DNA of 64,000 nt from Bradyrhizobium archetypum. GTDB lineage: Bacteria > Pseudomonadota > Alphaproteobacteria > Rhizobiales > Xanthobacteraceae. Numbering within the stretch: the first letter of the stretch is position 1; the number at the start of each line of letters is the position of its first letter. Where the stretch lies: positions 434,001-498,000 of the forward strand of contig NZ_JAAVLW010000003.1 in NCBI RefSeq assembly GCF_013114835.1, written 5' to 3'. Both the position numbers and the translations under genes were made by a program. The notes below the pieces were generated by a model. That model worked only from the letters and a program-made list of their open reading frames with translations, was not told where the DNA came from and made no database searches. Shown piece by piece: positions 1 to 64,000 of the stretch.

Positions 1-156
1 AGCTGCAAGTGGGTTCAACCCTTCCCGCGGGCCCGGGAGCGGCTTGCACCGCATCCGCTACCATATGGCTGGCGCCGGCACGGGTCAACGTACCAGGCAT
101 ACGGAAAAATCCCGGCCGCTTGCCGCGACCGGGATCTTTATTGCAGAAAGGTTCGA

Positions 157-417
157 TCAGTAGGCGCAGACGTTCACGGTACGCAGGCGCATGCCGCGGC
201 GGGTTTCGACCCAGCGCTGCTGCAGACAGCCGTTCAGACCGGTGTCGACATAGACGCCGCCGAAGCCGACGCCAATGGCGGGACCCCAGCCATAGCCCCA
301 ATGATGGCCCCAGTGATGGCCGTGGTAAAAGCCGCCGGCGGACGCGGGCGCTGCGGCGGCAATGGTGAGCGAGGCGGCGGCAATCAGTCCGAGGGTAACC
401 TTGCGAAACATACCCAT
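157..417 (-). CDS. Small secreted His/Gly-rich protein, function unknown
   Basis: An 86-residue protein with a clear N-terminal signal peptide (charged start, hydrophobic Leu/Ile/Ala core, Ala-x-Ala site after about residue 27). The mature part opens with a run of His, Gly, Trp and Tyr (FYHGHHWGHHWGYGWG) and ends with two cysteines spaced for a possible disulfide. Two ATG codons, residues 1 and 3, lie behind a GGAG element. The aromatic/His-rich stretch could bind metal, but I recognise no catalytic motif. Similar short exported His/Gly proteins are common in Bradyrhizobiaceae. No neighbour explains its role. Confidence 0.7.
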   Translation of the reverse strand: MGMFRKVTLGLIAAASLTIAAAAPASAGGFYHGHHWGHHWGYGWGPAIGVGFGGVYVDTGLNGCLQQRWVETRRGMRLRTVNVCAY

Positions 418-599
418 TTTCTCCAGTTGCGTGGCGCGAGGCCATTGTTGCGTCCCTGCCCATCAGTCGGGCCAGCCGTGCCTTGCGTTCACGCGCGAAG
501 GGGAGAATCGTGTTTCAGGAGTGTTTCGTCCCAGGAATATCGTGTCCCGGACGCGGCGCCGCGCGCTACATAGCGTCCGGAAAACGCAGCCGATCGGAT

Positions 600-689
600 C
601 GTCATGCCCGCCTTGTGCCGGGCATCCACGTCTTTGCTTCAACCAAGCAAGATAGACGTGGATGGCCGGGACAAGCCTGGCCATGACGG
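600..689. repeat. Palindromic intergenic repeat (GTCATG...CATGAC family)
   Basis: An imperfect inverted repeat whose ends are CGTCATG and CATGACG, with an inner pair CATCCACGTCT / AGACGTGGATG. It resembles the elements at 51207-51321 and 52828-52910, which share the GTCATGCCCGG end and the CCGGGCATCCA inner segment. It lies downstream of the crotonase gene and holds no gene of its own. Confidence 0.7.
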
Positions 690-716
690 AAATGCTGGCT
701 GCATTTTCGGCCCAAC

Positions 717-1502
717 TCAAAACCGCGGCGGACGCTTTTCCGCAAACGCCTTGATGCCTTCCTTGATCTCGGCGCTGCGCATGCTTTCGCGGTGGCGGCG
801 GTCGGCGGCTTCTTCATCCAGCTTGCCGCGCGCGAATTCGTTGATGGCGCGCTTCATGCCGCGCATCGCAAGCGGCGCGTTGCCGGCCAGGATATTCGCG
901 AGACGATCCACTTCCTCGTCGAGCGCTTCCACGGGCACCATGGCGGTGAGATAGCCGATCCGCAGCATTTCCGGCGCCGTGATCTTTTGCGCGGTCAGAA
1001 ACAGCATCTTTGCGTTGTCGACGCCGAGCCGCGAGACGTAGCGCTTAATTCCGCTCGGATAATAGTGCAGGCCGAGCCGCGCCGCCGGCATGAACATTTC
1101 GGCAGTATCGATGCCGATGCGGAAGTCGCAGGCCAGCGCCAGGTCGGTCGAGCCGCCATAGACGCCGCCATTGAGCCGGCAGATCGTCGGCACACCGAGA
1201 TCCTCCAGCCGGTTGACGACGACTTCGAACGCCGAGCCCGCGCTCTGCTGTTCGTTGGCGCTGGTGGCGCGGTCCGCCACCGAATTGAGATCATAACCCG
1301 CGCTGAAGGCGCGGCCGGTGCCGGTCAGCACCAGCACGCGGATCGCGTCATCGGCCTCGATCCGGTCGAACAGTTTCAAGAGTTCGCCGAGATCCTCGCT
1401 CTGCAGCCGGTTCAAATGTTTCGGCCGGTTGAGGCGGATGGTGGCGCGTCCGCCGCTGATCTCGAGGATGGGCGCGCTCGCCGCCTCGGCTGCTTCACGC
1501 AT
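717..1502 (-). CDS. Enoyl-CoA hydratase/isomerase (crotonase) family protein
   Basis: 261 residues, the usual crotonase length. The oxyanion-hole segment is visible (AFSAGYDLNSV near residue 65 and NGGVYGGSTDLALACD near 110). The two glutamates used by classical hydratases (rat Glu144 and Glu164) are not at their expected places: the first aligns with Asp in GGSTDLA, and the second region reads PAARLGLHYYPSG. It may therefore be an isomerase, hydrolase or another crotonase-fold enzyme. A GGAG element lies 6 bases before the ATG. It follows the K+ channel gene on the same strand after 28 bases, so the two may be cotranscribed. The family call is safe; the reaction is not. Confidence 0.85.
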   Translation of the reverse strand: MREAAEAASAPILEISGGRATIRLNRPKHLNRLQSEDLGELLKLFDRIEADDAIRVLVLTGTGRAFSAGYDLNSVADRATSANEQQSAGSAFEVVVNRLEDLGVPTICRLNGGVYGGSTDLALACDFRIGIDTAEMFMPAARLGLHYYPSGIKRYVSRLGVDNAKMLFLTAQKITAPEMLRIGYLTAMVPVEALDEEVDRLANILAGNAPLAMRGMKRAINEFARGKLDEEAADRRHRESMRSAEIKEGIKAFAEKRPPRF

Positions 1503-1530
1503 GCTGGTCTCCGTTGTTCTTGCTTTTGAA

Positions 1531-2643
1531 TTACTCGTTCTCTTGCGCGCGCCGCTTGGCTTCGGCGTCGATGGTCTCGGCGAGATCAGGGTGCCGCGCC
1601 ATCAGCAGACGAAAGTCCACGAGATCGAGCACCAATAGCCGCGTTACCTTGGTGGTCGTGACATTGGCGCCGCGCACGCTGTTGCCGAGCAGCGCCATCT
1701 CGCCGAAGAACGCGCCTTCGCCGAGCGCGATCCTTTTGCCGGGCAGTTCCACCTCGGCTTCGCCGGCGGCGATGAAATACATGCAGTCGCCCTTTTGTCC
1801 CTTGCGGATGATCTGGGTGCGCGCCGGCAGGTCCATCGTGCGCAGCATGTGAGTGACGTCGGCGATCGCGGCCGGGCCGAGGGTGGCGAAGAACGGCACC
1901 TTGCTGACGGTCTCCCAGGTCTTGAGGAAATTGTCGCGGCGGGTTTCGGCGGCAAAGCCGGTCGCCAGAATACCGGTCCACAGCCCGAACACGCCAAGCC
2001 CGGAGATCATCACCAGCGCCGCGACCATCCGCCCGAGCGGCGTGATCGGCACCACGTCGCCATAGCCGGTGGTGGTCAGCGTCACCACCGCCCACCACAG
2101 TGCCGCCGGCACGCTGCCGAAGGTCGCCGGCTGCACGTCGCGTTCCAGGAAATATTCGGCAACCGAGGCCAGCAACACCACCATCAGGAAGATCACGAGC
2201 ACGCTGAGCAAGGGCCCCGATTCCAGCACCAGCACGCGGCGCAACTGCCGCAGTCCGGGGATGCCCGGAACTACTTTCAGCACCCAGAGGATGCTGAGCA
2301 GCCACGCAGTCCTGGACTCGACACCCACGATCAGCGCGACCGGCACCGCAAGGGCCCCGATCGCGTCGACGATCCCGCTGCTGGAAAGCATGTAGAGCGA
2401 CAGCCGGCCTTGGTGCGCCATGTGGCGCAGCCGCACCAGCCATTCGAACACGAAGTAGACGAGGCACGTCCACAGCACCGCCTCGATCCATCGGTGCGCC
2501 ACCTCGTAGGCGGGGCCGGCCGTGAGCACCGCCATCGCGGCGACGCCGGCCGCGACCGCGACATAGGCTGCCTTGGTCATGTTGCGGCCGGCCGTCTTGG
2601 CGGTGAATTGAGCTAGCGCCGAGAGGATGAGCCGCTTGGACAT
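1531..2643 (-). CDS. Cyclic-nucleotide-gated potassium channel (MloK1-like)
   Basis: About 370 residues from the internal ATG at 2643, matching MloK1-type bacterial channels; an upstream ATG at 2745 would add 34 residues that do not look like channel sequence. The N-terminal 230 residues carry several hydrophobic segments and a pore with the K+ selectivity filter TTTGYGD at about 190-196. The C-terminal half (about 245-365) is a cyclic-nucleotide-binding domain with the phosphate cassette FFGEMALLGNSVRGANV, keeping the Glu and Arg that hold the cyclic nucleotide. It is an inner-membrane tetrameric K+ channel by family knowledge. A second cyclic-nucleotide-binding protein is divergently encoded 314 bases away. 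Confidence 0.93.
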   Translation of the reverse strand: MSKRLILSALAQFTAKTAGRNMTKAAYVAVAAGVAAMAVLTAGPAYEVAHRWIEAVLWTCLVYFVFEWLVRLRHMAHQGRLSLYMLSSSGIVDAIGALAVPVALIVGVESRTAWLLSILWVLKVVPGIPGLRQLRRVLVLESGPLLSVLVIFLMVVLLASVAEYFLERDVQPATFGSVPAALWWAVVTLTTTGYGDVVPITPLGRMVAALVMISGLGVFGLWTGILATGFAAETRRDNFLKTWETVSKVPFFATLGPAAIADVTHMLRTMDLPARTQIIRKGQKGDCMYFIAAGEAEVELPGKRIALGEGAFFGEMALLGNSVRGANVTTTKVTRLLVLDLVDFRLLMARHPDLAETIDAEAKRRAQENE

Positions 2644-2957
2644 CGGGTGACGAGGGCCTGATGGGTGCAATAAAAGCCGGATAGCGGCGCGAGCCGCAGC
2701 GTGATCAATGGGGCGCAAAGTGCCCGGCGGCGGGGAGGCCGTCAACGACGGTCCTGTGCCGCCACTGCCCTCTTGCCGGCCGGCTCAGGGCGTGCCGACA
2801 GGCATCGCGCCGGCGAATTTTACCCGGAATAGTGAGAATCCCGACAAAACGTCGCCTATTCCTCGTATACCAAAAGGACCCCGCGGCCGTTACGATAGCG
2901 GGCACCGCAGTAGAATCGCGGCAAAATTCACTCCCTGAAGAATTTGGTTGGCCTCCA

Positions 2958-3623
2958 ATGGATACGTCTCATCTGGCACAACACGCAGGAACCGCCGGCG
3001 CGCTGTTCGCGTCGATCTTCGTGGTCGCCACCACCACGATGAAGACCATGATCCCACTCCGGGTATTCGGCATTCTTGCCAACGTCGTTCTGATCGTGAC
3101 CGCGATCCCGACTCATAATTATCTGGTCATGGGCGTGCAGGCGGTCATGCTGTTCGTCAATTCCTATCGCCTGCACCAGATGCTGCAACTGGTGCGCGAC
3201 GTGAAGAAATCCGTCAACAGCGACCTGTCGATGGAATGGCTGAAGCCGTTCATGACGGAGCGCAATTGCGCGGCCGGCGAGATCCTGTTCTACAAGGACG
3301 AGAAGGCCGAGGACATGCTCTATATCGTCAGCGGCAAGTTCAAGCTGGTTGAGTCCGGTATCGTGCTGCCGGTCGGCGCCATCGTCGGCGAGCTCGGCAT
3401 GCTGTCGCCGTCGAACACGCGCACGCAGACGCTGGAGTGCGTCGAGGCCGGCCTCATCCTGAGCGTCAGCTACACCAAGGTCGAGGAGCTGTACGTGCAG
3501 AATCCCGCCTTCGGCTTCTATTTCCTTCGGCTGACCAGCGCCCGCCTATTCCAGAACCTCGAGGCGGCTGAAAAGCGGCTGGCGCAGCATCTGGCGTCAT
3601 CAGCCGAGCCGAAGCCCGCCTAG
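2958..3623 (+). CDS. Membrane protein with C-terminal cyclic-nucleotide-binding domain (Popeye-like layout)
   Basis: 221 residues from the ATG at 2958; the frame stays open upstream but that part does not look coding. The first ~80 residues form about three hydrophobic segments (for example GALFASIFVVATTTM and VFGILANVVLIVTAI). A cyclic-nucleotide-binding domain runs from about 95 to 200, with a phosphate cassette near 143-157 (VGELGMLSPSNTRTQ) keeping Glu and Arg. Three membrane helices followed directly by such a domain is the layout of Popeye-domain proteins. It has no pore motif, so it is not itself a K+ channel. Its divergent neighbour is a CNBD K+ channel, so it may act as a partner or cAMP sensor (inference). 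Confidence 0.8.
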   Translation: MDTSHLAQHAGTAGALFASIFVVATTTMKTMIPLRVFGILANVVLIVTAIPTHNYLVMGVQAVMLFVNSYRLHQMLQLVRDVKKSVNSDLSMEWLKPFMTERNCAAGEILFYKDEKAEDMLYIVSGKFKLVESGIVLPVGAIVGELGMLSPSNTRTQTLECVEAGLILSVSYTKVEELYVQNPAFGFYFLRLTSARLFQNLEAAEKRLAQHLASSAEPKPA

Positions 3624-3641
3624 GAGCCGGAGCGACAAGGA

Positions 3642-4526
3642 GTGTCAGACCGCGGTATTGTATCGTCGTTGCGTTATCTGTTCGCCGATTTCATCGGCGA
3701 GGATGACGCTGAGCCGCCGTTCCTGCCCGAAGGGCTGCCCGAGCCGGTAATGGCGCTGGCGAGCGAGGCGATCCATCTGCTCATCGATTATCAGGGCCCG
3801 AGCTACGCGAGTCTTTACGTCGACCGGCTGCGGCGGTTCGTCGGTAAGCAGGGCGTCGACGACACGATGCTCGCTGAAATTGCCCGCCTGATGGCGATAC
3901 GCATGAGCTATGAGGACCCGATTCGGATCGCGCAGCTCAAGCTCACCGAACTCAGCGGCCAGCCCGTCGGATCGGCGGGGTCCGTCGACATCAGAAAATT
4001 CCGGCTTGAAGAGCTGATCAGCGCGCTTCCCGCCGTCATTGCCGAATACATCCTCGATGCGGTGGAATGGGCCGGATTGGCGCACAAGCGCGTTTCCATC
4101 CGCTTCAGTACGAAAAGCCGCTTCGGCATTCGCCGCCTCAAGATCGAGGCAGGGCTGCGGCGATGGCGGCCGCTTTCGGTGCGCTATGCCAAGGAGCGGG
4201 TCTGGGTCGAGCGCTGGCTGCACATGATCGACCGCGCGCTGACCAAGCAGCCCCAGGCGGCACCCGCGATCATCCACACCGCGACTATGATCGTGGGATA
4301 TGGCGAGGTCTATCGGCAGGGCATGATGGACTGGAACGCGATCATCGATGGGCTCGTCAAGCCGACTTTCGACGGCGTGCTGGCGCTCTCGGATCTTGCC
4401 GGCGCGGTGACAGAGGCGCGTGCCGCGGCAGTGCCCGACCCGCGGCAGTCCGCACTCAAGCGCAAGATCGCCGAACTCCGCGCACGGGTGGCTGCCGGCG
4501 CGTATACGACGGTGCCGTCGTCTTAG
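3642..4526 (+). CDS. DUF6537-like protein (indolepyruvate oxidoreductase C-terminal type), stand-alone
   Basis: 294 residues from a GTG 18 bases after the preceding CNBD gene, so probably cotranscribed. The AAGGAG directly abuts the GTG, which makes the start uncertain. The segment DYQGPSYASLYVDRLRRF followed by LAEIARLMAIRMSYEDPIRIAQL resembles the domain (DUF6537) found at the C-terminus of indolepyruvate:ferredoxin oxidoreductases. Here there is no thiamine-pyrophosphate or iron-sulfur part, and no such gene nearby. The C-terminus is Arg/Ala-rich helix. I make the family link from remembered sequence style only; its function is unknown. Confidence 0.55.
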   Translation: MSDRGIVSSLRYLFADFIGEDDAEPPFLPEGLPEPVMALASEAIHLLIDYQGPSYASLYVDRLRRFVGKQGVDDTMLAEIARLMAIRMSYEDPIRIAQLKLTELSGQPVGSAGSVDIRKFRLEELISALPAVIAEYILDAVEWAGLAHKRVSIRFSTKSRFGIRRLKIEAGLRRWRPLSVRYAKERVWVERWLHMIDRALTKQPQAAPAIIHTATMIVGYGEVYRQGMMDWNAIIDGLVKPTFDGVLALSDLAGAVTEARAAAVPDPRQSALKRKIAELRARVAAGAYTTVPSS

Positions 4527-4578
4527 AGGTCTCGCTCTGTCGTGATCGCCGGGCTTGGCCCACATTCGCTCTTCGAGC

Positions 4579-4608
4579 TAGGGCGGACAAGTCGGTTTGC
4601 CCGTCCTA
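4579..4608. repeat. Short inverted repeat between convergent genes
   Basis: TAGGGCGGACAA and a TTTGCCCGTCCTA arm face each other across a 5-base loop, between the convergent ends of the DUF6537-like gene and the esterase gene. It may act as a hairpin terminator for either side, although no T-run follows. It resembles a hairpin type repeated in Bradyrhizobium genomes. Confidence 0.5.
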
Positions 4609-4718
4609 CGCGAGCTTCAGGAGTCGATGTTAGACTTCAAAGCAAATGGCGCAATGGGGTCAGGCTGGCATCGGCGGAAAGCTGCTCTCGTGTCCGCTGA
4701 GGGGCGAACGGATGGACG

Positions 4719-5915
4719 CTAACCTGATCGCTGCGCGAGCGAATGCTCGAGGAAAAAACGCAGCATTTCCCTTGTTGCGTCAGGTCCTTTCGGATCGGTG
4801 TAGGAGCCGGCAGGGCTGCCTCCGGACCATGCGTGTCCAGCGCCGTGGATATTCCAGTGCTCCAATATTCCGCGCCCACTCGCGTCGCTGAAGATCGTGC
4901 GGGTGTAAGCATGCCCTCCAGGTACCTGGCCGCGATCAATTTTCTTTTGCAGCCTCATGGCTCTCACGGACTGCTCAAGAACTTGATCGCCGTTGTTGGG
5001 ATGAACGGTGGTGTCGCGATCGCCGTGAAGAACAATGGTCGGGACAGGTGGCCCGTCACCAAAAACGACCCTGTGACTGGATTCGCCGCCTTGTCGCATG
5101 GCGACCAGCGCAGAAGGAAGGTCAATGGCGGCCCCGCAAGCAAGGCCAGAATGTACGCCGATTGCTGCGTACAGATCTTTATAGGTATTGCCCATGACAG
5201 CAGCAGCGGCTGCTCCGGCCGATAGTCCACCAACATAGACACGGTTTGGATCAATCGGAAAATCGCGCATGACTTGGCGAGTGATGCCGGCAATGATCGA
5301 GGGTTCACCACTGCCCCGCTGCTGGTCGGCTGCGCGAAACCAGTTCCAGCATTTCGCGTGGTTTGCCTTGGCGCGCTGTGCCGGATAGACCACAAAGCAG
5401 GATTTTTCCTCAGCGACGAAGTTCATCCTCGTACCAGCGGCAAAATCGTCCGGGGACTGGGTGCAGCCGTGTAGCATCACGATCAAGGGAAGCGATTGGT
5501 GCTGATTACGGCTGGGGATGAAGAGCTTGTAGGCGCGGCTGCCCGCCGGATTGCTGTAGCTACCTTCGGTGAACCTTGTGCCGTCTGGCACGATATCGGA
5601 CATCGACAGCGGCTTGCGCGCAGTCACACCTCGCAATACGAACCCAGGGCGATGCGTTGCGCGGTCAAGCAGCTCGCGGAGCATGTGAGATTCCGCCCGC
5701 GCCAGGTCCGGGCCGTTGTCATCCTCGACAGCATTGGCTTGCACGTCAATGATTGTCGGCCCTTCAAGTGCGGGCTGAGCACGGCGCGAAGTCGGGTCTG
5801 GCGCGCTTTCGCCGTGCAGCATGCGTTGCAGCAGCGCGGTCGCCTCCACGAGCCGACCAGCGCGCGTGAGGCGCGTGGCTTCTCCAATCATGTCCTGTCT
5901 CAGCATCGCGTTCAC
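4719..5915 (-). CDS. PHB depolymerase-family esterase (alpha/beta hydrolase)
   Basis: 398 residues. The catalytic domain (about 115-398) is of the short-chain-length PHA depolymerase/feruloyl-esterase type. It shows the oxyanion-hole segment HGCTQ (about 147-151), lipase box GGLSAGA with Ser near 232, the Asp segment HGDRDTT (about 296) and the His segment GAGHAWSGG (about 360). No signal peptide is evident. The first ~35 residues form an amphipathic helix (MIGEATRLTRAGRLVEATALLQ) typical of the rhizobial subfamily. It overlaps the upstream ribbon-helix-helix regulator gene by 4 bases (ATGA), so they are one operon, and a PhaC-like gene is divergent. Substrate may be PHB oligomers or another ester. 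Confidence 0.88.
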   Translation of the reverse strand: MNAMLRQDMIGEATRLTRAGRLVEATALLQRMLHGESAPDPTSRRAQPALEGPTIIDVQANAVEDDNGPDLARAESHMLRELLDRATHRPGFVLRGVTARKPLSMSDIVPDGTRFTEGSYSNPAGSRAYKLFIPSRNQHQSLPLIVMLHGCTQSPDDFAAGTRMNFVAEEKSCFVVYPAQRAKANHAKCWNWFRAADQQRGSGEPSIIAGITRQVMRDFPIDPNRVYVGGLSAGAAAAAVMGNTYKDLYAAIGVHSGLACGAAIDLPSALVAMRQGGESSHRVVFGDGPPVPTIVLHGDRDTTVHPNNGDQVLEQSVRAMRLQKKIDRGQVPGGHAYTRTIFSDASGRGILEHWNIHGAGHAWSGGSPAGSYTDPKGPDATREMLRFFLEHSLAQRSG

Positions 5916-6331
5916 CGCGTTCTATCGGCGAGGGCGGCCTTGACCGGCGGACTGGCCTGCAAAGCGCCCAGCACGCAGACTGACGCAATTGCGGCGCGAG
6001 CAAGCTCGGGCGTGACATCTTGAGCGATGCTGGCAAGGCCCAAAACGTTGATGTGCAGCATCTCCCCGGCTTGCCGCGCCGCTTCGAGATCCTCCCGGCT
6101 GAAGTGCCTGAGACCCAGATCTAAACTTTTCCGGGTGGCTGACTTTTTGAGGACGTCCGCATGACGTTCCAGCTGATTGCGGATTGCCGTTCGGATGAAA
6201 TCGGTTCGATTCGAATAGAAACCCTCCTGCACCATCAAGTCGACCTGACCAAGATCGACATAGCCAAGATTGATCGTGATTTTTTCGCTGTCCGAGGGCT
6301 TCGGCCGGAGTTCGCGAACGTTATCCGTCAT
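5912..6331 (-). CDS. CopG-type ribbon-helix-helix transcriptional regulator
   Basis: 139 residues from the ATG at 6331, which has a GGAA element 6 bases upstream; the in-frame ATG at 6343 lacks one. The N-terminal ~50 residues read ITINLGYVDLGQVDLMVQEGFYSNRTDFIRTAIRNQL, a short beta strand followed by two helices as in CopG/Arc DNA-binding domains. The C-terminal ~85 residues are helical with no motif I recognise. The 4-base overlap with the esterase gene and the palindrome just upstream suggest an autoregulated operon that may also control the divergent PhaC-like gene (inference). Confidence 0.82.
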   Translation of the reverse strand: MTDNVRELRPKPSDSEKITINLGYVDLGQVDLMVQEGFYSNRTDFIRTAIRNQLERHADVLKKSATRKSLDLGLRHFSREDLEAARQAGEMLHINVLGLASIAQDVTPELARAAIASVCVLGALQASPPVKAALADRTR

Positions 6332-6341
6332 GACTATTTCC

Positions 6342-6375
6342 ATCCATAAACCATCTAGATGGATGGTATATGGAT
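6342..6375. promoter_or_regulatory. Operator-like palindrome between RHH regulator and PhaC-like gene
   Basis: A perfect 12-bp palindrome CCATCTAGATGG (6351-6362) is flanked by ATCCAT (6342-6347) and ATGGAT (6370-6375), giving several CCAT/ATGG half-sites. It lies in the divergent intergenic region, just upstream of the ribbon-helix-helix regulator. Proteins of that family bind short inverted or tandem repeats, so this is a plausible operator; binding is inferred. Confidence 0.5.
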
Positions 6376-6446
6376 GTACGCCAGATTTGTCAAGCGGGAG
6401 GGAACGCCAACCGGCTGTCGGCTTTGACCTGCACCGGGGGCGGACG

Positions 6447-7448
6447 ATGTTTCCGATTTTTTCGATCAGCGACGCCTTTAGAAGGTCCGTTGGCGGCCTA
6501 CTGGAAATTGCGGGTTACGGGCCGCATGAAGCAGCATGGGACCGCCTTGAGCATCCCGCCTTTCGACTGCGCCGCTACGCGTCCTTAGCGGCAAACCCTT
6601 TGCCGGTCTTGATCGTACCTGCTCCGATCAAGCGGGCATACATATTCGATCTCCTGCCGGACGTGAGCGTGGTGCGACGGCTCATCCAGGCGGGATTTGC
6701 CGTCTACCTGTACGAATGGCCGGAGGAACAGGATGGCAAAGCGGACCTCGAAGCCAGCATAAGCTCGCTCAGACTTGCAGCTGAAATGATTGCGACCGAG
6801 TATCGCGGCCGATCCATCCTCGTTGGGCACTCTCTTGGTGGGACTCTCGCCGCGATCGCTGCGTCCATTGAGCCGCACCTGGTCAGCAAGCTCGTGCTTG
6901 TTGAGGCTCCCCTGAAATTCGGCGTACAGACCGGAGCGCTAGGCCCAGTTGTGCTGTCTTCGCCAACAGTGCCGCCCGATCCTGTGCCGGGAAGTCTGCT
7001 TGATCTTGCGAGCGTTGTCGCGGCACCGGAAGAATTTGTAGTCGGGCGCTATCGCGATAGCTTTACAAGCTTGCTGGATCCGGAAGCGCTAGCAATCCAT
7101 CTTGCCGTCATTCGTTGGAGTCTGGACGAGTTCGCGCCCGGCGGCCAACTGATCCGAGATGTCATCCAGCTGCTCTATCGCGAAGACCGATTCGCCCGGA
7201 ACGAGCTTCATGTGCTTGGCCGGAGTGCCCGATCGGACGCGCTGGGCAAAATACCCGTCGCGGCGATTGTCGATCATGCAAGCCGAGTCGTTCCATCGTC
7301 GTCCGTTCTAGGAGCGTTGAAGCATCCTTCGATTTTTCCTTATGAGCCAGAAGTCGGAGTGGCGCTTCAGCACGTGGGACCGCTTGTGGGCAGACAGGCG
7401 CATCGAGAAATCTGGCCGAAGCTGATTGATTGGATGTGCGGGCGCTAA
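6447..7448 (+). CDS. PHA synthase-like alpha/beta hydrolase
   Basis: 333 residues from the ATG at 6447, behind a G-rich element; the frame is open upstream into the divergent promoter but this start fits the fold. It has the look of PhaC/PhaB-like depolymerase relatives: VPAPIKRAYIFDLLPDVSVVRRLIQAGFAVYLYEW near residue 60, then nucleophile box GHSLGG with Ser129. PhaC synthases carry a Cys here, so this is more likely a hydrolase or acyltransferase. A candidate Asp lies in VDHAS (about 275) and His in LQHVGP (about 309). It is divergent from the regulator and PHB-depolymerase-like esterase, suggesting a small polyester or ester-metabolism unit. Confidence 0.75.
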   Translation: MFPIFSISDAFRRSVGGLLEIAGYGPHEAAWDRLEHPAFRLRRYASLAANPLPVLIVPAPIKRAYIFDLLPDVSVVRRLIQAGFAVYLYEWPEEQDGKADLEASISSLRLAAEMIATEYRGRSILVGHSLGGTLAAIAASIEPHLVSKLVLVEAPLKFGVQTGALGPVVLSSPTVPPDPVPGSLLDLASVVAAPEEFVVGRYRDSFTSLLDPEALAIHLAVIRWSLDEFAPGGQLIRDVIQLLYREDRFARNELHVLGRSARSDALGKIPVAAIVDHASRVVPSSSVLGALKHPSIFPYEPEVGVALQHVGPLVGRQAHREIWPKLIDWMCGR

Positions 7449-7528
7449 CTATGCTGCCGACCCAAGGGCAACTTTCGATTTCCGCTTTGCTTCGACTGTG
7501 TGAGTGGTCCGTTCACTATAAGTGCCGC

Positions 7529-8938
7529 TTACGCGCTCTGCGCGGTCTTTACGACCACAACCTTGTCGTCTTGCGCATGATCCTGCGCGGCATGGCGCTT
7601 GAGATGTTCGCGCCTCAGGGTGATCTCGTCGCGCACGAATTCATAGCCGAGCTTGAAGGTGTCGAGCCCGTCACTTGAGATGGTGCCGTCGCGCAAGCCT
7701 ATCACCACGCCGCGCAAGATCCTTTCCAGCTCGTCCTGCAGTTCATCGAGCGCGTCCAGCGAGTTGGCGAATTCCATGCGTTCGCCGATATCGAGAATGG
7801 CGGTGGCGAGCTGGCTGGCCTTTTCCGGCGCTACCCTCGTGACCTTGGTGTAGATGGCGGCAAAGATCGAACCGATGATGCTCAGCGCGGCCAGCGCGAC
7901 ATACATCAAATCACTATAGCGCTCGACGAACGACTTGATTTCGTCGTTGATGTATTCGGCGGCGCCGGGATGGGCCACGATGAAGGCGTCCTTGTCGGTC
8001 TCCGCCGGCTCGATCTTGGAAGCAAAGCCGTCGGGCAACGCGAGCTCGGCCTTGTTCTCGTAGATGATCCGCGCGAGCTCGCTCACGGTCGTGGTCGAGA
8101 GCTTGGATTGGGCGACCAAAAGCCATTCGAGCCCGATCGTGTCGACGTCTTCGGCGGGCAGGACGGGCGAGGCAGACAGCATTCCGGTCGCCACTGTCTC
8201 CTCCGAGATCGCCGGATACTTCCTGGCGATCGCTTTCGCCGATTCGATCGCGTTCAGCGTAAAGCCGCCGCGCCTGGCATATTGCTCGTAGCTCTTGTCC
8301 TTTACGATCTGCGAGGCGTGCGCGATCTTGACCACCGCGCCGAAGCCGGACGCGAATAGCTGGTCGAATGTCGAGGCCGGCGGCGCCATCTGGACCCGCG
8401 CCGCCGCTTCCGGCGTATCCGATAGTTCGAGAATGTTGCGCACCAGCGCCGCGCCGCTCTCGCTGTCGGCAACGACAGCGATCTTCTTTTTCTTCAGCTC
8501 GGCGATCGATTTGATCTTCTTGCCGCTCGGGCTGATCAGGAGAAGCAGGTCGTGTTCGAGGATTGCGATCGACCGGGCGCGGGGCGGGATGCGGGCGTCG
8601 GTGCGCAGGATCGCAAGATTGGCTTCCTTGCGGTCGAACTGCGACAGCGCCTTCGCATTGTCGCTATTGGGCACAATCTTGAGCCGCAGCCGCGAAGAAT
8701 TATTCTTCAACACGGTTGCCAGCCTGGCGGCGAAGCGCGCCTCGGGTCCCATGGTATCGCCGACCGCAAATACCAGCGTCTCGGAGTTGCGCAGCAAGGT
8801 CCGGCCGCCCCACACGACGACTGCGGTAAGCACCAGCGTCAGGATGGAAAACAGCAGGATCTGGGTCCGGTTGCTCTTGACGGTCCGCGAGCGGCGACGC
8901 GGCATTCTTGAATGCGCCGTTGGGGCTTCAGCGCTCAT
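7529..8938 (-). CDS. Membrane-tethered TAXI-type (TRAP-associated) solute-binding protein
   Basis: 469 residues. A membrane segment at about 27-45 follows an Arg-rich N-terminus. The periplasmic part (about 50-335) matches TAXI-family TRAP binding proteins, with FAVGDTMGPEARFAARLATVL near the start and SIAELKKKKIAVVADSESGAALVRNIL in the middle. A second membrane segment lies at about 342-362 (YVALAALSIIGSIFAAIY), followed by a ~105-residue charged, coiled-coil-like cytoplasmic tail. Ordinary TAXI proteins are freely exported and sit beside a TRAP permease; neither holds here. The two-helix layout suggests sensing or signalling rather than transport (inference). Confidence 0.82.
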   Translation of the reverse strand: MSAEAPTAHSRMPRRRSRTVKSNRTQILLFSILTLVLTAVVVWGGRTLLRNSETLVFAVGDTMGPEARFAARLATVLKNNSSRLRLKIVPNSDNAKALSQFDRKEANLAILRTDARIPPRARSIAILEHDLLLLISPSGKKIKSIAELKKKKIAVVADSESGAALVRNILELSDTPEAAARVQMAPPASTFDQLFASGFGAVVKIAHASQIVKDKSYEQYARRGGFTLNAIESAKAIARKYPAISEETVATGMLSASPVLPAEDVDTIGLEWLLVAQSKLSTTTVSELARIIYENKAELALPDGFASKIEPAETDKDAFIVAHPGAAEYINDEIKSFVERYSDLMYVALAALSIIGSIFAAIYTKVTRVAPEKASQLATAILDIGERMEFANSLDALDELQDELERILRGVVIGLRDGTISSDGLDTFKLGYEFVRDEITLRREHLKRHAAQDHAQDDKVVVVKTAQSA

Positions 8939-9315
8939 GGCTCGTACCGGGTTCAGGGACGCGCCGCCGCAGGGCTGGCGCCGCGGGCGGTCCGAATGAA
9001 TCGTAAATACCTAGAAAAGAACGATAATTTTGCCCGCCCGGCAATGATAGCCTGTACCTATGGGATTGCAAACCGCGCCCGCCGGTAACCTTACCCTTCG
9101 ATCACGCCGCGCGCCGGTGCCGCAGTATCGCAGTTCCGCCACACCGTGCGATTTTCAGACTACCCACAGGTGCATTCCGGCGCGGGAGATGTCATAAATA
9201 AAGCAACGTTCGAATAGTCCGGGTTTGACAAGAACATTGCGCTGACAGCCTAGGCCCCGGTTTTTCGCCACCCCGTCAGTCCCAGCAAAGGGCGTCAGCT
9301 TTGTTGTTTCCTTCG
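8939..9315. other. Intergenic region, no feature identified
   Basis: Divergent intergenic stretch between the TAXI gene and the DUF3307 gene. It contains an A/T-rich patch near 9190-9235 with a TTGACA at 9225-9230, but no well-spaced -10 box. I see no coding frame with support, RNA gene or repeat. Confidence 0.5.
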
Positions 9316-9708
9316 ATGTCGTCCTCGATCCCGGTAGGTGCGCTGATCGGATGGATGATGCTTCTCACCGTGAAGCACGTCATTGCCGACTTCGTGCTGC
9401 AAACGTCCTGGATGGCGATCGGCAAGGATCAAAAGACCGGCTGGGCGCTGCCGCTACTTGCGCACTGTCTCGTGCACTTGGCGGTATCGCTGCTGCTGAT
9501 CCTGATCGTCGCACCGCGATTCTGGTTCGTCGCCTTTATCGATTTCTTCATTCACATCACGGTCGATCGCATCAAGGGGATCATCGCGTCGCGGTTCGGC
9601 GTGACGCTGGAGAATGAGCATCCGTGGTTCTGGACGCTGATCGGTGTCGATCAGGCGCTGCATCACCTCACCGGCTTTGGCTTGGCGATTTACATGGCGG
9701 CGAACTGA
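9316..9708 (+). CDS. DUF3307 family integral membrane protein
   Basis: 130 residues from the ATG at 9316 (a TTG at 9301 would add five). It has about four hydrophobic segments and the pattern KHVIADFVLQTSWM near the N-terminus, LLAHCLVHLAVSLLLI, FIDFFIHITVDRIKG and GVDQALHHLTGF. The conserved His and Asp residues in membrane segments are characteristic of DUF3307. The molecular function of the family is unknown to me. It appears to be a single-gene unit. Confidence 0.82.
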   Translation: MSSSIPVGALIGWMMLLTVKHVIADFVLQTSWMAIGKDQKTGWALPLLAHCLVHLAVSLLLILIVAPRFWFVAFIDFFIHITVDRIKGIIASRFGVTLENEHPWFWTLIGVDQALHHLTGFGLAIYMAAN

Positions 9709-9905
9709 TCGCTGCCCGGCGGCATCCGCTTCCTTATCTTCAATCCTCTTCCGCGATTGGTCGGGGTGCATCGCGCTTCCCGCGCGAATCAATCTGTCGA
9801 TTCTGATTCAGCCGTGGCTGGCAAGATCCCCGCAACACTACTGGCGAGCGTGGTTAACCCTTCATTAGAGAATTACACGGCATCTTCCGGAAAGGGAGAA
9901 CCGCA

Positions 9906-10310
9906 ATGTTTTCAAGCCGCGACGCCTTCGAGAACGATTTCTGTCCGGTCCGGGACGAACTGCTCGGCCAGATGTATCGCGCCAATCCGCATGGCCTGTC
10001 GCTTCTGGTGGAAAGTGTCTCCTCCGACGTCCGCGCCATGCTGGCGCTATTCTGCTATCGTCGCAGCCACCTCCACGCGCTCGCCCTTGCGGTTGCGGCA
10101 AGCTGCACCGAACGCGAACTGATCCATTTCGGCGGCCGGGTCGGCTCCACGCTTTATGCGCTGTCGCGCGAACCGGCCGCGCGCGCTGCCTCGTCGTCAT
10201 CCAACAACGGCCGCAAGCCGATCACCTTGTCGACCAAGCCGCTCTCGACCTTCAAGCCGATCGAGGACGAGATCGACGACGAAGAGTTTGCCGAGGCTGT
10301 GACGGCCTGA
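9906..10310 (+). CDS. Conserved hypothetical protein
   Basis: 134 residues behind a GGAAAGGGAG element about 6 bases before the ATG, a strong ribosome-binding site. The first ~80 residues look like a helical bundle (LLGQMYRANPHGLSLLVESV, then RAMLALFCYRRSHLHALAL). A low-complexity Ala/Ser linker follows and then an acidic tail (IEDEIDDEEFAEAV). No membrane segment or known motif. I do not recognise a function; the acidic C-terminal tail may be an interaction peptide. Confidence 0.7.
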   Translation: MFSSRDAFENDFCPVRDELLGQMYRANPHGLSLLVESVSSDVRAMLALFCYRRSHLHALALAVAASCTERELIHFGGRVGSTLYALSREPAARAASSSSNNGRKPITLSTKPLSTFKPIEDEIDDEEFAEAVTA

Positions 10311-10319
10311 TCTCTCCGC

Positions 10320-10450
10320 CCGTCGTCCTCGCGAACGCGAGGACCCATACGCCGCGGCTGTGGTTATTGGGCACGCGGGTCGACATCTTTCTTCAACGCA
10401 ACCCTGTGGTTATGGGTCCCGGCGTTCGCATTGCGTTCGCAGGGACGACG
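10320..10450. repeat. Palindromic repeat with nested hairpins
   Basis: The outer arms CGTCGTCC and AGGGACGACG, plus inner segments AGGACCCATA and TATGGGTCCC, form a long imperfect hairpin. Smaller hairpins built on CGCGAACGCG and GCGTTCGC lie inside the arms. It sits between the convergent ends of the hypothetical gene and the cysteine-cluster gene. Confidence 0.65.
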
Positions 10451-10457
10451 ATTAATG

Positions 10458-10772
10458 CTACACCAAGATCGGCAATCCGTGCCGCCTTCGCGCCATCGCG
10501 CATTCGACATCGCCGGGCATGCAGGTGCGGCACACTTCGGGCCGTATCGTGTAGATCAGGCACGATGTCTTGTCGCCGACCTTGCCTGACAGCGCCGAGC
10601 AGCGGTCGCCGTCGCAGCGCATGCCTGAGAGCCGTTCATTGACGAATCTTTCCGGGATCAGATCGAGCGCCGCATCGTCCTCGGTGGTGAAGCGCGGCCA
10701 GTTCGGCGAGTAGCTGCAGCAGGCGCCGCAGGCCTGGCAGGGGCTTTCGTGATCGCTGGCGGTTCGATGCAT
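10458..10772 (-). CDS. YkgJ-family cysteine-cluster protein
   Basis: 104 residues from the ATG at 10772; the open frame upstream overlaps the next gene and is not coding-like. The N-terminus holds CQACGACC, and further cysteines occur in GDRCSAL, TSCLIY, EVCRTC and VECAM, giving at least nine Cys in a small protein. This spacing is that of the YkgJ (UPF0153) zinc/iron-binding cluster family. It is probably cytoplasmic and binds Zn or an Fe-S cluster by family resemblance. Its physiological role is not known. It lies 59 bases downstream of the YafY-type regulator gene on the same strand. Confidence 0.87.
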   Translation of the reverse strand: MHRTASDHESPCQACGACCSYSPNWPRFTTEDDAALDLIPERFVNERLSGMRCDGDRCSALSGKVGDKTSCLIYTIRPEVCRTCMPGDVECAMARRRHGLPILV

Positions 10773-10831
10773 GGCGAAGCGTTTAGCGACAAATCGCGGC
10801 CGCGGCCAGCCACCCACGTCAGCTATCCTGT

Positions 10832-11530
10832 TCAGGTATCCTTCGGCGCTTCCCAGACCAGGCTCCGACGCCACTTCGCGCGCAGGATGTCGCGCCTTTC
10901 TGGATATTTTTCGTCGTGGTAGACCGCGTCGACGACGCGGTCGGTGCGGAAACTGCGAAAGTCCTTTCGCAGTTCGCACCACGCCGCCAATATCCGCACC
11001 GCCTCGTGATAGCCGACTGCGATCGGCCAGATCGTGCGCTGGCTATCGCGGCCATGCTCGTCGCGATAGTTCAGCGTGATCTTCTTGCCTTCGTGAATTT
11101 GCGCCCTGGTCCGCACCATGTCGATGCGATCGGGCTCGCGGTTCCAGGCCCGCCGGGCGCGGCTGGCAGGCTCGAGCACGAACGGCCGCAGCCGCTCCGG
11201 TACGGTTTCGGCAACTTTCGCCATCAGATCCTGCGCGGCGCGGGCCAGCGCGGGATCGGCATGGCCGACCACCCATTGCGCGCCGAGCACGCAGGCTTCG
11301 ATCTCGTCAGGCGTGAGCATCAACGGCGGCAGGTCGAACCCCTTTTCCAGGATATAGCCCACGCCGGCTTCGCCGCGGATCGGCACGCGCTGTTCGATCA
11401 AGGTCGTGATGTCGCGGTAGATGGTTCGCTTCGAAGTCTCCAGCTCGGCGGCGATGGCATCCGCCGTCAAAGGCTTCCGGCTGCGCCGGAGCACCTGAAT
11501 GATCTGGAACAGCCGGTCGGCCCGTCGCAT
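10832..11530 (-). CDS. YafY/DeoR-type HTH regulator with WYL domain
   Basis: 232 residues. The N-terminal 60 residues form an HTH_11 winged helix (RRADRLFQIIQVLRRSRKP then TSKRTIYRDITTL). The C-terminal domain from about 135 is a WYL domain: ITLNYRDEHGRDSQRTIWPIAVGYHEAVRILAAWCELRKDFRSF. The central TPDEIEACVLGAQWV segment is typical of the YafY subgroup. These regulators usually control an adjacent gene; here a glutathione S-transferase is divergent, and matching 22-bp palindromes lie next to each of the two genes, so direct control of both is likely (inference). Confidence 0.92.
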   Translation of the reverse strand: MRRADRLFQIIQVLRRSRKPLTADAIAAELETSKRTIYRDITTLIEQRVPIRGEAGVGYILEKGFDLPPLMLTPDEIEACVLGAQWVVGHADPALARAAQDLMAKVAETVPERLRPFVLEPASRARRAWNREPDRIDMVRTRAQIHEGKKITLNYRDEHGRDSQRTIWPIAVGYHEAVRILAAWCELRKDFRSFRTDRVVDAVYHDEKYPERRDILRAKWRRSLVWEAPKDT

Positions 11531-11564
11531 GGCTCAATCTCTTTTCCAAAAGGCGTCTGCCCGA

Positions 11565-11586
11565 TGCTGACAGCATGTTGGCAGCA
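11565..11586. promoter_or_regulatory. Candidate operator 1 for the YafY-type regulator
   Basis: A 22-bp near-palindrome: TGCTGA, then CAGCATGTTG, then GCAGCA. It begins 35 bases upstream of the regulator start codon. It matches the site at 11877-11898 at 20 of 22 positions, including the same asymmetric A/G in the arms. Two copies at two divergent promoters mark it as a likely binding site for the regulator. Confidence 0.65.
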
Positions 11587-11633
11587 GTGGGTCGGTATAC
11601 CCGGACAACACCTCAAGTGAAGGGAATTTGTCC

Positions 11634-11882
11634 ATGACGATTTTCAGCGAATTCGACCTCCGGCGAAGCCGCGCACCTCTGGTAAATGCCCGCGGATTTG
11701 CATTGGAACAACTGGTTTCCATCCACTGCGTCACGTCAGATCTGCGCTGGGCGATGCTTGAGCTGGCGTGGCGGTCGGTCACGGCGATGTGCGCTTTTGC
11801 GCACGCGCAGCTTGTCTCGTGGGTGCGCAGGGCCCGTGCGCCGCGGGCGGAGGAAGCCCGCGGCCGCCATTGTTGCTGCTGA
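11634..11882 (+). CDS. Possible small protein between two operator-like sites
   Basis: An 82-residue frame from the ATG at 11634 with AAGGGA 8 bases upstream, so translation is plausible. It begins MTIFSEFDLRRSRAPLV, contains a mildly hydrophobic middle and ends in a Cys triplet. Its 3' end runs into the second palindrome, which argues against strong conservation. No known motif; it could be a spurious frame in the leader region. Confidence 0.3.
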   Translation: MTIFSEFDLRRSRAPLVNARGFALEQLVSIHCVTSDLRWAMLELAWRSVTAMCAFAHAQLVSWVRRARAPRAEEARGRHCCC

Positions 11883-11898
11883 CACCATGGTGGCAGCA
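11877..11898. promoter_or_regulatory. Candidate operator 2 for the YafY-type regulator
   Basis: A 22-bp near-perfect palindrome: TGCTGA, then CACCATGGTG, then GCAGCA; only the sixth and seventeenth bases fail to pair. It ends 46 bases before the start of the metaxin-like GST gene and matches the site at 11565-11586. Confidence 0.65.
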
Positions 11899-11944
11899 GG
11901 GGGGCGCTAGCCTCGGGAACGTTCTTTGAGATCGGGAGACCAGC

Positions 11945-12673
11945 ATGATCACCCTTTACGGCTTCGGCGCCGGTTTCGGCCTGCCGGAGATCAGTCCCTT
12001 TGTGACCAAGACCGAGGTCCAGCTCAAGATGGCCGGTCTTGCCTATCGCAAGGAGAAGGCCAAGCCGCCGGCCTCGCCGAAGGGGCAGTTGCCCTACATC
12101 GTCGACGAGGCTGAGACGATCGCCGATTCCACCTTCATTCGCGCGCATCTGGAGGCCAAATACGGTTTCGATTTTGATGCGCCGCTCAGCCTGCAGGCGC
12201 GGGCGCAGGCCTGGGCGTTCGAGCGCATGATCGAGCACCACGTCTACTGGGCGCTGGTCGGCGCACGCTGGGTCGACGGCGATAATTTTGCCAAGGGCCC
12301 GTCGCATTTCTTCGACAGCGCACCGGTGCATTTGCGCGAGAAGATGCGCGAGGACGCGCAGTTTCGCGTCGCCGAGAATTACCTCTTGAGCGGCCTCGGC
12401 CGCCACGCACCCGAAGAGGATGTCGATCTTGCCATGCGCTCGCTGTTTGCGCTCTCGGTCCAGGTCGGCGACAAGCCGTTTATAATGGGGGAGTCGCCCT
12501 GCGGCCTGGACGCGACCGCGTTCGCCATGCTTGCCGGAATCCTGACGCCGTTCTTCGAGTCGGCGCTGCGGCAGCGCACCGAACAGTTCGCCAACCTCAC
12601 CGCCTATGTCGATCGGATGATGCTGTTGTACTATCCGGAATTCGCCTGGGCGCCGGTGCAACAGGCCGCGTGA
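11945..12673 (+). CDS. Glutathione S-transferase family protein, metaxin/FAXC-like
   Basis: 242 residues. The N-terminal thioredoxin-like domain reads MITLYGFGAGFGLPEISPFVTKTEVQLKMAGLAYRKE, then KGQLPYIVDEAETIADSTFIRAHLE, where the Pro and the Glu/Asp-Ser pair mark the glutathione-site loop of the metaxin-like GST branch. The C-terminal helical domain (about 85-235) carries GLDATAFAMLAGIL, matching the N-capping box region. AGATCGGGAG precedes the ATG. It is divergent from a YafY-type regulator and shares its operator-like palindrome, suggesting a substrate-inducible detoxification gene (inference). Confidence 0.87.
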   Translation: MITLYGFGAGFGLPEISPFVTKTEVQLKMAGLAYRKEKAKPPASPKGQLPYIVDEAETIADSTFIRAHLEAKYGFDFDAPLSLQARAQAWAFERMIEHHVYWALVGARWVDGDNFAKGPSHFFDSAPVHLREKMREDAQFRVAENYLLSGLGRHAPEEDVDLAMRSLFALSVQVGDKPFIMGESPCGLDATAFAMLAGILTPFFESALRQRTEQFANLTAYVDRMMLLYYPEFAWAPVQQAA

Positions 12674-12737
12674 TGGCCATAGCGTTTTCGAGCGAAGTGG
12701 GCCCCGGTTCGCGTTAAGAAAACGCGTCAAATAAAAG

Positions 12738-13367
12738 TTATCCGGCCGGCGCAGATTGCCCCCTCAAGGCCGCCAACTCGGCTTCGAGCTCGGCGATGCG
12801 GGCGTCGCGCAGGGCGAGCGCCTGCGCGACGTCAACCGCATCGAACTTCTGCGGGATGTGCTGCGGGCAATTGGTGTCCCATGCCGAAATCCTGAAAAGG
12901 ATGACCTGCTCGGTCCGCGCCTTGTAGCCTTTGGGCATCAGCGCGTCCGCTAGCGCCGGATCGTCCTCCACCACGCGCGCCTCGCCCCAGATCTTCACGC
13001 GCCGGCGATGCGCATAGTCCATCACGAAAATATGTGCCTTCGGATTCTCCGACAGATTGCCTTGCGTGATGTACTGCCGGTTGCCGCTGTAATCGGCGAA
13101 CGCGATGGTGTTCTTGTCGATGATCTTGACAAAGCCCTTCGGCCCGCCGCGGTGCTGGATATAGGGCTGGCCGTCGGCGGAAGCGGTCGCGAGATAGAAG
13201 CTGTTGGCGTCAGCTAAGAAGGCCGCGAGGTTTTCGTCGATCTCGGTGCGCCAGCCGCCGCGCGCTTCGACATGGGCATAGGCCTCGCGCGAGCCCTTGC
13301 GGGTCTGGATCGCCTTCACCGCGGGGGTGAAGGCAACATCGCTGGAATAGGCGTGAACGTCAGACAT
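12738..13367 (-). CDS. Pyridoxamine 5'-phosphate oxidase-family FMN protein
   Basis: 209 residues. A split-barrel flavin-binding domain (about 35-165) shows LAAFLADANSFYLATASADGQPYIQHRGGPKGFVKIIDKNTIAFADYSGNRQYITQGNL and later HRRRVKIWGEARVVED, as in general-stress/PPOX-family proteins. The C-terminal ~35 residues are a short coiled coil (ALRDARIAELEAELAALRG). True PdxH activity is unlikely given the subgroup; it is more likely a flavin- or F420-type oxidoreductase. The LysR gene is divergent 120 bases away and may regulate it. Confidence 0.87.
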   Translation of the reverse strand: MSDVHAYSSDVAFTPAVKAIQTRKGSREAYAHVEARGGWRTEIDENLAAFLADANSFYLATASADGQPYIQHRGGPKGFVKIIDKNTIAFADYSGNRQYITQGNLSENPKAHIFVMDYAHRRRVKIWGEARVVEDDPALADALMPKGYKARTEQVILFRISAWDTNCPQHIPQKFDAVDVAQALALRDARIAELEAELAALRGQSAPAG

Positions 13368-13451
13368 CTGAGCCTCCCGTCATGGAGCGCCTACACGGTC
13401 GTCCTTCGGCTGCAAAGATGGCTGTTTCTGCTGCATAAACAATCTCGGTGG

Positions 13452-13480
13452 TTGACACTTCACTGTTGCTGAATATGCAA
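13452..13480 (+). promoter_or_regulatory. Putative lysR promoter with LysR-box
   Basis: TTGACA (13452-13457) is followed after 16 bases by TATGCA (13474-13479). The -10 overlaps TTGC-N7-GCAA (13466-13480), which fits the T-N11-A pattern bound by LysR-type regulators. The predicted transcript would start almost at the ATG at 13488, giving a very short leader. The box position fits autorepression and control of the divergent PPOX gene (inference). Confidence 0.4.
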
Positions 13481-13487
13481 TAGTAGG

Positions 13488-14381
13488 ATGGACCGGTTTG
13501 ACGCGATGCAGGCCTTTGTCGCGGTGGCCGACTTGCGGGGCTTTGCCCCCGCAGCCCGCAAGCTCGGGCTGTCGCCTTCAGGCGTGACGCGGCTGATTGC
13601 GGCGCTGGAGGATCGTCTCGGCGCGCGGCTGTTGCAGCGGACCACGCGGCAGGTGACGCTGACCGATGCCGGTGCACGCTATCTGGAACGGGCGCGGCGC
13701 ATCCTCGCCGATCTGGAGGAGGCCGAGGGCGCCGTCGAAGGCGAGCGCACGCGCCCCGAAGGCCAGCTTGTCATCTCGGCGCCGGTGGGGTTCGGCCGGC
13801 TGCATGTCAGCGCCATCGTGACCGCCTACCTGAAGCGCTATTCCGAGGTCAGCGTCGACCTCCGTTTGTCGGACCGCATGATCAATCTCGTCGAGGACGG
13901 CGTCGATCTTGCCGTCCGCATCGGCCATCTGCCCGACTCGACGCTGGTCGCGCGCCATGTCGGCGAGATGCGACGCATCGTGGTGGCCTCGCCGGGGTAT
14001 CTCAGAAAGCGCGGCGAACCGAAGCGGCCGGAGGAGATTGCCGCGCATGACACGATCCAGTTCGGTGCCATGACGGCAGCGCTCGACTGGCGGTTCGTCG
14101 AGGATAACAGCGAAATCCGCGTCGCGAGTACGCCGCGCTTCGCCACCAACAGCTCGGACGCGGCGATCCAGTATGCGGAAGCGGACGGCGGGTTGACGCG
14201 CGTGATGGCCTATCAGGCCGCCGAATCGCTGGAAGCCGGCCGGCTCAAAATCGTGCTCGCGCCGTTCGAGCAGCCGGCGATGCCGATCCACATCGTCTAT
14301 CCGACCTCGCGGCTGCTCTCAGCCAAGGTGCGGACCTTCGTCGATCTCGTCACCGAGATGGCCGACTGGCATTTTGGGTAA
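13488..14381 (+). CDS. LysR-family transcriptional regulator
   Basis: 297 residues. A winged HTH covers residues 1-60 (MDRFDAMQAFVAVADLRGFAPAARKLGLSPSGVTRLIAALEDRLGARLLQRTTRQVTLTDAG in segments), followed by a periplasmic-binding-like effector domain from about 90. The sequence RTRPEGQLVISAPVGFGRLHVSAI and SDRMINLVEDGVDLAVRIG are typical of the large LysR subgroup next to oxidoreductase or stress genes. It is divergent from the PPOX-family gene, its probable target. Confidence 0.92.
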   Translation: MDRFDAMQAFVAVADLRGFAPAARKLGLSPSGVTRLIAALEDRLGARLLQRTTRQVTLTDAGARYLERARRILADLEEAEGAVEGERTRPEGQLVISAPVGFGRLHVSAIVTAYLKRYSEVSVDLRLSDRMINLVEDGVDLAVRIGHLPDSTLVARHVGEMRRIVVASPGYLRKRGEPKRPEEIAAHDTIQFGAMTAALDWRFVEDNSEIRVASTPRFATNSSDAAIQYAEADGGLTRVMAYQAAESLEAGRLKIVLAPFEQPAMPIHIVYPTSRLLSAKVRTFVDLVTEMADWHFG

Positions 14382-14383
14382 GC

Positions 14384-14488
14384 CGTCATTCCGGGGCGAT
14401 GCGCAGCATCGAACTATGGTGCGCAATTGCGCACCTGAGAATCTCGAGGTTCCGGGTTCGCTCGTTTCACTCGCGCCCCAGAACGACG
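14384..14488. repeat. Palindromic repeat, GTCATTCCGGGG family, overlapping a gene end
   Basis: Starts GTCATTCCGGGGCGATGCG and ends with the diverged complement GCGCCCCAGAACGAC, with inner GGTGCGCAATTGCGCACC and CTCGAGGTTCCGGG. The same family occurs at 30134-30235, 43466-43544, 46474-46569 and 59138-59232. Its right arm overlaps the last codons of the thioesterase gene that ends at 14467. Confidence 0.8.
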
Positions 14489-14910
14489 TCGCTTTCCTTC
14501 TTCGGCACCACCCGAAACGTCGCATTGGCCCGCGCGATCACGGCGTCGTCGGCCTTGATCAGGCTCTGCGCGAAGCAGATCGTCTTGCCGGTCTTGACCA
14601 CCTCGCTCTCGACCGCGAGCCACTGCCCGACCTCCGCGGTGCCGACGAAATCGACCGCAAGAGAGATCGTCACCAGTGACGACGCCCCACCCATCACATG
14701 CGCGCAGCTATGGCCCATCGCGGCGTCGGCAAGTGCGGCGATCAGCCCGCCATGGATTAGGCCGCGACCGTTGGTGTGCGGCTTTGCCAGGCGCAACCCG
14801 ATGATGACGGCCTTATCGGTCTGCTTCGAATACAGCGGCTCCCAGGGATCGGTGAGCGGGCTTCTGCGGGTGCGGCGCTCGAAGCCTGCGGGGATGTCGG
14901 ATGCGGTCAT
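14467..14910 (-). CDS. PaaI-family (hotdog) thioesterase
   Basis: 147 residues with the hotdog-fold core: IIGLRLAKPHTNGRGLIHGGLIAALADAAMGHSCAH, including the G-x-x-HGG catalytic loop and the following helix Asp. The rest, SLVTISLAVDFVGTAEVGQWLAVESEVVKTGKTICFAQSLI, is typical PaaI/YbgC-style strand sequence. The final residues DVVLGRE are encoded by the arm of a palindromic repeat, so the C-terminus probably changed by repeat insertion. It likely hydrolyses an acyl-CoA or aryl-CoA; it lies beside the aromatic island, but a specific substrate cannot be read. Confidence 0.9.
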   Translation of the reverse strand: MTASDIPAGFERRTRRSPLTDPWEPLYSKQTDKAVIIGLRLAKPHTNGRGLIHGGLIAALADAAMGHSCAHVMGGASSLVTISLAVDFVGTAEVGQWLAVESEVVKTGKTICFAQSLIKADDAVIARANATFRVVPKKESDVVLGRE

Positions 14911-15032
14911 TGGCGGCTCGCGGCGTGACGATGTTTTGAGTCATTGAACGCAACACGCCCCACGAAGTCACCGCCTACAAAGTTTTAAACGGGATTTCGA
15001 CGGGTGTTTGAAAATGCTGCGCTCTCTCCGTT

Positions 15033-15154
15033 CGTCATTGCGAGTCAACGGGTCGCGCGAATGCGCGCACGATGACAGGCTCCGCGAAGCAATCCATGCG
15101 TCCGCGTATGCGGAACAATGGATTGCTTCGTCGCTTGCGCTCCTCGCAATGACG
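15033..15154. repeat. Palindromic repeat (GTCATTGCGAG family) carrying a 39-bp inserted module
   Basis: The ends CGTCATTGCGAG and CTCGCAATGACG and inner GAAGCAATCCAT / ATGGATTGCTTC form a long hairpin, as in the element at 47761-47873. Between the first end and GAAGCAATCC lies a 39-bp module (15046-15084, starting CAACGGGTCGCGCGAATGCG) absent from the sister copy. The same module is at 20301-20339 in an unrelated palindrome. It sits downstream of both pobA and the thioesterase start region. Confidence 0.8.
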
Positions 15155-15166
15155 GTGGCCCACCGT

Positions 15167-16359
<1,193 letters not shown>

Positions 16360-16397
16360 GGTTCCAAGCCGGCGGTTGCCCCCGGGCTTGCATGGTA

Positions 16398-16412
16398 GTT
16401 ATATCATATAAC
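16398..16412. promoter_or_regulatory. Candidate MarR/CouR-type operator between pobA and TRAP genes
   Basis: A perfect inverted repeat GTTATATCATATAAC (7-bp arms, one-base centre) in the divergent region. It shares the form GTTAT-N5-ATAAC with 20581-20595 and, with one mismatch each, two tandem sites at 29526-29556. The position would allow control of pobA and of the TRAP operon by the nearby MarR regulator. Confidence 0.6.
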
Positions 16413-16599
16413 GGTTTTGGCAAAGGTCATTGGCGCGAAACAATACGACCGTACCTCGCGACAGTGCACATTGCCAATTATGGGGGAGACGAGACGTCAA
16501 GGCGCAATGGTTCGCCTTGAAAACGCGGGCCGGTTAGATAACATGTTAATTAACGAGGTCGGGCGATCGAACAGCCCGCGTGAAGGGGAGAGGATGCCG

Positions 16600-17616
16600 A
16601 TGAGAAGAGCATTTCTGGCGATGCTGCTGGTTGCCAGCGTGACGCCTGCGGTGGCGCAGGAAAAAACCTTCGACCTGAAGATTTCGCACTGGGTGCCGTC
16701 CTCGCATCCGCTGCAGAAATCGCTGGAGGACTGGGCGGCCGCTGTCGAAAAGGATTCCGGCGGCACCATCAAGTCCAAAGTGTTTCCGGCCCAGCAACTC
16801 GGCAAGGCATTTGACCATTACGACATGGCGCGCGACGGCATCGCCGACGTCACCTATGTCAACCCCGGCTATCAGCCCGGGCGCTTCCCCCTGATCGGCG
16901 CCGGCGAGCTGCCGTTCCTGATGTCGGACGCCAAGGGCGGCTCGATGGGCCTCGACGCCTGGTACCGCAAGTATGCCGAGAAGGAGATGAAGGACGTCAA
17001 GTTCTGCCTTGCCTTCGTCCATTCCCCGTCGTCATTCCATTCCCGCACCAAGAAGATCGTCGTGCCTGATGACATCAAGGGCATGAAAATCCGTCCCGCG
17101 CACGCTACCATGGCGAACTTCGTGACCCAACTCGGCGGCACCAATGTGCAGTCCTCGGCACCGGAGGTCCGCGACATCATCGAGCGCGGCGTCGCCGACG
17201 CCGTCACCTTCCCGTGGGGCTCGTTGCTGCTGTTTGGCATCGACAAGGTGACCAAATACGACATGGAAGCGCCGCTCTATGTCACCACGTTTGCCTTCGT
17301 GATCAACAAGGACAAGTACAACCAGATGTCCGACAAGCAAAAGAAGGCGATCGACAACAACTGCAACACCGAGACCGCCGGCAAGGTCGGCGAGCACTGG
17401 GGCAAGATGGAGGACGCCGGCATCGACAAGATCAAGGCGGAATCCAGCCACGAGGTCTACAAGCTCACGCCCGAGCAGATCGGACTTTGGAAGAAAGCTT
17501 CGGAGCCGCTGACCAAAACCTGGGGCGAGGGCGTCAAGAAGCACGGCGGCGATCCGGATGCGGCGCTGGCCGAGCTCAAGGCTTCGCTCACCAAGTACAA
17601 CGCGCTCGCGCAGTAG
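16600..17616 (+). CDS. TRAP transporter substrate-binding protein (DctP family)
   Basis: 338 residues from the ATG at 16600, 9 bases after AAGGGGAG; an ATG two codons earlier is too close to that element. Residues 1-20 (RRAFLAMLLVASVTPAVAQ) are a cleavable signal peptide. The mature part has the DctP pattern: LKISHWVPSSHPLQKSLEDWAAAVEKDSGG and later IRPAHATMANFVTQLGGTNV, with the conserved Arg of the substrate-carboxylate clamp (MKIRPAHATM). It is the first gene of the dctPQM-like set and resembles the TarP-type aromatic-acid TRAP system of R. palustris by genomic setting. Substrate probably a hydroxycinnamate or other aromatic acid (inference). Confidence 0.92.
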   Translation: MRRAFLAMLLVASVTPAVAQEKTFDLKISHWVPSSHPLQKSLEDWAAAVEKDSGGTIKSKVFPAQQLGKAFDHYDMARDGIADVTYVNPGYQPGRFPLIGAGELPFLMSDAKGGSMGLDAWYRKYAEKEMKDVKFCLAFVHSPSSFHSRTKKIVVPDDIKGMKIRPAHATMANFVTQLGGTNVQSSAPEVRDIIERGVADAVTFPWGSLLLFGIDKVTKYDMEAPLYVTTFAFVINKDKYNQMSDKQKKAIDNNCNTETAGKVGEHWGKMEDAGIDKIKAESSHEVYKLTPEQIGLWKKASEPLTKTWGEGVKKHGGDPDAALAELKASLTKYNALAQ

Positions 17617-17640
17617 ACCGAAGCCGTAGGAGCTGCGCTC

Positions 17641-17763
17641 CCTCTCCCGCTTGCGGGGGAGGGCAGGGGTGGGGATCGTGCCACATAACGCATGCTGGAG
17701 TTCGGGGAGAGAACCCCCACCCGCTGCGCGGCGCGCAGCGACCTCCCCCGCAAGCGGGAGAGG
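17641..17763. repeat. Palindromic repeat between dctP- and dctQ-like genes
   Basis: Outer arms CCTCTCCCGCTTGCGGGGG and CCCCCGCAAGCGGGAGAGG pair almost perfectly, with an inner pair GGGGTGGGG / CCCCCACCC. It lies inside the TRAP operon and would place a large hairpin in the mRNA between the binding-protein and permease genes, which could favour higher binding-protein expression. Confidence 0.8.
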
Positions 17764-17826
17764 TTAAGTGAGTTCGCGACCGGACCTATTCAGTCAACTG
17801 GCATCAGTCGGCGAGGAGTTCCCCAC

Positions 17827-18336
17827 ATGAATCGCGCGTGGATGGATCGTTTCATCGACACCATCGAATGGATCGCCGCCGGCTTCGTCGGCATCGTGGC
17901 GCTCAACATCTTCATCGGCGTTCTGTTACGCAATACGCTCAACTATGCGATCCCCGACTCCTTTGACATCGGGCGCATGCTGCTCGGCATCCTGATCTTC
18001 TGGGGCATCGCCGCCACCAGCTATCGCGGCGGCCACATCACCGTCGATCTGGTCTGGGCCAATGTCGGCCCGAAATACCAGCGCATGATCGACGTGTTCG
18101 CGACGCTGGTGCTGCTGTTCGTCGTGACGGTGCAGACCTATACCTTGTTCGACAAGGTGCGCGGCACCTATAACGACAACGTGCTCACCTTCGACATGCA
18201 CATGCCGACCTGGCCGTTCTTCGCCATCGCCTGGGCCGGCGACGGCGCCGCCGTGCTCCTGATCGCAATCCGCACCTACCGGCTGATTTTCCATCCCGAG
18301 GACATCCATGACGCCAAGGTCAAGACGGTAGAGTAG
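17827..18336 (+). CDS. TRAP transporter small permease (DctQ family)
   Basis: 169 residues from the ATG at 17827, with GGCGAGGAG upstream. Four hydrophobic segments are visible (WIAAGFVGIVALNIFIGVLLR; FDIGRMLLGILIFWGIAATSY; VFATLVLLFVVTVQTYTLF; FFAIAWAGDGAAVLLIAI). This is the four-helix membrane partner of the large permease. The ATG of the large-permease gene follows 5 bases after its stop. Confidence 0.9.
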   Translation: MNRAWMDRFIDTIEWIAAGFVGIVALNIFIGVLLRNTLNYAIPDSFDIGRMLLGILIFWGIAATSYRGGHITVDLVWANVGPKYQRMIDVFATLVLLFVVTVQTYTLFDKVRGTYNDNVLTFDMHMPTWPFFAIAWAGDGAAVLLIAIRTYRLIFHPEDIHDAKVKTVE

Positions 18337-18341
18337 GTCGC

Positions 18342-19658
18342 ATGAGTACAGATGCCGTCGCCGTCATCGGATTCGTTGCGCTGTTTGCGCTGATGCTGTT
18401 GCGTGTGCCGGTCGGCATGGCGATGGGCCTCGTCGGCGTCTGCGGCTTTGGTCATCTGGTCGGCTTCACGCCGGCGCTGAAGCTGGTCGGCCAGACCTCG
18501 ATGCGCACGGTGACCGACTACACCTTCGGCGTGATCCCGATGTTCCTGTTGATGGGAACGTTCGTCAGCAATTCCGGCATGAGCCGCGAACTGTTCCGCG
18601 CCGCCAACGGTTTTGTCGGCCATCTCCGCGGCGGGCTCGGCATCGCAACGGTAGCGGCCTGCGGCGGCTTTGCCGCGATCTGCGGCTCGTCGGTGGCAAC
18701 CGCTGCGACCTTCTCGGCGGTCGCCTATCCGGAAATGCGCCGCTTCGGCTATCCGCAATCCTTTGCTACCGGCGTGATCGCGGCGGGCGGTACGCTCGGC
18801 GCCATGCTGCCCCCGTCCACCGTGCTGGCGGTCTATGGCATCATCACCGAGCAGGACATCGGCAAGCTCTTTATTGCCGGCATCATTCCCGGCCTGCTGG
18901 CGATGACCATGTACATGCTTACCATCGCGCTGATCGGCTGGTTCCGTCCGGACTTCCTGCCGAAGGGTAAGCCGACCACATGGCGTGAGCGCTTTGCCGG
19001 CTTGAAGAGCATCTGGGCGCCGGTGCTGCTGTTCATTTTCGTGATCGGCGGGCTCTACGGTTTGCCGTTCCTGCCGCGCTTCACGCCGACCGAGGCGGGC
19101 GGCGTCGGCGCCACCGGCGCCTTCCTGATCGGCGTGCTCACCGGGCGGCTCGACAAGGAGAAAATCCTGAACTCACTGCTGCAGGCGACCCGCACCGCCG
19201 CCGCGGTGTTCACGGTGCTGATCGGCGCGCTGATCTTCGGCTATTTCCTCACCGTGACGCAGACCCCGCAGAAGGTGACGGAGCTGCTCACTGGCCTCGG
19301 TCTCGGCCCCTATGGCATCCTCGCGCTGATCATGATCATGTATCTGGTGCTGGGCTGCCTGATGGATGCGATGGCCATGATCATCCTCACGGTGCCGATC
19401 ATCTTCCCGGTCATCATGCATCTCGGCTTCGATCCGATCTGGTTCGGCGTGATCATCGTCATGACCGTCGAACTTGGCCTGATTCATCCGCCGGTCGGCA
19501 TGAACGTGTTCGTCATCAAGAGCGTGGTGAAGGACGTCTCCTTCTCGACGATTTTTCGTGGCGTGCTGCCGTTCGTGGCGACCGATTTGATCCGGCTGGT
19601 GATCCTGATCGCGTTTCCGATCCTGGCGTTGTGGCTGCCGCAACGGATGGCCGGATAG
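18342..19658 (+). CDS. TRAP transporter large permease (DctM family)
   Basis: 438 residues with about 12 hydrophobic segments. Signature stretches of DctM are present: FGVIPMFLLMGTFVSNSGMSRELF, GGFAAICGSSVATAATFSAVAYPEMRRFGY, GGTLGAMLPPSTVLAVYGIITEQDIGKLFIAGIIPGLL and LGCLMDAMAMIILTVPI. It is the Na+-driven transport subunit and works with the DctP- and DctQ-like proteins just upstream. Confidence 0.95.
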   Translation: MSTDAVAVIGFVALFALMLLRVPVGMAMGLVGVCGFGHLVGFTPALKLVGQTSMRTVTDYTFGVIPMFLLMGTFVSNSGMSRELFRAANGFVGHLRGGLGIATVAACGGFAAICGSSVATAATFSAVAYPEMRRFGYPQSFATGVIAAGGTLGAMLPPSTVLAVYGIITEQDIGKLFIAGIIPGLLAMTMYMLTIALIGWFRPDFLPKGKPTTWRERFAGLKSIWAPVLLFIFVIGGLYGLPFLPRFTPTEAGGVGATGAFLIGVLTGRLDKEKILNSLLQATRTAAAVFTVLIGALIFGYFLTVTQTPQKVTELLTGLGLGPYGILALIMIMYLVLGCLMDAMAMIILTVPIIFPVIMHLGFDPIWFGVIIVMTVELGLIHPPVGMNVFVIKSVVKDVSFSTIFRGVLPFVATDLIRLVILIAFPILALWLPQRMAG

Positions 19659-19668
19659 GGTTACGACG

Positions 19669-20130
19669 ATGACCCCGCAGCTTTCCACCAAATATGTCTT
19701 CACCATCACCGCGCGGATCGGCGCAGTGACGTCAGCGGGTGAAATCGGTACCGGCGTGCGGCGGATCATTCCGATCATCGGCGGCGAGGTGAAGGGCGAA
19801 GAGGTCAACGGCAAGGTTCTTCCCTGCGGCGCCGACTTCCAGATCATCCGCCCGAACGAATTGATCGAACTGGAAGCCAAATACGCCTTCGAAACCGACG
19901 ATGGCGCGATCGTCTATATCGAGAACAAGGGCCTGCGTTTTGGTCCCGTCGACCTGCTGCAGAAGCTCAAGCGCGGCGAGCCGGTCGACCCCAGGCTGAT
20001 CTATTTCCGCACCGTGCCGAAATTCGAGACCGGTGCGCCAAAATATCGCTGGCTGATGGAAAACTTCTTCATCGGCTCCGCGGCCCGCCACGCCAATCAC
20101 GTCGTCATCGACGTGCATCAGGTGTTGTAG
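19669..20130 (+). CDS. DUF3237 domain-containing protein
   Basis: 153 residues covering the whole domain: LSTKYVFTITARIGAVTSAGEIGTGVRRIIPIIGGEVKGEEVNGKVLPCGADFQIIRPN near the start, and TVPKFETGAPKYRWLMENFFIGSAARHANHVVIDVHQVL at the end. The family is a beta-barrel fold often encoded in aromatic-degradation clusters; its biochemical role is not established. It starts 10 bases after the large-permease stop and is therefore the last gene of the TRAP operon. Confidence 0.92.
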   Translation: MTPQLSTKYVFTITARIGAVTSAGEIGTGVRRIIPIIGGEVKGEEVNGKVLPCGADFQIIRPNELIELEAKYAFETDDGAIVYIENKGLRFGPVDLLQKLKRGEPVDPRLIYFRTVPKFETGAPKYRWLMENFFIGSAARHANHVVIDVHQVL

Positions 20131-20287
20131 CTGCGGTCCCGGAATCGTGCTTTTCGCGGATACCTGCACACGAGATTGCGGGTGCGGCGCGCACCCGGTC
20201 TTCCCTGCGCCTCCACTTGGTGAGGGCGAGAAAGCTTCAGGCAAACCTCGGCCAGATGTGTCCCGAGATCGCGAAGTCATATTCCGC

Positions 20288-20424
20288 TGTCGTCACCCGC
20301 CAACGGGTCGCGCGAATGCGCGCCCGATGACAGGCTCCGGTGGGTGACCCAGTATTCCAGAGAAAGCAGTGACTAAGCCGATAAGCCGCGGCGTACTGGA
20401 TCCCCGCCTTCGCGCGGATGACAG
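20288..20424. repeat. Palindromic repeat with embedded 39-bp module
   Basis: CTGTCGTCACCCGC at the left, GGTGGGTGACCCAGTATTCC in the middle and GTACTGGATCCCCGCC...GGATGACAG at the right form nested hairpins. A 39-bp module (20301-20339) splits the GTCACCCGC / GTGGGTGAC pair and is 38/39 identical to the module at 15046-15084. It occupies the gap of about 490 bases between the TRAP operon and the CoA-ligase operon; the rest of that gap up to 20555 shows nothing else. Confidence 0.75.
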
Positions 20425-20558
20425 TTGAGTGTGTGTGGCGCTGTCTTCGCGTGTGTGTGGCGGAGGGCCGCGGCGTTGCAGATGCTTGCCAGAGTCCGGA
20501 TAATTGGTTGCGCCGTACCCCTTATCCGCAATGCCGGCCGGAGACCCCATAACCCACC

Positions 20559-20595
20559 TTGACTCCCCCGTCCCAAAATCGTTATAAAACATAAC
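20559..20595 (+). promoter_or_regulatory. Promoter and overlapping operator of the hydroxycinnamoyl-CoA operon
   Basis: TTGACT (20559-20564) is followed after 17 bases by TTATAA (20582-20587). The -10 box lies inside GTTATAAAACATAAC (20581-20595), which shares the GTTAT-N5-ATAAC form with the site at 16398-16412. A repressor bound here would block RNA polymerase, as expected for a MarR/CouR-type regulator relieved by an aromatic-CoA. Confidence 0.6.
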
Positions 20596-20623
20596 TATTT
20601 TGGACAGGAAGCAATATAAGCCC

Positions 20624-21424
20624 ATGGGAAACGCCTCCACCGTCTCAGCGGGTCAGTCCGACCTGCTCAAGATCGAGCAGAAGGGCGCGGTGCTGACCGT
20701 GGGCCTCAACCGTCCGGTCAAGCGCAACGCGCTGAATGACGGCATCATCCTTGCGATCCAGGATTGCTTCACGAGCCTGCCGGAAGGGATCGGCGCCGTG
20801 GTCATCCACGGCGTTGGCGATCATTTCTCCTCCGGCCTCGATCTATCCGAACTCACCGAGCACGACGCCACCGAGGGCCTGCGCCACTCTCAGATGTGGC
20901 ACCGGGTGTTCGACCGTATCCAATATAGCCGCGTGCCCGTGATCGCGGCGCTGAAGGGAGCGGTGATCGGCGGCGGCCTGGAGCTGGCCTGTGCGGCGCA
21001 TATCCGCGTCGCCGAGCCGTCAGCCTATTTCGCGCTGCCCGAAGGCCAGCGCGGCATCTTCGTCGGCGGCGGCGGATCGGTGCGGCTGCCGCGCCTGATC
21101 GGCGTGGCGCGGATGATCGACATGATGCTCACCGGGCGGGTCTATTCGGCCACCGAGGGTTCATCCTATGGCTTCTCGCAATACCTCACCGAAGCCGGCG
21201 GCGCGCTGCCTAAAGCGCTGGAGCTCGCCGAGCGCGTCGCCGCCAACGCGCCGCTGACCAATTTTGCCGTACTGCAGGCACTCCCGATGATCGCCGAGGC
21301 CAACCCACAGACGGGACTTTTGATGGAATCCCTGATGGCGACCGTGGCGCAGAGCGACAAGGAAGCAAAACGCCGCATTCGCGCATTTCTCGAGCACAAA
21401 ACCGCAAAGGTGAAGCCGACCTGA
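20624..21424 (+). CDS. Enoyl-CoA hydratase (hydroxycinnamoyl-CoA hydratase candidate)
   Basis: 266 residues from the ATG at 20624; an in-frame TTG at 20600 is nearer the promoter. It is a crotonase with both catalytic glutamates apparently in place: GAVIGGGLELACAAHIRVAEPSAYFALPEGQRGIFVGGGG. The first oxyanion segment is HFSSGLDLSEL. It is one base upstream of the aromatic-CoA ligase start, so the two are tightly coupled. Having both glutamates it looks more like a hydratase than a hydratase/lyase of the vanillin-forming type. It probably acts on 4-coumaroyl- or feruloyl-CoA (inference from context). Confidence 0.88.
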   Translation: MGNASTVSAGQSDLLKIEQKGAVLTVGLNRPVKRNALNDGIILAIQDCFTSLPEGIGAVVIHGVGDHFSSGLDLSELTEHDATEGLRHSQMWHRVFDRIQYSRVPVIAALKGAVIGGGLELACAAHIRVAEPSAYFALPEGQRGIFVGGGGSVRLPRLIGVARMIDMMLTGRVYSATEGSSYGFSQYLTEAGGALPKALELAERVAANAPLTNFAVLQALPMIAEANPQTGLLMESLMATVAQSDKEAKRRIRAFLEHKTAKVKPT

Positions 21425-21425
21425 C

Positions 21426-23312
21426 ATGAGCGCCACGCCCGGCATGTCCGCCTCGACCGATTCAGCCGCGCGCGCGGATCATCCGCTGCGTCCGATCTCG
21501 TTCGGCACGCCCGCGGTGCATGTTGAGCACCGCGACGACGGCACCATCTATTTGCGCCCGAAAGCGCAACTCCGCGACTATCCCGCCCGCATCACCGACC
21601 GTCTGCACCACTGGGCCGCAGCGGCGCCCGACCGGGTGTTCATGGCGGAGCGCAACGCCGCGCGGGGCTGGCGGCAGATCAGCTATGCCGAGCTGCTTGC
21701 CTCCTCGCGGCATATCGCGTCCGCGCTGCTGGCACGCGGCCTTTCGGCGGACAAGCCGGTCGTCATCCTGTCCGGCAACTCGATCGATCATGCGCTGATC
21801 GCGTTCGGCGCCTTCTATGCCGGCATTCCCTTCTGTCCGGTGTCGCCGGCCTATTCGCTGGTGTCGCGGGACTACGGCAAGCTCGGCTATTTGATTAAGC
21901 TGTTGACGCCGGGCCTTGTCTTCGTCGACGACGCGACGAAATTCGCCGATGCGCTGGCCGCCAATGTGCCGCCCGGAACCGAGATCGCCGCTTCCCGAGG
22001 CGTGCTGCCCGGCCGCGACATCACGACGCTTGCGGATCTGCTGGCGACCCCACTGCATCCGCGCCTTGATGCGGTGCACGAGGCGATCGGGCCGGATACG
22101 ATTGCAAAATTCCTGCTCACATCGGGCTCGACCGGCAACCCCAAGGCCGTCATCAACACCCAGCGCATGATCTGCGCCAACCAGGTGATGCTGCGCGAGA
22201 CGCTCGCCTTCCTGAAGGACGAGCCGCCGGTCATCGTCGACTGGCTGCCGTGGAATCACACCTTCGGCGGCAACCACAATATCGGGCTGACGCTCTACAA
22301 TGGCGGCTCGATGTATCTCGACGAGGGCAAGCCGATGCCCGGCGGCATTGAGGAGACCGTGCGCAATCTGCAGGAGATTTCGCCGACGGTCTATTTCAAC
22401 GTGCCCAAGGGCTATGAATCGCTATTGCCCTATCTGCGCAACGATGCCGCGCTGCGCAAAAAGTTCTTTGCCCGCTTGCACGCGATGTTCTTCTCGGGTG
22501 CGGCGCTGTCGGCCTTCGTCTGGAACAGCCTCGACGAGCTTTCGGTTCGCGAAACCGGCTATCGCGTGCCGATGCTGACCGGCCTTGGCGCCACCGAAAC
22601 CGCGCCGTTCTTCATGTCGGTCAATCCGCACACCAGCCGTTCCGGCCATGTCGGGCTGCCGGTGCTGGGCAATGACGCCAAGCTCGTGCCCAACAATGGC
22701 AAGCTGGAGGTTCGCGCCAAGGGGCCGAACGTGATGCCGGGCTATTGGCGTCAGCCTGATATCACGGCGAAATGTTTCGACGAGGAAGGCTTCTACAGGA
22801 TGGGCGACGCGCTCAAGCCTGCCGATCCCGACAACTTCGACGCCGGCTTCGATTTCGATGGCCGCATCGGCGAAGACTTCAAGCTCGCCAGCGGCACCTG
22901 GGTCAGCGTCGGCCCGTTGCGGGCGCGCTTCGTCGCGGCTTGTGCGCCGCTGGTGCGCGACGTCGTGATTGCCGGCATCAACCGCGACGAAATATCGGCG
23001 CTGGTGGTGCTCGATCTTGACGGCTGCCGCCTGATCAATCCGACGCTTCCGCTCGATGACCTCGCGGCCGTGGCTTCCGACCCGTTGATCGTTGCAGCCT
23101 TCCGCGAACGCTTCCAAAAATTCTTCGCCGACGCCACGGGCTCCTCGACCCGGATCACGCGCGCCGTATTGCTCGATGCGCCGCTGTCGATCGATCGCGG
23201 CGAGGTCACGGACAAGGGCTCGATCAATCAGCGCGCGGTGCTTGAGAACCGCAGCGCGCTGATCGAGGAAATCTATTCGCCTGTGCCATCGGCGCAAGTG
23301 ATTACGCTGTAG
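21426..23312 (+). CDS. Feruloyl-CoA/4-coumaroyl-CoA synthetase (AMP-binding)
   Basis: 628 residues, long for the ANL superfamily but normal for feruloyl-CoA synthetases. It activates a hydroxycinnamate with ATP and CoA. The phosphate loop LLTSGSTGNPKAV is at about 229-241; DWLPWNHTFGGNHNIGLTLYNGG and LTGLGATETAPF (A5-like motif) follow, and YRMGDALKPADPDNFDAGFDFDGRIGEDFKLASGTWVSVGPL is the hinge region characteristic of this subgroup. It begins one base after the hydratase stop and precedes the SDR gene by 36 bases. Substrate choice among coumarate, ferulate and caffeate cannot be read from sequence. Confidence 0.92.
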   Translation: MSATPGMSASTDSAARADHPLRPISFGTPAVHVEHRDDGTIYLRPKAQLRDYPARITDRLHHWAAAAPDRVFMAERNAARGWRQISYAELLASSRHIASALLARGLSADKPVVILSGNSIDHALIAFGAFYAGIPFCPVSPAYSLVSRDYGKLGYLIKLLTPGLVFVDDATKFADALAANVPPGTEIAASRGVLPGRDITTLADLLATPLHPRLDAVHEAIGPDTIAKFLLTSGSTGNPKAVINTQRMICANQVMLRETLAFLKDEPPVIVDWLPWNHTFGGNHNIGLTLYNGGSMYLDEGKPMPGGIEETVRNLQEISPTVYFNVPKGYESLLPYLRNDAALRKKFFARLHAMFFSGAALSAFVWNSLDELSVRETGYRVPMLTGLGATETAPFFMSVNPHTSRSGHVGLPVLGNDAKLVPNNGKLEVRAKGPNVMPGYWRQPDITAKCFDEEGFYRMGDALKPADPDNFDAGFDFDGRIGEDFKLASGTWVSVGPLRARFVAACAPLVRDVVIAGINRDEISALVVLDLDGCRLINPTLPLDDLAAVASDPLIVAAFRERFQKFFADATGSSTRITRAVLLDAPLSIDRGEVTDKGSINQRAVLENRSALIEEIYSPVPSAQVITL

Positions 23313-23348
23313 CCGAATTCGTAACGAGAGCTTGTCAGGGAGAGCACC

Positions 23349-24110
23349 ATGCAGTTGAAGGATCAGGCCGCCATCGTCACCGGCGGCGCATCGGGTTTGG
23401 GCGCGGCGACCGCGCGCCGGCTCGCCGCCCAGGGCGCCAAGGTTGCCATCTGCGATCTCAACGAAAAGCTCGCCGAATCTGTCGCAGCCGAGATCGGCGG
23501 CGTCGCCGTCACTTGCGACGTTTCAGATGCAGCCTCGGCGGAAGCCGCGATCGCGAAAGCCGCGGCGGCGCATGGTCCGGCGCGTGTGCTGGTGAATTGC
23601 GCCGGCATCGGCGTCGCCAAGCGCGTGATCGGCAAGGACGGGCCGATGGCGCTTTCGGATTTCGACAAGGTGATCAAGGTTAACCTGATCGGCTCCTTCA
23701 ACATGCTGCGGCTGGCCACGGCCCCGATGTCGAAGCTGGAGCCGCTGGCGACCGGCGAACGCGGCATGGTGATCTCGACCGCCTCGGTCGCCGCCTACGA
23801 CGGCCAGATCGGTCAATCGGCCTATTCGGCCTCAAAGGGCGGCATCGTCGCCATGACGCTGCCGATCGCGCGCGAGCTGGCGCAGTTTGGCATCCGCGTG
23901 CTGACGATCGCGCCGGGCCTGTTCCTCACCCCGCTGCTCGCCAATCTGCCGCAGGAAGCGCAGGACTCGCTCGCCGCCTCGATCCCGTTCCCGCGCCGGC
24001 TCGGCCAGGCCGACGAGTTTGCCTCGCTGGCGCTGCACATGATCGACAATCCATATCTCAATGGCGAGGTGGTGCGGCTCGACGCCGCGCTTCGCATGGC
24101 GCCGCGCTAG
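23349..24110 (+). CDS. SDR-family 3-hydroxyacyl-CoA dehydrogenase (HSD10-like)
   Basis: 253 residues of the short-chain dehydrogenase fold: cofactor motif AAIVTGGASGLGAATARRLA (7-26), NAG-equivalent LVNCAGIGVAKR (about 80), catalytic Ser in STASVAAYDGQ and the YSASK tetrad motif (about 159-163). The segment VLTIAPGLFLTPLL is like type II 3-hydroxyacyl-CoA dehydrogenases (HSD10/FadB2x). AGGGAGAGCACC precedes the ATG. Fourth step in the local order: ligase and hydratase upstream, thioesterase 13 bases downstream. It would oxidise the 3-hydroxy-aryl-propanoyl-CoA with NAD+ (inference). Confidence 0.9.
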   Translation: MQLKDQAAIVTGGASGLGAATARRLAAQGAKVAICDLNEKLAESVAAEIGGVAVTCDVSDAASAEAAIAKAAAAHGPARVLVNCAGIGVAKRVIGKDGPMALSDFDKVIKVNLIGSFNMLRLATAPMSKLEPLATGERGMVISTASVAAYDGQIGQSAYSASKGGIVAMTLPIARELAQFGIRVLTIAPGLFLTPLLANLPQEAQDSLAASIPFPRRLGQADEFASLALHMIDNPYLNGEVVRLDAALRMAPR

Positions 24111-24123
24111 GATATTGCGATCC

Positions 24124-24543
24124 ATGTTCATCAACCGGCGCGACGTCCAGATCCAGTGGGGCGACTGCGATCCCGCCAACATCGTCTACTACCCGCGATA
24201 CTTCGCGATGTTCGACGATTCGACCTCGATCATGTTCGAAGCCGCCGGGTTTTCGAAACAGGACATCATCCGCAAATATGGCCTGGTCGGCATACCCATG
24301 GTGGATACGCGGGCGAAATTCTACATTCCCTCGACCCATGGCGAGTGGATCAGGATCGAGAGCCGGATCGACAGTTTCAAGCGATCGAGCTTCGAGGTGG
24401 TCCACAACGTGTTCAAGGCTGACGCCCTGGCGATCGAAGCGTTCGAGACCCGCGTGCTGGTCGGCCGTCACCCGGACGATCCCGAGAAGCTGAAATCGGC
24501 ACCGATGCCGCCGGAGATCATCGAGCGATTCATGCGGGGCTGA
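24124..24543 (+). CDS. 4-hydroxybenzoyl-CoA thioesterase-like hotdog enzyme
   Basis: 139 residues, the usual length. The N-terminal VQIQWGDCDPANIVYYPRYFAMFD closely follows the 4-hydroxybenzoyl-CoA thioesterase of the Pseudomonas type, with the catalytic Asp at residue 16. It continues with DTRAKFYIPSTHGEWIRIESRIDSFKRSSFEVVHNVF. It would release 4-hydroxybenzoate and CoA from 4-hydroxybenzoyl-CoA in the cytoplasm, feeding PobA. It is 13 bases after the SDR gene, last in the five-gene run before the binding-protein gene. Confidence 0.9.
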   Translation: MFINRRDVQIQWGDCDPANIVYYPRYFAMFDDSTSIMFEAAGFSKQDIIRKYGLVGIPMVDTRAKFYIPSTHGEWIRIESRIDSFKRSSFEVVHNVFKADALAIEAFETRVLVGRHPDDPEKLKSAPMPPEIIERFMRG

Positions 24544-24631
24544 CGCAAGCTCCCGCATGACCTAAAGGAGGGGCTGAATTGAACGTGGCTTTTTGCTTTA
24601 CACGATAAAGAGAAATTCAAGGGAGGAATGA

Positions 24632-25783
24632 ATGAAGAAGGCTCTTCTGTCCGTTGCGGCTGTCATGGCGGCGCTGGCTCTGCCGGGCTCGCCGGCGGTT
24701 GCACAGACCAACGAAGTCACCATCGGCATCACTGTCACCACGACGGGACCTGCGGCGGCGCTCGGCATTCCCGAACGCAACGCGCTCGACTTCGTGCCGA
24801 AGGAAATCGGCGGCGTGCCGATCAAGATCATCGTGCTCGACGACGGCGGCGACCCGACCACAGCGACCACCAATGCGCGGCGGTTCGTGACCGAATCGAA
24901 GGCCGACATCATCATGGGCTCCTCGACGACGCCGCCGACGGTTGCCGTCTCCACGGTCGCGAACGAGGCGGGTATCCCGCATTTCGCCCTCGCGCCACTG
25001 CCGATCAACGAAGCCCGCATGAAGTGGTCGGTCGCGATGCCGCAGCCGATCCCGATCATGGGCAAGGTGCTGTACGAGCACATGAAGGCGCACGGCATCA
25101 AGACTGTCGGCTATATCGGCTACTCCGATTCCTACGGCGATCTCTGGGTCAACGACTTCAAGACCCAGGCCGTCCCGATGGGCCTGACCATGGTGACCGA
25201 AGAGCGCTACGCCCGTCCCGACACATCGGTCGCGGGCCAGGTTCTGAAGCTGGTCGCCGCCAATCCCGACGCCATCCTGGTCGGCGCTTCCGGCACCGCC
25301 GCGGCGCTGCCGCAAAGCACGCTGCGCGAGCGCGGCTACAAGGGCCTGATCTACCAGACCCACGGCGCCGCCAGCATGGACTTCATCCGCATCGCAGGTC
25401 CGGCGGCGGAAGGCGTGATCATGGCCTCAGGCCCGGTGATGTCGCCGGAAACGCAGCCCGACAGCGCACTGACCAAGAAGCCGGGGCTCGCGCTCAACAC
25501 CGCCTACGAAGCCAAGTATGGCGCCAACAGCCGCAGCCAGTTCGCCGGCCACTCCTATGACGCGTTCGAAGTGCTCAAGCGCGTGATCCCGGTGGCGCTG
25601 AAGACAGCCAAGCCCGGAACGCCGGAATTCCGCGAGGCGATCCGTCTGGCGCTGATGTCGGAAAAGGAAATCGCCGCCAGCCAGGGCGTCTACAATTTCA
25701 CCGAAAAGGATCGCTACGGCCTCGACGACCGTTCGCGCATCATCCTGACGGTGAAGGACGGAAAGTACGTTCCGGCGAAGTAG
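24632..25783 (+). CDS. ABC transporter substrate-binding protein (branched-chain amino acid/aromatic type)
   Basis: 383 residues with a signal peptide (MKKALLSVAAVMAALALPGSPAVAQ) and a type I periplasmic-binding fold: NEVTIGITVTTTGPAAALGIPERNALDFVPKEIGG, GSSTTPPTVAVSTVANEAGIPHFAL and GYIGYSDSYGDLWVNDFK. AAGGGAGGAATG gives a strong start. It is convergent with the liv-type permease/ATPase genes on the other side of a hairpin, so it is almost certainly their periplasmic receptor. In R. palustris the equivalent CouP-type receptors bind hydroxycinnamates, which fits the setting (inference). Confidence 0.92.
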   Translation: MKKALLSVAAVMAALALPGSPAVAQTNEVTIGITVTTTGPAAALGIPERNALDFVPKEIGGVPIKIIVLDDGGDPTTATTNARRFVTESKADIIMGSSTTPPTVAVSTVANEAGIPHFALAPLPINEARMKWSVAMPQPIPIMGKVLYEHMKAHGIKTVGYIGYSDSYGDLWVNDFKTQAVPMGLTMVTEERYARPDTSVAGQVLKLVAANPDAILVGASGTAAALPQSTLRERGYKGLIYQTHGAASMDFIRIAGPAAEGVIMASGPVMSPETQPDSALTKKPGLALNTAYEAKYGANSRSQFAGHSYDAFEVLKRVIPVALKTAKPGTPEFREAIRLALMSEKEIAASQGVYNFTEKDRYGLDDRSRIILTVKDGKYVPAK

Positions 25784-25792
25784 GGGGTCTGT

Positions 25793-25823
25793 ATGGTGGG
25801 CACAGCGTTAGCGTGCCCACCAT
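25793..25823. terminator. Hairpin between convergent transporter genes
   Basis: ATGGTGGGCAC and GTGCCCACCAT pair perfectly over 11 bp with a 9-base loop, 10 bases after the binding-protein stop. It could end transcription from both sides, though no T-run follows; a similar hairpin type is repeated in Bradyrhizobium genomes. Confidence 0.55.
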
Positions 25824-25890
25824 GGACCTGCGAACAGGAGAGATGGCCGCCACGGCGCTCGCGCGCCTTTGCCAGCCTACGGAGCCGAGC

Positions 25891-26622
25891 CTAAATCCCG
25901 CTCGCGCCTTCGTGCTGGAAGCCGAGATAGCTCGCCGCGACGCGCTGGTTGGCGGCGATGTCCTTGGCCGATCCGGACAGGATGAACTCGCCGAGCTCCA
26001 TGACATAGGCGCGGTCGGCGATTTGCAGGGCGGCTTGGGCGTTCTGCTCGACCAGCAGCACCGAGACGCCAGCGGCCCGCAACTCACCGATAGTGCGGAA
26101 GATATCGGCCACGATGATCGGCGCGAGCCCCAGGCTCGGTTCGTCCAGCATCAACAGTTTTGGCGTACCCATCAGCGCACGGCCCATCGCCAGCATCTGC
26201 TGCTCGCCGCCCGAAAGCGTACCGGCGAGCTGCTTGCGCCGCTCCTTCAGCCGCGGAAACAGCGCATAGACGCGCTCGAACGATTTTGCGGCCGTGGCCT
26301 TCGGAATCCGGAATGCGCCGAGTTGCAGATTGTCCTCGACATTCATGGTGCCGAACAATTCGCGGTGCTCGGGGACGAGAGAGAGGCCCGCCGCAACGCG
26401 ATCCTCGATATCGAGCGGGGTCATGTCGGCGCCGGCAAAGGCAGTGGCGCCCTTGAGCGGCAGGACGCCCATGATGGCGTTCAGCAGGGTAGTCTTGCCG
26501 GCGCCGTTGGCCCCGATGATGGTGACGATCTCATCGTCGGCGACCTCGAGCGAGACCGAGCGCACGGCTTCGACTTTTCCGTAGGAAACGTGGGCGTCGG
26601 ACACCGATAACAGTGCGCTCAT
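25891..26622 (-). CDS. livF: ABC transporter ATP-binding protein, LivF type
   Basis: 243 residues. Walker A GANGAGKTTLLNA, ABC signature LSGGEQQMLAMGRALM and Walker B LLMLDEPSLGLAP are all present, and the short length with EQNAQAALQIADRAYVME near the end is typical of LivF. It overlaps the end of the upstream LivM-LivG fusion gene by 4 bases. It energises uptake of the ligand bound by the product of 24632-25783. Confidence 0.93.
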   Translation of the reverse strand: MSALLSVSDAHVSYGKVEAVRSVSLEVADDEIVTIIGANGAGKTTLLNAIMGVLPLKGATAFAGADMTPLDIEDRVAAGLSLVPEHRELFGTMNVEDNLQLGAFRIPKATAAKSFERVYALFPRLKERRKQLAGTLSGGEQQMLAMGRALMGTPKLLMLDEPSLGLAPIIVADIFRTIGELRAAGVSVLLVEQNAQAALQIADRAYVMELGEFILSGSAKDIAANQRVAASYLGFQHEGASGI

Positions 26623-28388
26623 GCGGCAGCTCCGAGATAGGCCTTGATGACATCGGGGTTGGTCTTGATCTCAGCCGGCGTGCCCTCGGCGATCTTGGTG
26701 CCGAAATCGAGCACCACGATGCGGTCGGCGAGATCCATGACGAATCCCATGTCATGTTCGACCAGCAGCACCGACATGCCGCCGTCACGCAACTGGCGGA
26801 GCAACGCAGCGAGCCGTTGCTTCTCCATGTGGCGCAGTCCCGCGGCCGGCTCGTCGAGCAGCAGCAGCAGGGGATCGACGCACAGCGCACGCGCAATCTC
26901 GACGATGCGCTGTTGGCCGAGCGACAGGCTTCCTGCCAACTGGTCCATTTGGTCGGCGAGTCCGACGCGCTCAATCTGGCGCGCGGCTTCCGCCAGGAGT
27001 TTCGCCTCGTCGGCGCGGTCGAGCCGGAACATGCTGGAGATCGCGCCGGCGGACCCGCGCAGATGCGCGCCGATCGCGACGTTCTCCAGCACGGTCATGT
27101 CGGGGACGAGCTTGACGTGCTGGAAAGTGCGCGCGACGCCGAGCTTGACGACCTCCTGCGGCGGCGCATTGTCGACCTTGTGGCCGAGCACCGAGATGGT
27201 GCCGCCGGTCGTCGTCAGCACGCCCGTGACCAGGTTGAACGTCGTGCTCTTGCCGGCGCCGTTGGGACCGATCAGGGCGACGATCTCGCGGGCCTTAACG
27301 TCGAACGAGACGTCGTTGACGGCAATCACGCCGCCGAACTGCTTGCGCGCCTTCTCGATCTGCAGCAGCACGGCTGACGAAGCCTGCCCGCGCACAGGGG
27401 TGGCAAGTGGAAGCGAAGCATCGGGCGTCCTGCGGTTCGGCTTGATCGGCAGTCGGGACATCAGCCAGGGCCAGACGCCCGTCGGCGCCAGTTGCAAGAG
27501 CACGACCAGCAGAATGCCGAACACGATCGTTTCGAGCTGGCTCTGGCCGCCGAAGATATAGGGCAAATAGCTCTGCAGAATCTCCTTGAGGATCACGACG
27601 ATCCCGGCGCCGAGCACCGCGCCCCAGACATAGCCGGCGCCGCCGACCACGGCGATGAAGAGATATTCGATGCCGGCATGCGCACCGAACGGCGTCGGAT
27701 TGGCCGCGCGCTGGAAATGCGCATAGAGCCAGCCTGAGAGGCCGGCGAGCACGGCTGCATAGACGAACACCAGCAGTTTGGCGCGCGGCGTCTGCACGCC
27801 GAACGCTTCGCCGGCGATATGCCCGCGCCGCAACGCACGGATCGCGCGGCCGGTGCGGGAGTCCAAGAGGTTCATGGTCAAGAGTGCCGAGACCAGCACC
27901 GCGATCCAGATCGCGAAATAGATCGAACCGGGATCGAGCATCCGCAAGCTCCCGATCGAGAGCGGCGGGATGCCCGAGATGCCGTCGTTGCGGCCGAGGA
28001 ACTCCAGCTTGCTGAACAGATAGAACAGGCCGATGCCCCAGGCGATGGTGCCGAGCGGCAGATAATGGCCTGATAGCCGCACGGTAATGATGCCGAGCAG
28101 AACCGCGGCAATGCCGCTGACCAGCAGCGAGAGCGGCAGCGTCAGCCACGGCGAGACGCCATAGGCCGTGGTCAATACCGCCGTGGTATAGGCGCCGAAG
28201 CCGCAGAAAGCGGCTTGGCCGAATGAGGTGAGGCCGCCGACGCCGGTCAGCAGCACCAGCCCCATCGCCACCAGCGCGGCGAGGCCGATATTGTTGAGCA
28301 GCACGATCCAGAACGGCGGGATCCCCGGAATGAAGGGAATCGCCGCCATGAGCGCTGCGAAGATGATGAGAGGCGTTCGCTGATTCAT
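26619..28388 (-). CDS. Fused ABC permease-ATPase (LivM-LivG)
   Basis: 589 residues joining two proteins that are usually separate. Residues about 1-310 are a LivM-type permease with some nine hydrophobic segments ([44 protein letters not shown]). After a linker rich in Arg, Pro and Ala (about 315-340), residues 345-589 are a LivG-type ATPase with Walker [17 protein letters not shown], signature [16 protein letters not shown] and Walker [12 protein letters not shown]. No stop or frameshift separates the halves. LivH is encoded 4 bases upstream. Confidence 0.95.
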
Positions 28389-28392
28389 CGCG

Positions 28393-29433
28393 TCAGTCCT
28401 TCTCTTCCTCGACTTCCGGTGCTGCGAGCGACCGCAGCACCAGCACGGGAAGGATCAGCGTAAAGACGATGACCTCCTTGAAATTGCTGGCGTAGAACGA
28501 GGAGAACGCCTCGACGCTGCCGACCAGCAGTGCTGCGACCGCGGTCAGCGGATAGCTCACCAGTCCGCCGATGATTGCGGCAATGAAACCCTTGAGGCCG
28601 ATCAGGAAGCCGGTGTCGTAGTAAAGCGTGGTGATCGGTACGATCAGAATGCCGGAGATCGCGCCGATCAGGGACGCCAGCAGGAAAGCGATCTGTCCCG
28701 ACAATGTCGTGCGGATGCCGACGAGGCGGGCGCCGAGCCGGTTGACGGCGGTGGCGCGCAGCGCCTTGCCCGTCAGTGTGAAGCCGAAGAACAGCCACAG
28801 CGCGACGATGAAGGCGATGGTCAGCCCGTAGACCGCAAGGCTCTGGCCGGTGAAGCGCAGCGGGCCGATGGTGAGTGCTGTGTTCGAGAGTGCCGGTCCG
28901 CGCAGGCCTTCAGCCCCGAAGAACACCAGGCCGAGCCCCTGCAGCGCGAGATGGCAGCCGACAGACGCGATCAGCAACACCAGCACCGACGTATGCGCCA
29001 GCGGCTGAAACGCGATGCGGTAGAGGAACAGCCCGATCGCCGCGACGATCAGGAGCGATAACACGATGTTGACGGCGACGGAGGTCGTGGGGCCGGCAAG
29101 CCCGTAGGTCAGCGCCAGGATCGCGACGGGAAGAATGATGTTCACGGCAACCGCGCGCAAGATCCCTTTCAGCCGCAGCGATCGCCGCGCGTCGAACAGA
29201 TCGAGGCCAAAGGCGACCACGCCCATGGCGACCGCCAGCTTCGCGGTGCCCGGCACCTGACCCGTTGCCAGCATGGCGTAACTCAGCGCGCCGAAGGTGA
29301 CGAATTCGCCCTGCGGGATCAGGATGACGCGGGTGACAGCGAAGACCAGTACCAGCGCAAGCCCGAGCAGCGCATAGATTGCGCCATTGGTGATGCCGTC
29401 CTGCAAAAGGAACAGCATGATCGTCGTGTTCAA
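28393..29433 (-). CDS. livH: ABC transporter permease, LivH type
   Basis: 346 residues if read from the TTG at 29433, chosen because AGGGGGA lies 9 bases upstream; ATG codons at 29496 and 29418 are alternatives. Eight or nine membrane segments are seen, with DGITNGAIYALLGLALVLVFAVTRVILIPQGEFVTFGALSYAML at the start and AAIIGGLVSYPLTAVAALLVGSVEAFSSFY near the end. First gene of the livH-livMG-livF operon; the MarR regulator is divergent. Confidence 0.92.
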   Translation of the reverse strand: MNTTIMLFLLQDGITNGAIYALLGLALVLVFAVTRVILIPQGEFVTFGALSYAMLATGQVPGTAKLAVAMGVVAFGLDLFDARRSLRLKGILRAVAVNIILPVAILALTYGLAGPTTSVAVNIVLSLLIVAAIGLFLYRIAFQPLAHTSVLVLLIASVGCHLALQGLGLVFFGAEGLRGPALSNTALTIGPLRFTGQSLAVYGLTIAFIVALWLFFGFTLTGKALRATAVNRLGARLVGIRTTLSGQIAFLLASLIGAISGILIVPITTLYYDTGFLIGLKGFIAAIIGGLVSYPLTAVAALLVGSVEAFSSFYASNFKEVIVFTLILPVLVLRSLAAPEVEEEKD

Positions 29434-29521
29434 GACTGGCGCTCCCCCTGAAAGCGTCGCCGGTCCTGACCTCGTGCGGTCGGCCGGCCGGCCCATATCT
29501 CGGCAGTTGAAAGGAGCCGAA

Positions 29522-29556
29522 ATTTGATATATCCAATAACAATTATCAAATATAAC
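29522..29556. promoter_or_regulatory. Tandem operator-like sites between livH and marR
   Basis: Two 15-bp sites, GATATATCCAATAAC (29526-29540) and ATTATCAAATATAAC (29542-29556), each match GTTAT-N5-ATAAC with one arm mismatch. They are also covered by a longer inverted repeat ATTTGATA / TATCAAAT (29522-29529 and 29544-29551). This is the most A/T-rich part of the area and lies where a MarR regulator would control itself and the transporter. Confidence 0.55.
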
Positions 29557-29606
29557 ATCAAGGCCTCGGCCATCGGCCAGGGCTTTTCTCGGGTGCGAGC
29601 CTCTCC

Positions 29607-30125
29607 ATGACAGTTTCCAAGGCAGCGACCGATGTCGTCAAGTCGTCGCGCAGCAATGGCAAGGAAATTGCCGACGGCGCCGCGGACATTGCCGGGCTGC
29701 AACTGGGGGAGCTAGCCGACCTGCTCGGCTATTCGCTCAAGCGTGCACAGCTTAAGGTGTTCGAGGACTTCCTGCGTTGCGTCGCGCCGCTGCAACTGAC
29801 GCCGGCGCAATTCTCGGTATTGCTGTTGCTCGACCGTAATCCCGGACGCAACCAGACCGAAATCGCCAATACGCTCGGCATCCTCAGGCCTAATTTCGTC
29901 TCGATGCTGGATGCGCTGGAGAGCCGCGGCCTCTGTGCCCGGATGCGCTCGACCAACGACCGCCGCTCGCACATCCTGGTTCTGACCGACAAGGGAAGGG
30001 CGGTGCTGGCACGCGCCAAGAAGCTGGTTGCCTCTAAGCACGAGGCGCGCCTCAATGAATTGCTGGGTCCTGCGAACCGCATCGCGCTGCTCGAAATGCT
30101 GTCGAAGATCGCGGCGGAGTTTTGA
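29607..30125 (+). CDS. MarR-family regulator (CouR-like candidate)
   Basis: 172 residues. After a ~40-residue polar lead, LGYSLKRAQLKVFEDFLRCVAPLQLTPAQFSVLLLLDRNPGRNQTEIANTLGILRPNFVSMLDALESRGLCARMRSTNDRRSHILVLTDKG (in parts) is a full MarR winged helix with the DxRS/R-H wing. Its place, beside hydroxycinnamate-transport genes and near an aromatic-CoA ligase, matches CouR of R. palustris, which responds to p-coumaroyl-CoA. That assignment rests on context and on shared operator-like sites at three promoters, not on a residue-level test. Confidence 0.88.
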   Translation: MTVSKAATDVVKSSRSNGKEIADGAADIAGLQLGELADLLGYSLKRAQLKVFEDFLRCVAPLQLTPAQFSVLLLLDRNPGRNQTEIANTLGILRPNFVSMLDALESRGLCARMRSTNDRRSHILVLTDKGRAVLARAKKLVASKHEARLNELLGPANRIALLEMLSKIAAEF

Positions 30126-30133
30126 GTGATGTT

Positions 30134-30235
30134 GTCATTCCGGGATGGTCCGAAGGACCAGGCCCGGAATCTCGAGATTCTCAGGTGCGCAATTGCGCAC
30201 CGTAGTTCGTCGCTTCCGCTCCGCCCCGGAATGAC
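30134..30235. repeat. Palindromic repeat, GTCATTCCGGG family
   Basis: Begins GTCATTCCGGGATGGTCCG and ends CCCCGGAATGAC, with inner CCCGGAATCTCGAGATTC and GGTGCGCAATTGCGCACC. It lies between the convergent marR and diguanylate cyclase genes and may end transcription of both. Confidence 0.8.
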
Positions 30236-30246
30236 AGTGTCTGGTA

Positions 30247-32394
30247 TCACGCCGCGACGATGCGGCCCTGAATCTCGTGCGGCCCGCGCCCCGACAGGAA
30301 TTGCCGCTCGATCTCGCCGGCGGGTAGCGGCTTGCTGAACAGGAAGCCCTGCATCTCCGTACAACCCTCGGAAACGATGCTGTGGAGCTGCTCCGCGGTT
30401 TCCACGCCCTCGGCGGTGGCCGTCATGCCCATGCCGTTGGCGAGCGCGGCAACCGCCCGCACGATGTTAAGCGAGCTCGAATTCTCGGTGATGTTCTTGA
30501 CGAACGAGCGGTCGATCTTGATCTTGTCGAACGGGAAGCTCTGCAGATAGGTCAGCGACGAATATCCGGTGCCGAAATCGTCCATGGCGATCCGGATTCC
30601 GAGCCCACGCAACTGATGCAGCAGCGCGAGAGTAGCTTCCTTGTTGTGCAGCAGCACGCTCTCGGTGATTTCGATCTCCAGCCGCGTTGGGTCTAGACCG
30701 GAGGCGCCAAGGGCGCCTACGATCACCTGCATCAGACCGGGGCTGCGAAACTGCATCGCCGAAATATTGACGGCGACGTGAAGCTTGTCGGGCCACTGCG
30801 CGGCGGTGGCGCAGGCCTGCCTGATCACCCACTCGCCCATCGAGATGATGAAGCCGATCTCCTCGGCCAACGGAATGAAACTTGCCGGCGAGATCATTCC
30901 CTTGGTCGGATGATTCCAGCGTATCAGCGCTTCGAAGCCGCTGATTTCCTTGCTCGCCAGGTTGACGACCGGCTGGTAATGCAGCTCGAACTCGCCGCCC
31001 GGCAGCGCCCGGCGCAGGTCCCGCTCCATGATGCGGCGGGTCTGCATCTGCAGGTCCATTGCGGGCTCGAAGAAGCGGAACGTGCCGCGGCCGTCGCTCT
31101 TGGCACGATAGAGCGCGAGGTCGGCATTGCGCAGCAGCTTGTCGGGCTTCGATCCGTCGCCGGGGCCGACCGAAATGCCGATGCTGACGCCGATCACGGC
31201 CTGCTGGTCGTCGATGTCGTAGGGCTCGCTCAGCGCATCGATAACACGTTGCGCCAGCGAAGTAGCCTCGGCGGGGTCCGCGATCGCGGCCTGCACGATC
31301 ACGAATTCGTCGCCGCCCATCCGCGCGATCGTGTCGGCTTCGGCAACGAGGGAGCGCAGCCGCTCGGCAACGGTCCGGAGCAACCTGTCGCCGGAGGGAT
31401 GCCCGAACGTATCGTTCACCGCCTTGAACTGATCGAGATCGAGATGATGCACGGCGACCATTTCGTCGTCGTGAACCCGCCCGAGCGCCTGTTCGAGCCG
31501 GTCGTTCAACAGCACCCTGTTAGCAAGATCGGTCAGCGCATCGTGGTGCGCCATGTATTCGATCTTGACCTCGGACTGGCGCTGCTCGGTGATATCCTCA
31601 TGGGTGGCGACCCAGCCGCCGCCCGGCATCGGCCGGTGCCGGATCTTGAAGGTGCGGCCGTTCATCAGCTCGACAATGCTATCCTTCGCTACATTGGAGA
31701 CCGCCACATTGGTGCGCCATTGCAGATATTCGTCGCGCGTCATGGCCGGGAAGCTGCCCGCTTCGAAGCGCAGGTCGACGATCTCGATCAACGACATGCC
31801 GGGGCTGACGCGCTCAGGCGCGATATCGTACATCGTGACAAAGCGATCGTTGCAGACGATCAGGCGATGATCGGAATCGAAGAAGCAAAGCCCCTGCGAC
31901 ATGTTGTTGATCGCCGTGTCGAACTGAAAGTTCTTGCTGCGCAGCGCTTCTTCCTGTTCCCGGCCGAGTTCGTATTGTCTCTTCAGCCGCGCATTGAGCT
32001 CTTCACGCTCGGTAATATCCTCATGGGTCGCCATGCCGCCGCCGCCCGGCATCGGGTAGACGGTGTAGGCGATGATCCGGCCGTCGACGAACTCCTGCAC
32101 CGTGGTGTCGAGCGCGATGTCGCGGCCGACGCGTTCGCGGATGTAGTCATCGGGCGCGCCTTGCACCTTCAGGCCAAGGTCGAGCCGGTGGCGGATCAGC
32201 TCGTGGGTCGGCGTGCCGGGCTTCACCCGTTCAGGCGAGAGCCCGTACATTTCCCGGTAACGCTCGTTGCAGAAAACGACCTCGCGCTTCTCGTCGAAGA
32301 TGACGATGCCGAGCGACAAATGGTTGATCGCCTCCTCGAGGCGCGCACTCAACTGCGCTGGACGCGCGTCGGTGATCTGGCGGTGATCCGTCAT
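30247..32394 (-). CDS. PAS-PAS-GGDEF-EAL cyclic-di-GMP protein
   Basis: 715 residues from the ATG at 32394 (an ATG at 32415 is also in frame). Two PAS domains of the PAS_7 type (about 15-140 and 155-280) each end in THEDITE. The GGDEF domain follows, with MGGDEFVI near 358-365 and so apparently able to make cyclic-di-GMP. The EAL domain runs from about 465, with FEALIRW near 486 and later DDFGTGYSSLTYLQSFPFDKIKIDRSFV, keeping the metal-binding and catalytic segments for phosphodiesterase activity. No membrane segment is seen. It is a monocistronic cytoplasmic sensor. Confidence 0.95.
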   Translation of the reverse strand: MTDHRQITDARPAQLSARLEEAINHLSLGIVIFDEKREVVFCNERYREMYGLSPERVKPGTPTHELIRHRLDLGLKVQGAPDDYIRERVGRDIALDTTVQEFVDGRIIAYTVYPMPGGGGMATHEDITEREELNARLKRQYELGREQEEALRSKNFQFDTAINNMSQGLCFFDSDHRLIVCNDRFVTMYDIAPERVSPGMSLIEIVDLRFEAGSFPAMTRDEYLQWRTNVAVSNVAKDSIVELMNGRTFKIRHRPMPGGGWVATHEDITEQRQSEVKIEYMAHHDALTDLANRVLLNDRLEQALGRVHDDEMVAVHHLDLDQFKAVNDTFGHPSGDRLLRTVAERLRSLVAEADTIARMGGDEFVIVQAAIADPAEATSLAQRVIDALSEPYDIDDQQAVIGVSIGISVGPGDGSKPDKLLRNADLALYRAKSDGRGTFRFFEPAMDLQMQTRRIMERDLRRALPGGEFELHYQPVVNLASKEISGFEALIRWNHPTKGMISPASFIPLAEEIGFIISMGEWVIRQACATAAQWPDKLHVAVNISAMQFRSPGLMQVIVGALGASGLDPTRLEIEITESVLLHNKEATLALLHQLRGLGIRIAMDDFGTGYSSLTYLQSFPFDKIKIDRSFVKNITENSSSLNIVRAVAALANGMGMTATAEGVETAEQLHSIVSEGCTEMQGFLFSKPLPAGEIERQFLSGRGPHEIQGRIVAA

Positions 32395-32575
32395 ACAGCG
32401 TTTCCCCAGCCGCAAACGGCGGCCCCTCCTCGTCCAGGAGAGCGGCCATTAGAAGCGGAAGCTGGTGAATCGCACCTTCGGACCTGGCCAACGCGCGCGG
32501 GTTCCTCGCAACTTGCTCAAGAAGGCATTAACGCCATCGCGGAACCTACAGGATGCCGGTTGTCGCCCGTAAAAC

Positions 32576-33865
32576 CTAGGCGGGGTCTACCAGGATCACT
32601 CTGACGTCATTGACGTTGGTGAGCGTCGGACCCGTCAGCAGGAGATCGTCGGTGGCTGAGAAGAATGCGGTGGCATCGTTATTGGCGAGATAGGCCGCGG
32701 GATCGAGACCGAGCGACTTCATCTTGGCAAACGTCGTCTGATCGATCACGGCGCCGGCCGGGTCGGTCGCGCTGCCGGCGCCGCCGTCGGCGCCGTCGGT
32801 GTCTGCGGCGAGGGCCACGATGCCGGCCGTGTCCTTCAGGAGGTCCGCCAACGCCAGCGCATATTCCTGGTTGGGCCCGCCACGGCCATTGCCGCGCACG
32901 GTGACCGTCAGTTCGCCGCCCGACAGGATCGCGGTGCGTCTGCCCTCGCTGCGGGCCTTCAGCGCCAGTCGTGCGTGGTCGGCCGCAATATCGCGCGCCT
33001 CGCCTTCGAGATCCGCGCCGAGACCTATGACCTCGTAGCCCGCGTCCCTGGCGACCTTGATCGCTGCGTCGAGCGAAGCCTTCGGCTTCGCAATCATCTC
33101 GAATTGCGCGCGGGCAAAGGCGGGATCGCCGGGCTTGCAGCTCTCGTTCCCGGGATCGTCGAGTGCGTGCCTGACGGCATCGTCGACCGTGAGATTGTAC
33201 TTTGCGACCAGGGCGCGGGCGTCCGCCAGCGTGGAGGAATCCGGCACCGTCGGTCCCGACGCAATCGCGGAAGGATCGTCGTGCGGCACATCGGAGATCG
33301 CAAGCGTCACGATCTCGGCGGCGCGTTGGCCAGCGCGCGCCAGCCGGCCGCCCTTTATCCGCGACAGATGCTTGCGCACGATGTTCATCTCGCCGATCGG
33401 CGCGCCCGACCGCAGCAGCGCGCGGTTTACCTGCTGCTTTTGTGCGAACGAAACGCCGTTGGCCGGCGCGATCCAGTTTGCCGAGCCGCCGCCGGACAGC
33501 AGCACCAGCAATAGATCATCCGCGGTTGCTTCAGAGGCGAGACGCAGCGTTTCGTCGGCGGCTTGCAGCCCGGCTTCGTCGGGCACGGGGTGGCCCGCTT
33601 CGATAATCCTGATCCGCCGCGTCGGCACGCCGTGGCCATGGCGCGTCGTGGCAAGGCCGGTCAGTCGTGACGGATCGAGCCTCAGCGTATCGAGGTAGTG
33701 CCGCTCGGCTGCGGCGGCCATCGCTGCCGCACCCTTGCCGGCGGCGAGGCAGATCACCTTGCCTTTGGGGACGGGACGCAAATGCGCTGACAGCACGACG
33801 TCGGGATGCGCAGCCGCAACGGCCGCGTCAAAGATCGCACGCAAAAGGGAACGCTGGTCGGTCAT
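32576..33865 (-). CDS. Glycerate kinase, MOFRL family (TtuD/GckA-type)
   Basis: 429 residues from the ATG at 33865. The N-terminal glycerate-kinase domain contains CLAAGKGAAAMAAAAERHY and LLVLLSGGGSANWIAPA; the C-terminal MOFRL domain carries GRGGPNQEYALALADLL and AADTDGADGGAGSATDPAGAVID. It phosphorylates glycerate to 2-phosphoglycerate; some relatives were once named hydroxypyruvate reductase. A transcription terminator separates it from the binding-protein gene upstream, so it is probably its own unit. Confidence 0.92.
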   Translation of the reverse strand: MTDQRSLLRAIFDAAVAAAHPDVVLSAHLRPVPKGKVICLAAGKGAAAMAAAAERHYLDTLRLDPSRLTGLATTRHGHGVPTRRIRIIEAGHPVPDEAGLQAADETLRLASEATADDLLLVLLSGGGSANWIAPANGVSFAQKQQVNRALLRSGAPIGEMNIVRKHLSRIKGGRLARAGQRAAEIVTLAISDVPHDDPSAIASGPTVPDSSTLADARALVAKYNLTVDDAVRHALDDPGNESCKPGDPAFARAQFEMIAKPKASLDAAIKVARDAGYEVIGLGADLEGEARDIAADHARLALKARSEGRRTAILSGGELTVTVRGNGRGGPNQEYALALADLLKDTAGIVALAADTDGADGGAGSATDPAGAVIDQTTFAKMKSLGLDPAAYLANNDATAFFSATDDLLLTGPTLTNVNDVRVILVDPA

Positions 33866-33922
33866 GGTTTGCAACGAGGCTGGCAACGGGACGGGAGGTC
33901 TCGTTATCCATCCAATCGCTGC

Positions 33923-33954
33923 AAAAGAAAACCCCCGCAGGATGCCTGCGGGGG
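33923..33954 (-). terminator. Intrinsic terminator after binding-protein gene 2
   Basis: On the minus strand CCCCCGCAGG pairs with CCTGCGGGGG over a 3-base loop, followed by TTTTCTTTT. A strong Rho-independent terminator, 42 bases after the stop of the gene ending at 33997. Confidence 0.85.
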
Positions 33955-33996
33955 CGCTTCGGCCCGCAAAAATGGGCCGATCGGGATTCGAAATGA

Positions 33997-35223
33997 CTAG
34001 CCGCCGGCCTCGCCGGAGAGGATTTCGCCGAAGCGCTCCCAGGTTTCACCCTTGAATCTCACCAGTTGTAGCTGGGAGATGGGCGCAAAGTCGGTTGCTG
34101 ACGTATTGATCTTGATGCCAGGCAACAGTCCCCCAAGTTCGAGGTCCTTGATGCTTGCGGCCTGTTTCATCACATTTTCTCGGGTCAGGTTGTCGCCGCA
34201 AGACTTCAACACATGTTCCAGCGTTTGTGCCACCGTGTAACCATACATCACGAATGCATCGACGCGGTTGGCCTCGGGATAATACTTGTCCAGGAATTCG
34301 TTCCAGGCCTTCATGCCAGCATCATTCTTCCACTCCGGATCGACGGGATCCTTGAGGTACTGCGAAGAGATAATCTCTTGCGCATTCTCAAAGCCGGCCG
34401 GTTTTATGACACTGCCGATCGAGGCGGAGACGCTGTTGAGGAAGTGGAGGGGCTTCCAGCCGAGCTCGGCGTTCTTCTTGATCGCCTGCGCCGCGAATTT
34501 CGGTGTAGTGATGTTGACGAACACGTCGGCGCCGGTGGCCTTCAGCTTGACGATATGGGAATCGATGGTCGGTTCGGAGACCTCGTAGCTTTCCTCCAGG
34601 ACGATCATCGATGCAGCCTTGGCGCCGAGCCCATCCTTGAAGCCCTTCAGATAGTCCTTACCGTAGTCGTCGTTCTGGTAGAGAATCCCGATCTTGGCGT
34701 TCGGCTTCTCCTTCAGAATGTATTTGGCATAAATCTGCGTTTCGCTCTGGTAGTTGGGCTGCCAGCCCATCGTCCACGGAAAATTCTTCGGATCGTTCCA
34801 CTTGGTGGCGCCGGTGGCAACGAACAGTTGCGGCACCTTCTTGCTGTTCAGGTACTTCTGGATCGCGGTGTTCGGCGGAGTACCGAGCGGGTTGAAGACG
34901 ACCAGGACTTCATCGCTTTCGACCAGCTTGCGTGCCTGCTCCACCGTCTTCGGCGGGCTGTAGGCGTCGTCGTAGCTGATGAAGTTGATCTTGCGGCCGT
35001 TGATGCCGCCTTCAGCGTTGACCTTGCGGAAATAGGCTTCTTCGGTCTTTGCGATTACGCCATAAGCGGAAGCAGGTCCGCTGTAAGGCATGATGTTGCC
35101 GATCTTGATCTCGGTATCGCTCGCGCCCGGATCGTATTTCTTCTGCGCGAGAACGCCGCTCGATGATGCGGCGAGCAATCCGAGCGCGGCTGAAAGGACT
35201 GCCAGTTTTTTTGTTGCGGACAT
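33997..35223 (-). CDS. ABC transporter substrate-binding protein, tandem copy 2
   Basis: 408 residues from the ATG at 35223, which has AAGGGAGAG 6 bases upstream; the open frame continues further but lies beyond the previous terminator region. A signal peptide (MSATKKLAVLSAALGLLAASSSGVLAQ) is followed by a type I periplasmic-binding fold (EIKIGNIMPYSGPASAYGVI; PLGTPPNTAIQKYLNSKKVPQLFVATGA). Over about 380 mature residues I count some 42 differences from the neighbour at 35382-36611, so about 89% identity: a recent tandem duplication. It belongs to the receptors for acids linked to the pim region; the exact ligand is unknown. Confidence 0.93.
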   Translation of the reverse strand: MSATKKLAVLSAALGLLAASSSGVLAQKKYDPGASDTEIKIGNIMPYSGPASAYGVIAKTEEAYFRKVNAEGGINGRKINFISYDDAYSPPKTVEQARKLVESDEVLVVFNPLGTPPNTAIQKYLNSKKVPQLFVATGATKWNDPKNFPWTMGWQPNYQSETQIYAKYILKEKPNAKIGILYQNDDYGKDYLKGFKDGLGAKAASMIVLEESYEVSEPTIDSHIVKLKATGADVFVNITTPKFAAQAIKKNAELGWKPLHFLNSVSASIGSVIKPAGFENAQEIISSQYLKDPVDPEWKNDAGMKAWNEFLDKYYPEANRVDAFVMYGYTVAQTLEHVLKSCGDNLTRENVMKQAASIKDLELGGLLPGIKINTSATDFAPISQLQLVRFKGETWERFGEILSGEAGG

Positions 35224-35323
35224 TTCTGTCTCTCCCTTTTCATTTACTAACATAACTGTCGGGCCTCTTGCCGAAGCTCTTTTTGACAGCTTCGTGATTA
35301 CCACCTTGTCATAAGTCTCACAA

Positions 35324-35354
35324 CAAAAAGCCCCTGCGGCAAGGCGCAGGGGCT
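35324..35354 (-). terminator. Intrinsic terminator after binding-protein gene 1
   Basis: On the minus strand AGCCCCTGCG and CGCAGGGGCT form a 10-bp stem with a 6-base loop, followed by a TTTTT run. It lies between the two binding-protein genes, so each copy can be transcribed or tuned separately. Confidence 0.85.
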
Positions 35355-35381
35355 GTTGCTTTGGCAAACGAGCTCAGCGCG

Positions 35382-36611
35382 CTAGCCGCCGACATCATCC
35401 GATAGAATTTCGCCGAAGCGTTCCCAGGTCTCGCCCTTTAGCCTCATCAGTTGAACCTGCGAGATAGGAGCAAAGTCGGTCGCCGACGTGTTGACCTTGA
35501 TGCCCGGCAGCAAGCCGCCGAGTTCGAGGTCTTTGATGCTGGCGGCCTGCTTCATGACGTTGGCGCGCGTAAGATTGTCCCCGCTCGCTCTCAACACATG
35601 CTCGAGGCCCTGTGCCACGGTATAGCCATACATCACGAAGATGTCGGCACGGTTGGCTTCCGGGTAATATTTGTCCAGGAATTCGTTCCAGGCCTTCATG
35701 CCGGCATCGTTCTTCCACTCGATGTCCGTCGGATCCTTCAGGTAATTTGAAGAGATGATGCCTTGCGAATTTTCAAACCCCGCAGGCTTGATCACGCTGC
35801 CGATCGAGGAGGAGACGCCGTTGAGGAAGTGCAGCGGCTTCCAGCCGATCTCCTGATTCTTCTTGATCGCCTGTGCTGCGAATTTCGGCGTGGTGATGTT
35901 GAAGAAGACGTCGGCGCCGGTCGCCTTCATCTTCACGATGTGAGAATCGATGGTCGGCTCGGAAACTTCATAGCTTTCTTCGATCACGATCATCGAGGCG
36001 GCCTTGTCGCCGAGGCCATCCTTGAACCCTTTCAGATAGTCCTTGCCGTAGTCGTCGTTCTGATAGAGTACCGCGATCTTGGCATCCGGCTTGTTCTTCA
36101 AGATGTACTTGGCATAGATCCGGGATTCGCTCTGGTAGTTGGGCTGCCATCCCATCGTCCAGGGAAAGTCCTTCGGATCATTCCACTTGGTGGCGCCGGT
36201 CGCGACGAACAGTTGCGGGACCTTCTTGCTATTGAGGTATTTCTGAATCGCGGTGTTCGGTGGCGTACCCAGCGGATTGAAGATGAGTAGAACTTCGTCG
36301 CTCTCCACCAACTTGCGTGCCTGCTCGACGGTCTTCGGCGGGCTATAGGTGTCGTCATAGCTGATGAAGTTGATCTTGCGACCGTTGATGCCGCCCTCGG
36401 CGTTGATCTTCCTGAAATAGGCTTCTTCGGTCTTGCCGATCACGCCGTAGGCGGAAGCCGGTCCGCTGTAGGGCATGATGTTACCGATCTTGATCTCGGT
36501 ATCGGTGGCGCCGGTGTCGTATTTCTTTTGTGCAAATGCGCCGCTGCTGGTCGCGGCCAGTAATGCGAGGGCAGCCGCAAAGGCTCCCAAACGCAAGTTG
36601 ATGGCGAGCAT
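35382..36611 (-). CDS. ABC transporter substrate-binding protein, tandem copy 1
   Basis: 409 residues starting MLAINLRLGAFAAALALLAATSSGAFAQ, a signal peptide, after CAGGGAGATC. The mature domain matches copy 2 closely. The most visible differences are in the ligand-loop regions, for example NQEIGWKPLHFLNGVSSSIG versus NAELGWKPLHFLNSVSASIG and YLKDPTDIEW versus YLKDPVDPEW. It follows the livGFHM genes on the same strand after a terminator and is their likely receptor. Confidence 0.93.
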   Translation of the reverse strand: MLAINLRLGAFAAALALLAATSSGAFAQKKYDTGATDTEIKIGNIMPYSGPASAYGVIGKTEEAYFRKINAEGGINGRKINFISYDDTYSPPKTVEQARKLVESDEVLLIFNPLGTPPNTAIQKYLNSKKVPQLFVATGATKWNDPKDFPWTMGWQPNYQSESRIYAKYILKNKPDAKIAVLYQNDDYGKDYLKGFKDGLGDKAASMIVIEESYEVSEPTIDSHIVKMKATGADVFFNITTPKFAAQAIKKNQEIGWKPLHFLNGVSSSIGSVIKPAGFENSQGIISSNYLKDPTDIEWKNDAGMKAWNEFLDKYYPEANRADIFVMYGYTVAQGLEHVLRASGDNLTRANVMKQAASIKDLELGGLLPGIKVNTSATDFAPISQVQLMRLKGETWERFGEILSDDVGG

Positions 36612-36711
36612 TTTTTGATCTCCCTGGGATCGATGACTGTGTCATTGTTTTTGATTGGAGCGCTTGGCGGCTCTTGACTGCATTGAATACCTTTCGGCTC
36701 CGTCCAGCAAC

Positions 36712-36742
36712 AAAAAGCCCTCCGCGACGGTGTCGCGGAGGG
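36712..36742 (-). terminator. Intrinsic terminator after livM
   Basis: CCCTCCGCGAC and GTCGCGGAGGG form a perfect 11-bp stem with a 3-base loop, followed on the minus strand by TTTTT. It ends the livG-F-H-M operon and separates it from the binding-protein genes. Confidence 0.87.
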
Positions 36743-36837
36743 TGGTATTTGGTCGGAGGGCGGGACGAACTGCCCGTCCGGCGGAATATTAACGAGTGGC
36801 TCGGCTCGACGCTTCCTGGCTTCTTCTCTTGCGGTTC

Positions 36838-37854
36838 CTAATGCTTCTTGAGTTTGCCGAGCATCTGCTGCGCAACAATCGCGACCTGCCTTGCGCCATG
36901 CGGCACCAGGAAGATGACGAGGAACAGGAGCACGCCAAATACCGCGCCGGAGAGGCCTTTGGAGATACTTTCGGCAATGTTTGGCACGAAGATGATGAAC
37001 GCCGAGCCGACGATCGATCCCGGCAGCCAGCCGACACCGCCGACGACCATGCCGAGGAACAGCGAGATCGCGAGCGTGATGGTATAGCCGTCAGGCGCCA
37101 CGAACTGTACCGCGATGGCGCCAAGCCCCCCGGCGACGCCGGTGATGCCGGCCGAGACGCCAAATGCCAGCGTCTTGTAGAGCGCAACGTCGACTCCCAT
37201 GGCGGACGCTGCGATCTCGTTGTCGCGGATCGCCATGAAGGCTCGGCCCGAGCGCGAACGCAGCAGATTGACCGAGGCGACATAGATCCCGATCGTGATC
37301 ACGAGCGTGAAGTAATACAGCCACATGTCCTGGCCCATCGGCAGGCCGAACGGCGCATCGGGTTTGGTTACGACCAGTCCCTGTACGCCGCCGGTCCAGT
37401 GCTCGAAATAGCCTAGCTTCAAGAGCTGCGGCATTGCGGTGGCGAGCGCGAACGTAGCTAGCGCCAGATAGACGCCGGACAGCCGCAACGCCGGCTGGCC
37501 GAACAGGAAGCCGAAGCCGAAACAGATGATGCCGGCGATCGGCAGCGTAAGGGCATAGTTCATGCCCACATGCTCCATCAGGATTGCCGAGGTGTAGGCA
37601 CCTACCGCGTAGAACGCGCTCTGGCCTAGCGAAAATTGTCCGCTTCCGCCGGTCAGGATGTTCAGCGCGAGAACCGCAAGCCCGTAGATCAAGAGCATCG
37701 TCATCTGGAATATGATGAAGTTCTTGACGAACAGCGGCGCGATGACCAGTGCGGCCAGCACCACCAGCGAAGTGCCTACGCCGAGCGTCATGGCCCGTTT
37801 CGGAACGGCCTCGACGGCCGGCGCTTCTGTGACGACTTCTTCAGCGGCGCTCAT
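36838..37854 (-). CDS. livM: ABC transporter permease, LivM type
   Basis: 338 residues from the ATG at 37854, two bases after the livH stop; the frame extends upstream inside livH but is not coding there. About nine hydrophobic segments and the LivM stretches LNILTGGSGQFSLGQSAFYAVGAYTSAIL and RSRSGRAFMAIRDNEIAASAMGVDVALYKTLAFGVSAGITGVAGGL (in parts) are seen. Here LivM and LivG are separate genes, unlike the fused pair at 26619-28388. Confidence 0.94.
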   Translation of the reverse strand: MSAAEEVVTEAPAVEAVPKRAMTLGVGTSLVVLAALVIAPLFVKNFIIFQMTMLLIYGLAVLALNILTGGSGQFSLGQSAFYAVGAYTSAILMEHVGMNYALTLPIAGIICFGFGFLFGQPALRLSGVYLALATFALATAMPQLLKLGYFEHWTGGVQGLVVTKPDAPFGLPMGQDMWLYYFTLVITIGIYVASVNLLRSRSGRAFMAIRDNEIAASAMGVDVALYKTLAFGVSAGITGVAGGLGAIAVQFVAPDGYTITLAISLFLGMVVGGVGWLPGSIVGSAFIIFVPNIAESISKGLSGAVFGVLLFLVIFLVPHGARQVAIVAQQMLGKLKKH

Positions 37855-37856
37855 GA

Positions 37857-38735
37857 TCAAACTCGCTTCACGATGGGCCGGCCGAACAGGCCCGCCGGTT
37901 TGACGACCAATACGGTGATAATCAGCGCAAGCGCGATCGGAAGCTTGAGCTCGTTGCCGACGCCGGGGATGTAGGTCCCGACCAGATTCTCGAAGATGCC
38001 GACCAGGAAGCCGCCCATCACCGCGCCGAACGGACTGGTCAGGCCGCCGAGCACGGCGGCGGCAAATCCATAGATCAGCACGCCCAGCATCATGTTCGGT
38101 TCCAGAAACACCACCGGGGCGATCATCATGCCGGCGACCGATCCGATTGCGGCGGCCATGCCCCAACCCAGCGCGATCATCCATGACGTATTGATGCCGA
38201 CCAGCCGCGCCGATTCAGGCAACGATGCGGCCGCGCGCATCGCCAGGCCGACCCGGGTGAAGCGAAAGAAAACGAACAGCAGAATCAGCATCAAGAGCGT
38301 GATGCCGATCATGCCGGCCTGATGGGTCGAGATGAGCTGGCTGCCGAGGAACGGCGAGGAGCCGAAGGGCGTCGGATATTGCTTGATGGTGAAGTCCCAG
38401 ATCAGGCCGGCGACCGAGTTGACGATCGCGTACAGCGCGATGAAGCCGGCGACGTTGGTCAGCACCGGGGCTTTCGCGAGCGGCTTGAACAGCAACCGCT
38501 CGATGATAATGCCTCCGGCAAAGGACAGCGCCAGCGTGAGTATGAAGGCGCCCCAATAGGGCACGCCCCACTGCATCATCTGCCAGGACATGAAGGTCGA
38601 GAACATCGCCATTTCGCCCTGGGCGAAATTGAGATGGTCGATCGCCTGATAGATCATCACGACCGCGAGCGCCATGCAGGCGTAAATTGCGCCCGTGGCG
38701 ATGCCGGCCAGGACCTGGTTGGTAAAAAGCTCCAT
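37857..38735 (-). CDS. livH: ABC transporter permease, LivH type
   Basis: 292 residues with eight or so membrane segments: QVLAGIATGAIYACMALAVVMIYQAIDHLNFAQGEMAMFSTFMSW (in parts), the typical LivH N-terminus, and FAAAVLGGLTSPFGAVMGGFLVGIFENLVGTYI near the C-terminus. Third gene of the livG-livF-livH-livM order, 11 bases after livF. Confidence 0.94.
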   Translation of the reverse strand: MELFTNQVLAGIATGAIYACMALAVVMIYQAIDHLNFAQGEMAMFSTFMSWQMMQWGVPYWGAFILTLALSFAGGIIIERLLFKPLAKAPVLTNVAGFIALYAIVNSVAGLIWDFTIKQYPTPFGSSPFLGSQLISTHQAGMIGITLLMLILLFVFFRFTRVGLAMRAAASLPESARLVGINTSWMIALGWGMAAAIGSVAGMMIAPVVFLEPNMMLGVLIYGFAAAVLGGLTSPFGAVMGGFLVGIFENLVGTYIPGVGNELKLPIALALIITVLVVKPAGLFGRPIVKRV

Positions 38736-38746
38736 CGTCCTGCTCC

Positions 38747-39460
38747 TCAGTAGCCGAGATAGGATTTGCGGACGTCTTCGTTGTTCGCGATGTCCTTGGC
38801 GCTGCCCGACATCACGATCCGTCCGGTTTCGATCACGTAGGCCTGGTCGGCGAGCTCGAGCGCCAGTTGCGCGTTCTGCTCGACCACCAGGATGGTGACC
38901 TTGTCCTCACGGTTGATCTTGCCGAGAATCTTGAACAGCTCGCGCACGATCAGCGGCGCCAGTCCGAACGACGGCTCGTCCAGCAGCATCAGCCGCGGAC
39001 GCAGCATCAGCGCGCGCGCCACCGCGAGCATCTGCTGCTCGCCGCCCGACAGCGTACCGGCCTGCTGGGTATGCCGCTCCTTGAGCACCGGGAAGTGCTC
39101 GTACATGCGTTCGATATCGGCGACGATGTTTTTCTTGTCGGTGCGGGTGATGGCCCCGAGCTGCAGGTTTTCCTCTACCGTCATGGTGGTGAAGGTGCCG
39201 CGGCCCTGCGGCACATGCGCAATGCCGAGACGGACGACGTTCTCGGTCGATTTGCCGGAGAGCGGCTTGCCCTCGAACTCGATCGCGCCGGTTGAGCGCA
39301 CCATGTTGCAGATTGCGCGCAAGGTGGTGGTCTTGCCGGCGCCGTTGGCGCCGAGCAGGGTGGTCAGCGAGCCCTCGTTGAGCGCGAAGGAAAGACCGTG
39401 AAGCGCCTGGACCTGCCCGTAGTAAGCGCGGAGGTCCTTGACGTTGAGCATCGTGGTCAT
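38747..39460 (-). CDS. livF: ABC transporter ATP-binding protein, LivF type
   Basis: 237 residues. Walker A GANGAGKTTTLRAICN, signature LSGGEQQMLAVARALM, Walker B LMLLDEPSFGLAP, and the LivF tail EQNAQLALELADQAYVIETGRI. Its start overlaps the end of livG by 4 bases. Confidence 0.94.
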   Translation of the reverse strand: MTTMLNVKDLRAYYGQVQALHGLSFALNEGSLTTLLGANGAGKTTTLRAICNMVRSTGAIEFEGKPLSGKSTENVVRLGIAHVPQGRGTFTTMTVEENLQLGAITRTDKKNIVADIERMYEHFPVLKERHTQQAGTLSGGEQQMLAVARALMLRPRLMLLDEPSFGLAPLIVRELFKILGKINREDKVTILVVEQNAQLALELADQAYVIETGRIVMSGSAKDIANNEDVRKSYLGY

Positions 39461-40254
39461 TGGTCTTTGCTCCCCAGATAAGCCTTGATGACATCCGGGT
39501 CGGCCTGGACCTGGCCAGGGGTTCCCTCGGCGAGCTTGCGGCCGAAGTTGAGCGCGACGACGTGATCGGCGATCGACATCACCAGACCCATGTGATGCTC
39601 GACCAGCAGCACGGTGAGATGGCGCTCGTCGCGAAGCTTGCGGATCAGATCGCCGAGTACGTAGACTTCCTCGTGATTGAGGCCGCCGGCGGGCTCGTCG
39701 AGCAGCAGGATCTTCGGATCGGCGGCAAGCGCGCGCGCCAGCTCGACGCGCTTCTGGGTGCCGAAAGGCAGGCCCGAGACGGTGGTATGGGCGACGTCCT
39801 CGAGATCGAGATAGGCGAGGATCTCATGGACTTTCTGGTTGACGTCTGCCTCGCTGCGGCGAACCCAAGCGAGCTTTAAGGAGTCCGAGATAATGTCGCT
39901 CGAGGTGCGCGAATGGCAGCCAACGCGGACGTTATCGAGCACCGAAAGGTTGGGAAACAGCGCCACGTTCTGGAAGGTGCGGCCGATGCCGATCTCGGCG
40001 ATCTTGTGCGCCGGGCGCGTCAGGATGCTCACGCCTTCCATCAGAATATCGCCGGAAGACGGCTGATAGAGCCGGGAGAGACAGTTGAATAGCGTCGTCT
40101 TGCCGGCGCCGTTCGGTCCGATCAGGCCGAGGATGTTGCCCTTATGCATGTCAAAGGACACACCGTTGAGAGCAATGATGCCGCCGAACACGACGCTGAC
40201 GTCGCGAACCGCGAGCAGGGGAGAATTTCCCTGCGCGAGCTGTGCCTGCGTCAT
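39457..40254 (-). CDS. livG: ABC transporter ATP-binding protein, LivG type
   Basis: 265 residues from the ATG at 40254. Walker A GPNGAGKTTLFNCLS, signature-like SGLPFGTQKRVELARAL, and Walker B ILLLDEPAGGL, followed by EHHMGLVMSIADHVVALNFGRKLAEGTP, which marks LivG. It is the first gene of this transporter operon, just downstream of the IclR regulator gene (69 bases), so iclR may be cotranscribed with it. Confidence 0.94.
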   Translation of the reverse strand: MTQAQLAQGNSPLLAVRDVSVVFGGIIALNGVSFDMHKGNILGLIGPNGAGKTTLFNCLSRLYQPSSGDILMEGVSILTRPAHKIAEIGIGRTFQNVALFPNLSVLDNVRVGCHSRTSSDIISDSLKLAWVRRSEADVNQKVHEILAYLDLEDVAHTTVSGLPFGTQKRVELARALAADPKILLLDEPAGGLNHEEVYVLGDLIRKLRDERHLTVLLVEHHMGLVMSIADHVVALNFGRKLAEGTPGQVQADPDVIKAYLGSKDQ

Positions 40255-40323
40255 CGCGTCCCGCCCGCCCTGATCACGGAGCGGGAACGACCGCACGAAT
40301 GCTTTCGCGGGTCGTTGTGACGG

Positions 40324-41187
40324 CTATCTGATCCCCTCGGCCAAACGAGCAACTTTCCCTCCTGCTTTCAACTTCTTGTTCTCTGATTTTTTTGATTGCG
40401 GTGCTGCGCTGCCCAGCGCCGTCTCGATGTTCCTTACCATCGTGACAAGGCGAGGTCCAATGTCGTTGATCAAGCGATCTTCCGTGAAACGGAAAGCGGG
40501 CGCGCCGCAGTTGAAGGCATACGGTCCGGTTCCGTCGCTAAGCTTCAGCGGCACGCCAACCGCGTGCACGTCCTCCTGCCATTCGCCCGCGGAGATCGTG
40601 AATCCGTGACGCGCGAGCATTTCGCCGGCGCGCTCGATGCCGTCGCGCATTTTGGACCAGCGACTGCCGTAATGATCGCGTAATTCGCGCAGTAGCGCAG
40701 CGCGTTCGTCGTCGGGCAGTGCCCAGATGTAGGCGCGTCCCATCGCCGTGGTCGCGATCGGCACGCGTGAGCCGACGTCAAGCTGCACACCGAGCAGCCC
40801 GGTGCGGCTCTGCCCGAAATAGATCATGCTGTGACGGTCGCGCCCGCCGACCGCAACGGCGCCGCCGGTCTCGCGCATCAGCGCTTCGCGATAGGGCTCG
40901 GACAAATGCCGAACACTGAGATTGGCGAGCGCGGCATACCCCAGCGCCATGGCTGATGGCGCGAGCTGATACTTCTCGAAGCGCGGAACAGGTGTAAGAT
41001 AACCGAGCTTGGTCAGGGTATAGGTCAGCCGGGAAATGGTTGGCTTCGGCAATTTGGTGCGGGCGGCGAGTTCTTGATTGCCAAGAAGCCCGTCATTGGG
41101 TTGGAATGCGCGCAACACATCCAGTCCGCGGGAGAGTGCGACGACGAAGCTGCGGTCGGTCGCCGCTTTTTTCCCTGGACGTTTCAT
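40324..41187 (-). CDS. IclR-family transcriptional regulator of the pim region
   Basis: 287 residues. The N-terminal winged HTH (FVVALSRGLDVLRAF, then LPKPTISRLTYTLTKLGYL) and the C-terminal GAF-like effector domain (GGRDRHSMIYFGQSRTGLLGVQLDVGSRVPIATTAMGRAYIWALP) identify IclR. A Lys/Pro-rich tail follows. It is divergent from pimF; the 159-base gap contains a perfect 19-bp palindrome of a type IclR dimers bind. It probably controls the pim-like operon and perhaps the liv genes downstream in response to an acyl-CoA or dicarboxylate (inference). Confidence 0.92.
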   Translation of the reverse strand: MKRPGKKAATDRSFVVALSRGLDVLRAFQPNDGLLGNQELAARTKLPKPTISRLTYTLTKLGYLTPVPRFEKYQLAPSAMALGYAALANLSVRHLSEPYREALMRETGGAVAVGGRDRHSMIYFGQSRTGLLGVQLDVGSRVPIATTAMGRAYIWALPDDERAALLRELRDHYGSRWSKMRDGIERAGEMLARHGFTISAGEWQEDVHAVGVPLKLSDGTGPYAFNCGAPAFRFTEDRLINDIGPRLVTMVRNIETALGSAAPQSKKSENKKLKAGGKVARLAEGIR

Positions 41188-41265
41188 TACCCGCTACTGC
41201 TGCTGATGAGCTCGTTGACAAGGGACGTGCTTCAAAATAACCCTCCCTGTCAAGATGTGGAATTA

Positions 41266-41284
41266 AATTTCGCAGTGCGAAATT
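41266..41284. promoter_or_regulatory. Candidate IclR operator
   Basis: A perfect palindrome AATTTCGCA-G-TGCGAAATT, 78 bases from the iclR start and 62 bases from the pimF start. Its length and central TTCGCA/TGCGAA core resemble sites reported for IclR-family regulators. It is the only such palindrome I noticed in the transporter/pim region. Confidence 0.65.
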
Positions 41285-41346
41285 GACCGTAGTCACTCAA
41301 CGCAAGTTGGGCGGCATCCAAGAACAAGCGATCCAGGGAGAGTGCC

Positions 41347-43443
41347 GTGAGCGAAGTGGTAAAACTCGAGCGTCAAGATGTCATCGCCATCGTCACGGTC
41401 AACAGTCCTCCCGTCAACGCGCTGAGCGCCGCGGTGCGCGGCGGCATCTTCGAATGCATGAAGCGTGCGATCGCGGACGCGGAAGTGAAGGCGATCGTGC
41501 TGACCTGTGCCGGCCGCACCTTCATCGCCGGCGCCGACATCACCGAATTCGGCAAGCCGCCGAAGCCCCCGGGTCTCGCCGAAGTGCTGGACCTCATGGA
41601 GAACTCGCCGAAGCCGATCATTGCCGCCATTCACGGCACCGCGCTCGGTGGCGGCCTCGAAGTGGCGCTGGCATGCCACTATCGCGTTGCGACCAAGGAC
41701 GCCAGGCTCGGCCTGCCCGAAGTCAAGCTCGGACTTTTGCCCGGCGCCGGCGGCACGCAGCGCCTGCCGCGCGCGGTCGGGCCCGAACTCGCGGTCAAGA
41801 TGATCGTCGGTGGTGACCCGATCAGCGCGGCCGACGCGCTCAAGCACGGCCTGATCGAGGAAATCGTCGAGGGACCGGCGTCGGGCGGTGAAACCTTCGC
41901 GCGCAAGGTGCTGGCGGAGAAGCGTCCGCTGCGCAAGCTGCGCGACGACGACAGCAAGCTCGCTGCCGCCAAGGCCGACATCTCGATCTTCACCAACGCC
42001 GTCGCCGCATTGACCAAGAAGGCGCGGGGGCTGGAAGCGCCATTTGCCGCCGCCGATGCGGTGCGTGCCGCCATCGAGTTGCCCTTCGATGAAGGGCTGA
42101 AGAAGGAGCGCGAAGGTTTTCTCAAACTGGTCGCCAGCGACCAGTCGAAAGCGCAGCGCTATGCATTCTTCGCGGAGCGCGAGGCCGCCAAGATTGCCGG
42201 CCTGCCCGAAGGAACAAAACCGCGCAACGTCGCGCGCGTCGCGATCATCGGCGCCGGCACCATGGGCGGTGGTATCGCGATGTCGTTCGCCAATGCCGGT
42301 ATTCCGGTGACGCTGATCGAGACCGGCGAAGAGCAGCTCAAGCGCGGCATGGGCGTGATGCAGAAGAACTGGGAAGCCACCGCCGCGCGTGGCGGCATCC
42401 CGGCAGACGCGCCCGCCAAGCGCATGGCGCTGATCGACGGCAAGGTTGGCCTCGAGAACGTCAAGGATGCTGACCTGGTGATCGAAGCCGTGTTCGAAAC
42501 CATGGCGGTCAAGAAGGAAGTGTTCGAGGCGCTCGACAAATACGCCAAGCCGGGCGCGGTGCTGGCCAGCAACACGTCGTACCTCAACATCGACGAGATC
42601 GCGAAGGTGACGAAGCGTCCGCAGGACATCCTCGGCATGCATTTCTTCTCGCCGGCCAACGTCATGAAGCTGTGCGAGATCGTCCGCGCCGACAAGACCG
42701 CGCCGGACGCGCTTACCACCGCGGTGTCGATCGCGCGCAAGATTGCAAAGGTGCCGGCCGTGGTCGGCGTCTGCGACGGCTTCGTCGGTAACCGCATGCT
42801 GGCTCAGCGCGGCAAGCAGTCGGAAAAGCTCTTGTTCGAAGGCGCGTTGCCGCAGCAGGTCGATGCGGTGGTGACAAAGTTCGGCATGCCGATGGGCCCG
42901 TTCGCCATGAGCGACCTTGCCGGCCTCGATATCGGCTGGCGGTCCCGCAAGGACCGCGGCATCAAGTCGGAAATTGCCGACGCGCTGTGCGAGGCCGGGC
43001 GCTTCGGCCAGAAGACCGGCAAGGGCTACTACAAGTATGAAGGTGGCTCGCGCGCGCCGCTGCCCGACCCGGACGTCGAGAAGCTGATCGACGAAACGCT
43101 GCAGCGCTTGGGGCGCAAGAAGCGCGTCGTCAGCGACGAGGAGATCCTCGAGCGCATGATGTACCCGATGATCAACGAGGGTGCGCGCATCCTCGAAGAG
43201 GGCATCGCGGCGCGGCCGAGCGACATCGACGTGATCTGGCTCTACGGCTATGGTTGGCCGATCTATCGCGGCGGCCCGATGTACTATGCCGACCAGGTCG
43301 GCCTCAAGCATATCGCCGATCGCCTGTCCTATTATGCCAAGGAGACCAACGATCCCTCGCTCGAGCCGGCGCCGCTGCTCAAGCGGCTCGCCGCGGAAGG
43401 CAAGACCTTTGCGTCGCTGGCGCAGCAGTCGAAAGCGGCTTGA
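41347..43443 (+). CDS. pimF: Bifunctional enoyl-CoA hydratase/3-hydroxyacyl-CoA dehydrogenase (PimF-like)
   Basis: 698 residues from a GTG preceded by CAGGGAGAG. The N-terminal crotonase domain keeps both glutamates (GTALGGGLEVALACHYRVATKDARLGLPEVKLGLLPGAGGTQ, in parts). The Rossmann motif VAIIGAGTMGGGIAMSFANAG is at about 300, and the dehydrogenase His lies in LGMHFFSPANVMKLCEIV; the C-terminal helical dehydrogenase domain is complete. Order with pimA, pimC and pimD downstream identifies PimF of the pim operon, which catalyses the hydration and oxidation steps of dicarboxyl-CoA beta-oxidation. Confidence 0.92.
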   Translation: MSEVVKLERQDVIAIVTVNSPPVNALSAAVRGGIFECMKRAIADAEVKAIVLTCAGRTFIAGADITEFGKPPKPPGLAEVLDLMENSPKPIIAAIHGTALGGGLEVALACHYRVATKDARLGLPEVKLGLLPGAGGTQRLPRAVGPELAVKMIVGGDPISAADALKHGLIEEIVEGPASGGETFARKVLAEKRPLRKLRDDDSKLAAAKADISIFTNAVAALTKKARGLEAPFAAADAVRAAIELPFDEGLKKEREGFLKLVASDQSKAQRYAFFAEREAAKIAGLPEGTKPRNVARVAIIGAGTMGGGIAMSFANAGIPVTLIETGEEQLKRGMGVMQKNWEATAARGGIPADAPAKRMALIDGKVGLENVKDADLVIEAVFETMAVKKEVFEALDKYAKPGAVLASNTSYLNIDEIAKVTKRPQDILGMHFFSPANVMKLCEIVRADKTAPDALTTAVSIARKIAKVPAVVGVCDGFVGNRMLAQRGKQSEKLLFEGALPQQVDAVVTKFGMPMGPFAMSDLAGLDIGWRSRKDRGIKSEIADALCEAGRFGQKTGKGYYKYEGGSRAPLPDPDVEKLIDETLQRLGRKKRVVSDEEILERMMYPMINEGARILEEGIAARPSDIDVIWLYGYGWPIYRGGPMYYADQVGLKHIADRLSYYAKETNDPSLEPAPLLKRLAAEGKTFASLAQQSKAA

Positions 43444-43465
43444 TGGGTTGCCACCCTCCCTCCAC

Positions 43466-43544
43466 GTCGTTCCGGGGCGTGCGTAGCACGAGCCCGGAAC
43501 CTCGAGATTCCGGGTTCGATGCTGCGGCATCGTCCCGGAATGAC
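43466..43544. repeat. Palindromic repeat, GTC(G/A)TTCCGGGG family
   Basis: GTCGTTCCGGGGCGTGCG at the left, CCCGGAACCTCGAGATTCCGGG in the middle and CGTCCCGGAATGAC at the right. It sits in the 128-base gap between pimF and pimA, inside the presumed operon. Confidence 0.78.
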
Positions 43545-43571
43545 GACCTCTAGAATCCTGCGAGCGGCGGC

Positions 43572-45245
43572 ATGACCCACCCTGGCGAGCAGTTCTATCC
43601 GCAAGGCGTCCGCTGGGACGAGCCAATCGCACGCGGCACGCTGCCGAATCTGTTATCGACCGCCGCCGCCGAATTTGGTTCGCGCCCGGCGATCGAATTT
43701 CGCGAACGGCCGATCAGCTATGCCGAACTCGAGGACAAGGTTGAGGTTGCCGCGAGCGCCTTCCTGCGCGCGGGCTATGGCCGCGATAAATCCGTGGCTC
43801 TCTTCCTTGGCAACACACCGGATCATCCCGTCAATTTCTTCGGCGCCTTGAAGGCGGGCGCGCGCCTCGTGCATCTGTCGCCGCTCGACGGCGAGATCGC
43901 GCTGTCGCACAAGCTCAGCGACTCCGGTGCCCGCGTCATCGTCACCAGCAATCTGTCGGCGCTGCTGCCGACCGCGCTGAAACTCCTCGACAAGGGCCTG
44001 GTCGACAGGCTGATCGTCTGCGAAGACGACGACTGGGGCAGGATCGGCACGCCGCAGACGCCGCTGCCGAGCAATCCAGCCATCATCACCTACCGGCAGT
44101 TCGTGGACGGGGTCAGCAAGCCGGACGCTTGGCCTGCCATCGACGTGGATGACGTTGCCCTGCTGCAATACACCGGCGGTACCACAGGCTTGCCGAAGGG
44201 CGCCATGCTCAGCCACGGCAATCTCACAGCGGCAGTCTCGATCTACGACATCTGGGGCAGGCCGGAGCGGCTCAAGCGCAATGCTATCGAACGCGTGATC
44301 TGCGTGCTGCCCCTGTTCCACATCTTTGCGCTCACGGTGGTGATGCTCTCCTCGCTTCGCCACGGCAATCTGGTCTCGCTGCACCAGCGTTTCGATGTCG
44401 AGGCCGTGATGCGCGATATCGAAGTCAAGCGCGCCACCATTTTTCCCGGTGTGCCCACGATGTGGATCGCCATCGCGGCGCTGCCCGATCTCAACAAGCG
44501 CGATTTCTCGTCGCTGCGCACCGCCGGCTCGGGCGGCGCGCCGCTGCCGATGGAAGTCGCAAGGATTTTTGAGCGCAAGGTCGGCATGAAGCTGCGAAGC
44601 GGCTGGGGCATGACCGAGACATCCCCGGCGGGCACGGCACATCCGGAAGACGGACCGGACAAGCCGGGTTCGGTTGGGGTGATGCTGCCCGGCATTGAGA
44701 TCGACGTGGTGTCGCTTGAAGACCCGACGAAGGTGCTGCCCGTCGGCGAGACCGGCGAAATCCGCATCAGGGGGCCGAACGTCACCAAGGGCTACTGGAA
44801 TTTGCCGAAGGCAACCGCCGAGGCTTTCGTTGGCGATCGCTTCCTTACCGGCGATATCGGCTACATGGACGCCGACGGCTATTTCTACCTGGTCGACCGC
44901 AAGAAGGACATGATCATCTCCGGCGGGTTCAACGTCTATCCGCAGATGATCGAGCAGGCCATCTACACCCACCCGTCGGTGCAGGAAGTCATCGTGATCG
45001 GCATCCCCGACGATTACCGCGGCAAGTCGGCGAAAGCCTTCATCACGCTGCGCGCGGGTGCCCAGCCGTTCACCATCGATGAACTGCGCAGCTTCCTCGC
45101 GGGCAAGCTCGGCAAACACGAACTGCCGACCGCCGTCGAGTTCGCTGCGGAATTGCCGCGCACGCCGGTCGGCAAGCTGTCGCGCCACGAATTGCGCCAG
45201 CAGCAGAAGGCGCTTCAAGCAGCCCACGGAAAGAACGTCGCTTAG
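43572..45245 (+). CDS. pimA: Dicarboxylate-CoA ligase (PimA-like, AMP-binding)
   Basis: 557 residues, normal for this ligase. The phosphate loop YTGGTTGLPKGAMLSH (about 206), adenine motif GWGMTETSPAGT (about 344), GDIGYMDADGYFYLVDRKKDMIISGGFNVYPQMIE (hinge and A8 region), and the catalytic Lys near TPVGKLSRHELR at the C-terminus are all present. It adds CoA to a carboxylic acid with ATP. PimA of R. palustris activates pimelate and other straight dicarboxylates and fatty acids; that name is given here from gene order and overall look. Confidence 0.9.
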   Translation: MTHPGEQFYPQGVRWDEPIARGTLPNLLSTAAAEFGSRPAIEFRERPISYAELEDKVEVAASAFLRAGYGRDKSVALFLGNTPDHPVNFFGALKAGARLVHLSPLDGEIALSHKLSDSGARVIVTSNLSALLPTALKLLDKGLVDRLIVCEDDDWGRIGTPQTPLPSNPAIITYRQFVDGVSKPDAWPAIDVDDVALLQYTGGTTGLPKGAMLSHGNLTAAVSIYDIWGRPERLKRNAIERVICVLPLFHIFALTVVMLSSLRHGNLVSLHQRFDVEAVMRDIEVKRATIFPGVPTMWIAIAALPDLNKRDFSSLRTAGSGGAPLPMEVARIFERKVGMKLRSGWGMTETSPAGTAHPEDGPDKPGSVGVMLPGIEIDVVSLEDPTKVLPVGETGEIRIRGPNVTKGYWNLPKATAEAFVGDRFLTGDIGYMDADGYFYLVDRKKDMIISGGFNVYPQMIEQAIYTHPSVQEVIVIGIPDDYRGKSAKAFITLRAGAQPFTIDELRSFLAGKLGKHELPTAVEFAAELPRTPVGKLSRHELRQQQKALQAAHGKNVA

Positions 45246-45276
45246 CCGGATTGTAATTCGCTCACAGGAGGATCCG

Positions 45277-46467
45277 ATGGATCTCGCTTTCAGCAAGGAA
45301 GAAATCGCGTTTCGTGAAGAAGTCAGGGCCTTCTTCCGGGACAACGTGCCGCCGGAGACGCGGCGCAAGATGGTCGAGGGCCGTCATCTCTCCAAGGAGG
45401 AGATGATCACCTGGTGGCGCATCCTCAACAAGAAGGGCTGGGGCGTCTCGCACTGGCCGAAGGAATATGGCGGCACGGTGTGGAGCTCGGTGCAGCACTA
45501 TATCTTCAACGAAGAGCTGCAGATGCATCCGGCGCCGGCGCCGCTCGCCTTCGGCGTCAGCATGGTTGGCCCGGTCATCTATACCTTCGGCAACGAAGCG
45601 CAGAAGAAATATTATCTGCCGCGCATCGCCAATGTCGACGACTGGTGGTGCCAGGGCTTTTCCGAGCCGGGCTCGGGATCGGACCTCGCCTCGCTGAAGA
45701 CGAAAGCCGAGCGCAAGGGCGATAAATACATCATCAACGGCCAGAAGACCTGGACCACACTGGCCCAGCACGCCGACATGATCTTCTGCCTCTGCCGCAC
45801 CGACACCACTGCGAAGAAGCAGATGGGCATCTCCTTCATCGTCTTCAGCATGAAGTCGAAAGGCGTCACCGTGCGCCCGATCGAGACCATCGACGGCGGC
45901 CATGAGGTCAACGAAGTGTTCTTCGACGACGTCGAGGTGCCGGTCGAAAACCTGATCGGCGAGGAGAACAAGGGCTGGGACTACGCAAAATTCCTGCTCG
46001 GCAATGAGCGTACCGGCATCGCCCGCGTCGGCGTCTCCAAGGAACGGCTGCGTCGGATCAAGGAGCTCGCCTCCAAGGTCGAACAGAACGGCAAGCCGGT
46101 GATCGAGGACCAGGGTTTCCGCGAGAAGCTCGCGGCCTGCGAGATCGAGCTGAAGGCGCTCGAACTCACCCAGCTCCGCGTCGTCGCCGACGAGGGCAAG
46201 CACGGCAAGGGCAAGCCCAATCCGGCGTCATCGGTGCTGAAGATCAAGGGCTCGGAAATCCAGCAGACCACCACCGAGCTTCTGATGGAAGTGATCGGCC
46301 CGTTCGCGGCTCCTTACGACGAGCACGGCGACGATGGCTCCAACGAGGCCATGGACTGGACCGCCCAGATCGCGCCGAGCTACTTCAACAACCGCAAGGT
46401 TTCGATCTACGGCGGCTCCAACGAGATCCAGCGCAACATCATCACCAAGGCGGTGCTGGGGCTTTGA
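45277..46467 (+). CDS. pimC: Acyl-CoA dehydrogenase, large subunit (PimC-like)
   Basis: 396 residues from the ATG at 45277, behind CAGGAGGATCCG. FAD-binding segments WCQGFSEPGSGSDLASLKTKAERKGDKYIINGQKTWTT and the C-terminal SIYGGSNEIQRNII are typical. The usual catalytic Glu position before GxS is Gly here, but Glu244 in LLGNERTGIARVG lies where isovaleryl-CoA and long-chain dehydrogenases keep their base. It probably forms a heteromer with the product of 46614-47753. 31 bases after pimA. Confidence 0.92.
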   Translation: MDLAFSKEEIAFREEVRAFFRDNVPPETRRKMVEGRHLSKEEMITWWRILNKKGWGVSHWPKEYGGTVWSSVQHYIFNEELQMHPAPAPLAFGVSMVGPVIYTFGNEAQKKYYLPRIANVDDWWCQGFSEPGSGSDLASLKTKAERKGDKYIINGQKTWTTLAQHADMIFCLCRTDTTAKKQMGISFIVFSMKSKGVTVRPIETIDGGHEVNEVFFDDVEVPVENLIGEENKGWDYAKFLLGNERTGIARVGVSKERLRRIKELASKVEQNGKPVIEDQGFREKLAACEIELKALELTQLRVVADEGKHGKGKPNPASSVLKIKGSEIQQTTTELLMEVIGPFAAPYDEHGDDGSNEAMDWTAQIAPSYFNNRKVSIYGGSNEIQRNIITKAVLGL

Positions 46468-46473
46468 TGTGAC

Positions 46474-46569
46474 GTCGTTCCGGGGCGCGCGCCAGCGCGA
46501 ACCCGGAACCTCGAGATTCTGGAAACAGAGATTCCGGGTCCACGCGCAAGAGCGCGTGCCCGGAATGAC
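46474..46569. repeat. Palindromic repeat, GTC(G/A)TTCCGGGG family
   Basis: GTCGTTCCGGGGCGCGCG at the left and GTGCCCGGAATGAC at the right, with ACCTCGAGATTCTGG and AGAGATTCCGGGT inside. It starts 6 bases after the pimC stop, in the 146-base gap before pimD. Confidence 0.78.
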
Positions 46570-46613
46570 GAACGGATAGACGCGTGTAAAGCGTCTCAAG
46601 GCAGGAAAAGAAC

Positions 46614-47753
46614 ATGGATTTTGATTTGTCCGAGGAGCAGCGCCTTCTCAAGGAAAGCATCGACGGTCTGTTGACCGACTCCTACGATTTCGAGGCGCGC
46701 AAGAAGTACCAGAAAGAAAAGGGCGGGTGGAGCAAGGCCGTCTGGGGCAAGCTGGCCGAGCAGGGCTTGCTGGGCCTGCCGTTCGCGGAAGCCGATGGCG
46801 GCTTCGGCGCCGGCGCGGTCGAGACCATGATCGTGATGGAAGCGCTCGGCAAGGCGCTGGTGCTGGAGCCGTATTTGGCAACCGTGGTGATCGGCGGCGG
46901 CTTCCTGCGCCATGGTGGCTCGACCGAACAGAAGGCCGCGCACATCCCCGGCATCATCGACGGCAGCAAGACCTTTGCCTTTGCGCAGCTCGAGAAGAAC
47001 TCGCGCTACGATCTCGCCGACGTCTCGACCACGGCCAAGAAGAAGGGATCGGGGTGGGTCATCGATGGCGAAAAATTCGTCGTGCTCAACGGTGAAAACG
47101 CCGACACCTTGATCGTGACCGCGCGCACGAAAGGTGGCCGGCGTGACAGGGCCGGCATCGGCGCGTTCATCGTGCCGGCGGATGCCAAGGGCGTCACCCG
47201 CAAGGGCTATCCGACCCAGGACGGGCTGCATGCCGCCGACATCACCTTCACCGGCGTCGAAGTCGGTAGCGACGCCGCAATCGGCGATCCCGAGAACGGC
47301 CTGCCGCTGATCGAGCGCGTGGTGGACGAGGCCCGCACCGCGATGTGCGCGGAAGCGGTCGGCGCGATGGATGAATCGCTGAAGACCACGGTGGAATATC
47401 TCAAGACACGCAAGCAGTTCGGCGTGCCGATCGGTAGCTTCCAGACCCTGCAGCACCGCGCCGCGGACATGTTCGTGGCGCTGGAGCAGGCCCGCAGCAT
47501 GTCGATGTTCGCGACCATGGCGGCCGATTTCGACGATGCGAAAGAGCGCGCGACCGCGGTCGCGGCTGCCAAGGTGCAGATCGGCAAGTCCGGCAAGTTC
47601 ATCGGGCAGCAATCGATCCAGCTTCACGGCGGCATTGGCATGACCCAGGAAGCCAAGATCGGCCACTATTTCAAGCGGCTGACCATGATCGAAAACACGT
47701 TCGGCGATACCGACTACCACCTCCGCCGCGTCGCGGAAGGCGGGTTGGTCTGA
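46614..47753 (+). CDS. pimD: Acyl-CoA dehydrogenase, small subunit (PimD-like)
   Basis: 379 residues behind AAGGCAGGAAAAGAAC. The N-terminal MDFDLSEEQRLLKESIDGLL and the C-terminal QSIQLHGGIGMTQEAKIGHYFKRLTMIENTFGDTDYHLRR are of the acyl-CoA dehydrogenase fold. Neither usual catalytic-Glu site is clearly filled: the late site reads NTFGDTD and the helix-G site reads VVDEARTAMCAEAVG. It is likely the FAD-binding, non-catalytic partner in a heterotetramer with PimC, as in paired dehydrogenases of steroid metabolism (inference). Confidence 0.9.
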   Translation: MDFDLSEEQRLLKESIDGLLTDSYDFEARKKYQKEKGGWSKAVWGKLAEQGLLGLPFAEADGGFGAGAVETMIVMEALGKALVLEPYLATVVIGGGFLRHGGSTEQKAAHIPGIIDGSKTFAFAQLEKNSRYDLADVSTTAKKKGSGWVIDGEKFVVLNGENADTLIVTARTKGGRRDRAGIGAFIVPADAKGVTRKGYPTQDGLHAADITFTGVEVGSDAAIGDPENGLPLIERVVDEARTAMCAEAVGAMDESLKTTVEYLKTRKQFGVPIGSFQTLQHRAADMFVALEQARSMSMFATMAADFDDAKERATAVAAAKVQIGKSGKFIGQQSIQLHGGIGMTQEAKIGHYFKRLTMIENTFGDTDYHLRRVAEGGLV

Positions 47754-47760
47754 GCCACAT

Positions 47761-47873
47761 CGTCATTGCGGGGCACGATGTTGCCCCGTCATTGCGAGCG
47801 TAGCGAAGCAATCCATAGCGCCGCGCAGGTGACAGATGGATCGCTTCGTCGCTTGCGCTCCTCGCAATGACGG
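47761..47873. repeat. Palindromic repeat, GTCATTGCGAG family
   Basis: A short GTCATTGCGGGGC / GCCCCGTCATTGC pair is followed by the main element from 47788, with ends GTCATTGCGAGC and GCTCCTCGCAATGACG and inner GCGAAGCAATCCAT / ATGGATCGCTTCGTCGC. Sister of 15033-15154 but without the 39-bp module. It lies between pimD and the SDR gene. Confidence 0.8.
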
Positions 47874-47900
47874 GGAGCGAGTCAGGGAGAGAAAACAACA

Positions 47901-48674
47901 ATGAAAAACACCCCATTCGATCTCACCGGGAAAGTCGCCGTCATCACCGGCTCCAGCCGCGGCATCGGCCGCTCCTCAGCGGAATTGCTCGCCAAGCTCG
48001 GCGCCAAGGTCGTGATCTCCAGCCGCAAGGCGGACGCCTGCCACGAGGTCGCCGAAGGCATCAAGAAGGCTGGCGGCGACGCCCATGTCATCCCCTGCAA
48101 CATCTCGCGCCGCGAGGAAGTCGAGGCGCTGATCGCAGGGACGACAAAGCACTACGGCAAGGTCGACATCCTCGTCTGCAACGCCGGGGTGAATCCGTAT
48201 TACGGCCCGCTGCTCGATATTAAGGACGAGGCCTTCGACAAGATCATGGGCAGTAATGTCAAGAGCAACATCTGGCTCTGCGCGCTGGCGATCCCGCAGA
48301 TGGCCGAGCGCGGCAACGGCTCGGTCGTGATCATCTCCTCGATCGGCGGGCTGCGCGGCTCGACTGTGATCGGCGCCTACGGCATCTCGAAGGCGGCGGA
48401 TTTTGCGCTCTGCCGCAGCCTCGCCGGCGAATGGGGCCCGAGAGGCGTCCGCGTCAATTGCGTCGCGCCGGGCCTCGTCAAAACCGATTTCGCCCGCGCG
48501 CTGTGGGAAGACGCCGAAAACCTCAAGCGCCGCACCGCCACCACGCCGCTGCGCCGGATCGGCGAGCCCGACGAGATCGCCGGTGCGGTGGCTTACCTGG
48601 CTTCCGACGCCTCCACCTTCATGACGGGACAGACGATCGTGGTCGATGGTGGCGTAACGACCGCGGCCACGTGA
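47901..48674 (+). CDS. SDR-family oxidoreductase (FabG-like)
   Basis: 257 residues. Cofactor motif VAVITGSSRGIGRSSAELLAKLG, NAG motif VCNAGVNPYYGPL, catalytic Ser in IISSIGGLRGS and YGISKAAD with the Tyr-Lys pair (about 155-159), plus the glycine-rich C-terminal MTGQTIVVDGGVTT. Most likely a 3-oxoacyl or hydroxyacyl reductase/dehydrogenase. It follows pimD on the same strand after 147 bases and a repeat, so it may be part of the acyl-CoA operon. The pimB-type thiolase and pimE expected in this locus are not seen. Confidence 0.9.
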   Translation: MKNTPFDLTGKVAVITGSSRGIGRSSAELLAKLGAKVVISSRKADACHEVAEGIKKAGGDAHVIPCNISRREEVEALIAGTTKHYGKVDILVCNAGVNPYYGPLLDIKDEAFDKIMGSNVKSNIWLCALAIPQMAERGNGSVVIISSIGGLRGSTVIGAYGISKAADFALCRSLAGEWGPRGVRVNCVAPGLVKTDFARALWEDAENLKRRTATTPLRRIGEPDEIAGAVAYLASDASTFMTGQTIVVDGGVTTAAT

Positions 48675-48676
48675 TC

Positions 48677-48841
48677 TTACCCTCCCCTGGAGGGGGAGGG
48701 TCGACTCATATTGAGCGCAGCGAAAATATGAGACAGGGTGGGGTGATCTCTCCACTCGGGCACTGTCGGATGTGGAGAGACCGTCACCCCACCCCGCCGC
48801 TCATTTCATGAGCGTCGACCCTCCCCCTCCAGGGGAGGGTG
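48677..48841. repeat. Large palindromic repeat (CCCTCCCC family)
   Basis: Outer CCCTCCCCTGGAGGGGGAGGGTCGACTCAT pairs with ATGAGCGTCGACCCTCCCCCTCCAGGGGAGGG, and ACAGGGTGGGGTGA with TCACCCCACCCCG; a shorter GGTGATCTCTCCAC / GTGGAGAGACC pair lies inside. It is the longest hairpin in the window and could end transcription of the SDR gene. Confidence 0.8.
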
Positions 48842-48935
48842 AACATGCGGCCACAGTTCCACCCATATTGACCTTCGCCGCCCAATCGGATTGCCTCTCC
48901 GGTAGCCAACGAAACTTCCCGGGGAAGCAAACGTC

Positions 48936-50438
48936 ATGTCCTTTGTGCTGGCCATCGATCAGGGCACCACGTCCTCGCGCGCCATCGTGTTCCGCAGCGA
49001 CATTTCCATCGCGGCCACCGCGCAGCAGGAATTCCCGCAGCACTTTCCGGCCTCCGGCTGGGTCGAGCACGAGCCGGAGGACATCTGGACCTCGACAGTA
49101 GCGGTCTGCCGCGCCGCGCTGGAGAAGGCCGGCCTCAAGGCCAAGGACATCGCCGCGATCGGCATCACCAACCAGCGCGAGACCACGGTGGTTTGGGACC
49201 GCGCCACCGGGCAGGCCGTGCACCGCGCCATCGTTTGGCAGGACCGCCGCACCGCCGACATCTGCGCCAAGCTCAAGGCCGAGGGCCACGAGCCCGCGAT
49301 CTCGGCCAAGACCGGGTTGATCATCGATCCCTATTTCTCCGGAACGAAGGTCGCCTGGATCCTCGACCATGTGCCGGGCGCGCGCGAGCGCGCTGGCCGC
49401 GGCGAACTGATGTTCGGCACCGTTGATTGCTATCTGCTGTGGCGGCTGACCGCCGGCAAGGTGCACGCCACCGACGCCACCAACGCTTCCCGCACGCTGC
49501 TGTTCAACATCCATACCGGCGAGTGGGATGAAGATCTTTTAGAACTGCTCCGCGTGCCGCGCTCGATGTTGCCGGAAGTGAAAGACTCCTCCGCCAAATT
49601 CGGCGACAGCGTGGCTGATCTGTTCGGCGGCTCGATCCCGATTGCCGGTATCGCCGGCGACCAGCAGGCCGCGACCATCGGCCAGGCCTGCTTCACGCCC
49701 GGCATGATCAAGTCGACCTACGGCACCGGCTGCTTTGCGCTGCTCAATACCGGCACGACGCCGGTTGCGTCGAAGAACAAGCTGCTCACCACCATCGCCT
49801 ATCAACTGAACGGCAAACGCACTTACGCCCTCGAAGGCTCGATCTTCGTCGCCGGAAGCGCGGTGCAATGGCTCCGCGACGGGCTTGGCGTCATCAAGCA
49901 GGCGTCCGAAACCGGCCCGCTTGCCGACAAATCCGATTCCATGCAGAGCGTCTATCTGGTGCCGGCTTTCGTCGGCCTCGGTGCACCCTACTGGAATCCG
50001 CGGGTGCGCGGCGCGCTGTTCGGCCTGACCCGCAACACCGGCCCCGCTGAACTTGCTCATGCGGCGCTGGAAAGCGTCTGCTACCAGACCTTCGACCTCT
50101 GGGCCGCGATGCGCGCCGACTGGCCGGACGCGACCGCCGCCAACATCGTGCTTCGCGTCGACGGCGGCATGACCGCCTCCGACTGGACCATGCAACGGCT
50201 CGCCGATCTGCTCGACGCTCCCGTCGATCGCCCGATGATTCAGGAGACGACGGCGCTCGGCGCCGCCTATCTCGCGGGGCTATTTGCCGACGTCTATCCC
50301 GAGCCCGCGAAATTCGCCGACAATTGGCGGCTGGAACACCGCTTCAAGCCGAATATGAGCAAGGCAACGCGTGAGCGCAAGCTCGCGGGCTGGGCGAGGG
50401 CGGTGAAGGGCGTGCTGGCGAGCGATGAGGGGGAGTAG
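48936..50438 (+). CDS. glpK: Glycerol kinase
   Basis: 500 residues, the usual length. FGGY-family motifs are visible: [19 protein letters not shown] at the N-terminus, [30 protein letters not shown] near 75-105, [33 protein letters not shown] near 155-190, and [37 protein letters not shown]. It phosphorylates glycerol to sn-glycerol 3-phosphate. It starts after the large repeat, so it is a separate unit; the acetyltransferase gene follows after 6 bases. Confidence 0.96.
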
Positions 50439-50444
50439 CGTCGG

Positions 50445-51041
50445 ATGATCCTGCCCGACGGTTGTTCCGACATTCCCGCCGGCAAGGTCGTCGCCATCGT
50501 CACGCATCTGGAGATGACCGCACGCCCCGCGCCGCGTCCCGATCCGCCCGGCGGCTGGTCGCTGCGCCGGGTGGAGATGCCGCCGCTCGACTGGTTTCGC
50601 GATCTCTATCGCCGAGTCGGCGAGGAATGGCTGTGGGTTTCACGGATCAGGATGGCGAATGCCGAACTTGCGTCTCACCTGCATTCACCGCGGCTCGAAG
50701 TCTATGCGCTGGTTGATGCTGGCGGCGAGGAGGAGGGCCTGCTTGAACTCGATTTCCGCGAGCCCGGCCAATGCGAAATCGTCATGTTCGGCATCACGGC
50801 AAAACTGGTCGGCACCGGCGCCGGCCGCTGGTTGATGAACCGCGCGCTGGAGATCGCCTGGGCGCGCCCGATCGAGCGCCTCTGGCTGCACACATGCACC
50901 TTCGACCACCCCGCCGCGCTCGCGTTCTATCAGCGCTCCGGCTTTCGCGCCTGCCGTCGGCAGATCGAGGTGACAGACGATCCGCGGCTCGACGGCACCG
51001 TGCCGCGCGATGTGGCGAAGCATGTGCCGCTGATTGAGTGA
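50445..51041 (+). CDS. GNAT-family N-acetyltransferase
   Basis: 198 residues. The acetyl-CoA site reads CEIVMFGITAKLVGTGAGRWLMNRALEIAW, followed by LWLHTCTFDHPAALAFYQRSGFRACRRQIEV, where the FY...GF pair is typical of GNAT. A later in-frame ATG (50514) could be the true start. It starts 6 bases after glpK and is likely cotranscribed. Substrate unknown. Confidence 0.85.
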   Translation: MILPDGCSDIPAGKVVAIVTHLEMTARPAPRPDPPGGWSLRRVEMPPLDWFRDLYRRVGEEWLWVSRIRMANAELASHLHSPRLEVYALVDAGGEEEGLLELDFREPGQCEIVMFGITAKLVGTGAGRWLMNRALEIAWARPIERLWLHTCTFDHPAALAFYQRSGFRACRRQIEVTDDPRLDGTVPRDVAKHVPLIE

Positions 51042-51206
51042 GGCGCGAGAGCATCGTTACCATCAGGTCGTCACTCCCGCGAAAGCGGGAGCCAGTAATC
51101 CGGAGCAGTTGAGCCGGGGGATGCCACGCATGATGATGTGACTCCTGAGTTGCAATGCGCGCCAACGTACTTAGGATGAGGCATAGCGCAACCCCGACCC
51201 CGCATG

Positions 51207-51321
51207 TCATGCCCGGACTTGATCCGGGCATCCATCAATCTTCGAAAGAGTCTTTCGAAGAGGATGGATTGCCGGGTCCTCTAACGTGCAGACGCGCTTC
51301 GCGCTTTTGCCCGGCAATGAC
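51207..51321. repeat. Palindromic repeat, GTCATGCCCGG family
   Basis: GTCATGCCCGGACTTGATCCGGGCATCCATC at the left; inner ATCTTCGAAAGAGTC / CTTTCGAAGAGGAT; right side GGATTGCCGGGTCCTC...GCCCGGCAATGACG. It shares its left end with 600-689 and 52828-52910. A smaller hairpin (CTCCCGCGAAAGCGGGAG, 51073-51090) lies upstream in the same gap, which holds no gene. Confidence 0.75.
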
Positions 51322-51332
51322 GAGTAAGCAAT

Positions 51333-51965
51333 ATGATCCTGATCGGCCAATACGACTCCCCCTTCGTCCGCCGTGTCGCTATCGCGATGCGGCTCTACGG
51401 CATCGATTTCGAGCACAGGCCGTGGTCGACCTTCGGCGATGCCGACAACATCGCGGCATATAATCCGCTGCGACGGGTGCCGACGCTGGTGGTGGATAGC
51501 GGCGAAGCGCTGATCGAGAGCGCGATGATCCTGGACTATCTCGACGACCGTGTCGGCCCGGAGAAGGCGATGATCGCGCGCGGCGGCGAGACGCGCTGGA
51601 AGCATCAGCGGATTTGCGCGCTGGCGATGGGACTTGGCGACAAGGGCGTCAGCCTCCTCTACGAGCGGGTGCTGCGCAAGGACAAGCAGCTCGATCTCTG
51701 GGTCGAGCGCTGCAAGGCGCAGATCGCGGGCGTGCTGGAGGTGCTGGAGAAGGAGCGTGCGGCGGTCAGTACGCCGTACTGGTTCGGCGAGCGCGCCGGC
51801 CACGCCGATATCGCGGTCGGCTGCGTGCTGCGCTTCATCGGCGAGGCGCATCCGGAGCTGTTCGACGCCAGCTATCGGGCGCTGAAGGCGCATTCCGCCA
51901 CCTGCGAGGCGCTGCCGCCGTTTCAGGAAATCGTGCAACCGCTGGCGCCGCCGAGCGGCGATTGA
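51333..51965 (+). CDS. Glutathione S-transferase family protein
   Basis: 210 residues. The thioredoxin-like N-terminus MILIGQYDSPFVRRVAIAMRLYGIDFEHRPWSTFGDADNIAAYNPLRRVPTLVVDSGEALIESAMILDYLD (in parts) has the Ser active-site position, the cis-Pro and the ESAMI glutathione-gamma-glutamyl site. The helical C-terminal domain has the AGHADIAVGCVLRFI capping box. It follows the acetyltransferase gene after a repeat and is probably its own unit. Substrate unknown. Confidence 0.9.
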   Translation: MILIGQYDSPFVRRVAIAMRLYGIDFEHRPWSTFGDADNIAAYNPLRRVPTLVVDSGEALIESAMILDYLDDRVGPEKAMIARGGETRWKHQRICALAMGLGDKGVSLLYERVLRKDKQLDLWVERCKAQIAGVLEVLEKERAAVSTPYWFGERAGHADIAVGCVLRFIGEAHPELFDASYRALKAHSATCEALPPFQEIVQPLAPPSGD

Positions 51966-52149
51966 GCTCGCCGACGTCGGACCCAGGCCACGACCGCGGA
52001 GCGTTCTCGTCTTGCCGCGGTCGCTGCGCTCGAACGAGCGGGAGTCCCAGGACAGATCCTACTGTGCATGGGGTTGTTTTCGCGATTTTTGTCAGGACGG
52101 GTGCGGAGCGTCCGGGGGAAGGCGCGCCGCCGGGCGGCCAGCCTCGCTT

Positions 52150-52812
52150 TCAGGCCTTCACCCGCATCGCCGCCGGCGTATCCGGCTGCGCCAGCGGATG
52201 TGCCTTTTCAAATTCCGGCAGCGCCATCGCGGTCTCGAAAATGCGCTTGACGGTTGGATAGGTCGTCAGATTGACCTGCTGGTTCAATGCGACCGTGACA
52301 TGCCCGACCATGCAGATGTCGGCCATGGTCGGCGCGTCCCCATGACCGAATCGGGCGGTGTCCTTGTGGCCGGCGAGATGTCCCTCGAGCGCGGCCAGTG
52401 TCTCCACGATCCAGTGCCGTCGCCATGCCGCCTGCTGCGTGTCGCGCAGATTGAGTTCGTGATCGAGATAGCGCCGCACCCGCGGCGTCAACAGCGGATG
52501 GCCCTCGCATGCGACCATTAGCGCCAGCGCGCGCACGCGGGCGCGGCCGTTGATATCGGCGGGCAGCAGCGGCGGAGACGGATATTTCTCGTCGAGATAT
52601 TCGAGGATGGCGAGCGACTGAAACAGCGTGGTGCCGTCGTCCTCCACCAGCGCGGGCAGCGCCATTTGCGGATTGATCTTCTTGTATTCGGGATCGCGAT
52701 GGGCATTGGCATCGATGTCGACGAAGATCACCTCGGCCGGCACGTTTTTCAGATTGAGCGCGATGCGGACGCGAAAGCTTGCCAGCGATCGCCAGAACGA
52801 GAAGAATTTCAT
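52150..52812 (-). CDS. Zeta-class GST, maleylacetoacetate isomerase-like
   Basis: 220 residues from the ATG at 52812. MKFFSFWRSLASFRVRIALNLKNVPAEVIFVDIDANAHRDPEYKKINPQMALPALVEDDGTTLFQSLAILEYLDEKYP (in parts) has the pattern of maleylacetoacetate isomerases, with the RS-ASFRVRIALNLK start and the QSLAI glutathione site. The enzyme uses glutathione to isomerise maleylacetoacetate in tyrosine/homogentisate breakdown; partner genes hmgA and fahA are absent here. Other zeta-class GST roles are possible. Confidence 0.85.
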   Translation of the reverse strand: MKFFSFWRSLASFRVRIALNLKNVPAEVIFVDIDANAHRDPEYKKINPQMALPALVEDDGTTLFQSLAILEYLDEKYPSPPLLPADINGRARVRALALMVACEGHPLLTPRVRRYLDHELNLRDTQQAAWRRHWIVETLAALEGHLAGHKDTARFGHGDAPTMADICMVGHVTVALNQQVNLTTYPTVKRIFETAMALPEFEKAHPLAQPDTPAAMRVKA

Positions 52813-52827
52813 AGGACATTCTCCGGC

Positions 52828-52910
52828 GTCATGCCCGGACGCGATCCGGGCATCCATCACCTCGCAAGAGTCTTGTGAAGATGGATCACCGGGTCAAGCC
52901 CGGTGTGACG
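52828..52910. repeat. Palindromic repeat, GTCATGCCCGG family
   Basis: GTCATGCCCGGACGCGATCCGGGCATCCATC at the left, inner CGCAAGAGTC / CTTGTGAAGATGG, right side ATCACCGGGTCAAGCCCGGTGTGACG. It starts 16 bases upstream of the maiA-like start codon, between that gene and metH. Confidence 0.75.
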
Positions 52911-52957
52911 AGGTTGGTGCGGCGGCGGTTGAGTACCCTCCAGGAGAGGGTAACCGG

Positions 52958-56812
<3,855 letters not shown>

Positions 56813-56816
56813 TGGA

Positions 56817-57731
56817 TCAGGCGGCTTTCTGTGCGCCATTGGGGCGGATGCCCAGCAGATGGCTGATCGCGAACACGAGGTCCGCGCGGTTCATGGTGTA
56901 GAAGTGGAAGGTGTCGACGCCGTGCTTGGCGAGCTTTTGCACTTGCCCCGCCGCAACGGTGGCGGCAACGAGCTTACGCGTCTCGGCATCGTCGTCGAGG
57001 CCTTCGAACTTGTCGGCGAGCCAGCCCGGTACCGTGGTGCCGGCGCGAGTCACGAAGCCGCGCGCCTGCTTGAAATTGTGCATCGGCATGATGCCGGGCA
57101 CGATTGGGATGTCGATGCCGCGAGCGCGGACGCGGTCGAGGTAGCGGAAGTAGAGATCGTTGTCGAAGAAGACTTGCGTGATGGCGCGTGCCGCGCCGGC
57201 ATCCACCTTGGCCTTCAGCGTATCGATATCGGCATCGATCGTCGGGCTCTCCGGATGCTTCTCCGGATAGGCGGATACCGAGATTTCGATGTCGGGATAG
57301 TGCTTCTTGATGCCCTCGATCAGGTCGGGCGAGCTCTGATAGCCCTCAGGATGGGCATGATAGGCAGTGCCTATGCCGGTGGTCGGATCGCCGCGCAGCG
57401 CCACGATATGACGGACGCCGATCTCGTGATAGCGCGCCACCACCTCGTCGATCTCGCCTTTCGGCGCGCCGACGCAAGTCAGATGCGCCGCCGGGACCAG
57501 ACTGGTCTCCTTGAGGATGCGAGCGATGGTCGAATGGGTCCGCTCGCGGGTCGATCCGCCGGCGCCATAGGTCACCGAGACGAAATTGGGGGCGAGCGGC
57601 GCCAGCCGGTTGATGGTCTCCCACAGGCTCCGCTCCATCTCTTCCGTCTTGGGCGGAAAGAACTCGAAGGAGATTTTTGGCGAATGCAGCGTGCGATGGC
57701 CGCCAAAAGCGGGGGGCGTAACCTCGGTCAT
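56817..57731 (-). CDS. metF: Methylenetetrahydrofolate reductase
   Basis: 304 residues. A TIM-barrel flavoprotein: [53 protein letters not shown] (in parts) carries the catalytic Glu in EFFPPK, and [21 protein letters not shown] and [34 protein letters not shown] follow. It makes 5-methyltetrahydrofolate for MetH, encoded 4 bases downstream, so the pair is one methionine-synthesis operon. No ArsR-type regulator gene and no SAM or SAH riboswitch was recognised upstream. Confidence 0.97.
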
Positions 57732-58112
57732 GGCACTTCACAAAGCTCCGAAACGTTGAACGGACGCCGGCCGTAGCGGCGATGAGCTAAAATAAGCCAA
57801 GGAGGGCGGGCCAAACAGCCCATTGACGATGGGAAATAGCCCAATTTCTATAGGAAATTCGAAATTTTGTCCTAGATGGAAGAGTGAATGGGCTTGGCGC
57901 TTAACCTATTTACATAGCATTTACAATTGATTACGAAAAATCAGCGCTGAACGCGGATATATTTCGGCGGTGGGCAACGGCGTTGGTGCCGAATCTGTTA
58001 GATTTCGTCCCACTGGCGTATTGCAATGCACCGCGCCTCGCCCCACAAGCGCGGGCCTGATCTGCGCCGGCCAGGCCTTTGTCGCCTCCCGTTGCGGCAC
58101 TAGTTTAGCGCC
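57732..58112. other. Divergent intergenic region, A/T-rich patch upstream of metF
   Basis: A markedly A/T-rich stretch (57835-57945) lies upstream of metF. It contains AATTTC-N5-GAAATT (57843-57859) followed by GAAATTTT, which could be a regulatory site or part of the promoter. No gene, RNA family or repeat was recognised in the 380 bases. Confidence 0.4.
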
Positions 58113-59132
58113 ATGATCCCGCTCTCCGTCCTCGACCTCTCCGTCGTCACCACAGGCACCCGTCCGGCCCACGCGCTGCGCAACAGCATCGACCTGGCGC
58201 GCCATGTCGATGCGCTCGGCTATGTCAGGTATTGGCTCGCCGAGCATCACAATCTGGCCTCGGTGGCGAGCCCGGCGCCGGATCTGATGATCGGGCAGAT
58301 CGCGGCGGTCACGAGCAACATTCGCGTCGGCTCCGGCGGCGTGATGCTGCCGAACCACGCGCCGTTGGTGGTGGCCGAGCGCTTCAAGATGCTGGAGGCG
58401 CTGTTTCCCGGCCGCATCGATCTCGGCCTCGGCCGTGCGCCCGGCACCGATGGCGCCACCGCGCATGCGCTGCGCAGCCGGCTCGATCGCCGCGAGGGCG
58501 ACGATTTTCTCGAACGGTTGAGTGAACTCGTGTTGTGGGAAACCCGCGGTTTCCCACCCGGCCACCCCTACAACAACGTAGTGGCGATGCCGGACGACAC
58601 GCCGCTGCCGCCGATCTGGCTGCTCGGCTCGTCCGACTACAGTTCGGAATTGGCCGCGCAGGTCGGCATGGGTTTTGCGTTCGCCCATCATTTCGCGACC
58701 TATGACGCGATCGCGGCGATGACGAACTACCGCGACCACTTCAAGCCCTCGGGCTGGCGCCCCACGCCGCACGGCATACTCGCGGTCGCCGTGGTCGCCG
58801 CCGAAACCGATGCGGAAGCGGAAAAGCTCGCGACCTCGATGGACCTCAACCGCCTGCGCCGCGACCGCGGAGAATATCTGCCGCTGCCGAGCGTCGAGGA
58901 AGCGCTCGCCTATCCGTATTCGGACGCCGAGCGCGCCTCGATCGCCCGCAACCGCTCGCGGCTGTTCGTCGGCAGCCCCGCGACCGTCATGGCGAAGCTG
59001 CAGCCGATGATCACAGCCAGCCAGCCGGATGAACTGATGATCATCACCGCGGTCTACGACCACGATGCACGCAAGAAGTCGTATAGCCTGCTGGCGGATG
59101 CTTTTGGTTTGGCGAAGAAGGCGGCGGCTTAG
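58113..59132 (+). CDS. LLM-class flavin-dependent oxidoreductase (luciferase-like)
   Basis: 339 residues. The sequence LSVLDLSVVTTGTRPAHALRNSIDLARHVDALGYVRYWLAEHHNLASVASPAPDLMIGQIAAVTSNIRVGSGGVMLPNHAPLVVAERFKMLEALFPGRIDLGLGRAPGTD (in parts) is the hallmark of the MsnO8-type luciferase-like family, with the AEHHN motif near residue 45. It uses FMN or F420 on an unknown substrate. It is divergent from the metF gene and is followed by a repeat. Confidence 0.92.
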   Translation: MIPLSVLDLSVVTTGTRPAHALRNSIDLARHVDALGYVRYWLAEHHNLASVASPAPDLMIGQIAAVTSNIRVGSGGVMLPNHAPLVVAERFKMLEALFPGRIDLGLGRAPGTDGATAHALRSRLDRREGDDFLERLSELVLWETRGFPPGHPYNNVVAMPDDTPLPPIWLLGSSDYSSELAAQVGMGFAFAHHFATYDAIAAMTNYRDHFKPSGWRPTPHGILAVAVVAAETDAEAEKLATSMDLNRLRRDRGEYLPLPSVEEALAYPYSDAERASIARNRSRLFVGSPATVMAKLQPMITASQPDELMIITAVYDHDARKKSYSLLADAFGLAKKAAA

Positions 59133-59137
59133 GCTCC

Positions 59138-59232
59138 GTCATTCCGGGGCGATGCGAAGCATCGAACTACGATGTGCAAGTGCACATCGGATAATCTCGA
59201 GATTCCGGGTTCGCTTCGCGCCCCGGAATGAC
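59138..59232. repeat. Palindromic repeat, GTCATTCCGGGG family
   Basis: GTCATTCCGGGGCGATGCG at the left, CGATGTGCAAGTGCACATCG and ATAATCTCGAGATTCCGGG inside, and GCGCCCCGGAATGAC at the right. It lies between the LLM and pheA genes, which are convergent, and may end both transcripts. Confidence 0.8.
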
Positions 59233-59236
59233 AACC

Positions 59237-60097
59237 TCAATCCAGCTTCTCACTGAACGTCGCGCGGAACGGATGGGCCGGGTAGACGCCGACGATGCGG
59301 AATTCGCGCGAGAAGAATTTCAGTTCCTCCAGCGCAAAGGCGAGGCCCTTGTCGTCGGGATGGCCGTCGACGTCGGCATAGAATTGCGTGGCGAAGAAAT
59401 TGCCGTCGACCATGTAGCTTTCCAGCTTGGTCATGTTGACGCCGTTGGTGGCGAAGCCGCCGAGCGCCTTGTAGAGCGCAGCCGGCAAATTGCGCACCCG
59501 GAAAACAAAAGTCGTCACCAGCGGCCCGGAGCCTTGCTTGGCCCAATCCGCCTCGCGCGCCAGCACCACAAACCGCGTGGTGTTGTGGGCTTCGTCCTCA
59601 ACGTCTTCGGCCAGGATGTCGAGGCCGTAGATCTGCGCCGCCAGCCGCGACGCAATCGCGGCCACGCTCTTGTCCTTGCGCTCGGAGACGTCGCGTGCGC
59701 TGCCGGCGGTATCGGCTGCGACGATCGGCTTGATGCCGAGCTTGCGGATGATGAGTCGGCACTGGCCGAGCGCGTGGACGTGGCTCTCCACCGTCTTGAT
59801 ATCCGCGAGCTTGGTCCCCTTCGGCGCCATCAATTGATGGCGGATCGGCAAAAACCATTCGCCGACGATGAAGAGGCCGGATGCCGGCAGCAAGTGATGG
59901 ATGTCGGCGACGCGCCCGGCGACGGAATTCTCGATCGGGATCATGCCGAGATCGGCCTCGCCCGAGGCGATCGCCGACAGCGCGTCCTCGAAGGTCGCGC
60001 ACGGCATCGGCTCGGCGTCGGGATAGGCCTCGACGATGGCGATGTGGGAATTGGCGCCAGGCTCGCCCTGGAATGCGATTTTGAGCTTTTTGGTCAT
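59237..60097 (-). CDS. pheA: Prephenate dehydratase
   Basis: 286 residues. It converts prephenate to phenylpyruvate in phenylalanine synthesis. The dehydratase domain reads KIAFQGEPGANSHIAIVEAYPDAEPMPCATFEDALSAIASGEADLGMIPIENSVAGRVADIHHLL (in parts), with the conserved TRF in NTTRFVVLARE. A C-terminal ACT domain follows (VRNLPAALYKALGGFATNGVNMTKLESYMVDG) and probably gives feedback control by phenylalanine. It starts 21 bases after kdsB on the same strand. No chorismate-mutase domain is fused, as usual in this group. Confidence 0.96.
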   Translation of the reverse strand: MTKKLKIAFQGEPGANSHIAIVEAYPDAEPMPCATFEDALSAIASGEADLGMIPIENSVAGRVADIHHLLPASGLFIVGEWFLPIRHQLMAPKGTKLADIKTVESHVHALGQCRLIIRKLGIKPIVAADTAGSARDVSERKDKSVAAIASRLAAQIYGLDILAEDVEDEAHNTTRFVVLAREADWAKQGSGPLVTTFVFRVRNLPAALYKALGGFATNGVNMTKLESYMVDGNFFATQFYADVDGHPDDKGLAFALEELKFFSREFRIVGVYPAHPFRATFSEKLD

Positions 60098-60118
60098 GCG
60101 GGGCCTTTTAGCAGCGGC

Positions 60119-60859
60119 TCAGGCTTTTGCCAGTATCCGCCGGGCAGTTTCGAGGTCGGCCGGAGTGTCGACGCCGCGGGGGACGCTGTCGACGATAGTG
60201 ATGTCGATCCGCATCCCGGCCTCCAGCGCGCGAAGCTGTTCGAGCTTTTCCTGCTGCTCCAGCGGAGAGGGGGGCAGCGCCACGAATCGTTCCAGCGCGG
60301 CGCGGCGGTAGGCATAGAGGCCAATGTGGTGATAGCGCGGCCCGTCGCCATAAGGCGCCGTGGCGCGGGTGAAATAGAGCGCGCGCAGCCGGTTTGCTCC
60401 GATCGGCGAGCCGACCGCCTTCACAACATTGGGGGCCTGGTTCTCCTCCTCGGTATGGATCTGCGAGGCCAGGGTTGCGATGTCGACAGCGGGATCGTCG
60501 AGCGGTGGCAGTGCGGCGCGGATAGTGTCCGGCACGATCGTTGGGAAATCGCCCTGCAGGTTGACCACGATCTCGGCCTGGCCGGCCGGGTCGAGGGTCT
60601 TCATGGCCTCGTGGATCCGGTCGGAGCCGGACGGATGGGAGGCCTGGGTCATCACCGCCTCGCCGCCGGCGGCCCTCACGGCAGCAGCGATCTCCGGCGT
60701 GTCAGTGGCGACCGCCACCCGGCCGATTTTGGCCTCCTCGGCCCGCCGCAGCACGTGCACGATCATCGGCAGGCCGGCGATGTCGAGGAGCGGCTTGCCC
60801 GGTAGCCGGGTCGCCGCCATCCGGGCGGGAATCAGCACCAAAATACGGGGATCGGTCAT
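60119..60859 (-). CDS. kdsB: 3-deoxy-manno-octulosonate cytidylyltransferase
   Basis: 246 residues from the ATG at 60859; an upstream in-frame ATG at 61111 would run into the cycM promoter. It makes CMP-Kdo for lipopolysaccharide. [59 protein letters not shown] and [39 protein letters not shown] (in parts) are its usual motifs. It is likely cotranscribed with pheA, a frequent rhizobial order. Confidence 0.96.
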
Positions 60860-61058
60860 CGTCTGAAGGCCTGGCCGGACTAGGGGATTTGGTGGGGATG
60901 AGGCGAAATTCGGCGCGTTTATACGGGTTGCCAGAGCCCGGGCAAACCGATATCTCAACCCTGCTGAGGGTGCGGCGCGAAAGGCTGATTCCTCACGCCC
61001 ACCCGCGGCCGCCTCACCGGCCTTCAGTCGAACTTTCCGGCCTGGAGCCTGATCCGTT

Positions 61059-61607
61059 ATGGACTCCTTCGAACTCAACAAGATTCTCGGTGCCATTCTC
61101 GGCACCTGCATTCTCGTTCTGGTGACGAGCTTTGCCGCTCATGCGATTTTCGCGCCCGTGAAGCCGGAAAAGCCGGGCTTCGAGATCGCTGTGAAGGAAG
61201 ACACTTCTCACGGCGCCAAGGAAGCCGCCGCTCCGTCCGAGCCGATCGAGAAGCTGCTGCAGACCGCCTCCGTCGAGAAGGGCGCCGCCGCCGCCAAGAA
61301 GTGCGCTGCCTGCCATACCTTCGAGAAGGGCGGTCCGAACCGCGTCGGTCCGAACCTCTATGGCGTCGTCAACGAGCCGAAGGGCCAGGGCCACGGCGGG
61401 TTCAATTTCTCGGCCGCGATGAAGAGCAAGGGCGGTAACTGGACCTTCGACGACCTCAACAAGTTCCTGGCCAATCCGAAGGCATTCGTTCCCGGCACGG
61501 CGATGGGCTTTGCCGGCATCCCGAAGGACAGCGAGCGCGCCGACGTCATCGCCTATCTGAACTCGCTTTCGGAACATCCGGCGCCGATGCCGACTGCGGC
61601 GAAGTAA
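61059..61607 (+). CDS. cycM: Membrane-anchored cytochrome c (CycM-type)
   Basis: 182 residues. An uncleaved N-terminal signal anchor ([28 protein letters not shown]) is followed by a ~45-residue Pro/Ala/Glu linker and a class I cytochrome c domain. The heme site CAACH is at 82-86 and the distal Met in [10 protein letters not shown] at about 149. Length and layout match CycM of Bradyrhizobium japonicum, the electron donor to the aa3-type oxidase. It is divergent from kdsB, about 200 bases apart. Confidence 0.94.
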
Positions 61608-61643
61608 TATTCGCCAGTCCGCTCATGGACTTGCAGCTTACGC

Positions 61644-61666
61644 GGCCAGGCATTGCCTGGCCGTTT
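61644..61666 (+). terminator. Weak hairpin after cycM
   Basis: GGCCAGGC and GCCTGGCC pair over a 3-base loop, followed by GTTT. It lies 37 bases after the cycM stop, and the short T-run makes it only a possible terminator. Confidence 0.45.
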
Positions 61667-61680
61667 GCATATGGGGATCG

Positions 61681-61734
61681 CGGTGTTGTTATCGGGACGT
61701 TTCGCCGCAGCGTAAATGTTCCGGTGTTGTTATC
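61681..61734 (+). repeat. Direct repeat pair upstream of a YejA-like gene
   Basis: CGGTGTTGTTATC occurs at 61681-61693 and again at 61722-61734, 41 bases apart (about four helical turns). It lies in the 280-base gap before the first YejA-like gene, where a regulator could bind both copies on one DNA face. Confidence 0.5.
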
Positions 61735-61887
61735 ATGAGGAAAAAGCAACGTAATTGGTCGAACCCTTGCCTTATATTGGGTCCTCACTAGCTCCGCCTC
61801 GTCGTTTGCCTTGGTCGGGTCGGGGACCGCGGGCAGATCACCGGCTTGGAAGGCACGGATACTGGGTCAGCAACAGGAATTCTGCAT

Positions 61888-63786
61888 TTGGCAATTACCA
61901 GACGACACCTTCTTCAAGGCAGCGCCGCAGCTGCGATGGCGCCCGCGCTCGGGCTAGCGGCGAACCTCCCGGCGATAGAAGCCGCTCGCGCCCAATCCGC
62001 ATCGGACGAATTGCAGTGGCGGCACGCGCTGTCGCTGTTCGGTGACATCAAGTATCCTGCTGATTTCAAGCACTATGATTACGTCAATCCCAATGCGCCG
62101 AAGGGCGGCATCGCGCGCATGATTTCGATTGGCACGTTCGACAACTTCAATATCGCCGTTGCCGGCGTCAAAGGTTCGCTCGCGCCGGCTGCTACCGTGA
62201 TCTACGAGACGCTGATGACCAAGTCGCAAGACGAGGTCGTTACCGAATACGGCCTGCTGGCGGAAGCCGCGGCTCATCCTGACGACTTCTCCTGGGTCGT
62301 CTATCGTCTACGCAAGGAGGCGCGCTGGCACGACGGCAAACCGGTCACGCCCGAGGACGTGATTTTCTCGATCAATACCCTGAAGCAGTACAGCCCGATG
62401 TACGCTTCCTACTACAGGCACGTCGTCAAGGCCGAGAAGTCCGGCGAGCGCGACATCAAGTTCACCTTCGACGGCCCGGGAAATCGCGAATTGCCGACCA
62501 TCGTCGGTGAACTGCTGGTCCTGCCCAAGCATTACTGGGAAGGCACCGACAGCCAGGGCCGCAAGCGCGACATCTCCGCAACGACGCTGGAGCCGCCGCT
62601 GGGCTCCGGGCCCTACCGGATCAAGGAATTTGTGGCAGGCCGCACCGTCACGCTCGAACGGGTGAAGGATTATTGGGGCGCGAAGGTTCCGGCACAGGTC
62701 GGAACGAACAATTTCGACGAGCTGCGCTTCGAGTTCTTTCGCGACAATCTGGTCGCACTGGAAGCGTTCAAGGCGGATCAGGCCGACTGGATCGCCGAGA
62801 ACTCGGCCAAGCAATGGGCGACCGCCTATGATTTTCCGGCCGTCGCCGACAAGCGCGTCGTCAAGGAAGAATTCAAGATCAACGACTCCGGCCGGATGCA
62901 GGCTTTCGTCCTCAATCTGCGCCGGGAGCAGTTCAAGGATGCGCGGCTGCGGCGGGCGTTCAACTACGCCTTCGATTTCGAGGAAATGAACAAGCAGCTC
63001 TTCTATAGCCAGTACAAGCGCATCAATAGCTACTTCGAGGGGACGGAGCTCGCCTGCTCCGGATTGCCGGAAGGGCGCGAACTGCAAATTCTCGAGGCTG
63101 TGCGCGACAAGGTGCCGGCCGAAGTATTCACAAAGCCCTATGTCAATCCGGTGGGTGGCAATCCAGAAGCCGTGCGCGCCAATTTACGGGAAGGTGCGAG
63201 ACTTCTGAAGGAAGCCGGATTCCAGGTGCGCGACCAGAAGCTGGTCGATCCCGGCGGCAAGCCGGTCACCGTCGAAATCCTGGTGCAGGATCCGTCCGCC
63301 GAGCGCATCGCGTTGTTCTTCAAGCCGTCGCTTGAACGCATCGGCGTCACGACCTCGATCCGCGTCGCCGACGATGCGCAATATCAGAACCGCATTCGCA
63401 GTTTCGATTTCGACATGATCATTGACCAGTGGGGACAGTCACTGTCGCCGGGTAACGAGCAGCGGGAGTTCTGGGGTTCGCAGTCCGCGGACCAGCCAGG
63501 CTCGCGGAACACGATCGGCATCAAGAATCCCGCCGTCGATGCTTTGATCGAGCAGGTGATTTTCGCCAAGGATCGCGAAAGCCTGGTCGCGGCGACGAGG
63601 GCATTGGACCGTGTGCTGCTCTGGAACTTCTACGTCGTGCCGCAATTCACCTACGGTTTCTCGCGCTATGCCCGGTGGGATCGTTTCAGCCACGCGGAGC
63701 CGTTGCCGAAATACGGCCGCTCGGGACTCCCCTCGCTGTGGTGGTACGACGCCGAAAAGGCCGCTCGCATCGGCAAGCGCTCTTGA
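61888..63786 (+). CDS. ABC transporter substrate-binding protein, YejA-like (Tat-exported)
   Basis: 632 residues from a TTG at 61888 with AGGA about 9 bases upstream; an earlier in-frame TTG at 61846 is possible. The N-terminus ITRRHLLQGSAAAAMAPALGLAANLPAIEAARAQ is a twin-arginine signal. The mature part starts ELQWRHALSLFGDIKYPADFKHYDYVNPNAPKGG, the YejA/family 5 pattern, and continues with QWATAYDFPAV and EFWGSQSADQPGSRNTIGIKNPAVDALIEQ. It probably binds an oligopeptide or a similar ligand. The next gene is a second copy of the family; permease genes should follow beyond the window. Confidence 0.92.
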   Translation: MAITRRHLLQGSAAAAMAPALGLAANLPAIEAARAQSASDELQWRHALSLFGDIKYPADFKHYDYVNPNAPKGGIARMISIGTFDNFNIAVAGVKGSLAPAATVIYETLMTKSQDEVVTEYGLLAEAAAHPDDFSWVVYRLRKEARWHDGKPVTPEDVIFSINTLKQYSPMYASYYRHVVKAEKSGERDIKFTFDGPGNRELPTIVGELLVLPKHYWEGTDSQGRKRDISATTLEPPLGSGPYRIKEFVAGRTVTLERVKDYWGAKVPAQVGTNNFDELRFEFFRDNLVALEAFKADQADWIAENSAKQWATAYDFPAVADKRVVKEEFKINDSGRMQAFVLNLRREQFKDARLRRAFNYAFDFEEMNKQLFYSQYKRINSYFEGTELACSGLPEGRELQILEAVRDKVPAEVFTKPYVNPVGGNPEAVRANLREGARLLKEAGFQVRDQKLVDPGGKPVTVEILVQDPSAERIALFFKPSLERIGVTTSIRVADDAQYQNRIRSFDFDMIIDQWGQSLSPGNEQREFWGSQSADQPGSRNTIGIKNPAVDALIEQVIFAKDRESLVAATRALDRVLLWNFYVVPQFTYGFSRYARWDRFSHAEPLPKYGRSGLPSLWWYDAEKAARIGKRS

Positions 63787-63800
63787 AGGATATTTCGCGC

Positions 63801-64000
63801 ATGGCGCAATTTTCCCGCCGGCACGTCCTCGGCCTTGGTGCAGGCGCGCTGAGCGTGCTGCGGCTTGGCCCGGTCCGCGCTACAGAGGAAAACGGCGCTG
63901 AGATGCACGGCATTTCGGCGTTCGGCGATCTGAAATATCCGGCCGACTTCAAGAATTTCGACTATGTGAATGTTGCGGCCCCCAAGGGCGGCACGTTCTC
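63801..64000 (+). CDS. ABC transporter substrate-binding protein, YejA-like (partial)
   Basis: The start only, cut by the window end. It begins MAQFSRRHVLGLGAGALSVL, a twin-arginine signal, and then HGISAFGDLKYPADFKNFDYVNVAAPKGG, matching the previous gene. It starts 14 bases after the stop of that gene, so the two are a tandem pair in one operon. Confidence 0.88.
   Translation, partial: MAQFSRRHVLGLGAGALSVLRLGPVRATEENGAEMHGISAFGDLKYPADFKNFDYVNVAAPKGGTF

Follow-up and report, generated by a model that had tools for sequence, protein, structure and literature searches.

Among WYL-domain transcription factors with described DNA sites, DriD of Caulobacter acts at a bidirectional promoter shared by its own gene and a divergent operon, and its targets function in DNA repair. 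According to the available text of that report, its site overlaps the -35 region at a constant distance from the -10 element, at promoters with a poor -35 (PMC12340889). Mycobacterial PafBC is presented in the accessible parts of its literature as a WYL activator that uses a -26 element and gives no shift of double-stranded DNA without polymerase. The portion available to us gives its promoter type as tTGTCRgtg-8nt-TannnT and reports that uvrB expression was down 37% in a PafBC mutant (PMC5656591). SiwR of Mycobacterium smegmatis, as far as the accessible sections go, is a WYL activator encoded beside genes of a superfamily with thiol S-transferases among its members and sometimes beside a glyoxalase-like gene; it has a short palindrome upstream of the -10 element and requires the -26 region (PMC10693628). 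BrxR is described in the available part of its report as a WYL repressor of a phage defense island with inverted repeats near its own gene (PMC9122601). Sources available in part also indicate that a C-terminal WCX domain is present in most, not all, WYL-domain transcription factors and that the Trp-Tyr-Leu motif is confined to a subset of the WYL family. Our searches of the open PMC literature brought up few YafY/WYL operators, and a testable consensus is offered here. Judging from what these searches listed, no WYL/YafY regulator with this operator and no GST/GFA/PaaI/uvrB regulon in Bradyrhizobium was among the results.

The window, a stretch of 64,000 nucleotides from Bradyrhizobium archetypum, contains a WYL regulator gene and a divergent glutathione S-transferase (GST) gene with two 22-bp palindromes between them (Table 1). 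A check of the window sequence found operator 1 to be TGCTGACAGCATGTTGGCAGCA and operator 2 to be TGCTGACACCATGGTGGCAGCA. The pair is present as a first-pass annotation had claimed, in the same orientation and identical at 20 of 22 positions. Internal symmetry extends to 9 of 11 base pairs in operator 1 and 10 of 11 in operator 2. Operator 1 is 34 bp from the ATG of the regulator (11530, minus strand), and operator 2 is 46 bp from that of the GST (11945). The arm asymmetry that had also been noted is common to both sites here, but it does not hold generally: the two arms are alike in many japonicum-type GST sites (TGCTGCCACCATGGTGGCAGCA). With up to one mismatch allowed, TGCTGNCANNNNNNTGNCAGCA matched twice in the window; 100 dinucleotide shuffles gave 0.02 matches on average and never two. 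The organism's own genome (7.0 Mb) contains four exact places, where base composition predicts ∼0.03, and two more with one mismatch; a backwards control pattern matched nowhere.

Table 1. Features of the regulator-GST locus, in window coordinates
Feature	Coordinates	Strand	Basis or remark
HTH_11-WYL (YafY-type) transcription regulator, 232 aa	10832..11530	-	Pfam HTH_11 and WYL
Putative operator 1, 22-bp palindrome	11565..11586	+	-43 to -22 of predicted rightward promoter into small ORF
Predicted -10 TATACC, small-ORF promoter	11596..11601	+	TA at +10/+11 after operator 1
Conserved leader, GGACAA...TTGTCC just before ATG	11603..11633	+	Both arms in 76/81 loci
Small ORF, 82 aa, stop overlaps operator 2	11634..11882	+	Conserved ATG position, dN/dS, DLRWA-type motif
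Putative operator 2, 22-bp palindrome	11877..11898	+	-43 to -22 of predicted GST promoter
Predicted -10 TAGCCT, GST promoter	11908..11913	+	TA at +10/+11 after operator 2
Glutathione S-transferase (GST_N_4/GST_C_6), related to epoxide-conjugating GSTs	11945..12673	+	Pfam

The regulator matches HTH_11, an N-terminal winged HTH domain, at residues 6 to 60 (1.7e-16) and WYL (PF13280) at residues 145 to 202 (1.1e-9), both above the Pfam cutoffs. Only 30 residues lie beyond the WYL match, which leaves no room for a WCX domain. The Trp-Tyr-Leu letters themselves are absent, with VRIL at positions 178 to 181 when compared by eye with the WYL consensus. Because the motif is restricted to a subset of the family, their loss does not decide membership. 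R179, R192, R195, and R198 are invariant in an alignment of 18 chosen from the 81 orthologues and are candidates for a positively charged groove of the kind in which WYL-domain factors bind single-stranded DNA or another ligand. The nearest solved chain by sequence is PafC (E value of 1e-5, residues 64 to 207), and none of the five solved-chain sequence matches at E values up to 1 is named DriD. An AlphaFold model made from 18 close orthologues had a pLDDT of 51, too poor for use. The GST scored 151.9 bits against the NCBIfam equivalog model for IsoI, the isoprene-epoxide GST, which is below the cutoff of 300; StyI was the only solved chain that its sequence matched (4.5e-20).

Both sites were found upstream of the regulator at all 80 orthologue loci fetched (85 to 100% identical; 79 titled Bradyrhizobium and 1 a Hyphomicrobiales MAG), with a single mismatch in one site of L020. 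The first-pass annotation had held that its operator proposal would fall if the palindromes were absent at orthologous loci; both copies were present at every one. Across 149 genomes of the family, 28 encode a regulator at least 56% identical, and exact TGCTGNCANNNTGNTGNCAGCA is found in 24 of these and in none of the 121 that lack such a regulator (Fisher P = 6e-24, relatedness uncorrected). The backwards control pattern had no match in any of the 149. The four exceptions (G127, G036, G080, and G045) have sites with one or two mismatches upstream of the regulator. Within one genus, G140 is without site and regulator, and G026, G066, G088, G107, and G124 have both. Outside the genus, 21 relatives (L103 to L123) divide into 6 with two sites and 15 with one clear site. 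At the one-operator loci, the gene divergent to the regulator encodes a GST in L109 to L117 and L119, a GFA protein in L118, L120, and L121, and a VOC protein in L122 and L123 (GFA and VOC confirmed by Pfam); the site stays beside the regulator even where the neighbor differs. On this comparative evidence, the palindromes are very probably the operator of the adjacent HTH_11-WYL regulator, part of a dispersed conserved regulon, in agreement with the earlier proposal of a specific operator for this regulator type.

No GST, GFA, or VOC neighbor is present at L124 (50% identical) or L125 (45%), the two most divergent loci among those fetched; L125 has an MFS-like ORF by inspection. At L124 (G143:C265), the regulator homologue contains one in-frame stop and is possibly decayed, and a TCCTGACA-type site with two mismatches lies beside it.

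Paralogues that are ∼44% identical have the same half-sites separated by N5 rather than N6 upstream of their own starts (by eye, at least 6 of 20 loci). An exact N5 match is present in 15 of the 149 genomes, with a homologue within 1.5 kb at 9 of 15 loci; in four of those nine (L319 to L321 and L324) the site is beyond the 3' side of the homologue. Among the seven genus genomes in the set, only G064 and G138 have an exact N5 site, and they are the two with a second homologue. This sister regulator clade (L302, L303, L306, L309, L310, L317 to L322, L324, L328, and L329), with a site by its own gene, appears as a second, parallel regulon. At the order level, 10 of 20 inspected loci with exact N6 sites, in other families, lack a regulator homologue within 1.5 kb, and these sites may reflect chance or other factors. 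TA was found at +10 in at least one direction at 8 of 10 order-level sites with a homologue within 1.5 kb versus 1 of 10 without.

Sites also occur in trans. In the organism's own genome, they precede a PaaI/4HBT thioesterase gene and a GFA-domain gene, and a DUF1127 gene (L005) is preceded by a one-mismatch site at the standard -10 spacing. The same spacing is seen in G122 (L218) at a gene for a DUF1127-type small protein that scored 22.2 bits, just below the Pfam cutoff of 23.3. The 43 trans loci inspected, 3 from the own genome and 40 chosen from 17 genus genomes among the matches listed, include 41 in seven families (PaaI, 13; UvrB, 10; GFA, 9; EamA, 4; DUF1127, 2; VOC, 2; SDR, 1, among those matches) and 2 that were not placed in a family. 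Outside the 43 are the trans sites of G064 and G086, one of G205, two more of G122, and the one-mismatch own-genome place L178. A MutY-type gene (HhH-GPD plus NUDIX_4) that adjoins the own PaaI site was rejected as a target, as it is transcribed towards the site.

Protein searches blind to the sites were carried out in 31 genus genomes and found PaaI in 29 and GFA in 19. All 19 GFA loci have an exact site, and all 29 PaaI loci have a site within two mismatches (19 exact, 8 with one, and 2 with two). UvrB gave a locus in 30 of the 31 genomes, and an exact site was found at 17 of the 30, or 17 of the 26 that were readable (in L245 to L248 the match falls short of the start and the upstream region is unreadable). 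The uvrB sites occur in one clade, and the palindrome is missing at 9 of the 26 readable loci, including that of the own genome. Seven of these nine promoters (L240 of the own genome, L231, L236, L238, L239, L241, and L242) have CTGACA half-sites as a direct repeat 10 bp apart at roughly the position of the palindrome, possibly a precursor or variant operator. In each of the 26 readable loci (L219 to L244), a -10-like CATATT starts at a distance of exactly 12 bases upstream of the uvrB start codon, which suggests a leaderless mRNA. The uvrB site lies ∼50 to 60 bp above CATATT (49 to 52 or 61 by count); helical phasing of this site was considered and dropped because these distances form no clean series.

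The position of the site relative to a -10-like TA is nearly constant. TA is found at +10/+11 after site 1 in the rightward direction at 81 of 81 loci and after site 2 towards GST at 81 of 81. From site 1 towards the regulator, TA is found at 0 of 81 Bradyrhizobium-type loci, and we rejected on this ground a similarly arranged promoter for the regulator at site 1; operator 1 may still affect the regulator's own leftward promoter. In trans, TA at +10/+11 was observed for PaaI (29/29), GFA (19/19), EamA (4/4), DUF1127 (2/2), SDR (1/1), and one of two VOC sites, the other (L193) having TC, and for none of 10 uvrB sites at +10. The fixed placement is shared by seven gene families, with uvrB as the exception and VOC split. 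In other genera, the target-side site is followed by TA at 20 of 21 loci, L123 having CA, and site 1 of L104 to L108 is followed by CA, not TA. Five of the 15 one-site loci (L114, L116, L117, L120, and L121) have TA in both directions, which makes self-activation of the regulator possible in these lineages and weakens the idea of autorepression. If the TA is read as -12/-11, the palindrome covers -43 to -22 and would lie over the -35 region with its proximal arm over -26. Transcription from the two rightward promoters is predicted to start near 11608 and 11920. By inspection only, the central hexamers under the sites, GCATGT and CCATGG, are unlike the -35 hexamer TTGACG. This placement matches the geometry of the WYL activators DriD, PafBC, and SiwR, which favors an activator.

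As far as the available parts of those reports allow comparison, the predicted site resembles that of DriD in its position over -35 and its fixed distance to -10. In contrast, the DriD consensus is ATACGAC-N7-GTCGTAT, its architecture is 3HB-WYL-WCX, and its targets are didA, bapE, recJ, and dnaG. The arrangement TGNCAGCA-9nt-TA recalls the PafBC promoter type in its proximal half-site and spacing, and PafC is the closest solved chain; PafBC, however, is a heterodimer with WCX domains and a non-palindromic site, according to the sections available, whereas a symmetric site and a WCX-less protein are found here. The likeness to SiwR lies in a short palindrome upstream of -10, its predicted placement over -26, and, for SiwR, neighboring genes from a superfamily that includes thiol S-transferases, and the differences, again within the accessible text, in its 19-bp imperfect palindrome, its DinB/YfiT-superfamily targets, and its occurrence in Actinobacteria. 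BrxR is likewise a WYL regulator with inverted repeats near its own gene, but it is described as a repressor of defense genes with 11-bp repeats and a 5-bp spacer below the predicted -10. By Pfam name, no defense family is found here among the 41 assigned trans sites of the 43.

Site 1 points to an ORF between the two operators. Its ATG is 46 to 48 nt beyond operator 1 in 81 of 81 loci, and its length is 77 to 108 aa in 73 loci and 39 to 47 aa in the 8 loci with 115/116-bp spacing. In four classes of equal-length ORFs (12, 16, 13, and 7 sequences), the median pairwise dN/dS was 0.29 to 0.45 and the pooled pN/pS was 0.34 to 0.60. A DLRWA-type motif keeps its D36 and R38 in every one of 28 sequences chosen from the 81, none of them from the eight 115/116-bp loci. 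A similar ORF is found between the sites in two further genera (L103; L104 to L108), and the ORF has no Pfam match at E values up to 1. Where its stop overlaps operator 2, the distinct spacings are all 0 mod 3; where it reads through operator 2, they are 2 mod 3 except in L063 and L090, in which the ATG is displaced by one base, matching their spacing. In the read-through class, operator 2 encodes part of the C terminus, and the stop codon comes from the GST -10 region. Operator 1 seems to drive a small, unrecognized gene. As one clear site is the more common state outside the genus (15 of 21 loci), the arrangement of two sites around this ORF is probably derived.

The GGACAA...TTGTCC inverted repeat in the leader is a candidate operator, RNA hairpin, or start-site constraint. 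In the 115/116-bp class (L048, L054, L055, L057, L059, L064, L065, and L071), the ORF starts with MMILYG or MIILYG, like MITLYG of the GST, hinting at a duplicated promoter and gene start. The N terminus of the small ORF and that of the GST have 2.3 of 10 residues alike versus 1.0 when shuffled, a value reached by 23 of 2,000 shuffles (relatedness uncorrected); this is no more than suggestive of a duplication of the GST promoter and start.

The ORF could instead be no gene at all: it might belong to a leader that is transcribed, or be what remains of a duplication of the GST promoter and gene start. It evolves fast, with a pooled pN/pS of up to 0.60 in one class, has no Pfam match, is short and unlike the others in the 115/116-bp class, and has a GST-like N terminus, and one antisense frame is also open in 56 of the 81 loci. 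We nevertheless consider this unlikely, as the reading frame is maintained while the spacing changes, the median dN/dS is 0.29 to 0.45, and the DLRWA-type motif is found in three genera. The same ORF bears on the model of the first-pass annotation, in which the operators serve two divergent genes and a DNA loop could bridge the 312 bases between them. A pair of like-oriented sites, present at each of the 80 fetched orthologue loci, would suit such a loop; the spacing, however, varies from 115 to 362 bp without 10.5-bp periodicity (Rayleigh P ∼ 0.8, 19 distinct values, relatedness uncorrected) and preserves reading frame rather than helical phase, one clear site is seen at 15 of the 21 loci from other genera, and the gap is occupied by an ORF and a predicted promoter. 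Looping is therefore unsupported, and we give this model very little credence. Nor is it supported that the sites simply serve two divergent genes, since a conserved ORF lies between them and the TA of site 1 always faces that ORF and never the regulator.

Repression is a more serious alternative: at these same promoters, the regulator would keep RNA polymerase from the -35 region until a ligand caused the regulator to be released. An operator that covers -35 fits a repressor as well, and BrxR is a WYL repressor with inverted-repeat operators. A repressor, however, would not need a base-exact distance to -10 in seven gene families, no -35-like hexamer was seen beneath the site by inspection, and the far-upstream uvrB site would repress poorly, so that we regard repression as improbable, though less so than looping. 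Occupation of the 22-mer by some other DNA-binding protein is at least conceivable, since the operator was assigned to this regulator from sequence alone and its half-sites are common to the paralogue clade with the N5 spacer. The genome-by-genome co-occurrence of site and regulator (24 of 28 versus 0 of 121) and the persistence of the site by the regulator when the neighbor gene changes make this highly improbable.

We favor, as a likely overall explanation of these sequence patterns, a WYL-regulator operator through which a dispersed detoxification and repair regulon is activated. The operator would be TGCTGNCA-N6-TGNCAGCA, probably bound by a homodimer. Once activated, the regulator would sit on the -35 region of promoters that have no good -35, with the promoter-proximal half-site at -29 to -22, and would recruit or adapt RNA polymerase, as DriD, PafBC, and SiwR do. 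The genes switched on would be those for the GST, the small ORF, the PaaI-type thioesterase, and the GFA-domain protein, with uvrB and genes for an EamA transporter and VOC, DUF1127, and SDR proteins as lineage-dependent targets. The sites, their conservation and co-occurrence with the regulator, the genes downstream of them, the fixed spacing to a -10-like TA, and the small ORF are all seen in sequence; from these patterns we infer binding by this protein, activation, control of its own gene, and the signal. Counting against this explanation are the off-geometry uvrB sites and the lack of the palindrome at 9 of 26 readable uvrB loci, the TC of L193, the CA of L123 and of site 1 in L104 to L108, the two trans sites without a family, the exact N6 sites that have no homologue of the regulator nearby (10 of 20 inspected, within 1.5 kb), the absence of the W-Y-L residues, the poor structure model, and the coverage of -35, which would also suit a repressor, given that the WYL repressor BrxR exists. 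The small ORF, the trans regulon, and the placement over -35/-26 go beyond what the first-pass annotation contained.

GST, GFA, and VOC targets point to thiol-dependent detoxification, and uvrB points to adduct repair. Together with the parallels to SiwR and PafBC, these targets suggest electrophile or genotoxic stress as the signal. Our leading guess is that the inducer is a reactive electrophile or the resulting DNA damage, sensed via the WYL domain; single-stranded DNA as the ligand of that domain is possible but somewhat doubtful.

Together, these results mean that the regulon can be read from genome sequence, as each of the 60 genus genomes searched has exact sites, that the placement rule (site at -43 to -22) predicts activation, that a paralogue clade uses the same half-sites with a spacer one base shorter, and that a probable small gene had gone unrecognized between two operators. 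Tentatively, and with slightly less than even confidence, we propose that the WCX-less short WYL regulators of the Alphaproteobacteria may form a class of homodimeric, -35-replacing activators with a fixed palindrome-to--10 rule. This class would here govern a non-SOS response to electrophiles and adducts that couples GST/GFA/VOC, uvrB, and a fast-evolving small protein frame-interlocked with the next operator. If the inducer is genotoxic, rhizobia would own a WYL-controlled damage and detoxification response alongside SOS.
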